From: Synergistales bacterium
GTDB taxonomy: Bacteria; Synergistota; Synergistia; Synergistales; Aminithiophilaceae
Length of the DNA: 33,750 nt
NCBI GenBank assembly: GCA_018433595.1
Contig: JAHDQY010000040.1
Span: 1-33,750 of the forward strand
Direction of reading: 5' to 3'
Both the position numbers and the translations under genes were made by a program. Below, in pieces: positions 1-33,750 of this stretch (positions within the stretch are counted from its first letter, which is position 1; the number at the start of each line of letters is the position of its first letter). The notes beneath the pieces were generated by a model. It saw only the letters and a program-made list of their open reading frames with translations, was not told the DNA's origin and ran no database searches.

Positions 1-141
1 GAAGGCCGTGAAGTCGGCAAAGCCCGCCTTCGACAGCACGTAGGTGATGGCCGCCGTCGTCGTCGTCTTGCCGTGGTCGATGTGACCGATCGTTCCGATG
101 TTCAGATGAGGCTTGCTTCTCGAAAAATGCTCCTTTGCCAT
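1..141 (-). CDS. tuf: Elongation factor Tu, N-terminal fragment (gene continues past the window edge)
   Basis: EF-Tu is the GTPase that delivers aminoacyl-tRNA to the ribosome. The 47 codons present begin [20 protein letters not shown] and contain the P-loop GHIDHGKTT, diagnostic for EF-Tu. The ATG at 141 is preceded by a GAGGGGG stretch about 11 nt upstream as ribosome-binding site. The gene runs off the left edge. In many bacteria tuf lies directly behind a tRNA-Thr gene. Here the tRNA cluster is 8 kb away on the same strand, with metabolic genes in between. Confidence 0.97.
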
Positions 142-196
142 CTTACAGGAGACCCCCTCGCAATGGTTTTCTTGGCTATAAGTATGCACCTCAAAA

Positions 197-212
197 GGAA
201 CCTTTCGGTTCC
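197..212 (-). other. Stem-loop with GNRA tetraloop in the tuf leader
   Basis: GGAACC-GAAA-GGTTCC on the minus strand is a perfect 6-bp stem closed by a GAAA (GNRA) loop, followed by TTTT. It sits between the candidate promoter and the start codon. It could be an attenuator, an mRNA-stabilising 5' hairpin or a weak terminator; the sequence does not decide. Confidence 0.4.
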
Positions 213-227
213 GGTCATCCGAAGGTG

Positions 228-256
228 ATTGTACCATAGGGGCCGAAGTGTAAGAA
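228..256 (-). promoter_or_regulatory. Candidate sigma-70-type promoter of tuf
   Basis: On the minus strand TTCTTA (251-256) and TACAAT (228-233) are separated by 17 nt. The -10 is good and the -35 weak. It would give a leader of roughly 80 nt before the tuf ATG. Confidence 0.45.
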
Positions 257-328
257 GAGGCATGAGCCGAGGACCTCTGCGTCGCATCCGGCCCGGAAGA
301 AAAAGATACGCCACAAGGACAGATCCCG

Positions 329-1177
329 TCAAGGGCCGGTTCGACAGAACCTCCCCTCAAGGGAGGGCTCCTCTGCTGCGGAGGCAGCGGTGAAATTCCG
401 CACCAGTTCTCCCCTGCCCTCAAGGTATTCCGTCAAAACGGCCACGGTGCTCAGAGCCTCGGAATACTCCTCAAGCTCCACCGTCCACCACCGGACACCG
501 GCCTCGACGGCCACATCGGCCAAGGGAGCGATACGCCCCATCTCGGAAAGGGGCCAGTGTCTGTCATCCTCCTCTTCCCCGTAGAAATGCACCTCCCGCA
601 GAAGGGGAGCGAACTTGCGCGCAACGGCCGCCCCATCGACAGCGCCTTCTTTTACGGCGTCCGAGGAAACGACATGCCCCACATCCAGAGTGATCGCCGC
701 CCCAGCGAAGGAAGCCCAGCGCAGCACGTTGTCAGAATCGCTCGCCGGCCCCGACCTGAGGTTTTCCAGACAGACGGCGACACCTCGATCCTGTCCGTAT
801 GCCGCAAGATGTTTCAAATTCACTTCCAACGTGGAAAAATCAAGCCCGACACCCCGTGTAAGACCGGCGTGAACGGTAAGCACCGAACCGCCTGCGGAAG
901 CCACCGCATCAAGCGTCCGACGATGAGCGGCAAAGGCTCTTTCGGCCTTTTCCGGTCGGGCATCACCGAACTCCAGGCCGAAATAGCGAGCGTGATAGCG
1001 GACAGGGATTTTACGGCGATGGAACACACCGGTGTGAAGAGACAGCCGATCAAGCCTCTCGGGATCCGGAGTATATTCAAGAGCGAGGCCACGATCAAGA
1101 GCCCACTCATAGCGACTGCCCGGATCTGAGGCCTTGACGGAAAGAGCGATGACATGACGGGAAGACGTCGGCATCAT
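329..1177 (-). CDS. Sugar phosphate isomerase/epimerase-like TIM-barrel protein (AP endonuclease 2 / xylose isomerase-like family)
   Basis: This is a predicted metal-dependent TIM-barrel enzyme of the xylose isomerase-like/AP endonuclease 2 superfamily, of 282 aa, a normal size for the family. The metal-ligand pattern is visible in order: His103 in LTVHAG, Glu138 in CLENL, Asp165 and His168 in LDVGH, His197 in EVHFYG, Glu234 in TVELEEY. The substrate cannot be told; family members include IolE-, Hyi- and endonuclease IV-like proteins. The open frame extends further upstream, but AGGAGG lies 5 nt before the ATG at 1177 and 8 nt before an adjacent second ATG, so the start is placed there. It has its own promoter and appears monocistronic. 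It lies between the pnt operon terminator and tuf, with no link to either evident. Confidence 0.8.
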
Positions 1178-1211
1178 GTGATTCCTCCATGCGGTAAATC
1201 GTGCACCACTG

Positions 1212-1240
1212 ATCTTAGCCGCTCTTCTTGAAATTCTCAA
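1212..1240 (-). promoter_or_regulatory. Promoter of the TIM-barrel gene
   Basis: On the minus strand TTGAGA (1235-1240) and TAAGAT (1212-1217) are spaced by 17 nt, a strong sigma-70-type match. The leader to the ATG is short, about 27-30 nt. The stretch 1241-1374 upstream holds no other feature I can support. Confidence 0.65.
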
Positions 1241-1374
1241 GAGGAATATCTTCTATTTCAAAAACGCCTATGGCCTCCCCGCAATTTGAGACGGGGCAAA
1301 GAGTTTCTGCGGTTTAACTGGTCCGTACAACGCGCGGAGCGAGACCGGCGGCAGGCATTTCCCGCTGCCGAGAT

Positions 1375-1412
1375 AAAAAGCAGGGGTTCGGAGAGCGCTC
1401 TCCGAACCCCTG
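1375..1412 (-). terminator. Rho-independent terminator of the pntAA-pntAB-pntB operon
   Basis: Positions 1381-1412 form a perfect 32-nt palindrome (16 + 16, arms CAGGGGTTCGGAGAGC). On the minus strand it is followed by CTTTTTATC (T-run 1375-1379). It lies about 185 nt after the pntB stop and before the promoter of the next gene. Confidence 0.8.
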
Positions 1413-1596
1413 GCACTGCCGAAACCAACTTTCCGCTCGGGATCGTAAGGCCTGCACCGACCGTCCGAGGTCTACCAGGCCATCCATCACGAGTCCGAGG
1501 ACGGACCCCTGCGATGACCCGCCGCCAGGCGCCCCACCGAAAAGCGAAAGCACCGTCACGCCCGGAAGGGACTTCCTGCGGGATTCTTGCCCTTTT
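1413..1596. other. GC-rich 3' untranslated stretch between pntB and its terminator
   Basis: These 184 nt have no recognisable gene. A short minus-strand frame starts near 1559 but runs straight through the terminator palindrome and has no ribosome-binding site or family resemblance. I see no repeat or RNA motif here. Confidence 0.4.
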
Positions 1597-3585
1597 CTAC
1601 CCTTCGATCTCCCCTATCAGCCGCTCCAGCGACATTTTTGCGTCGCCGAGGAGCAACTCCACATGAGGCATCCCGTAGAGGGAGTTGTCCACCCCCGAGT
1701 AACCGGGATGGGTATCGAGGTTGCAGACGATCACATGTTTCGCAGCGGCGACGTCGAGAACGGGCATGCCGTAGATCGGCGTGCCTTCGGCCGTGTTGGC
1801 GGCGGGGTTGACGACGTCGCAGGCTCCCACCACCAGGACCAGGTCCGTCTCGGGGAATTCGGGGTTGACGTCGTCCATCTCGCGCAGCTTTTCATACGGC
1901 ACGTCCACTTCGGCGAGAAGAACGTTCATGTGGCCCGGCATACGGCCCGCCACGGGGTGGATGGCGAAGTCGACCTGCACGCCCCTCGCCTCCAGGACGT
2001 CGACGAGTCGCTTCACCTGACCCTGGGCCTGGGCGATGGCCATCCCGTAGCCCGGAACGACGATGACTTTCCGGGCGGCCGCCAAAACCTTCCCCGGCTC
2101 TTTCCGATCCGCCGCCTGAACGGTCGCCCCCAAGTCCTGGGCGGACACGTCGGAAGCTCCCCCCTCGATCTCCCCTATCAGCCGCTCCAGCGACACTTTT
2201 GCGTCGCCGAGGAGCAGCTCCACATGAGGCATCCCGTAGAGGGAGTTGTCCACCCCCGAGTAACCGGGATGGGTATCGAGGTTGCAGACGATCACATGTT
2301 TCGCAGCGGCGACGTCGAGAACGGGCATGCCGTAGATGGGCGTGCCTTCGGCCGTGTTGGCGGCAGGGTTGACGACGTCGCAGGCTCCCACCACCAGGAC
2401 CACGTCCGTCTCGGAGAATTCGGGGTTGACGTCGTCCATCTCGCGCAGCTTTTCATACGGCACGTCCACTTCGGCGAGAAGAACGTTCATGTGGCCCGGC
2501 ATACGGCCCGCCACGGGGTGAATGGCGAAGTCGACCTGCACGCCCCTCGCCTCCAGGACGTCGACGAGCCGCTTCACCTGACCCTGGGCCTGGGCGATGG
2601 CCATCCCGTAGCCCGGAACGACGATGACTTTCCGGGCGGCCTTCAGGATAGCTCCGGCGGGTTCCTCCCGCACCGCCTTCTCCGGCTGATCAGCGGCTTC
2701 TCCTGTTCCAGCCGCAGGTGCTTCGCGAGCCGGAGCCTTATTCGCTCCGGCGGGGGCACCGTTATTGAAGGGTTTGGCAATGGCCCCGCTCAGGACATTC
2801 ATCAGAGAGCGGTTCATCGCTCTGCACATGATCCGGGTCAGAATAAGGCCCGATGCTCCGACGATGGCCCCCACGGCCACAAGCAACGGCTCCGACAGGG
2901 TGAAGCCCACGATGGCTCCGGCAAGCCCTGAAAAGGAGTTGAGAAGCGAGATGGTGATCGGCATATCCGCGCCGCCGACCCGTATGGCGAAAAGGACCCC
3001 GTAACTCAGCGAAAGCAGCATGACCAGAAGCGAAAGGGACACGACGGCGGACTCCATCGACAGCGAGAAGACCGCCATCGCCAGCGCCAGCACGATGCTT
3101 CCGTTTGACAGGACATTATGCCCTGCAAGACGCACGGGCCGCTGCGTCATGCGCCTGTCCAGCTTCGCCGCGGCAATCAGGCTGCCGCTGAGAGTCAGGC
3201 CGCCCACAATGAGAGCAAGCTGGCTGGTCAGCTTGGTGAAAACGGCCATCTGACCGTATTTGTCCAGGATTTCGGACATCGCCACCAGAGCCGACGCTCC
3301 TCCGCCAAGCCCGTTCAGCAAGGCGACCATTTGAGGCATCTGTATCATGGTTGTGCGCACCGCCATGACGTAACCCAAAACGCCGCCTATCGCCATGGCC
3401 GCCCAAAGCAGGGGCACGCTCAGGATGCCGTTATTCCAAAGCACCAGCAAGACCGCCGCCGCCATGCTGAGCGCGCTCAGCCGGTTGCCTCGAACGGCGG
3501 TACGGGGGGAACTCATCCATTTGATGCCGAGGAGAACCAGCCCGGCAAGAACGACCGATATCACGGCATAACAGGTTTGATTCAT
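1597..3585 (-). CDS. pntB: NAD(P) transhydrogenase beta subunit with a duplicated NADP-binding domain III
   Basis: PntB is the membrane subunit of pyridine nucleotide transhydrogenase, which couples hydride transfer between NAD(H) and NADP(H) to proton movement. The protein is 662 aa, against about 460 usually. Residues 1-280 are the hydrophobic domain II (QMVALLNGLGG, ISLLNSFSG). A Pro/Ala-rich linker follows (about 280-312). Domain III then appears twice, at residues 316-474 and 503-661, joined by a 28-residue linker. Each copy has VPGYGMAIAQAQ, HPVAGRMPGHMN, GACDVVNPAAN and GYSGVDNSLYG. Both copies read VIVCNLD where E. coli PntB has VIVFKRS, the 2'-phosphate contacts. The only His in domain II is in LAGHNV, probably outside the membrane. 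The ATG lies 14 nt after the pntAB stop, with AGGG upstream. Identity as PntB is certain; what the extra domain does is unknown. Confidence 0.95.
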   Translation of the reverse strand: MNQTCYAVISVVLAGLVLLGIKWMSSPRTAVRGNRLSALSMAAAVLLVLWNNGILSVPLLWAAMAIGGVLGYVMAVRTTMIQMPQMVALLNGLGGGASALVAMSEILDKYGQMAVFTKLTSQLALIVGGLTLSGSLIAAAKLDRRMTQRPVRLAGHNVLSNGSIVLALAMAVFSLSMESAVVSLSLLVMLLSLSYGVLFAIRVGGADMPITISLLNSFSGLAGAIVGFTLSEPLLVAVGAIVGASGLILTRIMCRAMNRSLMNVLSGAIAKPFNNGAPAGANKAPAREAPAAGTGEAADQPEKAVREEPAGAILKAARKVIVVPGYGMAIAQAQGQVKRLVDVLEARGVQVDFAIHPVAGRMPGHMNVLLAEVDVPYEKLREMDDVNPEFSETDVVLVVGACDVVNPAANTAEGTPIYGMPVLDVAAAKHVIVCNLDTHPGYSGVDNSLYGMPHVELLLGDAKVSLERLIGEIEGGASDVSAQDLGATVQAADRKEPGKVLAAARKVIVVPGYGMAIAQAQGQVKRLVDVLEARGVQVDFAIHPVAGRMPGHMNVLLAEVDVPYEKLREMDDVNPEFPETDLVLVVGACDVVNPAANTAEGTPIYGMPVLDVAAAKHVIVCNLDTHPGYSGVDNSLYGMPHVELLLGDAKMSLERLIGEIEG
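1605..2080 (-). repeat. Tandem repeat copy 2 (C-terminal domain III of PntB)
   Basis: This 476-bp unit matches 2166-2641 with an offset of exactly 561 bp and no gaps. By eye there are 8 mismatches (about 98 % identity), giving three amino acid changes (Pro/Ser, Leu/Val, Met/Val). The period of 561 bp is 187 codons, so the frame is kept. Confidence 0.95.
2166..2641 (-). repeat. Tandem repeat copy 1 (first domain III of PntB)
   Basis: This is the partner of 1605-2080. The 85 bp between the two units (2081-2165) are not repeated and encode the linker between the two domain III copies. The match ends abruptly at 2641, where copy 1 continues into the normal domain II-III linker. Confidence 0.95.
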
Positions 3586-3599
3586 GTCGGATACCCTGC

Positions 3600-3872
3600 T
3601 CAGCTCTTGAACATTCTCAGCATGCGGTCGGTGACCAAAAAACCGCCGACCAGGTTGACGCAGGCGAGCACGATGGCGATGAAACCGAGCATTTTGCTTC
3701 CCAGGTCCACCGCCAACGCGGCAGAAACCAGAGAACCGAGAATGGTCACTCCCGAAATGGCGTTCGTCCCTGACATGAGAGGGGTATGAAGCAGGGAGGG
3801 GACTTCACTGATCACCCTGTACCCCAGCCAGGTCGCAATCCCGAAGACCAGCAACAGAAAAAGCGCGTTCAT
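3600..3872 (-). CDS. pntAB: NAD(P) transhydrogenase alpha-2 subunit (membrane part of alpha)
   Basis: This 90-aa integral membrane subunit supplies the first helices of domain II. It has three hydrophobic segments and the family motif SLLHTPLMSGTNAISG, ending in VTDRMLRMFKS like its homologues. The frame is open further upstream, but the ATG at 3872 has AGGAG about 10 nt ahead and gives the normal family length. At the position of the Thermus alpha-2 membrane histidine (IHG) this protein has Ser (ISG), as E. coli does. It lies 22 nt after pntAA and 14 nt before pntB. Confidence 0.93.
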   Translation of the reverse strand: MNALFLLLVFGIATWLGYRVISEVPSLLHTPLMSGTNAISGVTILGSLVSAALAVDLGSKMLGFIAIVLACVNLVGGFLVTDRMLRMFKS

Positions 3873-3894
3873 GATTGCGCCACTCCTTGCGTTT

Positions 3895-5070
3895 TTAGTT
3901 GAGGCCCATAGCCTCCCTTGCTCCGGCGTGAACGAGCTTGCCGTCCTTGCAGACCAGCGAAGAGGCGGTGATCTCGTCGCCGAGATCGATGAAGATCTTG
4001 CCGTCTCTGGTAAAGGTCGAGGTGTAGTGGAAGATGTTTTTCGCAAACATCATGGTGGAACTTGACGGCATCATACCGGGTATGTTTTTTGTGCCGTCGA
4101 TGCTGATGCCGTATTTTTGGGTGAGTTCTCCTCCTGCGGTAAGCTCGCAGTTCCCGCCCTGGTCGATAGCCACATCGACAATGGCCGAACCGGGTTTCAT
4201 CGCCTTCACCATCTCTTCGGTCACCAGGACGGGAGCCAGCCTTCCCGGGACAAGGGCCGTGGCGATGACGATATCCGAGTTTACGATGGCCTCCTTGATA
4301 GCTTCTCTTTCCTTAAGCAGCCACTCCTGGGGAAGGTGCCTGGCGTAACCACCCTCTCCCGTAGCCACCTGGGCAGGAACTCCCGTGTCGACGACCTTCG
4401 AGCCGAGGCTCTTGGCATGTTCCGCCGCGTCAGGGCGAATATCCACGGCGTGAACGACGGCACCCAATCTCTTGGCGGTCGCGACAGCCTGAAGGCCCGC
4501 GACTCCCGTGCCCAGCACGGTAACGTTTGCCGGGGGGATCATGCCTACGGCGGATCCGATCATCGGGACGAACTTCGGAAGGCGGTTTGCCGCCATCAGC
4601 ACGGATTTGTATCCCGCGACAGTGCTCATCGACGTGAGGGCGTCCATAGCCTGGGCTCTGGAGATTCGGGGAATGCCGTCCAGCGTGAGCGCTGTCACGC
4701 CTTTCGCCGCAAGGTTCTTGATCATTTCGTGGTTGACAGGAGCGGCAGGGTGCAGGAAGGTCACCAGGACCTGACCTTCATGCAACATGTCGACCTCGTG
4801 CTTGCCCTTCGCGGAATTGAAAAGAGGCTCTTTAACCTTCAAAACCACATCGGCCTGCGCGAAGAGCTCTTCAACATCGCCCACGATCTGGGCGCCGGCG
4901 CTCGCATACTCCTCATCAGCAAAATAGGCCTTTGCGCCCGCCCCTTTCTCCAACAGCACCCTGGCGCCACCAGCGACAAACTGTTTGACCGTTTCAGGGA
5001 TTGCAGCGACCCGCCCCTCTCCGTGCATGATTTCCTTTGGGATCCCGAAAGTCAAACCCTTGAACTGCAT
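3895..5070 (-). CDS. pntAA: NAD(P) transhydrogenase alpha-1 subunit (NAD-binding domain I)
   Basis: This is the soluble domain I that binds NAD(H), 391 aa, the size of the separate alpha-1 subunits of three-subunit transhydrogenases such as that of Rhodospirillum rubrum. It belongs to the alanine dehydrogenase/PntA family. It opens FGIPKEIMHGEGRVAAIPE. A Rossmann motif GTGVAGLQA is followed by the acidic residue of VDIRPDA that normally selects NAD. The C-terminal SSTMMFAKNIF is also typical. The frame extends 20 codons upstream, but AGGAGG lies 9 nt before the ATG at 5070 (MQFKGLTFG), which matches the family N-terminus. It is the first gene of the three-gene operon. Confidence 0.95.
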   Translation of the reverse strand: MQFKGLTFGIPKEIMHGEGRVAAIPETVKQFVAGGARVLLEKGAGAKAYFADEEYASAGAQIVGDVEELFAQADVVLKVKEPLFNSAKGKHEVDMLHEGQVLVTFLHPAAPVNHEMIKNLAAKGVTALTLDGIPRISRAQAMDALTSMSTVAGYKSVLMAANRLPKFVPMIGSAVGMIPPANVTVLGTGVAGLQAVATAKRLGAVVHAVDIRPDAAEHAKSLGSKVVDTGVPAQVATGEGGYARHLPQEWLLKEREAIKEAIVNSDIVIATALVPGRLAPVLVTEEMVKAMKPGSAIVDVAIDQGGNCELTAGGELTQKYGISIDGTKNIPGMMPSSSTMMFAKNIFHYTSTFTRDGKIFIDLGDEITASSLVCKDGKLVHAGAREAMGLN

Positions 5071-5320
5071 TACCCGCAGCCTCCTTTGCATCCGCGACAA
5101 GAAAATCCGTTTCACCACAACATTTCCCAACGTTCGCTGAGATCCAGGCCGCCACTGGAAATTTTCGCCGGCCGCAGATGACTCATCACCGCAGGGTTTA
5201 ATCTCAGCGACAAAATTGCCTTGCCAATAGAGTCCACCATATCGATTTTATGCCTAGGTGCTTAAAAAGCAAGTAAAGGAAAACCGCTGCCGAGGCATCC
5301 TCTCTTTCGACTGATCTGGC
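5071..5320. other. Leader and upstream region of the pnt operon
   Basis: No gene is present in these 250 nt. A candidate promoter lies at 5245-5272. It leaves about 175 nt of untranslated leader before pntAA, in which I find no convincing riboswitch or hairpin. Confidence 0.4.
5245..5272 (-). promoter_or_regulatory. Candidate promoter of the pnt operon
   Basis: On the minus strand TTGCTT (5267-5272) and TAAAAT (5245-5250) are separated by 16 nt. The -10 is good and the -35 partial. The terminator of the preceding gene lies just upstream. Confidence 0.4.
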
Positions 5321-5358
5321 AAAAAGGCCGACTTCCGCAAAACGACAAGAAGTCGGCC
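5321..5358 (-). terminator. Rho-independent terminator after the formamidase gene
   Basis: The 9-bp arms GGCCGACTT and AAGTCGGCC enclose a 15-nt loop. On the minus strand they are followed by TTTTT (5321-5325). It separates the formamidase gene from the pnt promoter. Confidence 0.8.
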
Positions 5359-5389
5359 TCTGATCACTTTTTCTTTGATGCCCTTTCGC

Positions 5390-6295
5390 CTATCGGGGCA
5401 GCTGATAATCATATTTTCCAAGAACCCATTTGGGGAATTCAAACCGAACCGTTTTCCGGGGATCGACGACCTGGCAGAATTTAAGGTGCCCGACCAGGCT
5501 CATCAGCATGCCGGCATCATTTAAGGGCATGCCGGCAATATCCGTCAGGAATCTTGCCATCCGCAGCGTGGCCTCCGTCGCCGCCTCATCAGTCGTCGGG
5601 GCGGAAAAAACGGTCGCCACGAGATCCTTCGTTTCCAGAAAGGGGGTCGGCAAACCCGGCATTGGGACGGTTTCCGCCTTCATCCGCACAGTCCCGGCAG
5701 CTTCCGCGCCGCAGACGACGACTTCGCCGTCACCCATCACCGAATGCATATCACCGCACCCGAAGAGCGCCCCATCCACTCCCGCCGTGAAAAAAACGCT
5801 CGTCCCCTCGCCGATGAGGGTACAATCCATATTGCCGCCGTGAGTGCCCGGCACTCCATTGGGGATGCGCCCTTCCGCCGGAGCCACTCCGATCACGCCG
5901 ATCATCGGCTTCACCGGGATACGTACTTTTTCCTTGAAAACGACGTTTCCCGAATCAAAGCCGAGAATCGCCGTCTCCATATCGCGGATCATACCGCCCA
6001 ACACGCCTTCTCCCGGGACGGTGACCATGACGGCATGATCGGCCACCGACACCTCCAGCAGCTTGACACGCAGAACATCGCCGGCCTTGACGCCTTCAAT
6101 ATACACCGGACCGGTTGCCGGATTGACGTGATCCCAATCCAACGATTCCACCAGATCGGCCTCGCTCTGGAGCTGACCTTCGAAGCAATCATGCGTTTCC
6201 AGCAAGACTTCCTGCCCCTGGGAAACACGCAAAGCCGGTTCCAGATGGGGGTCAAAAGCAAAAAAAAGCTTATCTCGCTTGACGGTATGAATCAT
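5390..6295 (-). CDS. Acetamidase/formamidase family protein
   Basis: This is a predicted amide hydrolase of the FmdA/AmdA family, releasing ammonia from formamide, acetamide or a related small amide. At 301 aa it covers the full length typical of the short bacterial members. Visible family features are the N-terminal DPHLEPALRV, the region ETHDCFEGQL, DWDHVNPATGPVYIEG, GTHGGNMD and the GCGDMHSVMGDGEV block with conserved His/Asp residues. The ATG at 6295 has AGGAG about 10 nt upstream. No membrane segment or signal peptide is seen, so it is cytoplasmic. It has its own terminator and a candidate promoter, and is divergent from a second amidase of a different family at 6640. The pair suggests amide nitrogen use. 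The exact substrate cannot be read from sequence. Confidence 0.88.
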   Translation of the reverse strand: MIHTVKRDKLFFAFDPHLEPALRVSQGQEVLLETHDCFEGQLQSEADLVESLDWDHVNPATGPVYIEGVKAGDVLRVKLLEVSVADHAVMVTVPGEGVLGGMIRDMETAILGFDSGNVVFKEKVRIPVKPMIGVIGVAPAEGRIPNGVPGTHGGNMDCTLIGEGTSVFFTAGVDGALFGCGDMHSVMGDGEVVVCGAEAAGTVRMKAETVPMPGLPTPFLETKDLVATVFSAPTTDEAATEATLRMARFLTDIAGMPLNDAGMLMSLVGHLKFCQVVDPRKTVRFEFPKWVLGKYDYQLPR

Positions 6296-6405
6296 GCCCT
6301 TACATCTCCTTTACAGAGCCACTCTCTCTAAGGATCTCAAATCCCTCCGCGAAAATATCGTTTGCCATTTTTCCGCCAGTCGTGGCTCTTTACTATTTTT
6401 ATTAA

Positions 6406-6434
6406 ATAATACTGTTTTATGGGCATAAAATAAA
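6406..6434 (-). promoter_or_regulatory. Candidate promoter of the formamidase gene, in an AT-rich patch
   Basis: On the minus strand TTTATT (6429-6434) and TATTAT (6406-6411) are 17 nt apart. Bases about 6391-6435 are strikingly AT-rich compared with the rest of the window. The leader to the ATG is about 105 nt. A small CGCGA/TCGCG hairpin with an A/T loop lies just upstream (about 6442-6456). Confidence 0.4.
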
Positions 6435-6467
6435 GGGGATTCGCGAAAAAAATCGCGCACCCTCTCA

Positions 6468-6511
6468 ATTACTGGAGACAACTTCCGGACTCGAACCGGA
6501 GACATCATCCC
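6468..6511 (-). repeat. 3' fragment of a tRNA-Thr gene (direct repeat of 8171-8214)
   Basis: The 44 nt from 6468 match the 3' end of the intact tRNA-Thr(GGT) gene plus four bases beyond its CCA. ATTACTGGAG is shared, then a 23-nt block (6481-6503) covering the T-arm and part of the acceptor stem is identical, then CATCC. There are four mismatches, three of them in stems. The anticodon loop and the 5' half are missing, so this is a tRNA remnant, not a gene. Same-orientation repeats of a tRNA 3' end are what site-specific integration or recombination at a tRNA leaves behind. No integrase is present in the window. Confidence 0.8.
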
Positions 6512-6639
6512 TGCCACGACTTAACAGGGCAAAAGCGCCTGCCGACATGATGTCGTTGGAGTACATATCCGAACGTCGGGAAGCAGTTGCCCCATGCCCT
6601 GGCGCAACCCATGTATTCAATGAAGGGAAGGGTGAGAAA

Positions 6640-7872
6640 ATGCCCCAAAGACCGGCAACACCATCGAATCCCACTGCCATCGAAGCTTCCGGCGCGTTCG
6701 TCGAAACCGTGTCACTGAAACCCTTTCAATCCGGCACACTCGACGGCCTCACCTTTACCGTCAAAGACAACATCGACCTGGGAGGACACAAAACTTCCTT
6801 CGGGAACCCGAGCTGGCGGGACGAGCATCCCGCAGCGATCCACAATGCGCTCTGCGTCGATCAGCTCCTGGCTGCCGGCGCAACCTGCATCGGGAAGGTC
6901 GTCGCCGACGAATTCACCTATAGCCTGGACGGCGAAAGCCACTTCTTCGGCACTCCGCTCAACGCAAAGGCTCCGGACCGCATACCGGGAGGATCTTCCA
7001 GCGGTTCGGCTTCATCGGTTGCCTGCGGGCTCGCCGATTTCTCGATAGGGACGGATTCGGGGGGATCGATCCGAGTTCCGGCGAGTCTATGCGGGATCTG
7101 GGGAATGCGGCCTTCGCTCCACCGGATATCCGAAGCGGGCGTACTGCCTTTCATGCCTAGCGTAAGCACGGTCGGTGCCGTGGCAAACGACTTCGAGACC
7201 CTCAACCGAGTCATGCGGGTTCTGCTCAGGAGCGGGATCGAGGACACCGCCAGGCTGGAAAGGATCGTCATGCTCGATGACGCGTTCCACATCGCAGACG
7301 AATCCGTCCGCGACGCTGCGAAAAACATGATCAAGCGCATGGCAAAACGCGCCGCCATCACGCTCGAACATGCCGGTTTTTCCGACGTCGCCGATCGAGA
7401 TATGGACCTCTCCTCCTGCAACGAGGACGCTTTGCGGAACCTGCAAACGATGGAATTCGAAAATACGGTGGGGGACTGGATTGAGAGCTACAAGCCGAAG
7501 CTCGGATCCACGTTTTCGATGGCCTACGGGAACGTGAAATCCTTCGACCGGACAACGGTCATGGAATCCCTCGATCTGTGCGAACGCCTTTTCCGGGGAA
7601 TCAACCGCTTTCTGAAGACCGGGACCATCATCTGCTTCCCCACTACGCCCACGGTGGCCCCGCCGAAGGAATCTCTCAATACGATGGAAGCAGTTCTGGA
7701 TTTCTACGACCGGACGATGGCCGTGACATCCTTTTCGGGAGCAGGGCGCTTGCCCGAGATCTCGGCACCTCTACTGTCGATCGACGGATGCCCCGTCGGG
7801 TTGTCCTTTGCGGCCGCCCATTACCAGGACGAGTTCCTTTTGAAGGCCCTCCGGGAGCTGCTCCACCCCTGA
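6640..7872 (+). CDS. Amidase (amidase signature family, AMI1-like)
   Basis: This 410-aa cytoplasmic amidase signature enzyme hydrolyses a carboxamide to acid and ammonia. The Ser-cisSer-Lys triad is readable: Lys42 in FTVKDNID, cis-Ser119 in GGSSSGSA and nucleophile Ser143 in GTDSGGSIR. The 24-residue spacing between the two serines is as in the family. The N-terminal half (SFGNPSW, APDRIPGGSSSGSA, VPASLCGIWGMRPS) resembles plant indole-3-acetamide hydrolase AMI1 and bacterial relatives, rather than GatA. No gatB or gatC is nearby. The frame starts earlier, but GAAGGGAAGGG just before the ATG at 6640 marks the start. It is a lone plus-strand gene among minus-strand genes, lying between the tRNA fragment at 6468 and the intact tRNA, which hints at acquisition. 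The substrate is unknown. Confidence 0.88.
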   Translation: MPQRPATPSNPTAIEASGAFVETVSLKPFQSGTLDGLTFTVKDNIDLGGHKTSFGNPSWRDEHPAAIHNALCVDQLLAAGATCIGKVVADEFTYSLDGESHFFGTPLNAKAPDRIPGGSSSGSASSVACGLADFSIGTDSGGSIRVPASLCGIWGMRPSLHRISEAGVLPFMPSVSTVGAVANDFETLNRVMRVLLRSGIEDTARLERIVMLDDAFHIADESVRDAAKNMIKRMAKRAAITLEHAGFSDVADRDMDLSSCNEDALRNLQTMEFENTVGDWIESYKPKLGSTFSMAYGNVKSFDRTTVMESLDLCERLFRGINRFLKTGTIICFPTTPTVAPPKESLNTMEAVLDFYDRTMAVTSFSGAGRLPEISAPLLSIDGCPVGLSFAAAHYQDEFLLKALRELLHP

Positions 7873-7876
7873 CTCC

Positions 7877-8023
7877 TCATCGCATCAAAGGACGTGCGGA
7901 ACACCAACGGCATCCCGGAGGGACTGGACAGTCTCTTCGCCATCTCCCTGTCAAAGCACGGTTCACCAGGTCTGCAAATTCGGCACGGGCGTCGGTGGCG
8001 GTCATCGTTGTTCCCTCGCTCAT
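7877..8023 (-). pseudogene. Truncated Phd/YefM-like antitoxin start (remnant)
   Basis: A 48-codon minus-strand frame begins MSEGTTMTATDARAEFADL and continues VNRA. This is the usual N-terminus of Phd/YefM antitoxins (TATDARAxFADLVNR). A GGAAGGGGGGA ribosome-binding site lies ahead of the ATG at 8023; a second ATG is at 8005. After VNRA the similarity stops, and the rest (TGRWRRDCPVPP) does not look like the family in any frame. I see no toxin gene next to it. It looks like a gene cut off by a junction near 7955. The call rests on about 20 residues. Confidence 0.4.
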
Positions 8024-8137
8024 CTCTATCCCCCCTTCCGAGGCATCTGTGCGTTATGTTCCTTATGTGCTTTATTGATGCTCGTGCCATCCTCGCTGAA
8101 GTCCTCCATACGGAACACGGGAAAAAGAAAGCAAGAA

Positions 8138-8167
8138 AAGGGCTCAGGCGGAATCGCCTGAGCCCTT
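8138..8167 (-). terminator. Terminator of the tRNA operon
   Basis: The arms AAGGGCTCAGGCG and CGCCTGAGCCCTT form a 13-bp stem with a 4-nt loop. On the minus strand the stem ends in CCCTTTTCTT. It lies 8 nt beyond the end of tRNA-Thr(GGT). The strong stem could also stop plus-strand transcription coming from the amidase gene. Confidence 0.85.
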
Positions 8168-8175
8168 GCTATTAC

Positions 8176-8251
8176 TGGAGCCGACTTCCGGACTCGAACC
8201 GGAGACCCCATCCTTACCATGGATGTGCTCTACCTGCTGAGCTAAGTCGGC
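8176..8251 (-). tRNA. tRNA-Thr (anticodon GGT)
   Basis: 76 nt including an encoded CCA. The acceptor stem is GCCGACT/AGTCGGC. The anticodon arm CATCC-ATGGTAA-GGATG has GGT at positions 34-36, and the T-arm is TCCGG-TTCGAGT-CCGGA. It is the last tRNA of the cluster. Its 3' part is repeated at 6468-6511. Confidence 0.97.
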
Positions 8252-8266
8252 CTATCGGCATAAATA

Positions 8267-8352
8267 TGGTGGTGGGAGTAGGATTTGAACCTACGTAGGC
8301 GCTAGCCGGCAGATTTACAGTCTGCTGCCTTTGACCACTCGGCCATCCCACC
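8267..8352 (-). tRNA. tRNA-Tyr (anticodon GTA)
   Basis: 86 nt including CCA, with a long variable arm as expected of a class II tRNA. The acceptor stem is GGTGGGA/TCCCACC. The anticodon arm GCAGA-CTGTAAA-TCTGC gives GTA. It is 15 nt upstream of tRNA-Thr(GGT), so the two are processed from one transcript. Confidence 0.97.
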
Positions 8353-8412
8353 ACATCGACTCCGCCCTCGATACGGCCTCTTGCAAACCCTTGCCGTTAC
8401 TGGACCTGAGGT

Positions 8413-8441
8413 ATATTACCCCAGACTCCCCCGTCTGTCAA
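8413..8441 (-). promoter_or_regulatory. Internal promoter for tRNA-Tyr and tRNA-Thr(GGT)
   Basis: On the minus strand a perfect TTGACA (8436-8441) and TAATAT (8413-8418) are spaced by 17 nt, in the 118-nt gap behind tRNA-Thr(TGT). This would let the Tyr-Thr pair be transcribed separately from the first tRNA. Confidence 0.75.
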
Positions 8442-8470
8442 CCGCACCGTTCGAAGTGCGAAAAAAGCCC

Positions 8471-8546
8471 TGGAGCCGGCGGCCGGACTTGAACCGGCGA
8501 CCTGCTGATTACAAGTCAGCTGCTCTACCAGCTGAGCTACACCGGC
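8471..8546 (-). tRNA. tRNA-Thr (anticodon TGT)
   Basis: 76 nt including CCA. The acceptor stem is GCCGGTG/CGCCGGC (one G-T-type pair) and the anticodon arm GCTGA-CTTGTAA-TCAGC gives TGT. It is followed by GGGCTTTTTTC, where transcription may partly end before the next promoter. Confidence 0.97.
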
Positions 8547-8557
8547 CCGGCTACCGT

Positions 8558-8585
8558 ATTATAGCGTACCGATGGCGACCGTCAA
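8558..8585 (-). promoter_or_regulatory. Strong promoter of tRNA-Thr(TGT)
   Basis: On the minus strand TTGACG (8580-8585) and a perfect TATAAT (8558-8563) are 16 nt apart, ending 11 nt before the tRNA 5' end. Confidence 0.8.
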
Positions 8586-8650
8586 CGCGCAGGTTCGAGC
8601 ATCGCCAGCCATAGAAGATAGAGTGCCTCTGGGCGCTGTCGTACCCAGGC

Positions 8651-8947
8651 TCAAAGGCTCTCCTCGACAGATTGGACGAAGGCCTTGATGCCGGCCCGGT
8701 GCACCTCTTCCCTTTCCTTGAAGACCCGCAGCTTCTCCAGAAGCCCCGCAACGGTTTCTTCGTCGCCGACGATGAAGAAGGCCCAGTTTTTGCCGGGGAA
8801 GACGGCGTCGTTCCAGTGTGTCTTACAGCCGTGGTGACAGCCGAGGACGTCGGGCCAGGTCGTATATCCTTCGACGCCGTCACGGTCCAGGAGGTCAAGG
8901 ACTTCTTCGACGAGGCTCTCGTTACAGAAGATCCAGACTGCCTTCAC
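8651..8947 (-). CDS. Small PII-like protein encoded at the end of the RND efflux operon
   Basis: A 98-aa soluble protein with the alternating strand/helix pattern and length of PII-like (ferredoxin-fold) proteins that often accompany RND transporters. The assignment is from size, pattern and context, not from a decisive motif. It carries a Cys/His cluster (Cys37, His38, His39, Cys41, His44) that could bind a metal. The hydrophobic strand NWAFFIVGDEE is followed by a helix. It starts with GTG at 8947, with AAGGAGG 9 nt ahead, and overlaps the 3' end of the RND pump gene by 26 nt, so the two are translationally linked. It may sense or modulate the pump; this is inference. Confidence 0.6.
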   Translation of the reverse strand: MKAVWIFCNESLVEEVLDLLDRDGVEGYTTWPDVLGCHHGCKTHWNDAVFPGKNWAFFIVGDEETVAGLLEKLRVFKEREEVHRAGIKAFVQSVEESL

Positions 8948-11900
8948 GACGCTTCGCCTCCTTCAGCTCCTGAAATCGCGGGGTCCTGCGGATCCGCTCT
9001 TCGACGATGCTGTACAGGACCGGGACGAGGACGAGGGTGACCAGAGTGGAGAGGGAGAGCCCCCCCATGACGGAGATGGCGAGGGGACGCCAGATTTCGG
9101 CCCCTTCTCCCCGGCTGATCGCCATGGGCAGCATGCCGAAGAAGGTGGTGAGGGTCGTCATGAGGACGGGGCGAAGGCGCCGCTCCCCCGCTTCGAAGAG
9201 CGCCTCGCGAAGGCCGACCCCGCGGGCCCGAACGAGGTTGGTGTAGTCGACGAGGACGATGGCGTTGTTGACGACGATGCCGATGAGCATGATGATCCCC
9301 AGGAAGCCCTGGATCGAGAGGTTGACGCCCGTCAGCAGGTAGGCGAAGACGACACCCGTCAGGGCGAAGGGGACGCTGAACATGATGATGAGAGGGTCGA
9401 GATAGGCCTCATACTGACCGGCCATGACCATGTAGACAAGGATGACCCCCAGCAGGGCCATGAGAGCCAGTTGGCGGAATGCCTCCGACTGCTCTTTTAC
9501 CTCCCCCCCGAACTCGACGGAGATGTCTCCGGGAAGATCCATGGCAGCGACGGCACGGACAGCGTCAGCTGTCACCTGTCCCAGAGCCCGCCCATGGACA
9601 TCGGCTTCGACGGAGATGGTCCGCCGCCGGTTTTTACGGTCGATCTCCGGCGCACCTCGGGTCACCTCCACCCGGGCAATCGAAGAGAGCCGGTGAGGCT
9701 GCCCCGATGCGGAAGGCACCATGAGGCGGTCGAGGACATCCATGTCGTCCCGTTCGTCCTCGTTGAGGCGAAGCCGGATGGGGTAATCGTCCTCCCCTTC
9801 CCAGAAGCTCTCCCGGGTCTTGTGACCGTAGAAGTAGCCTCGCAGGGTCTGCGCCACCGTGGCGGTGCGGACGCCAAGGAGAGCGGCGCGGTCCCGGTCG
9901 ACGTCGACATGAATTTCGGGACGGTCCGGTTTCTGACTCAGGATGACGTCGACGGTTCCCGGGACGGCGCGGATCCGTTCGGCGAGATCTCCGGCGACGG
10001 AGAGGACCTGGCTCAAATCGTCTCCGTAGACTTCGATCTTGAGCGGCTTGGAGCCGAGGAACATGGACTTGACGGGCGAGGAGACGATTACGGTCATCCG
10101 CTCGATGCCGGGTTTGGCGGCAAGCCAGGAGCGGATCTGCTGTGCCACGTCGAAAGCGGAGCGCTTGCGGTCTGACTTGTCGAGAAGCTTGATGCCGACG
10201 GTACCGACGTTGGGGCCTTCTTCCTGTCCCACTGCGGATCCGTAGCCCTCTTCGGTCTGGCCGTCCCACCCGAAGATCCAGCGGGCCTCGGGGACCTCTT
10301 CCTGACAGTAGACGATGATCTCCCGAACCAGCCTGTCGGTCACTTCGTTTTTCGTCCCCTCGGGAAGGCGGAAGGAGATGGAGATCTCTCCCGTATCCGG
10401 GTCTCCCATCAGTTCCGTTCCGATGAAACGGAAACCCAGGAGGGTCAGGACCAAGAGCAGGAAGGCCAGGAGAAGGATCTTTTTCCGGTTCCCGACGGCC
10501 CATTGCAGGAACCTTCTGTAGCCGCGCTCAAGCGCCGACAGGAAGCGCTCGGCCAGGCGCTGGAAACGGGAGGGCCGCGTTTCTGCCCGGAAAACCTTGG
10601 CGGCCAGGACAGGGACAAAGGTGAGAGCGACGGCCAAAGAGGCTGCAACGGCCAAAACCATGACGATGGAGAGAGCCGAGAAGACGACGCCGACGAGGCC
10701 GGAGACCAGGGCGAGGGGGAGCAGAACGACGACGGTGGTCAGCGTCGACGCGATAAGGGCCGAGCCGACCTCTTCGGCCCCGAGGACGGCGGCGACATGG
10801 CGGCGCTCCCCCTGTTCGATGTGGTGAATGATCTGGTCCGTGGAGACGATGGAGTTGTCGACGACCATGCCGCTGGCAACGGCCAGGGCCGAGAGGGTCA
10901 TGATATTGAGGGTGAAACCGAGCTGTCTCATGACCATGAAGGTCATGATGAGGGAGAAGGGGATGGCCGTGCAGACGACGAGAGAGGCCGAAAGACGCTG
11001 CAAGAAGGCCCAGGTGACGAGGAAAACCAGGATGATGCCCGTCACCAGGGAAGTCGTCAGATTTTTCAGCGACATCATGATGTAGTCGGCGGTATTGAAA
11101 ACAACGTCGTAGGCCACGTCCGACGGCAGCCGGTCCTTCATCTTTTCGAGACGATTCATGACGGCCCTGGTGACCTCGACGGTGTTGGCGTCACTGTTTT
11201 TCAAAACGACGAGGACGACGGCAGGCTTCTGCCCCATCCAGCCGTTGACCTCGGCCTCTCTGTAGCCGTCGACGACGGAGGCCACATCGGCGACGCGCAC
11301 GGGACGCCCCCCGACGGAACCGACGATGACCTGGCCGACCTCTTCGAGAGAGCGGAAACGTCCCGGAACACGGAGGTGGTATTGCAGACTGCCCTCCTTG
11401 AGGCTCCCGGCGGGAAGGTTGAGGTTTTCCTGTTCCAGGGCGGCGGCAATGGACTGCAGGGAGAGACGGTATGCCTCAAGGCGCTCAAGATCCACGTCGA
11501 CTCGGATTTCCCTCTCCATGCCGCCATAGAGGAGGATCTGGCCGACACCCTGGACCTGTTTGAGATTTTCGACGATGGTCTTGTCGGCGAAATGGTAGAG
11601 GGCGGGGTAGGAGCGCTCCGCCGTAAGAGCCACGATCGCGACGGGAACCGTTCCTGAAGAGACCCGCAGGATGATGGGCTCCTCCACGTCATCGGGAAGC
11701 TTCCTTTTGGCGAAGGTCACGGCATCTCGGATGTCGCCGACTTTCACATCAAGATCGGAGCCCCATTTGAATTTGACGGAGACGATGGAGAGGTTGTCGA
11801 CGGATTTGGAGTGAAGCTCGTCGACACCCTCGATGAGGGCCATCTGATCCTCCATCTCCTTGGAGACCCGCTGCTCCACATCCTCAGCCGAGGCTCCGGG

Positions 11901-12053
11901 CCAGGTGGTGAGGATCGTGACGACGGGAGGCTCGATGTCGGGGAGCATGTCGAGCTTCATCCCCCAGAGAGCGACAATCCCCAGCAGGAGCGCAGCGACG
12001 AAAATCATCGTCGTCGAAACGGAACGCTTGACGGCCAGTCCGGGCAGCTTCAC
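8922..12053 (-). CDS. RND-family efflux transporter (AcrB/HAE-type inner-membrane pump)
   Basis: A 1043-aa proton-driven inner-membrane pump of the hydrophobe/amphiphile RND family, full length (12 membrane helices, two large periplasmic loops). The N-terminus has helix 1 (MIFVAALLLGIVALWGM), then PDIEPPVVTILTTWPGASAEDVE, a family signature. In helix 4, GMVVDNSIVSTDQ has a single Asp where AcrB has Asp-Asp. In helix 10, GIVVNNAIVLVDY has Asn at the AcrB Lys940 position, as in many non-AcrB HAE pumps. It starts with GTG at 12053, overlapping the adaptor stop by 4 nt. The substrate is unknown: the helix-4 residues do not match the heavy-metal (CzcA) type clearly. Confidence 0.93.
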   Translation of the reverse strand: MKLPGLAVKRSVSTTMIFVAALLLGIVALWGMKLDMLPDIEPPVVTILTTWPGASAEDVEQRVSKEMEDQMALIEGVDELHSKSVDNLSIVSVKFKWGSDLDVKVGDIRDAVTFAKRKLPDDVEEPIILRVSSGTVPVAIVALTAERSYPALYHFADKTIVENLKQVQGVGQILLYGGMEREIRVDVDLERLEAYRLSLQSIAAALEQENLNLPAGSLKEGSLQYHLRVPGRFRSLEEVGQVIVGSVGGRPVRVADVASVVDGYREAEVNGWMGQKPAVVLVVLKNSDANTVEVTRAVMNRLEKMKDRLPSDVAYDVVFNTADYIMMSLKNLTTSLVTGIILVFLVTWAFLQRLSASLVVCTAIPFSLIMTFMVMRQLGFTLNIMTLSALAVASGMVVDNSIVSTDQIIHHIEQGERRHVAAVLGAEEVGSALIASTLTTVVVLLPLALVSGLVGVVFSALSIVMVLAVAASLAVALTFVPVLAAKVFRAETRPSRFQRLAERFLSALERGYRRFLQWAVGNRKKILLLAFLLLVLTLLGFRFIGTELMGDPDTGEISISFRLPEGTKNEVTDRLVREIIVYCQEEVPEARWIFGWDGQTEEGYGSAVGQEEGPNVGTVGIKLLDKSDRKRSAFDVAQQIRSWLAAKPGIERMTVIVSSPVKSMFLGSKPLKIEVYGDDLSQVLSVAGDLAERIRAVPGTVDVILSQKPDRPEIHVDVDRDRAALLGVRTATVAQTLRGYFYGHKTRESFWEGEDDYPIRLRLNEDERDDMDVLDRLMVPSASGQPHRLSSIARVEVTRGAPEIDRKNRRRTISVEADVHGRALGQVTADAVRAVAAMDLPGDISVEFGGEVKEQSEAFRQLALMALLGVILVYMVMAGQYEAYLDPLIIMFSVPFALTGVVFAYLLTGVNLSIQGFLGIIMLIGIVVNNAIVLVDYTNLVRARGVGLREALFEAGERRLRPVLMTTLTTFFGMLPMAISRGEGAEIWRPLAISVMGGLSLSTLVTLVLVPVLYSIVEERIRRTPRFQELKEAKRREGSLDLL

Positions 12054-13186
12054 TCCCGAGACACCTCCAGGAGGACACCGTCCCGCAAGGAGCCGGAACG
12101 GGTCCGAACGACGATATCCTCCTCGCTGAGGCCATCGATGATTTCAATCCAGTTGCCCTCTTCGAAGCCCGTCTTGACGATACGGCTGCGGGCCCTTCCG
12201 TCGCCGTCGACGACGTAACATATCTGTTCTCCCGTGCCTTCCAGGCGGAAGAGGGCCTCCCGAGGAAGAGCCCTGCCCCGGCGCTCGCCGGCATAGATCG
12301 TGACTCTGGCAAAGAGCCCCGGCCGAAGCCTCCCGTCGCTTTCGAGAAGGACTTCGACGTCGCCGGTTCGAGTGGCCCCGTCAAGGGCCGGAGAGAGACG
12401 GCTGACGGCCCCCTGAAAGGTCTCGCCGTTCAGGGCGTCGATGGTGAGCGTCACCTCCTGCCCCGTTTTGATGCGCAGAAAGGAACGCTCCGGAAGGGCT
12501 CCCTTGACCTTGACCCGGTCCTGGCGATTGATGACAAAGGCCGGCGAGACGACATTGGAGCTGTCGCCGGGATCGATGAGGCGAGCGGCGACAACGCCGT
12601 CGACGGGAGCGGCAAGGCGATGGTAGCCCATCTGCGTGACAAGCTCTCCCTTGGCCTCCCGGGCCTGGAGAAGCGCCTTCTCCGCCGCCTCCCGGACCGC
12701 CGTCGCGGCCTCGTGTTGACCCTTGACGTGATCGTAGCTCTGGCGGCTGACGACCTCCTCTTCGAGAAGGCTCCGGAACCGCTCGTGATCAAGGCGCAGC
12801 GTCTCCTCCTGGGCACGGGCCTGACGCAGCCCGGCCGAGGCGGCCGCGACGGCGGCCTCGGCCTGAGCCAATCCGGCACTCAGCAGCGTGTCATCGAGAA
12901 GGGCCAGCACCTGGCCCTCGCGAACGACATCGCCGACATCGACGGTAACGGAGAGGACGGTCCGTCCCGGAAGTTTGGCGACGACGGCAGCCGATTCCTC
13001 GGGCTCAAGGGTCCCGACAAAACGGAACGTTTCCCGGAAAAGATGCGGCTCCAGTCGGGTGACCTCCACGGGAAGGCTTTTCTCCAAGCCGCTCTCATCG
13101 ACAAGATGACGGGCCTGAAAGCCGCGAAAGACGACCAGGCCCAGAAAGAGCAGGACCAAGGAGAGGGGGAGAACGATTCGCTTCAT
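12050..13186 (-). CDS. RND efflux periplasmic adaptor (membrane fusion protein)
   Basis: A 378-aa adaptor linking the pump to the outer-membrane channel. It has an N-terminal membrane anchor or signal (MKRIVLPLSLVLLFLGLVVF), then a biotinyl-lipoyl half-domain (GTLEPEESAAVVAKLPGRTV, VDVGDVVREGQVLALLDD). A coiled-coil hairpin rich in Ala, Glu and Arg covers about residues 100-185, then the second lipoyl half (HRLAAPVDGVVAARLIDPGD) and a beta-barrel/membrane-proximal domain. No lipobox Cys is seen at the N-terminus. ATG at 13186 overlaps the stop of the TolC-like gene (ATGA), and its own stop overlaps the GTG of the pump. Confidence 0.92.
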   Translation of the reverse strand: MKRIVLPLSLVLLFLGLVVFRGFQARHLVDESGLEKSLPVEVTRLEPHLFRETFRFVGTLEPEESAAVVAKLPGRTVLSVTVDVGDVVREGQVLALLDDTLLSAGLAQAEAAVAAASAGLRQARAQEETLRLDHERFRSLLEEEVVSRQSYDHVKGQHEAATAVREAAEKALLQAREAKGELVTQMGYHRLAAPVDGVVAARLIDPGDSSNVVSPAFVINRQDRVKVKGALPERSFLRIKTGQEVTLTIDALNGETFQGAVSRLSPALDGATRTGDVEVLLESDGRLRPGLFARVTIYAGERRGRALPREALFRLEGTGEQICYVVDGDGRARSRIVKTGFEEGNWIEIIDGLSEEDIVVRTRSGSLRDGVLLEVSRE

Positions 13187-14541
13187 TGCCTGTCGATATC
13201 TCCTTTCATGCTCGAATCTCTTCCCAGACCAACAGCGTAGGCAAGATCGGCATCGGCCTGAAAGGCGTCGTAGACGGCCTGAACCAGCTGCGTCCGGGCA
13301 TTGGTGAGGGCCACCTGGGCGTCGAGGACGTCAAGGTTGGTCCCGACCTGAGCCTTGTAGCGCCGCAGGGCCATGCGATGATCCTCCTCGGCCAGAGTCA
13401 CCTGGTCGACAGCGACACGGAAGCGCTGCAAGGCCGAGTCGAGAGCGAGGCGAGCCGTCGAGACTTCAAGCAGAACCTGCTGGCGGAGGTCGTCCATTCG
13501 CGCCATTGCCTCCTGGGCCGCCGCTTCAGCTCTCTCCACGTTGGAACGGACCTCCCCGGAATCGTAGAGACGCCACTGAGCGGCCAGGGTCACCTTCCAC
13601 TGATCCTGCAGGTCGGGATAGAAGGTATCACCGACATCGCTGGCCTCGGCCTCGAAAACAACCTGAGGCCTGGCCTGCCCCGCCGCAGCCTTGGCCGTAA
13701 ATTCGGCAATGGACCGAACCGCCTGGAGCGCCTTCAGCTCAGGCCGGGAGGCAATGGCCGCCGCCTCGGCCTGGGCGAGATCAAGCAAGGCAAACTCCGG
13801 CAGCTCTTTGAGCGGCTCGGGTAACAGCATTTCCTCTCCCAGGGGGACACCGAGAGCCCGCTCCAGCCCTTTCCGGGCCACCTCCACGGCATTGGCCGCC
13901 CGAATCCGCCCCAACTCGGCGTCGGAGAGGGAGACCTGGGCCCTGAGGAGCTCGTTTTTGGCGACAAGACCGTTGGCGAAGAGCGCCTCGGCATCCTTGC
14001 GATGCCCCTCGGCCAGAGCCACCGCCTCCTGGGCGACCTCCAGAGCGGCCCGGGCCTGCTGGAGACCGAAATAGGCCCGGCTGGCGCCGTTGAGAACCGT
14101 CTGAACGGTCCGGATCTCCTCCGCCCTTCGGGCTTCGGCCTCCAGCCGGGAAGCCGCCAGGTTGGCCTGAAGAGTGCCGCCGCTGTAGAGAACCTGGGTC
14201 AGCGTCAACGCCGCTTTCCAGGTCTCCTTGAAGCCGTCCCGGACAAAGCCGGGGCCCGGAATGACGGGTTTTAGAGGTTCCTCATTGTAGCGGATGACGG
14301 CGAGAGAGGCGTCCAGGCGGGGCCCCAGTTTGGACGCCTCTTTTCGCGAAGCCGCCTCGGTCTGGCGGACCCGTTCCCGCGCCGCAGCGATCTGACCGTT
14401 GTGGCTTTCAGCGAGATCGAGGGCCCTTTCCAGCGTCAGTACCTCTCCGGCCCACACCCGCCGCCCCAAGGCGAGCGTCACGACGCAGAGAACCACCAGC
14501 AGGGCCATTCTCCACAGGCGGAACCGATGGAAATCAGACAT
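13183..14541 (-). CDS. TolC-like outer-membrane efflux channel protein
   Basis: A 452-aa outer-membrane channel subunit of the OEP/TolC family. The N-terminus is a signal peptide (basic start, hydrophobic LLVVLCVVTLALG, then about VWAGEV). Two homologous helical repeats follow, with Ala/Glu/Gln-rich coiled coils and the motifs LTLTQVLYSGG and QWRLYDSGEVRSNVERAEA. The C-terminal repeat contains VGTNLDVLDAQVALTNART, typical of the family. The open frame extends 54 codons upstream into tetR, but the ATG at 14541 has GGGGGAGAGAG just ahead and starts the signal peptide. It overlaps the end of tetR by 8 nt. It completes a tripartite pump with the two genes downstream. Confidence 0.92.
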   Translation of the reverse strand: MSDFHRFRLWRMALLVVLCVVTLALGRRVWAGEVLTLERALDLAESHNGQIAAARERVRQTEAASRKEASKLGPRLDASLAVIRYNEEPLKPVIPGPGFVRDGFKETWKAALTLTQVLYSGGTLQANLAASRLEAEARRAEEIRTVQTVLNGASRAYFGLQQARAALEVAQEAVALAEGHRKDAEALFANGLVAKNELLRAQVSLSDAELGRIRAANAVEVARKGLERALGVPLGEEMLLPEPLKELPEFALLDLAQAEAAAIASRPELKALQAVRSIAEFTAKAAAGQARPQVVFEAEASDVGDTFYPDLQDQWKVTLAAQWRLYDSGEVRSNVERAEAAAQEAMARMDDLRQQVLLEVSTARLALDSALQRFRVAVDQVTLAEEDHRMALRRYKAQVGTNLDVLDAQVALTNARTQLVQAVYDAFQADADLAYAVGLGRDSSMKGDIDRQ

Positions 14542-15142
14542 AACTCTCTCCCCCCTCGATGATCCTTTTGACGGTATAACGCCAGAGATGCTTGGCTCTT
14601 GCGACGTCGAGGTTGACGCCCAGCTGGAGAATGAGGCCGTCGAAGGCGACGCCGAGGCTTTCCAGAATCTCGTCGACCCGCTTTCCGTCGACCTTTTCGT
14701 CAAAACGCGTGAAAGCCCTGACGAAGAGCGCCTTCAGCTGGAGAAAGATGGCCCCGGTCATCTCTCTGTAGAGATCCCGGATCTCCTCTTGTCCCCTTTT
14801 TGCTTCGATCCAGATGTTGGCCCACAGAAGCAGCAACTCTCTTTCTTCAAGAAAGGTCTCGAACCTCCGTTCGCCGCGCCTGATGATAAAAGCGACGGGG
14901 TCTTTCGGCCAACTTCCTTCCTGACCCGGATCAAAAGCCTTACGGATCGTTTCGGCCTCCACTTCGAGAATGGCCCGATAAATCTCCTGTTTGCCCTTGA
15001 AATGCCAGTACAAAGCGCCCTTGCTGACTCCGGCCTCACGGGCGATCTGCTCGACGCCTGTGGCGTGAAACCCGCCGAGGGCGAAACAGCGCCTCGCCGT
15101 CTCGAGAATCTTCTCCCTCGTCACTGTTGAGTGATCGACCAT
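14534..15142 (-). CDS. TetR/AcrR-family transcriptional regulator
   Basis: A 202-aa repressor of the TetR family, first gene of the efflux operon and so probably its own regulator. The N-terminal helix-turn-helix is clear: REKILETARRCFALGGFHAT, then GVEQIAREAGVSKGALYWHFKGKQEIYRAIL. The C-terminal ligand domain is all-helical and not conserved enough to name an inducer. A further in-frame ATG at 15172 exists, but the ATG at 15142 has GGGGGA about 6 nt ahead and places the HTH at the usual distance from the N-terminus. Confidence 0.93.
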   Translation of the reverse strand: MVDHSTVTREKILETARRCFALGGFHATGVEQIAREAGVSKGALYWHFKGKQEIYRAILEVEAETIRKAFDPGQEGSWPKDPVAFIIRRGERRFETFLEERELLLLWANIWIEAKRGQEEIRDLYREMTGAIFLQLKALFVRAFTRFDEKVDGKRVDEILESLGVAFDGLILQLGVNLDVARAKHLWRYTVKRIIEGGESYV

Positions 15143-15178
15143 GATCTTTCCCCCAATGCCATTGACATTCATGTGATC

Positions 15179-15207
15179 AAACTACAACATACCAACCGGT
15201 CTGTCAA
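15179..15207 (-). promoter_or_regulatory. Promoter of the efflux operon with overlapping putative TetR operator
   Basis: On the minus strand a perfect TTGACA (15202-15207) is 17 nt from TAGTTT (15179-15184). The spacer contains an imperfect inverted repeat centred on ACCGGT (about 15190-15205; 5 of 8 half-site positions symmetrical). That placement between -35 and -10 would suit autorepression by the adjacent TetR protein. Confidence 0.55.
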
Positions 15208-15221
15208 CTCCAAGGAGATCG

Positions 15222-15259
15222 AAAAGCCGGGGGCCCTTTTGAGCCGGCCCCCGGCTTTT
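15222..15259. terminator. Strong terminator hairpin after tctA (bidirectional shape)
   Basis: The 14-bp arms AAAAGCCGGGGGCC and GGCCCCCGGCTTTT have a 10-nt loop. With A/T tails on both sides it can act in both directions. It ends the tctCBA transcript just before the efflux operon promoter. Confidence 0.85.
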
Positions 15260-15290
15260 CGGCTACAGGATCATGCTGTCACGAAAACGT

Positions 15291-16793
15291 TCAGATTGCG
15301 GCCTTTCTGGCCTTCAGCCACGAAGAGAGGAAGGGCCAAGCGATGGAAAAGATCGCCAGGGCGAAAAGGACCCAGCAGATGCCGTTGCGGAAGAAGACGG
15401 AGAATCTGCCGTCGGAGAGCATGAGAGCCATGCGGAAGTTCTGCTCCATCGCGGAGCCGACGACGACGGCCAGAATCAGCGGCGCCGTGGGCACCTTGTA
15501 TTTTTTCATGGCATAGCCGACGAGACCGAAGATGACGAGAAGGACGAATTCGACGACGCTGAAGTTGATGGTGTAGACGCCGACGAAGGCCAGGGCGACG
15601 ATAAGTGGATAGAGCACTCGGGGGGGCACGGCCAGGACTCTCACGAGAAGCCCCGCCAGAGGGATGTTGACGATGGCGCAGACCACGTTGCCGAGGAACA
15701 TGCTGGCAATGACGGCCCAGGCGACATCGGCATGCTGCTGGAAGAGGAGGGGCCCCGGCTGGAGGCCGAGGATCATGAGGGCCCCAAGCATGACCGCCGT
15801 CGTTCCCGAGCCGGGAACGCCCAGGGTCATCATGGGGATGAGCGCTCCGACGGAGCAGGCGTTGTTGGCCGCTTCGGGGGCGGCCAATCCCTCGATGGCC
15901 CCTTTGCCGAAACGCTCAGGCTCTTTGGAGAGCTGTTTCTCGTTGTTGTAGGCCATGAGAGCGGCGATAGTGGCTCCCGCTCCGGGGAGGACGCCGACGA
16001 GAAATCCGACGGGGGTCTGGCGAAGAATGGGGACGATGCTCCGTCTCCAGTCGTCCATGGAGATCCAGATGCGGCTGAATTTCTTCTGGATAGGCTGGAG
16101 ACCGCCGCCGGAGGCGATGTTCTCGAGATTCTTGAAAACCTCCCCCAGGCCGTAGATGCCGATGATGACGACGACAAAATCGATTCCCGTCTGAAGTTCC
16201 ATCATGCCGAAGGTGAAACGCAGGACGCCCGTCTGGTAATCGATTCCGACGGTGGAGATCATCAGTCCCAGCAGAAGGGAGATGAATCCCTTGAAAAGAG
16301 CCTCTTTTGAGATGGCCGCCGTCGCCGAAAGGGCAAAGACCATGAGCATGAAATATTCCGGCGGGCCGAAGCGCAGGGCGAAGCGGGCCACGGGGATGGC
16401 CACGACAACGAAGGCGACGGTAGCGATGAGGCCTCCGATAAAGGAGGCGATAGCCGATATGGCCAAAGCCGCCTCGGCCCTCCCCTGCTGGGCCATGGGA
16501 TAACCGTCGAAACAGGAGGCCACGGCGGCGCCGTCGCCGGGGACGTTGAGAAGAATGGAGCTCCGCGAGCCGCCGAACATGGCTCCGTAGTAGACGGCGC
16601 ACATGGTGATGAGGGCCGTCTCGGGCCTCATGGTGAAGGTCAGGGGAAGCAAAAGAGCGATGCCCGTCGTCGGTCCCAGGCCGGGGAGCATGCCCAGGAC
16701 CGTGCCCAAGACGGCTCCCCCCACCATCCAGAGTATGTTGAGTGGGGTTAAGGCTATGGAAAAGCCGAGAAACAGATTTTGGATCAGCTCCAT
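15291..16793 (-). CDS. tctA: Tripartite tricarboxylate transporter, large permease subunit TctA
   Basis: A 500-aa, highly hydrophobic membrane protein of the TctA family (about 12 helices), the transport pore of a tripartite tricarboxylate (citrate-type) uptake system. Family motifs are GMLPGLGPTTGIALLLPLTF, YYGAMFGGSRSSILLNVPGD and, in the second half, VGVLPGAGATIAALMAYNNEK plus GVPGSGTTAVMLGA. The two related Gly/Pro-rich loops are the hallmark of the family. The frame has a TTG two codons earlier, but the ATG at 16793 lies 6 nt behind GAGGTGA and is preferred. It is the last gene of tctC-tctB-tctA, 15 nt after tctB. Confidence 0.95.
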   Translation of the reverse strand: MELIQNLFLGFSIALTPLNILWMVGGAVLGTVLGMLPGLGPTTGIALLLPLTFTMRPETALITMCAVYYGAMFGGSRSSILLNVPGDGAAVASCFDGYPMAQQGRAEAALAISAIASFIGGLIATVAFVVVAIPVARFALRFGPPEYFMLMVFALSATAAISKEALFKGFISLLLGLMISTVGIDYQTGVLRFTFGMMELQTGIDFVVVIIGIYGLGEVFKNLENIASGGGLQPIQKKFSRIWISMDDWRRSIVPILRQTPVGFLVGVLPGAGATIAALMAYNNEKQLSKEPERFGKGAIEGLAAPEAANNACSVGALIPMMTLGVPGSGTTAVMLGALMILGLQPGPLLFQQHADVAWAVIASMFLGNVVCAIVNIPLAGLLVRVLAVPPRVLYPLIVALAFVGVYTINFSVVEFVLLVIFGLVGYAMKKYKVPTAPLILAVVVGSAMEQNFRMALMLSDGRFSVFFRNGICWVLFALAIFSIAWPFLSSWLKARKAAI

Positions 16794-16808
16794 CGTCAAT
16801 CACCTCGA

Positions 16809-17240
16809 TCAGGGAAGGTTCATGTAGAAGATCTTTTCGAAGACATACCAGACGCCCAGGGCGAAGACGACAGAGATGACGCTGTTGATTTTCCAGGCCC
16901 GAGCCCCATTGATCATAAAAAGCAGGCCGCCAAGGAAAAGAATCGTCGAGGCGATAAAGCCGAGGTGATCGAAAAGAGCCGTGTAGCCGAGGCAGATCAA
17001 CACAGTGAAGACGATGAGACGTTTGGAGCCTTTCTCCCTGGCCTTTGGCGGGGCGACATGACGCAGGCCCTGCAGAATGACGACAACACCGATAACCACG
17101 AGAAGGAGGCCCAGGGCCAGGGGAAAATAGAGAGGCGCCCAGGGGTTACCGATCATGGCTCGGGGGAGATGAAACGCTTGAAAGGTGTAGGCCGTCCCGA
17201 AAAGAACGGCAAAGGCGCCGACAAGACAGTCCGTTCGCAC
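16809..17240 (-). CDS. tctB: Tripartite tricarboxylate transporter, small membrane subunit TctB
   Basis: A 143-aa TctB-family membrane protein with four predicted helices (LVGAFAVLFGTAYTF; PLALGLLLVVIGVVVIL; LIVFTVLICLGYTAL; IASTILFLGGLLFMI) and the PRAMIGNPWAPLYFPLALG motif region typical of TctB. The frame opens at an ATG at 17261, but that has no ribosome-binding site. The GTG at 17240 has AGGAGGT about 7 nt ahead and is chosen. It works with TctA as the membrane complex. Confidence 0.9.
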   Translation of the reverse strand: MRTDCLVGAFAVLFGTAYTFQAFHLPRAMIGNPWAPLYFPLALGLLLVVIGVVVILQGLRHVAPPKAREKGSKRLIVFTVLICLGYTALFDHLGFIASTILFLGGLLFMINGARAWKINSVISVVFALGVWYVFEKIFYMNLP

Positions 17241-17261
17241 GGAGCCACCTCCTCTGTTCAT

Positions 17262-17299
17262 GGAGGGACCGGGAAGAAGGTACCCCTCCCGATCCCTCC
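17262..17299 (-). other. Intercistronic hairpin between tctC and tctB
   Basis: The arms 17262-17274 and 17287-17299 pair over 13 positions with one mismatch (GGAGGGA/TCCCTCC core) and a 12-nt loop. No T-run follows, so it is more likely an mRNA-stabilising or partial attenuation hairpin behind the highly needed binding-protein gene than a full terminator. Confidence 0.5.
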
Positions 17300-17318
17300 T
17301 CTCTTAGGAAGGGATTAC

Positions 17319-18317
17319 TTACTGGGCCTTGAAAAGCCCGATCTCGGTGAGGAGCTCCTTGTAGGTTCCGTTCGTCTCCTCAAGGAAGGCGGCGAATTCA
17401 TCGGCGGGCATGAAGGCTTTGACCCAGCCGTTTTTGGCGCAGACGTCGTTCCACTCCGGCGTCTCCGTCATCTTCTTCAGGGCTTCGACCATGTAGGCCT
17501 TCTCCTGTTCGGGCATTCCGGGAGCGCCGAAGAGTCCCCGCCAGTTGATGAAGGTCGCGTCGATACCCGATTCCTTCAGAGTCGGGACCTCTCGGAGCAC
17601 ATCGGCATCAACACGCGTCGACGACGTAAGGGCAAGCACACGGATCTCGCCCGCCTCAAGGGGGCCGACCGTCTCGGCCATCCCCGTCGAAAGGAGATCG
17701 ATGTGGCCTCCCATGAGAGCCGCCATGGGGCCTTCCTGGAAGGAGATGTAGGGGATGTTCTTGATGTCCTTGACTCCAGCGGCCTTGGCCGCCACAAGGA
17801 ACTGGATGTGATCCATGCTGCCGAAGGCGGAGTTGCCGCCGGTTTTGACCGACTTGGGATCCTTCTTGAGGGCCTCCATGACATCCTCTATGGTCCGGTA
17901 AGGCGAATCCTTGGGAACGGCGAAGGCGCCGAAGTCGTTGATGAGCATGGCCAGAGGGGTGACATCCTTGAAGCTCAGGTTGGTCTGCCCTGTAAGATTG
18001 ATGAGAATGAGGGGGGGCGAATAGACGATGACGGAGTAGGGATCTCCCTTTTTCTTCTGCATGTAGGCCAGCCCGACGCCGCCGCCGCCACCGGGCTTGT
18101 TGAAGACGGGCATGGGCTGGCCGATGATGCCCGTCTCACCGAGGACCTTGGCGGTCATGCGGATGGTCGTGTCCCAACCGCCTCCGGCTCCTCCGGGAGC
18201 AATAAACTCGAAGGGGCGCGAGGGGAAATCGGCCGCCAGGGCCGACGCCGCAAACACCAGGGCGAAGAGAGCGGCCAGGAGGCCGAACGCCAAAAGCGAA
18301 CTGCTCTTTCTCTTCAT
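17319..18317 (-). CDS. tctC: Tripartite tricarboxylate transporter substrate-binding protein TctC
   Basis: A 332-aa secreted periplasmic binding protein of the TctC/Bug family. A signal peptide (MKRK then a hydrophobic core) ends at about ALA|AD (residue 28/29). The mature part shows PSRPFEFIAPGGAGGGWDTTIR, the substrate-loop region typical of TctC, then VFNKPGGGGGVG, GGNSAFGSMDHI and the C-terminal RGLFGAPGMPEQ. The ligand is probably a di- or tricarboxylate, unproven. The ATG at 18317 has GGGAGGG about 8 nt ahead. It precedes tctB and tctA, and follows the CitB-like regulator gene by 113 nt that contain a candidate promoter. Confidence 0.95.
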   Translation of the reverse strand: MKRKSSSLLAFGLLAALFALVFAASALAADFPSRPFEFIAPGGAGGGWDTTIRMTAKVLGETGIIGQPMPVFNKPGGGGGVGLAYMQKKKGDPYSVIVYSPPLILINLTGQTNLSFKDVTPLAMLINDFGAFAVPKDSPYRTIEDVMEALKKDPKSVKTGGNSAFGSMDHIQFLVAAKAAGVKDIKNIPYISFQEGPMAALMGGHIDLLSTGMAETVGPLEAGEIRVLALTSSTRVDADVLREVPTLKESGIDATFINWRGLFGAPGMPEQEKAYMVEALKKMTETPEWNDVCAKNGWVKAFMPADEFAAFLEETNGTYKELLTEIGLFKAQ

Positions 18318-18334
18318 GTGCTGTTCCCTCCCTT

Positions 18335-18392
18335 TTCCGGATTGAACCGGAATGATTTCTTTGATTGTCTACCGCAAGAAAGGAGGGAACAA
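18335..18392 (-). promoter_or_regulatory. Candidate tctCBA promoter and leader inverted repeat
   Basis: On the minus strand TTGTTC (18387-18392) and GACAAT (18364-18369) are 17 nt apart, a mediocre match as expected for an activated promoter. Just downstream is the perfect inverted repeat TTCCGG-6-CCGGAA (18335-18352). It could be a regulator site or a leader hairpin. The upstream AT-rich stretch (about 18395-18420) is where an activator might bind. Confidence 0.4.
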
Positions 18393-18430
18393 GAGTTTAG
18401 AAATTAAAAAAACATTTTGTACCGTTTTGG

Positions 18431-19111
18431 TCATTCCGTAAGCCGGTATCGGTGGAGGGGCCGGCCGACCTCGCGATAGCTCCGCTCGACGAGGGCCCGC
18501 CCGGACACGACGAGGTGCTCCAGGTAGCGCCGGGCCGTGACTCGGGAGACGCCCAACGCATCGGCTGTCTCGTCGGCGGACAGGGAAGAAGAACTTTGCT
18601 TGAGGTGGGCGATCACTTTGTCGAGGGTCCCCCGATTGAGCCCCTTGGGGAGGGTGACGAGATTTTTTCGGTTTCGCAGGCGCAAAAGGCCGTCCACATC
18701 TTCCTGGGTCAGACGGCGATCGATGCTTTCAAACTGAAGCCGCATCTGGCGGTAGGTAACCAGAGAGGCGCCGAGGCGCTCGAAATTGAAGGGCTTGACA
18801 ATGTAGTCGAAGACTCCGCCCTGAATGGCCTCGGCCAGGGTCTCAACGTCGTGAGCCGCCGAGACGACGATGACATCGAGGTTGCAGCCGGTGCCGCGAA
18901 GGGCGCGCAACGTGGCAAGGCCGTCCAGGTCGGGCATGAAAATGTCAAGAATGAGAAGGTCGGCTTCAATGAGACCGATCATGTCGATCGCCTTTCTCCC
19001 GTTGGAAGCCGTGCCGATGACGCGGAAACCTTCGAGGGAATCAATGTAGCGGCGACAGATTTCGGTGACCATCGGATCGTCTTCGACGACGAGGACATCA
19101 ATGTCCCCCAT
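18431..19111 (-). CDS. Response regulator of the CitB/DcuR/DctR family
   Basis: A 226-aa two-component response regulator, probably the activator of tctCBA. The receiver domain (1-120) has the acidic pocket Glu10-Asp11-Asp12, the phosphoacceptor Asp56 in LLILDIFMPDLDGL, Ser84 and Lys106 in YIVKPF. The C-terminal half carries a helix-turn-helix (SADETADALGVSRVTARRYLEHLV, about residues 175-200), the arrangement of CitB/DcuR-type regulators of citrate and C4-dicarboxylate use. The frame is open far upstream inside the kinase gene, but the ATG at 19111 with GGAGGTG 8 nt ahead gives the standard receiver start. It overlaps the kinase gene by 14 nt. Confidence 0.93.
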   Translation of the reverse strand: MGDIDVLVVEDDPMVTEICRRYIDSLEGFRVIGTASNGRKAIDMIGLIEADLLILDIFMPDLDGLATLRALRGTGCNLDVIVVSAAHDVETLAEAIQGGVFDYIVKPFNFERLGASLVTYRQMRLQFESIDRRLTQEDVDGLLRLRNRKNLVTLPKGLNRGTLDKVIAHLKQSSSSLSADETADALGVSRVTARRYLEHLVVSGRALVERSYREVGRPLHRYRLTE

Positions 19112-20732
19112 GGATCTCCACCTCCCTTGAAAGAGCTGTCGGCAGGTTGACGACCCACTCCGCTCCCCCGCCGGGGACGGAATGGAGGGTGATCTCTCCC
19201 TTGCAGGCTTCGACGAGGGTCCAGACATTGTACAGGCCGTAGCCTCTGGGCATTGGACCGCCTTTGGTGGAATAGCCCTTCGCGAAGACCCTGGAGGCCT
19301 CCTCCGGAGGGATGCCGGGACCTCGATCGGCAACGGAGATGAGAATCCGGTTCGACTCGTCGTAAATCGAGAAGGACACTTCTTTCCTCTCTTCAGGAAG
19401 AGAGGTGACGGCCTCGATGGCGTTTTCCAGAAGGTTGCCGATGATGACGACAAGGGTCCGACTGTCGACGCCCCGTCGATCGAGGCAGTGGCTGTCATCG
19501 GAAACCCTCAGAGTAACCCCGAGTTCACGGCAGCGCCCCATCTTGCCCAGGAGAATTCCGCCGACGGCAGGATTACGGATCTGCCGCGTCACAAGGGTAT
19601 CCTGGGAGGCTCTCATCTCGAAGGTTTCGGCGATGAAGTTGAGGGCTCGATCAGGCTCGCCCAGCTGGATCAGGCCCGATATCGCCTGAAGTTTGTTCCT
19701 GAATTCGTGATTCTGCACTCTCAGGGCTTCCAGATAAAGCCGCACGCCGGTGATCTCTTCGGCGAGGGAGCGCAGTTCCGTCATGTCGCGAAAACTCGCG
19801 ATGGCCCCGACGACGCGGCCCCGATGCATGATGGGGAGACGGTTCGTCATGATCCTCCTGCCCAGGAGGTTGATCTCCTGGTTCAGCTCCGCTTCTCCGC
19901 TCTTGAGGACAAGAGGGAGCCCCGTGTTCGGTATAAGCTCCTCCACCAGGTTTCCCGGCGCATCTTCCGCCAGCCCCAGAAGACGTTTTGCCGCGCCGTT
20001 GACAAGCGTGAGCGAGCCCCCTTCGTCGACGGCGATGATGCCTTCTTTTATGGAGTCGAGCATGCTCTCCCGCTCATGGAGGAGACGGGCGATCTCGTGA
20101 GGCTCCAGGCCCCAGGTGCTCCGTTTGATGTTCCAGGCCAGGAAGATCGCACCGACAAGAGCGATGAGAAGTCCGGGAAGCAGGGCGACGACGAGGCGGA
20201 GGAGAAGATCGTCGAGAGCCTCATCGATATCATCGATCAGGATGCCGACGGAAACGCCTCCGACCTGTCGCCCCTCATGATAGATGGGGACAAGGGCTCT
20301 CATGGAAGGCCCCAGAGAGCCGACGGCCCGGGAGATGTAGGCCTCCCCTCGCTCCAGGACGGGGCCGTGATCACCGCCTACGGCTTTCTTGCCGATCCGT
20401 TCCGGCAGGGGATGAGAGTAGCGCCGGTCCTGCATGTCGAAGACGACGACAAACTCGACACCCGTCTCCTTGCGGATGCCATCGGCGAGAGGCTGGATGA
20501 CGCCGGCCCCTCCCGGACGCCCCACGTTGAACTGAACGGCGGGAATCGAAGCGACGGAGTGGGCAATGGACATGGCCGTTCGAGCAAGGCGGGACTCGAG
20601 CTGGCTCTCGACGAGCTCCCAGGAGAACAGCCCCACGGCGAGAAGACTCGCTGCGGAAACGACGATGGCGAGGAAAAAAAACTGTGTCCGGATCTTGTGT
20701 GGACGTTTTGATAAGCCGAGAGGAACGCCCAT
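19098..20732 (-). CDS. Sensor histidine kinase of the CitA/DcuS family
   Basis: A 544-aa membrane kinase. Helix 1 is at about 17-38. A periplasmic sensor domain (about 40-175) has the layout of the CitA/DcuS family (ARTAMSIAHSVASIPAVQ; FDMQDRRYSHPLPERIGK). Helix 2 is at about 177-200 and a PAS domain at about 220-330. The short H-box QNHEFRNKLQAISGL has His342 as phosphoacceptor. The ATPase domain shows NLLENAIEAV, DRGPGIP and GYGLYNV. It probably detects an extracytoplasmic carboxylate. The ATG at 20732 follows AGGAG; a TTG eight codons earlier is possible. It starts 20 nt after mgtE and overlaps the regulator gene, so mgtE, kinase and regulator look co-transcribed. Confidence 0.93.
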   Translation of the reverse strand: MGVPLGLSKRPHKIRTQFFFLAIVVSAASLLAVGLFSWELVESQLESRLARTAMSIAHSVASIPAVQFNVGRPGGAGVIQPLADGIRKETGVEFVVVFDMQDRRYSHPLPERIGKKAVGGDHGPVLERGEAYISRAVGSLGPSMRALVPIYHEGRQVGGVSVGILIDDIDEALDDLLLRLVVALLPGLLIALVGAIFLAWNIKRSTWGLEPHEIARLLHERESMLDSIKEGIIAVDEGGSLTLVNGAAKRLLGLAEDAPGNLVEELIPNTGLPLVLKSGEAELNQEINLLGRRIMTNRLPIMHRGRVVGAIASFRDMTELRSLAEEITGVRLYLEALRVQNHEFRNKLQAISGLIQLGEPDRALNFIAETFEMRASQDTLVTRQIRNPAVGGILLGKMGRCRELGVTLRVSDDSHCLDRRGVDSRTLVVIIGNLLENAIEAVTSLPEERKEVSFSIYDESNRILISVADRGPGIPPEEASRVFAKGYSTKGGPMPRGYGLYNVWTLVEACKGEITLHSVPGGGAEWVVNLPTALSREVEIHGGH

Positions 20733-20752
20733 GGAACTCCTGTCTCCTTCCG

Positions 20753-22108
20753 TCAAGCCCGAAAGAGGACGAGTCGAGCGATCTCGAAGTAGACGACAAG
20801 GCCCACGACGTCAACGACGGTGGTAATGAAGGGACCGGACATGATGGCCGGGTCGATCTTGAAAGCGGTGGCGATGATGGGAAGAGCCACGCCGGCCAGG
20901 TTTCCCAGGAGGACGACGGCAACGAGAGCAACGGCGACGGTAAGGGCAAGCCCCGGGCCCGTTCCCAGCAGAAACGCGCGCGCCACGGCAAAGACCGCCA
21001 TGGCCACACCCAGGAGCAGCCCCGTCGTCGTCTCACGAAGAAAGACCCGGGGGAGATCCTTTTTTTCGATGTCCCTCAGAGTCATGCTTCGGATGAAAAG
21101 GGTCGCCGACTGGGTTCCCGCATTCCCGCCGGCATCGATGATGAGAGGGATGAAGAAGGCCAACGCGATAACCTGCTGCAAAGACGCCGAATAGCGCTCC
21201 AGGATCGTCGCCGTCAGAGTCTGAGTGACGATGCAGACAAAGAGCCAGGTGAAACGTTTGCGGACCAGGGTGAAAAGCCCCGTGTCAAGATAGTTCTCGT
21301 CGGTGGGCTCGATGCCGGCCATGCGCTGAAAGTCTTCAGTGGCCTCCTCTTCGACGACATCGAGGACGTCGTCGAAGGTGAGGATGCCGACGAGGCGACG
21401 CTCCCTGTCCACGACGGGAAGAGCCTGAAGATCGTAGCGGGAGATGACCTGGGCAGCCTCTTCCTGGTCCGCCTCCGTCGAGACATAGATGGGATCGTCG
21501 TCCATGAGGGTCTCGATCCGCGTCTCGGGATCGCTCAGGATGAGATCTTCCAGGCTGACGACGCCGAGAAGATGGCGTGCGCCATCGACGACGAAGCAGG
21601 TGTAGATCGTCTCCTTGCTCCGGGCCTGACGCCGAATCACCTGGAGCGCCTCCATCGCCGTGATGTCGGCCTTGAGGTCGATGTACTCAGGCGTCATGAT
21701 GCGCCCGGCCGACCCCTCCTTATAGTTCAAGAGACTATTGGCCAGGCTTCGCTCCGCAGGAGGCAGATGAAGAAGAAGTTTTTTGACCGTCTTGGCGGGA
21801 AGTTCGTCGAAAAGTTCCGTCCTGTCATCGTCAGACATTTCGGAGATGATTTCAGCGACCTCACGATCGGTGAAGTGATTCAGCAGCTCCTCCCTTTCGG
21901 AGCCTTCCATGAACTCGAAGACTTCGATCGCCTGGTTCTTGGGAAGAAGGCGGAAGAGAAGGACCCTTGCCGGAGGCGCGGCCAGGCTCAGGAAATCGGC
22001 AACGTCGACGGACTCCTGCGAGGAAAGCAACCCTTTGAGAGCGCTGTATCGCTTGGTGCCAAGGAGGCCGGTGATCTCTTCGTAGATCTGTTTCAGCCGC
22101 TCATCCAA
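20753..22108 (-). CDS. mgtE: Magnesium transporter MgtE
   Basis: A 451-aa Mg2+ channel/transporter of full length. The order is the cytoplasmic N domain (about 1-130), a tandem CBS domain (about 135-255, with LLGVVSLEDLILSDPET and LVGILTFDDVLDVVEEE), a plug helix and a five-helix membrane domain (about 280-451). The membrane domain includes the signature PLIIDAGGNAGTQSA and the C-terminal KIDPAIMSGPFITTVVDVVGL. The start is a TTG at 22108, supported by AGGAGGTG about 8 nt upstream; no in-frame ATG is nearby. The 145-nt leader shows no M-box that I can recognise. Unusually, it is followed within 20 nt by the citrate-type sensor kinase gene. Confidence 0.94.
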   Translation of the reverse strand: MDERLKQIYEEITGLLGTKRYSALKGLLSSQESVDVADFLSLAAPPARVLLFRLLPKNQAIEVFEFMEGSEREELLNHFTDREVAEIISEMSDDDRTELFDELPAKTVKKLLLHLPPAERSLANSLLNYKEGSAGRIMTPEYIDLKADITAMEALQVIRRQARSKETIYTCFVVDGARHLLGVVSLEDLILSDPETRIETLMDDDPIYVSTEADQEEAAQVISRYDLQALPVVDRERRLVGILTFDDVLDVVEEEATEDFQRMAGIEPTDENYLDTGLFTLVRKRFTWLFVCIVTQTLTATILERYSASLQQVIALAFFIPLIIDAGGNAGTQSATLFIRSMTLRDIEKKDLPRVFLRETTTGLLLGVAMAVFAVARAFLLGTGPGLALTVAVALVAVVLLGNLAGVALPIIATAFKIDPAIMSGPFITTVVDVVGLVVYFEIARLVLFRA

Positions 22109-22252
22109 GAGGCTTCACCTCCTAGTCCCGGTATCACCGAAAACTCCTCGAAGAGGAAGGAGCTTCTCTCTTTACTTGCAGCGACGGCAAAAGAAAGCCG
22201 CCTGTCTTTTATCCTAGGACCCCGAAGCGGAAAGGGGAAGCCTCAAAAGCAG

Positions 22253-22279
22253 GAGGGGGCGCACCAAGAGCGCCCCCTC
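22253..22279 (-). terminator. Terminator of rplM-rpsI
   Basis: The 10-bp arms GAGGGGGCGC and GCGCCCCCTC enclose a 7-nt loop. On the minus strand they are followed by CTGCTTTTGAGG, a short T-run. It lies 28 nt after the rpsI stop. The region 22109-22252 between it and mgtE has no gene and must hold the mgtE promoter, which I cannot place with confidence. Confidence 0.7.
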
Positions 22280-22306
22280 GCTGAAAGACAATTTCGCGGG
22301 AAAAAA

Positions 22307-22702
22307 TCAGCGCTTGGAGAACTGCCTCCGACCGCGGGCGCCTTTGAGACCGTACTTCTTGCGCTCCACCATGCGGGAATCGCGGGAGAGGAAACCGCCC
22401 CGCTTCAGGACGGGACGAAGTTCGGGGTTCATCTTGATCAGGGCACGGGCAATGCCGAGCCGGACCGCTCCGGCCTGGCCGGTGAGACCGCCGCCTTCGG
22501 CCTTGACGATGACGTCAAGCTTACTCTCCATGCCGCTGGCCCGAAGAGGCTCAAGGGCGCTGTTGGCCCAGATGAGACGGGGGAAGTAGTTTTCGACGGA
22601 CCGACCGTTGACGAGGACTTTCCCCTCGCCGGAACGAACGCGTACACGGGCAACGGCAGTCTTCCGCCGACCGGTTCCCCAGAAGAAGTCAATCGTTTGC
22701 AT
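22307..22702 (-). CDS. rpsI: 30S ribosomal protein S9
   Basis: A 131-aa S9 protein. Recognised by GTGRRKTAVARVRV, the central VKAEGGGLTGQAGAVRLGIARAL, and the basic C-terminus ERKKYGLKGARGRRQFSKR that reaches into the ribosomal P site. ATG at 22702 with GGAGGT about 8 nt ahead. It forms the conserved rplM-rpsI pair, 34 nt after rplM. Confidence 0.98.
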   Translation of the reverse strand: MQTIDFFWGTGRRKTAVARVRVRSGEGKVLVNGRSVENYFPRLIWANSALEPLRASGMESKLDVIVKAEGGGLTGQAGAVRLGIARALIKMNPELRPVLKRGGFLSRDSRMVERKKYGLKGARGRRQFSKR

Positions 22703-22736
22703 TCACAGGACCTCCTTCCGTGCTGTGTCGACGGAA

Positions 22737-23168
22737 CTAAACTTCAAGCGGTTCAGGTTTCTGAGCCGCATGAGGGTGATTGGGACCGGCATAGACCTTG
22801 AGCTTGCGGTCATGAGAGAGCTTGCCCTTGGGGAGCATGCCTCGGATGACCTTCTCGACGAGGCGGTCGGGCCTTTTGGCCATTTCCTCGCCGTAGGTGC
22901 GGCTGCGGAAGCCGCCGGGGTGACCCGAATGGCGGTAGATGCGCTTGCGCTCGAGCTTGTTGCCGCTGACGTGAACCTTGTCGGCATTAACGATGACGAC
23001 GAAATCGCCGGTATCGACATGAGGGGTATAGATAGGCTTGTGCTTGCCCATCAAAACCTTGGCAACCTGCGCGGCCATGCGTCCAAGAGTCTTGTCGGCG
23101 GCATCGACGATGTACCACTTCCGCTCGACCGTCTCCTTTTTGGCCATGAAGGTACGGCTTTCTTTCAT
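22737..23168 (-). CDS. rplM: 50S ribosomal protein L13
   Basis: A 143-aa L13 protein, recognised by WYIVDAADKTLGRMAAQVAKVL, VNADKVHVSGNKLERKRIYRHSGHPGG and GMLPKGKLSHDRKLKVYAGPNHPH. The ATG at 23168 has AAGGAG about 10 nt ahead. A second ATG (MAKKETV) seven codons in has no clear ribosome-binding site. First gene of rplM-rpsI, under a strong promoter. Confidence 0.98.
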   Translation of the reverse strand: MKESRTFMAKKETVERKWYIVDAADKTLGRMAAQVAKVLMGKHKPIYTPHVDTGDFVVIVNADKVHVSGNKLERKRIYRHSGHPGGFRSRTYGEEMAKRPDRLVEKVIRGMLPKGKLSHDRKLKVYAGPNHPHAAQKPEPLEV

Positions 23169-23228
23169 AAAACCTTCACTCCTTCATTCAATCCTATATC
23201 AACTTTTGAAGGCACGAGGATCTATCCC

Positions 23229-23251
23229 GTCGCCCTGATCGCAAAGGCGAC
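23229..23251 (-). ncRNA. Hairpin in the rplM leader (candidate autoregulatory L13 leader)
   Basis: GTCGCC and GGCGAC form a 6-bp stem with an 11-nt loop, starting just a few bases after the predicted transcription start. L13 leaders with autoregulatory hairpins are known in other phyla. I infer the same role from position only, and no family consensus was matched. Confidence 0.35.
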
Positions 23252-23255
23252 GTCA

Positions 23256-23284
23256 ATTCTATAAGAGGCCTCGGCGGGTGTCAA
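23256..23284 (-). promoter_or_regulatory. Strong promoter of rplM-rpsI
   Basis: On the minus strand a perfect TTGACA (23279-23284) is 17 nt from TAGAAT (23256-23261). The leader to the ATG is about 80 nt. Confidence 0.8.
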
Positions 23285-23382
23285 GGCAGAAGACACCTTG
23301 AGCCGGTGTGTAGGGGGGCCGGCCCTCGAGAGGCTTCCTATAGAAAAACCGCCACGGTAAAGGTTCGTTTCAGCTCAAGCTC

Positions 23383-24426
23383 TTAGAGGGAACGGAGGTT
23401 CGGGTTTTCGATGATGCCCGGAATCCGGCCCCTTTTGGCGATAGGGTGACCGTCGACCACCTTGAGATCCATCGTCATGTCCCGCGGCGTGGCATGGGCG
23501 ATGTAGCTGCCCACACCGAAACCGTTGGCTCCGGCTTCGGCCAGAAGGGCGATGCGGTCAGGGTCAAGACCTCCGGAGACGAAAATCCCCACCTTGTCAA
23601 ATCCCTCACGGTCGAGGCGGGCCCGGATCTCCCGAACCAGATCCGGCGTGACCCCCCCTCGCTCGCCGGGAGTATCGAGGCGGATTCCGGCAAGCCTTTC
23701 CTTGAGAGCGTGAGCCACTCGAAGGGCTTCTTCCGCCTCGTCTTTGAACGTATCGACCAGGATGGTCCTGGCCTCTCCTTCGGGGAGATACTCATCGTAG
23801 AGCCGGGCCAATTCGACGGTGTCACCGACGATGAGAATCGCCGCATGAGGGATCGTCCCCTGAGGCTGATGTCCGGCCATATGGGCACCGAGGATGCAGC
23901 TCGCACCGCTGCAGCCCGCCAACAGCGCCGCCCGCTCCATGGCGGGGGCCACGGCGGGATGGACATGACGGGCGCCGAAACAGAGAACCGGCTTGCCGGC
24001 GGCAGCGGCGACACAGCGGGAAGCGGCCGTCGCCCAACCAGTCGAGGAAGCCAGCATTCCTAAGAGAACCGTCTCGTACACTCCGAAGGCCTCATAGGGT
24101 CCCTCAAGGCGCACGAGCACGTCCCTGCCTTCAAAGGCACTTCCTTCAGGCAGGGCTTCGATGCGGATCGGAGCCCCTTCAAGGAGATGGAGCAGATCGG
24201 GCATTCCGGCGAAAACGCCGCCCTGGCGACAAAAAACCTCCGCCACGACAGGCACTCCTGCCCGCCCTGAAGCCCTTAGAAGCTCCAGCGTCTTGACGAA
24301 ATAGATGTCCGTCGTATGACCGGCAAGAATTTCCCCGTGAGTGGCGGAGAGGAAACGCTCCGGAGCGACTTTAAGGTCTCTGGCCTCGGCGATTCTCTCC
24401 AGTCTATCGAGCCGTTCGGACGTCAT
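23383..24426 (-). CDS. Nicotinate phosphoribosyltransferase-like protein
   Basis: A 347-aa enzyme of the nicotinate/quinolinate phosphoribosyltransferase superfamily, of the short type without the large C-terminal extension. It makes nicotinate mononucleotide from nicotinate and PRPP in NAD salvage. Family motifs are SATHGEILAGHTTDIYF near the N-terminus, SSTGWATAASR, CFGARHVHP, GCSGASCILGAHMAGHQPQGT, VDTFKDEAEEALRVA, and the phosphate-binding VSGGLD and GFGVGSYIAH. The ATG at 24426 has GAGAGGCG just ahead (close spacing) and lies 14 nt after secG, so it is probably the last gene of the long operon starting at cheW. Other members of the superfamily cannot be fully excluded. I see only weak hairpins behind it. 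Confidence 0.85.
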   Translation of the reverse strand: MTSERLDRLERIAEARDLKVAPERFLSATHGEILAGHTTDIYFVKTLELLRASGRAGVPVVAEVFCRQGGVFAGMPDLLHLLEGAPIRIEALPEGSAFEGRDVLVRLEGPYEAFGVYETVLLGMLASSTGWATAASRCVAAAAGKPVLCFGARHVHPAVAPAMERAALLAGCSGASCILGAHMAGHQPQGTIPHAAILIVGDTVELARLYDEYLPEGEARTILVDTFKDEAEEALRVAHALKERLAGIRLDTPGERGGVTPDLVREIRARLDREGFDKVGIFVSGGLDPDRIALLAEAGANGFGVGSYIAHATPRDMTMDLKVVDGHPIAKRGRIPGIIENPNLRSL

Positions 24427-24440
24427 CGCCTCTCACCCGA

Positions 24441-24662
24441 TCAAAGGACGACGAGAACCAGCGAGGAAGTCATAAAGAGAGCCGTCAGGATAACGGTCAC
24501 TTTGGTCAGGAAGGAAAAGCGCTGCCACGAACCTCCCGTGTCAGCCTGGGTCCCTCCCCCGAAAATACCGGAGAATCCACCGGTCTTGCGCTGCTGAAGA
24601 AGGACGACAGCCATCAGGCCTACGGCAAGGAGAATGTGGATGATGCTAAGGAAAACCTTCAT
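24441..24662 (-). CDS. secG: Preprotein translocase subunit SecG
   Basis: A 73-aa SecG, an auxiliary membrane subunit of the SecYEG channel. It has two hydrophobic helices (LSIIHILLAVGLMAVVLLQQ and VTVILTALFMTSSLVLVVL) joined by the conserved loop GGFSGIFGGGTQADTG and FLTKVT. ATG at 24662, with AGGGGGT about 8 nt ahead. Its start overlaps the end of rdgB by 17 nt. Confidence 0.95.
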   Translation of the reverse strand: MKVFLSIIHILLAVGLMAVVLLQQRKTGGFSGIFGGGTQADTGGSWQRFSFLTKVTVILTALFMTSSLVLVVL

Positions 24663-25290
24663 GGTCTGAACCCCCTAGCGACGTTCTGTTGCAATCAAGA
24701 AGATATTGTAACACGAAAGGATCATCAAGCCTACGGGCAAGAAGGAGCGCAGCAATCCCCCGGTGAGAATAGCTCCCTTTTTCTTCTCCGTCCATCTCGG
24801 CAAAGGTTTTCGTCACCCCATCGGGGACGAAAAGAGGATCGTAGCCGAAACCGCCGTCACCGCGGGGAGCCTCGACCAGGCTGCCACGGCAGCAGCCTGT
24901 CGCCGTCCAGGATCGTTCGCCCGCGACGAGAGCGAGGGCGGCGACAAAACGAGCCCGCCGATTTTTGTGCCCCTTCATCGCACCAAGAAGCCAGGCGATA
25001 CGGCCGTCATCGTCAGCGGCAATCCTTGCGGAGCGGACACCGGGCGCTCCGTCGAGGGCTTCCACCTCCAAACCGCTGTCATCAGCCAGAGCCGGAAGAC
25101 CGGTGAAGTCGCTCCAGGCGGAAGCTTTCAGAAGAGCGTTGCCGACATAGCTTTCGGCGTTTTCTTCAACGTCGATGGAACCGAAGGTCTCCCCGGGAAC
25201 AAGGTCCAGGCCCAGCGGTGCAAGAAGCGTCTTAAGCTCCAGAAGCTTGTCTCGATTGGAACTCGCCAAAACGACGACGGCCTTCGGCAA
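24646..25290 (-). CDS. rdgB: Non-canonical purine NTP pyrophosphatase (RdgB/HAM1 family)
   Basis: A 214-aa house-cleaning enzyme that hydrolyses dITP, ITP and XTP to the monophosphates. Motifs are SSNRDKLLELK (the S/T-x-N-x-x-K box, residues 10-15), ALADDSGLEVEALDGAPGVRSAR with catalytic Asp, GGFGYDPLFVPDG, and SYSHRGIA. The same frame stays open far upstream inside rph, but similarity starts only here. The TTG at 25290 lies directly behind GGAGGAGG and gives the normal length. It overlaps rph by 59 nt, more than is usual. The C-terminal tail of about 15 residues beyond the family core overlaps secG. Confidence 0.93.
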   Translation of the reverse strand: MPKAVVVLASSNRDKLLELKTLLAPLGLDLVPGETFGSIDVEENAESYVGNALLKASAWSDFTGLPALADDSGLEVEALDGAPGVRSARIAADDDGRIAWLLGAMKGHKNRRARFVAALALVAGERSWTATGCCRGSLVEAPRGDGGFGYDPLFVPDGVTKTFAEMDGEEKGSYSHRGIAALLLARRLDDPFVLQYLLDCNRTSLGGSDHEGFP

Positions 25291-26041
25291 GAGCCTCCTC
25301 CTCCTCCTCGACAAATTGGAGACTTCCCTTCTGAAGCACCCGGATGCGGGAGAGGCCAAGGTCGGCGAGATCGAGAAATACCTGAAGTTCGTCTCTGCTG
25401 AGAGTCCCTCTCTCTCCCGTCGCCTGCACTTCGATGAAGCGCCCCTCTTCGTCGGCAACGATGTTGGCATCGACGTCGGCGCAGCTGTCCTCGTCATAAC
25501 GCAGGTCAAGAAGAGGAAGCCCCTCGACCTTGCCGACGCTGACGGCGGAAACGAGAGAACGGAGGGGAATGCAGGGGAGCCGCTCCTCTTTCCAGAGCAG
25601 ACGCAAGGCATCGGCAAGAGCCACCGAGGCTCCGGAAATGGCGGCCGTTCGCGTCCCTCCATCAGCCTGGAGGACGTCACAATCGACCCAGATCGTCCTT
25701 TCTCCCAGCAGGGGGAGAAAGACGGACGACCGGAGGGAGCGGCCGATAAGACGCTGGATCTCCTGACTCCTCCCGCCGACGTGGCCACGCACACCGTCCC
25801 GAATCGTCCGGGTATTCGTAGCTCGCGGAAGCATGGCGTATTCAGCCGTAATCCATCCCTGCCCCGTTCCGCGCAGAAAGAGAGGGACTCTCTCCTCGAT
25901 GGAGGCCGTGCAGAGAACCCGCGTATCCCCCCAAGCGACAAGAACGGAACCTTCAGCGTAACGGTTGACGCCCCGCTCGAAGGCAAGAGGTCTCAGTTCA
26001 TCGGGAAGGCGGCCATCGACGCGCACCGCAGTCAAACTCAT
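25232..26041 (-). CDS. rph: Ribonuclease PH
   Basis: A 269-aa phosphorolytic 3'-5' exoribonuclease that trims tRNA 3' ends. Recognised by GSVLVAWGDTRVLCTASIEERVP, GQGWITAEYAMLPRATNTR, GRSQEIQRLIGRSLR, TIWVDCDVLQADGGTRTAAISG and DLRYDEDSCADVDANIV. About 25 C-terminal residues, rich in Glu and Arg, go beyond the usual end and are the part that overlaps rdgB. ATG at 26041 overlaps the stop of the GerMN gene (ATGA), indicating coupled translation. Confidence 0.96.
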   Translation of the reverse strand: MSLTAVRVDGRLPDELRPLAFERGVNRYAEGSVLVAWGDTRVLCTASIEERVPLFLRGTGQGWITAEYAMLPRATNTRTIRDGVRGHVGGRSQEIQRLIGRSLRSSVFLPLLGERTIWVDCDVLQADGGTRTAAISGASVALADALRLLWKEERLPCIPLRSLVSAVSVGKVEGLPLLDLRYDEDSCADVDANIVADEEGRFIEVQATGERGTLSRDELQVFLDLADLGLSRIRVLQKGSLQFVEEEEEALAEGRRRFGEFQSRQASGA

Positions 26042-26730
26042 GAACCGGCCCCCAAAGTCCAGGCGACGGTGAAGTCAATGGGCGTTTTTTCCACCGGATC
26101 CCGACCGTTGATAAGAAAGCGGACTCGGGAAAGAGGCGAAAAGTTTTCCGACAGGGTTCGGACGATGCCCGTAACAAGAAGCAGCCTTTGTTCGGGGGAA
26201 ACCGCCTCAAGAGAGGCGACAAAAGGAGAGTTGACATCGACATAGGCCGTCTCACCGCTCCGGAAGAGATGGAGGACCTGGACATCTTCTTTGAGCGCGT
26301 TCCGGTTCCTGAGCTGCGCGAAAAGCGCCTCAAGAGCCCTCTTTGCGTCGTCTTCGAAGACTCCGGGAACAACTTCCAGCGTCTGGACCTTGAAGACATC
26401 TCCCTCAGGGACAAACAGGCGGATGGCCACCCGCTGAACCGACCCGTTCGAAATGCCGACGGAGCCGCTTTCCGCCAGGAGACGGGCGGCGTCGCTGCCG
26501 CTGGAAACGACGTCCTCCTCGGTGACGACACCCCGTTTATCAAGATAGCGAAGGACAAGGGAGGTCGCCCCGTATCCCGCAGCAAAGCAGAGGGCGATCA
26601 CCGAAACCCAGGCGATGATCCGGTAGGGCAGTTTCGCCTTAGGAGTTTCTTCATCCCGACTGCGTCTCGGGATGATTGTCTCCAGTTCCTGCTGATCAAT
26701 CGGTTCTTTCATCATCATCCGCCCTTTCAC
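26038..26730 (-). CDS. GerMN-domain membrane-anchored protein
   Basis: A 230-aa protein with a cytoplasmic N-terminus, one membrane helix (about residues 36-61, RIIAWVSVIALCFAAGYGATSLV) and an extracytoplasmic GerMN-type domain. That domain is marked by VAIRLFVPEGDVF, GVFEDDAKRALEALFAQL, AYVDVNSPFVASL, LLLVTGIVRTLSENF and VRFLINGRDPVE. GerMN domains occur in spore and envelope proteins and are often linked to peptidoglycan amidases, which fits the preceding gene. The start is uncertain: GTG at 26730 has AAGGG 9 nt ahead, while three consecutive ATGs at 26718-26710 follow AAAGGG. Molecular function is unknown. Confidence 0.82.
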   Translation of the reverse strand: MKGRMMMKEPIDQQELETIIPRRSRDEETPKAKLPYRIIAWVSVIALCFAAGYGATSLVLRYLDKRGVVTEEDVVSSGSDAARLLAESGSVGISNGSVQRVAIRLFVPEGDVFKVQTLEVVPGVFEDDAKRALEALFAQLRNRNALKEDVQVLHLFRSGETAYVDVNSPFVASLEAVSPEQRLLLVTGIVRTLSENFSPLSRVRFLINGRDPVEKTPIDFTVAWTLGAGS

Positions 26731-26742
26731 GGCAAGGAACCC

Positions 26743-28407
26743 TTAAGGCCCCTTACTGATGTAATCAAGGATTCCCGGAGCCATTGAAGTGACCAGGCGC
26801 TGCTGATAATTGGGATCCGCCAGAAGGCGGGCCTCGGAGCGTTCCGTGAGGAAACCCATCTCCAGAAGCACGGCAGGCATCGCCGCTCCCCTGAGGACAT
26901 AGAAGGGGGCCTGGGCAACCCGCCGCATCGGCAACCTGCCTTGCCGCCCCCGGTGAAACATGGCTTCGGCAAGCCCCGTACTCTCGCTGATTTTGGCGTT
27001 CTGCTGCATGTCGCCAAGAATTTTCAGCAGCAGATTCGTCCTTTTGTCGGCGCCGCCCGAGCCGTTGCCGTCAAGTTCTCTGTTTTCTATCAGAGCCAGC
27101 TGCATGGCATCCTTGTCCGTAGGGAGGGCCATGAAATAGATCTCGACGCCCGTCGCATGCCGCCCGGCGGGCAAGGCATTGATATGAATGCTGACAAAGA
27201 CGTCAGCTCCCCAGGCGTTGGCCAGCTCCGTTCGCTCAGAGAGTTTAAGGTAGCGGTCGTCGCGGCGCGTCAACCTCACATCGGCACCGAGCCGCTGAAG
27301 TTCCTTTTCCATTTTGAAGGCAATCTGAAGGTTCAGGTCCTTTTCTCTCAGGCCGAAAGCGGCGGCTCCCGGGTCTTTGCCGCCATGGCCGGGGTCCAGA
27401 ACGACGAGAGGTTTCCCTTTCGCGCCGGGGCGCGGCTCTTCCCGTGCGGGAACCGGAGCCGGCGACGAGGCGGACGGAGTTCCTGAGGACTCCGAAGCTC
27501 CGAGGAGGAAGTCTACCACATATCGCGGCGGCTCGGGGAGGAAAAAGTGCTTGACCTCGCAGGCGGGATGGTCAAAGGCGAAGGAGACGCTGTCTCCCTG
27601 ATTGATCACGGCCAAGGCCAGTTCCGATGCGGGGCAGCGCCTGTCGAGATCTCTGGGAGCCCCCCCTCTGAAGATAACGGTCGTCTTGCCCGGCTTGAGA
27701 AAGACCTTCGGCTCCTGAGCGCCGTCGAGATCGAAGACAGCCCGGAAGGCCTCTCCCTGGTCACCCCAGCGAAGGCCGGTAACCCCCTTCGCCGAGGCGT
27801 TCGTTGCCGGAGGCGACACGGGACAATCGGTTTCTTCTCGCTTGAGGACATCCGCCATTTGCTCCAGGCGCCTGTCGATGTCGCTCATTGCCGAAGAAGG
27901 CTCTTCCTGCGGCGGCTCCGAGGAGGCCACGGGAATATCCGCCGACACCGAGTCGAGAGGAGGGCGGGAAGGGGCCACTCCCTCCCCTGCCCAGCGGAAA
28001 CCCCTCGCCGGAGACACCCCTTCGAGGAGATTGAGGAGACGTGCCACCGAAGCCGCCTCAATCCACCAGAGGCCGCTCTCCGGTTCGACGGACGAGGCCA
28101 GAGGGATAATCTGAGCGTTCAGGCGGGCAACGGCGGCATGTTTCACAAATTCCATTTCGCCTTTCGCGCCGGAGAGGAAGAGGCTTTCCTTATCTTCCCT
28201 GAAGGGAAGCCCCGTCAAGGCAGCGACGTCACTCAGGGCAACAAGGTGAAGTGTCCCCTTTTCCCGAACCTCGACCGCTCCGAGAAGGTCGTTCCCCTTC
28301 CAGAGGTTTCGGGCCGACGCCGCAACCGCCGGGTACGAGGAGAGCAGGAGGAAGGCCAGCGCGAGCGAAAACCTAAAGGCCGGCGATCGCCGCATCATCA
28401 ACGACAA
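26743..28407 (-). CDS. N-acetylmuramoyl-L-alanine amidase (AmiC-type, with AMIN domain)
   Basis: An exported, zinc-dependent peptidoglycan amidase of about 554 aa that cleaves the stem peptide from MurNAc. After the signal peptide (RFSLALAFLLLSSYPAVAA) comes a copper-amine-oxidase-N-like stalk domain, then a Pro/Ser/Glu-rich linker. An AMIN-like beta domain (VTGLRWGDQGEAFRAVFDL to YVVDFLLG) follows, then a second Pro/Ala linker. The Amidase_3 domain has zinc/catalytic residues His341 (DPGHGGKDPGA), Glu355 (LREKDLN), His408 (SIHINA) and Glu in LLEMGFLTE. The start is taken as TTG at 28407, 8 nt after GGAGG; the ATGs at 28398 and 28395 are alternatives. It overlaps pmbA by 35 nt and is 12 nt before the GerMN gene. 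Confidence 0.9.
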   Translation of the reverse strand: MSLMMRRSPAFRFSLALAFLLLSSYPAVAASARNLWKGNDLLGAVEVREKGTLHLVALSDVAALTGLPFREDKESLFLSGAKGEMEFVKHAAVARLNAQIIPLASSVEPESGLWWIEAASVARLLNLLEGVSPARGFRWAGEGVAPSRPPLDSVSADIPVASSEPPQEEPSSAMSDIDRRLEQMADVLKREETDCPVSPPATNASAKGVTGLRWGDQGEAFRAVFDLDGAQEPKVFLKPGKTTVIFRGGAPRDLDRRCPASELALAVINQGDSVSFAFDHPACEVKHFFLPEPPRYVVDFLLGASESSGTPSASSPAPVPAREEPRPGAKGKPLVVLDPGHGGKDPGAAAFGLREKDLNLQIAFKMEKELQRLGADVRLTRRDDRYLKLSERTELANAWGADVFVSIHINALPAGRHATGVEIYFMALPTDKDAMQLALIENRELDGNGSGGADKRTNLLLKILGDMQQNAKISESTGLAEAMFHRGRQGRLPMRRVAQAPFYVLRGAAMPAVLLEMGFLTERSEARLLADPNYQQRLVTSMAPGILDYISKGP

Positions 28408-29737
28408 GAGTGCAACCTCCGATGGTCCCGAAAAACCGCAAGTCGTCACCAACGGCCCTGACCCTGGAAAGAAGCTCCAAAATCGTCCCGGCCACGGTCA
28501 CGCCGGCGACGGGCTCTGCAGGAAGGCCATCGCGGATGAGAGCTCCCTTGATTCCGAGGGAAAACTCCCCGCTGACCGTATCGACGGTATGAAGACCCAG
28601 CATCTCGGTGACAAAGAGAGCTCCCTGACAGGAGCGGTAGATCGCCTCAGGCTTCAAGGAGCCGGGAAGCAGGAACAGGTTGTGAGGCCCCACATCGGGA
28701 AGCGTCCCCACGCCCCGAGCGGCATTGCCCGTCGATGACCGTCCCTCCAGCCGGGCATGGCGAAGATCGTAGAGGAAGGAAGACACCTTCCCCTTTTCCA
28801 TGAGAACCGTCCGGCCCGTCGGGACCCCTTCTCCATCAACGAGAGTGCTCCCCATGGCGCCTGGAAGACGTCCGTCGTCAACGAGAGTGATTCCAGGTGA
28901 ACCGACGGTCTCTCCCAGCCGCCCCCGCAAGAGAGAGCTGTTGCGGCGGATATTGGAGGCCAGAAAAAGCTCCCCTAAGAGGTCGACGAAATCCGCTGTG
29001 ACCTCCGGGTCAAAAACGAGAGAATATCGTCCCGTAGGCAACGGCCGCCCTCCCAGGACGAGACCGGCCTTCCGAACGGCCTCGACGGCATGAAAGGAGG
29101 GAGAAAGGCGGCTGAGGCTTCTCACCTCACCTTCGCTGCCCCCCATCTCGACGGCATCGCCTTCCTCGAGCACAACGGCGACGCCACAAGCGGCAAAGGT
29201 CGCCCGATGCCAAAAGGAGCGGCCTTCCGTCGACGCATAGAACTCCTCGCCCCAGCCGTCGTCCCAGGAGGCGCTGCGCACCGAAACGACGCGGCGATCC
29301 GCCTCGCCGGCGATCGCGCTCATCCGACGGCAGAAATCGAGGCGATCCCTGGAAGAAAGGGCGTAAACCGCGGGATCCTCCAGCTCCAGGTCAACGGTCT
29401 CGCTGACGGGATCTTCGTCATAGAGTCCCAATCCCTCAAGGATCTCGGCATTGCGGCAGTTGTGAAGGCTCCATTGAAGGAGATCGCAGAGGCGGTCGCG
29501 GTCCAGGCTGTTGACGAAGGCGACACCCTGCCGCCCGACTCCATCGAGAAGGCGCAGTCCCAAGCCCTGAGCGGATCCCATCCGATCTTCCTCCGGTTCA
29601 CCTCCGGAGAGAGAAAAGGCGTTGTGAACCCCCCAGCTCCAGAGTAGATCGGCCTGCGCCGCTCCGCACTTCAGGGCTTCATCGAGCAGCCATGAGGCCG
29701 CTTTCTCCACGTCGGCACGGCGAAAGCCTTCAATCAA
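28373..29737 (-). CDS. TldD/PmbA (TldE)-family metalloprotease-like protein
   Basis: A 454-aa member of the TldD/PmbA family. It is closer to the TldE/PmbA type: it lacks the HExxxH zinc motif of TldD in the visible sequence, and has the C-terminal features RHARLEGRSSTGNAARG, FLLPGSLKPEAI, GALFVTEMLGLHTVDTVSGEFSLGIKGALI and AGTILELLSRVRAVGDDLRF. PmbA normally works with TldD to process modified peptides and unfolded proteins. No tldD is in the window. It starts with TTG at 29737, overlapping the ltaE stop by 4 nt, with GAGGTGG about 10 nt ahead. Confidence 0.88.
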   Translation of the reverse strand: MIEGFRRADVEKAASWLLDEALKCGAAQADLLWSWGVHNAFSLSGGEPEEDRMGSAQGLGLRLLDGVGRQGVAFVNSLDRDRLCDLLQWSLHNCRNAEILEGLGLYDEDPVSETVDLELEDPAVYALSSRDRLDFCRRMSAIAGEADRRVVSVRSASWDDGWGEEFYASTEGRSFWHRATFAACGVAVVLEEGDAVEMGGSEGEVRSLSRLSPSFHAVEAVRKAGLVLGGRPLPTGRYSLVFDPEVTADFVDLLGELFLASNIRRNSSLLRGRLGETVGSPGITLVDDGRLPGAMGSTLVDGEGVPTGRTVLMEKGKVSSFLYDLRHARLEGRSSTGNAARGVGTLPDVGPHNLFLLPGSLKPEAIYRSCQGALFVTEMLGLHTVDTVSGEFSLGIKGALIRDGLPAEPVAGVTVAGTILELLSRVRAVGDDLRFFGTIGGCTLVVDDAAIAGL

Positions 29738-30768
29738 AGCGAACGCACCACCTCGACAAGGGTTTTACCCACCGCATCAATCACCTCGGCAGGCACGTCG
29801 AGATGAGCCACCGCCCGGACAAGTCCCGGCCCGGCGATGCCGACAAGCACGCCCTCATCACGGCAGGCCGCGATGAACCGTTCTTCATCGCTCCCCGAAG
29901 GAAGATGGAAATAGACCATGTTCGTGGCATCAGGAACTTCCATGAGGGAGACGCCCCCCTCTCGGAGGACCTTTTCGAGACGACGGGCCTTTTCGTGATC
30001 CTCACAGAGGCGGTCGACACGAGACCGGAGGGCGACGAGGCCGGCCGCAGCCAGGACACCGGCCTGACGCATGCCCCCTCCAAGACATTTGCGCCACTTG
30101 CGGGCCCGCCCGATAAAGGCCTCTGTGCCGCAGAGGAGAGAGCCGACAGGGGCCCCCAGTCCTTTGGAAAGACAGACCTGGACGGAGTCGACGAGAGATC
30201 CGTATTGCGCCGCGTCAACGCCGAAGACGACGGCGGCGTTAAAAAGGCGGGCTCCATCGAGATGGACGCTTAAGTCTCTCTCGTGAGCAACGTTACAAAT
30301 CTCGGCGATCGCCTTGGGAGAAAAGGCTCTGCCGCCACAGGCGTTGTGCGTGTTTTCAAGACAGAGCAGCGTTGTTTTGACGGCATGAACATCTCGGCCG
30401 TCGTTGCAGAGCGCAAGGAGACCGTCAACGGAAGGAAGCCCCCCGGCGTCGTCAACGACAAGGGGCATGATGCCTCCCAGGGCAGCCATGCCACCGGCTT
30501 CATGATGGTACGTATGGGAACGGGATCCGACCACGGCTCCTTCCCCTCGACCGCAATGGGACAACAGGGCAAGGAGGTTGCCCATCGTCCCGGACGCCGC
30601 AAAAAGGGCGGCCTCCTTGCCGAGACGACAAGCGCCCTCTCTTTCCAGCTCTAAAATCGTCGGGTCCTCCCCGTAGACATCATCGCCGACAACCGCCTCG
30701 GCCATGGCCTTCCTCATGACGGCACAAGGCCTTGTTACCGTATCACTTCTGAGATCCCACAAAGGCAC
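29734..30768 (-). CDS. ltaE: Low-specificity L-threonine aldolase
   Basis: A 344-aa PLP-dependent fold type I enzyme that splits threonine/allo-threonine into glycine and acetaldehyde. Motifs are DLRSDTVTRP at the N-terminus, DDVYGEDPT, ASGTMGNLLALL, SHTYHHEAGG, LENTHNACGGR, VHLDGARLFNAAV (Asp171 to the PLP ring nitrogen) and CLSKGLGAPVGSLLCG with the Schiff-base Lys202. Start is GTG at 30768, with GGAGGGA 7 nt ahead; it lies 30 nt after the PHP gene. It produces acetaldehyde, which is also the product of DeoC encoded on the opposite strand nearby; the connection is only suggestive. Confidence 0.95.
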   Translation of the reverse strand: MPLWDLRSDTVTRPCAVMRKAMAEAVVGDDVYGEDPTILELEREGACRLGKEAALFAASGTMGNLLALLSHCGRGEGAVVGSRSHTYHHEAGGMAALGGIMPLVVDDAGGLPSVDGLLALCNDGRDVHAVKTTLLCLENTHNACGGRAFSPKAIAEICNVAHERDLSVHLDGARLFNAAVVFGVDAAQYGSLVDSVQVCLSKGLGAPVGSLLCGTEAFIGRARKWRKCLGGGMRQAGVLAAAGLVALRSRVDRLCEDHEKARRLEKVLREGGVSLMEVPDATNMVYFHLPSGSDEERFIAACRDEGVLVGIAGPGLVRAVAHLDVPAEVIDAVGKTLVEVVRSL

Positions 30769-30798
30769 CTTGATCCCTCCCGGGCGTATACATAACAG

Positions 30799-31671
30799 TC
30801 ACTGGCTCCCTCCGGCGAGAGGCCGAGAAAAACCCTCTCCGCGGGAAGCCAGTTCCAGTAAAAAGCGGAACGGGAAACACGTTTCATCTATGTCAACGCC
30901 CAGATCGGCAACCAAACCGTTGGCACCATGAAAGTCCGATCCGGCGGTCGGAGCAAGACCGAGGCGACCGGCCAAGCGGAGGAAGCGAAACCGTTCCTCC
31001 GCCGAATGATGGCTCGAATAACACTCAAGCCCCCAAAGGCCGACATCCTTCAAACGGGCCAGAAGCGCCGCCAAGTCGTCATCGTCAAGCCGCGTCTGCC
31101 CAGGATGAGCCATAACCGCAACCCCTCCCGCATCGACAATCGTCTGAATGCAGCTCTCCACACCGAGACGGCGGCGGGGGACATAAGCCGCACCCTCTCG
31201 CCCCAGGAACCGTCTGAAAGCGGTCGTCAGATCGGAAACGTACCCCCTCCGGACGAGAGCACGCGCGATATGAGGCCTTGCGATGACTTCACCCGCAGCC
31301 TCCCGTTCGATCTCCTCCGTCATAAGAGGGTAACCGAGATTCGCCAGCCGAAGACGTATCGCCTCGTTGCGCTCCCTTCGGCAGTCACGAAGGCGGGTCA
31401 GGTGCTTTTCCAGGGCGAGGCAATGAATGTCGATGCCATATCCGAGGATATGCAGGGTGTAAGGAGCCTCGGCAGAAAGTTCGACGCCCGTCAAGGCCGG
31501 GACGGAACGTTTTCTGCAGGTCTCCAGAAAAGCCGCCAGCCCCGCCGTCGTATCGTGGTCCGTCAAGGCGACAAGGTCAAGGCGGGAGGCCGCCGCCTTG
31601 ACGGCAAGCTCCTCCGGCGATATCGTTCCGTCGGAAGCGGTGCTGTGAAGGTGAAGGTCGACGCGTCTCAA
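30799..31671 (-). CDS. PHP-domain metal-dependent phosphoesterase
   Basis: A 290-aa PHP-family hydrolase of the TrpH/YciV-like type (3',5'-nucleoside bisphosphate or oligonucleotide phosphatases). Metal ligand motifs are DLHLHSTASDG, ALTDHDTT, GVELSAE, the region RPHIARALV, VMAHPGQT, ECYSSHHS and the C-terminal GSDFHGAN. The frame stays open upstream through cheW, but the TTG at 31671 with GGGGTGG ahead starts six codons before HLH, as usual in the family. It lies 22 nt after cheW. The exact substrate cannot be determined from sequence. Confidence 0.88.
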   Translation of the reverse strand: MRRVDLHLHSTASDGTISPEELAVKAAASRLDLVALTDHDTTAGLAAFLETCRKRSVPALTGVELSAEAPYTLHILGYGIDIHCLALEKHLTRLRDCRRERNEAIRLRLANLGYPLMTEEIEREAAGEVIARPHIARALVRRGYVSDLTTAFRRFLGREGAAYVPRRRLGVESCIQTIVDAGGVAVMAHPGQTRLDDDDLAALLARLKDVGLWGLECYSSHHSAEERFRFLRLAGRLGLAPTAGSDFHGANGLVADLGVDIDETCFPFRFLLELASRGEGFSRPLAGGSQ

Positions 31672-31693
31672 GATGCCACCCCAGGCTGGAAGT

Positions 31694-32209
31694 CTAGCTG
31701 TCTTCTTCGCCCTCGATGATTTCTCGGATGCCGAAAAGGCGCGAGAGATCAAGGAGACAGATGAGACGTCCATCGTCGATCTTCGCCACGCCTCCCAGAT
31801 ATTCCGCCTCGACGTTCGTTTCCACGCGGTCGGCACTTTCGACCTGCGAATCGTAAATCGTCCGAACCTCTCGGACGGCATCGACGATGACACCGAGGTT
31901 GAGATCCTCAAACTCGGCGACGACAATGCGTGAATCCGCACCGGCCTGCGAGGGTTCTCTCCCCATCTTGACGGACATGTCAAGAACCGGAATGACCGTG
32001 CCCCTCAGATTGATGACACCTCTGATATACTCAGGAGCTTTCGGAACTCGCGTGATCCGGCCGGGGACACGGACGATTTCGCGCACAAGATTGACGTCGA
32101 GGCCATAAAACTCCCCGTTCAAATCGAAAACAAGTATGATCCGCTCCTTGCCCCTCATCTCGGGATCAAGGGTTATCTGCTCCGCCACTGACGTCTCGAG
32201 CATTGACAT
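31694..32209 (-). CDS. cheW: Chemotaxis scaffold protein CheW
   Basis: A 171-aa CheW, the SH3-like adaptor that joins chemoreceptors to the CheA kinase. Family motifs are LVFDLNGEFYGLDVNLVREIVR, ITRVPKAPEYIRGVINLRGTVIPVLDM, IVVAEFEDLNLGVIVDAVREV, and a C-terminal LICLLDLSRLF. It has a short extra N-terminal stretch (about 20 residues). ATG at 32209 with GGAGGTGG about 7 nt ahead. No cheA, receptor or other chemotaxis gene is in the window. It stands first in a long operon of unrelated housekeeping genes. Confidence 0.95.
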   Translation of the reverse strand: MSMLETSVAEQITLDPEMRGKERIILVFDLNGEFYGLDVNLVREIVRVPGRITRVPKAPEYIRGVINLRGTVIPVLDMSVKMGREPSQAGADSRIVVAEFEDLNLGVIVDAVREVRTIYDSQVESADRVETNVEAEYLGGVAKIDDGRLICLLDLSRLFGIREIIEGEEDS

Positions 32210-32246
32210 GAGGCCACCTCCTGGGAACGCGTATGAACTCCCGTCT

Positions 32247-32275
32247 ATTGTAACGATTGGGGGAACCGGGAGCCA
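32247..32275 (-). promoter_or_regulatory. Candidate promoter of the cheW operon
   Basis: On the minus strand TACAAT (32247-32252) has TGGCTC 17 nt upstream (32270-32275): a good -10, a poor -35. No other promoter is obvious for the ten tightly spaced genes that follow. A 10-nt palindrome TATCATGATA (32305-32314) further upstream could be an operator. Confidence 0.35.
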
Positions 32276-32405
32276 CCGCCTGAGAAACGATCGTGAGAGA
32301 ATCTTATCATGATAGAGAGAGGAAGCACGACAATTCTTCCGGAGAAACCGCTTCGAAGAAGTCGGTTCACCTAAGCCTAATTTGAATGAAATCTTTGAAG
32401 ATCCG

Positions 32406-32414
32406 TGTTATGCT
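32406..32414 (+). promoter_or_regulatory. Extended -10 promoter candidate for the deoC unit
   Basis: TGTTATGCT has the TGn extension before a TATGCT -10 box, 29 nt before the start codon. There is no acceptable -35 at normal spacing. Confidence 0.35.
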
Positions 32415-32442
32415 ATTGAAGAAAAAACGGGAGGTCATCCAC

Positions 32443-32835
32443 ATGTCAGAGAAAGATCCGTTGCAGGGCTATCTGGATTCGTGCCGCCTTGTCACGGCAC
32501 GGCTTGTAGACAGCATCACCAGAAGCAGCCAAATGGCCTCTTCGAGGACTCCGGAAATGGAAGAACTTTTCTGCCAGTGGCGGGATCTCATCGCCCGGGA
32601 GATCCTTACCCATTCCACCGATGGCCGCTTAGAGGTGGACCGCGTCGCCGAAGCCATCGGAATATCCCCTTCAACGGTTTTGTCGTTGTTTCTTGCGCTC
32701 CATCGGGCCGGCGAGGTCACCATCTCTTCCGTTCAATTCAGGAAAGGGCCCGGCATGAATAGAGAGATCTGCGACTGTCTGAGAGAGAACTCCGAGCAAA
32801 TCGAGGGGGAGGGACCTGACAATGACGGATATTGA
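32443..32835 (+). CDS. Hypothetical protein with a winged-helix-like C-terminal half
   Basis: I do not recognise this 130-aa protein as a named family. The N-terminal half is helical and polar (CRLVTARLVDSITRSSQMA). The middle to C-terminal part looks like a winged helix: LEVDRVAEAIGISPSTVLSLFLALHRAGEVTI has the Ala-xxx-Gly turn, followed by two short strands. The C-terminus is acidic. No signal peptide or membrane segment. The frame opens earlier, but GGGAGGT lies 7 nt before the ATG at 32443. The end overlaps deoC by 14 nt, so the two are co-translated. A DNA-binding regulator of the unit is the simplest guess. Confidence 0.75.
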   Translation: MSEKDPLQGYLDSCRLVTARLVDSITRSSQMASSRTPEMEELFCQWRDLIAREILTHSTDGRLEVDRVAEAIGISPSTVLSLFLALHRAGEVTISSVQFRKGPGMNREICDCLRENSEQIEGEGPDNDGY

Positions 32836-33547
32836 ATTGCTGGCACAACGGGCAAGGAGGAAAGCCGCCCTGGCTGAGGCGGGACTCCTGGCCCGTCCCA
32901 AAACGGAAGAGCTTCGCCCCTTGATCGATCACACTCTGCTCCGAGCTTCATCCAGAGAGGAGGACATCCGGAGGCTCTGTCGTGAAGCCTGTCAGGAAGG
33001 CGTCGCTTCGATCTGCATCCCCTCTGCCTGGGTCCCCTTGGCAGCCCAAGAACTCTCCGGGGAAAAAATCAAGGTCGGCACCGTAGCCGGGTTCCCCTTA
33101 GGAGCTCTGCCTCTGGAAATCAAGATCGCCGAAATGAACTGGGCCATCGCCAACGGAGCCGAAGAAATCGATGTCGTGATCCATGTCGGCAAGCTCCTCG
33201 ACGGCAGGAAAGACGAAACGCTCGCCGAAATGGAGGCCCTGAGGAAAGCGTCTCAAGGAATCTGCCTCAAACTCATCGTCGAGGCCCCCTGCCTCAACGA
33301 TGAGCAGAAAGTCACCGTCGCCCGGCTCGCTTCCCAAGCCCGAGCGGACTTCATCAAAACCTGCACCGGGTTTTCCGGTGCCGCCACGCTCTACGATATA
33401 GCCCTGCTCAAATCGGCAGCCGGCGACGAGGTCAAAATCAAGGCCTCCGGCGGCATCCGCACCGAGGCACAGGCTCTCGCCATGGCAGCCGTCGGCGCCG
33501 ACCGCATCGGGACCTCCCACATGCTGGCCATCCTGGGGCGTTCGTGA
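32822..33547 (+). CDS. deoC: Deoxyribose-phosphate aldolase
   Basis: A 241-aa class I aldolase that splits 2-deoxyribose-5-phosphate into glyceraldehyde-3-phosphate and acetaldehyde in deoxynucleoside catabolism. Motifs are LIDHTLLR, VGTVAGFPLGA, EEIDVVIHVGKLLDG (Asp117), CLKLIVEAP, ADFIKTCTGFS with the Schiff-base Lys179, and KIKASGGIRT with Lys207. About 20 residues at the N-terminus go beyond the shortest homologues. ATG at 32822, with GGGAGGGA about 7 nt ahead, inside the end of the preceding gene. Other deo genes are not in the window. Confidence 0.97.
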   Translation: MTDIELLAQRARRKAALAEAGLLARPKTEELRPLIDHTLLRASSREEDIRRLCREACQEGVASICIPSAWVPLAAQELSGEKIKVGTVAGFPLGALPLEIKIAEMNWAIANGAEEIDVVIHVGKLLDGRKDETLAEMEALRKASQGICLKLIVEAPCLNDEQKVTVARLASQARADFIKTCTGFSGAATLYDIALLKSAAGDEVKIKASGGIRTEAQALAMAAVGADRIGTSHMLAILGRS

Positions 33548-33584
33548 CGGGGCGCGCCAATGCAGGAGGAAGCGCAGATACAGA

Positions 33585-33625
33585 GGGGGGGAGGTCCTTT
33601 CAGGACCTCCCCCCCGTCTGTCTTA
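33585..33625. terminator. Strong hairpin terminator between converging deoC and rRNA operon
   Basis: A 14-bp perfect stem (arms 33585-33598 and 33602-33615, GGGGGGGAGGTCCT) with a 3-nt loop. On the plus strand GTCTGTCTTAT follows; on the minus strand TCTGTATCTG follows. It stands 38 nt after the deoC stop and 15 nt from the 5S rRNA 3' end, so it can serve both converging transcripts. Confidence 0.75.
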
Positions 33626-33629
33626 TAAG

Positions 33630-33750
33630 GTTTTCGGCAGCGACCTACTCTCCCGCGGGTTCCCCCCGGAGTACCATCGGCGCTGGAGGGCTTAACTGCC
33701 GGGTTCGGCATGGAACCGGGTGTGACCCCTCCGCAAAAGCCACCGAAAAC
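33630..33750 (-). rRNA. rrf: 5S ribosomal RNA
   Basis: The minus strand shows the conserved 5S blocks GGAGGGGTCACACCCGGTTCC, GCCGAACCCGGCAGTTAAGC, GCGCCGATGGTACT and GGGAGAGTAGGTCGCTGCCG. The terminal helix pairs GTTTTCGG at the window edge with CCGAAAAC at 33630-33637, so the gene is complete or lacks at most a base or two. It is probably the last gene of a 16S-23S-5S operon entering from the right. Confidence 0.95.

Follow-up and report, generated by a model that had tools for sequence, protein, structure and literature searches.

The closest described systems, and the nearest solved folds, are the proton-translocating NAD(P)+ transhydrogenases (PntAA-PntAB-PntB of Rhodospirillum rubrum and Thermus thermophilus, E. 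coli PntAB, mitochondrial NNT). Tandem swinging carriers are familiar from other enzymes, as in the lipoyl domains of pyruvate dehydrogenase E2 and in tandem ACPs. For transhydrogenases, reviews describe the three-domain plan (dI, dII, dIII) as universally conserved, with a dII-dIII linker of 14-19 aa in all homologues (PMC5742237). NADP(H) specificity of dIII is determined by a K-R-S motif (K424-R425-S426 in E. coli PntB) together with loops D and E (PMC9529548). Domain dI belongs to the same superfamily as alanine dehydrogenase (AlaDH; TIGR00518; M. tuberculosis, Phormidium), in which Arg15 and Lys75 bind the carboxylate and His96 and Asp270 catalyse, Ala mutants being inactive (PMC4691113, PMC10401832).

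We analyzed a 33,750-nucleotide stretch of a Synergistales genome (hereafter the window), which encodes dI, dII and dIII together, as in proton-translocating transhydrogenase, in a minus-strand operon pntAA-pntAB-pntB. Its features are as follows.

1597..3585, minus strand: pntB, 662 aa, dII then two tandem dIII (ORF call, Pfam PNTB)
2791..3585, minus strand: dII, aa 1-265, membrane domain with nine TM helices predicted and the equivalents of D213/R265 retained
2659..2808, minus strand: long, disordered dII-dIII linker, about aa 260-309 (tether lengths, AlphaFold)
2161..2640, minus strand: dIII copy 1, codons 316-475 (repeat comparison)
2275..2283, minus strand: N435-L436-D437 of copy 1, replacing the K-R-S NADP motif (alignment)
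2080..2160, minus strand: inter-dIII linker, 27 aa, codons 476-502 (repeat comparison, AlphaFold)
1600..2079, minus strand: dIII copy 2, codons 503-662 (repeat comparison)
1714..1722, minus strand: N622-L623-D624 of copy 2, replacing the K-R-S NADP motif (alignment)
3600..3872, minus strand: pntAB, 90 aa, first TM helices of dII (PNTB_4TM match)
3895..5070, minus strand: pntAA, dI, NAD(H)-binding, with alanine dehydrogenase active-site residues (domain match, alignments, AlphaFold, Foldseek)
4828..4833, minus strand: PntAA K80-E81, equivalent to AlaDH Lys75-Glu76 (alignment)
4750..4752, minus strand: PntAA H107, equivalent to AlaDH His96 (alignment)
4162..4164, minus strand: PntAA D303, equivalent to AlaDH Asp270 (alignment)

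The pntB gene, the only such locus in its genome, is one uninterrupted reading frame (1597-3585, minus strand), and its 662-aa product carries two dIII where transhydrogenases carry one per PntB. A sequence-only reading of this DNA had proposed two complete dIII in one polypeptide, and ORF, Pfam, PDB matches and AlphaFold now agree on this point. Pfam PNTB covers the protein in two stretches, both copies match PDB transhydrogenase dIII chains, and the AlphaFold model (mean pLDDT 71.6, from an alignment of only 12 sequences) has nine TM helices followed by two separate Rossmann domains on disordered linkers, with pLDDT below 50 at residues 269-307 and 477-494. Recomputing the direct repeat returned the values given earlier, a 476-bp unit at a spacing of 561 bp with exactly 8 mismatches; the plus-strand coordinates were right, the frame and the repeat themselves lying on the minus strand. 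Codons 316-475 match codons 503-662 in register and the linker codons flanking the two copies are unrelated. The copies differ at nine scattered positions in all, the ninth at the copy ends outside the 476-bp unit. The proposal of recent duplication or homogenisation is supported; the comparison of change types that had been suggested gave 6 synonymous and 3 nonsynonymous differences over codons 318-475 (pS 0.051, pN 0.0084).

Much of the transhydrogenase machinery is retained: the three-domain plan, the RQD loop and NAD site (GxGxxG, Asp) of dI, the Asp213/Arg265 salt-bridge pair of dII and the catalytic residues Tyr315, His345, Arg350 and Asp392 of dIII. NCBIfam equivalog scores fall below cut-off (PntB 520.5 against 689 bits; PntA 352 against 383 and 320 against 444), which is weak evidence since E. 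coli-type proteins are the basis of these models. The operon differs from transhydrogenase in its two dIII per PntB (up to four in relatives), its longer disordered linkers, the N-x-D replacement of K-R-S and the AlaDH-type active site of its dI.

The dIII domains had been described as NADP-binding, but both copies have N-L-D in place of K-R-S. When 67 N-x-D and 109 K-R-S sequences were compared, positions K424, S426 and R425 were the best-separating columns of the entire PntB, being respectively N (100%), D (99%) and hydrophobic in the N-x-D group. Loop D is altered too (S404 to T in 100%, P402 to E in 88%), and position 208 of dII, near D213, changes from Pro to Arg. In loop E we found no conserved replacement basic residue, the position before PG being K, H, N, Q, R or S. 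In other dehydrogenases, changes of this kind, with Asn and Asp replacing Lys, Arg and Ser, favor NAD(H) at the expense of NADP(H). The N-x-D dIII thus likely binds NAD(H), or at least lacks a standard NADP(H) site, and the suggestion that one copy serves as an NADP(H) reservoir is weakened by the loss of K-R-S. On dII alone the N-x-D sequences form one clade (66 sequences, support 1.0). The window operon belongs to this clade, which is rich in anaerobes and consists of relatives of the proton-translocating transhydrogenases. To our knowledge, no activity or structure has been described for any N-x-D enzyme.

The same clade is distinguished by its dI. Arg15, Lys75, Glu76, His96, Ser134, Asp198, Asp270 and Asn300 of AlaDH are all present in the window PntAA, and the four residues whose Ala mutants are inactive in AlaDH (PMC10401832) are all found in N-x-D dI. 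Conservation in the clade is 57/57 for Lys75, His96, Ser134 and Asp270 and 56/57 for Glu76, against 0/31 for Lys75, Glu76 and His96 and 2/31 for Ser134 and Asp270 in the K-R-S group. Arg15, Asn300 and the NAD-binding Asp198 occur in nearly all members of both clades; both have the RQD loop of dI intact. The changes in dI and dIII trace to one ancestral event, and 57/57 therefore means long-term retention and not 57 independent cases. Still, that K75, H96 and D270 are fixed in N-x-D while free to vary in K-R-S enzymes suggests that these residues are used. An ancestral position of the N-x-D clade between AlaDH and transhydrogenase is neither favored nor rejected by trees of dI (support 0.32 for the N-clade, p-AU 0.546).

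Unlike AlaDH, the window dI has the RQD loop and an operon link to dII and dIII. It scores far under the AlaDH cut-off (192.2 bits for the whole protein, 124.8 and 69.3 in two stretches, against 391.85), and Foldseek places its structural model (mean pLDDT 94.4) nearest to transhydrogenase dI, with no plain AlaDH among the top 50 matches. With the AlaDH active site and the RQD loop both intact, the N-x-D dI appears capable of both amino-acid chemistry and hydride transfer to dIII, and we infer an amino-acid reaction for it.

The distribution of canonical AlaDH (TIGR00518 matches above cut-off) is supporting evidence for the amino-acid reading, although not decisive. It was found in 11/51 N-x-D genomes and 17/26 others in Bacillota, and in 0/6 and 21/34 in Desulfobacterota; Spirochaetota (2/13 and 7/38) showed no difference. 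Within the window genus, the three congeners (G001, G002 and G003) have AlaDH and no PntB was found in them as searched, whereas the window genome shows the reverse (0/1 against 3/3). Pooled over these three phyla and one genus, with genomes of unequal completeness and the N-x-D class of some genomes lacking a full locus taken from match identity, canonical AlaDH is rarer in N-x-D genomes (Mantel-Haenszel odds ratio 0.18, p 2e-5, phylogenetically uncorrected). Even so, 13 of 74 N-x-D genomes do encode a canonical AlaDH.

Taken with the arrays described below, we tentatively favor, at nearly but not quite an even chance, an amino-acid dehydrogenase of the alanine type, NAD-linked and coupled to protons, that uses the frame of a transhydrogenase and whose tandem dIII are equivalent, tethered working carriers. 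The main alternative is that the enzyme is still an NADH:NADP+ proton-translocating transhydrogenase, in which N-x-D recognizes NADP(H) by other contacts, the AlaDH-like residues persist as structural relics of an ancestor and the extra dIII merely raise turnover. In its favor, the fold, the RQD loop, D213/R265 and every catalytic residue of dIII have been preserved, and the literature takes the PntAB of syntrophic acetate oxidizers as an NAD(P) transhydrogenase (PMC11932165). However, K-R-S and loop D are altered together while loop E gains no basic residue that is conserved, and the fixation of K75, H96 and D270 in N-x-D enzymes, against their free variation in K-R-S enzymes, suggests that they are used. 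We regard this alternative as a serious one, though we would sooner expect it to be wrong.

In most loci there are no conserved gene neighbors beyond the three pnt genes, and the apparent large clusters in the neighbor comparison are reverse-strand shadows of these genes. In the window, a formamidase/acetamidase-family gene (minus strand) and an amidase-family gene (plus strand) adjoin the pnt operon at 5390-7872; both would release ammonia, and the pairing is not conserved in the relatives examined. An AcrB/HlyD/OEP efflux operon lies at 8922-14703, beside three tRNA genes (8176-8546).

The window had been presented as a lone exception. The search for long PntB homologues that had been proposed, which we ran as a scan of genome contigs and as whole-genome searches, instead revealed two to four tandem dIII per PntB in Bacillota, Desulfobacterota and Spirochaetota and, as a fourth group outside the window's own, in one Anaerolineaceae genome. 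Five PntB have four dIII (L003, L102, L110, L128, L129), four have three (L004, L005, L007, L113) and many have two. Some arrays lie on contigs of about the whole size of their genomes (2,309,262, 3,695,371 and 2,756,918-2,920,478 bp). One, in G1315, which with its kin we take to resemble the Treponema denticola group, lies on a contig of 2,843,201 bp. Contigs of other relatives break off within dIII or hold runs of N there, as expected where repeats break assemblies, and our array counts are thus lower bounds. In Desulfovibrio sp. OH1186_COT-070 (L026, 2947-4666), the PntB frame is broken in the first dIII and a further dIII begins in another frame at the contig end; this is probably a mis-assembled array. 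A separate dIII-like ORF (157 aa, one stop) stands just past a two-dIII pntB at G295:C20:83687-84094 and is perhaps a decaying third copy.

Arrays occur in 25/67 N-x-D sequences against 1/109 K-R-S sequences, and all but one fall in a single PntB clade (66/174 sequences) of the N-x-D type. The exception (L130, genome G777) is the sole K-R-S PntB found with two dIII; its tether is 62 aa long, its dI is ordinary and its genome encodes a canonical AlaDH, which indicates that arrays depend neither on the altered cofactor motif nor on amino-acid chemistry. The dII-dIII tether (MNR to PGYG) spans 45-53 aa where K-R-S enzymes have a single dIII and 46-116 aa among N-x-D enzymes. A dII tree of 73 sequences requires no fewer than 11 switches, gains and losses together, between one dIII and an array. 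Copies of most genes cluster gene by gene on the dIII copy tree, which argues for homogenisation within genes. They cluster by position in a Fermentithermobacillaceae-like group (L003, L004, L083, L084) and in the Treponema-like group, pointing to retention over speciation. In L107, the two copies are 61% identical and lie apart on the copy tree, possibly with different roles.

Copy pairs in arrays are under purifying selection: dN/dS is 0.03-0.33 for all measurable pairs, with dS saturated in L003, L004 and L102, and G314, Y315, G316, H345, R350, D392 and G430 are kept in the alignment of all 64 full array copies. Every copy is therefore probably in use. This bears on the idea, raised by the sequence-only reading, that one copy is a spare, or more generally that the second dIII is a neutral by-product of slippage with no functional effect. 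Copy number does vary from 1 to 4 among related genes, and unequal crossing-over alone would yield the homogenisation seen within genes. But neutral slippage would not be expected to respect the boundary of one clade, and position-matched copies persist in related genomes; together with the low dN/dS of the copy pairs (below 0.35) and the catalytic residues in 64/64 copies, on which we reject the spare-copy reading, this makes a neutral origin improbable. That the duplication is an assembly artefact is very improbable and we reject it as the main reading: the assembly is a draft in 72 contigs and several related contigs stop inside dIII, but short-read assembly usually breaks or collapses such repeats and does not expand them, the surroundings of the two window copies are unique, their linkers are unrelated and their nine differences are scattered, and relatives carry arrays on near-complete, single-contig chromosomes, which speaks against the doubt voiced earlier about expansion.

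Among 188 genomes searched of the window's phylum, PntB was found in the window genome alone, and vertical inheritance within the phylum is rejected on this count. The dII of the window PntB groups with the arrays L003, L004 and L102, and its PntAA is 84% identical to that of L009. The operon was probably acquired horizontally from a Fermentithermobacillaceae-like Bacillota donor with the array already present; in the simplest history, the window copies were homogenised after transfer, by unequal crossing-over or gene conversion.

How might a proton-coupled amino-acid dehydrogenase with several dIII work? In the cycle that we propose, dI would oxidize an amino acid (alanine or similar) with bound NAD+, and the hydride would then pass to the dinucleotide, NAD(H), in dIII. 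This dIII would leave dI and turn to dII, where nucleotide exchange would be tied to proton passage. The net reaction would be amino acid + NAD+ <-> keto acid + NH4+ + NADH, with about one H+. NAD(H) is assumed to be held tightly in dI, as free exchange there would uncouple the cycle. Amino-acid oxidation is uphill under standard conditions, so coupling to a proton gradient would suit syntrophs and fermenters of amino acids: protons flowing in would pull the oxidation, and in reverse, reductive amination to alanine would pump protons and conserve energy. Several flexibly tethered dIII per dI/dII may ease the slow cycle of detaching, turning and reopening; since the nucleotide is locked in dIII during the detached states of ordinary enzymes (PMC9529548), several dIII per dI would raise throughput. 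We infer the NAD(H) in dIII, the amino-acid substrate, the direction, the tight NAD(H) in dI and the benefit of extra dIII. The arrangement recalls lipoyl and ACP arrays in its row of near-identical carriers, its flexible tethers rich in Ala, Glu, Ser and Gly and its single catalytic core. Unlike those carriers, dIII is a Rossmann domain with a non-covalent dinucleotide, and this is an analogy only, with no homology.

Searches of open-access papers turned up neither tandem dIII nor an alanine dehydrogenase coupled to protons. The tandem-dIII array in PntB is new relative to the described three-domain plan, and the amino-acid dehydrogenase, should that reading hold, would add a pump of a new kind. 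It is possible, though we would not presume it, that the clade as a whole represents a new class of primary ion pumps in anaerobes: amino-acid dehydrogenases, NAD-linked and proton-translocating, in which an AlaDH-type dI hands hydride to one to four tethered dIII.

The transhydrogenase mechanism hinges on two dIII per dimer alternating between dI and dII, and enzymes that naturally carry four, six or eight dIII per dimer open this alternation to direct testing. The literature treats PntAB of Syntrophaceticus schinkii as an NAD(P) transhydrogenase whose presence marks syntrophic acetate oxidation, and models of syntrophic acetate oxidizers include PntAB as an NADP-linked step (PMC11932165). 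Yet in strain Sp3 (L008, 2995-5649) the PntB used as such a genomic marker is of the N-x-D type; it has a single dIII, and pntAA lies downstream of pntB, not upstream. Should dI prove to be an amino-acid dehydrogenase, many NAD(P) transhydrogenase annotations would be wrong, a pump would be hidden as PntAB in databases, and a link between the proton gradient and the oxidation of amino acids or the formation of alanine would have been overlooked in anaerobes.
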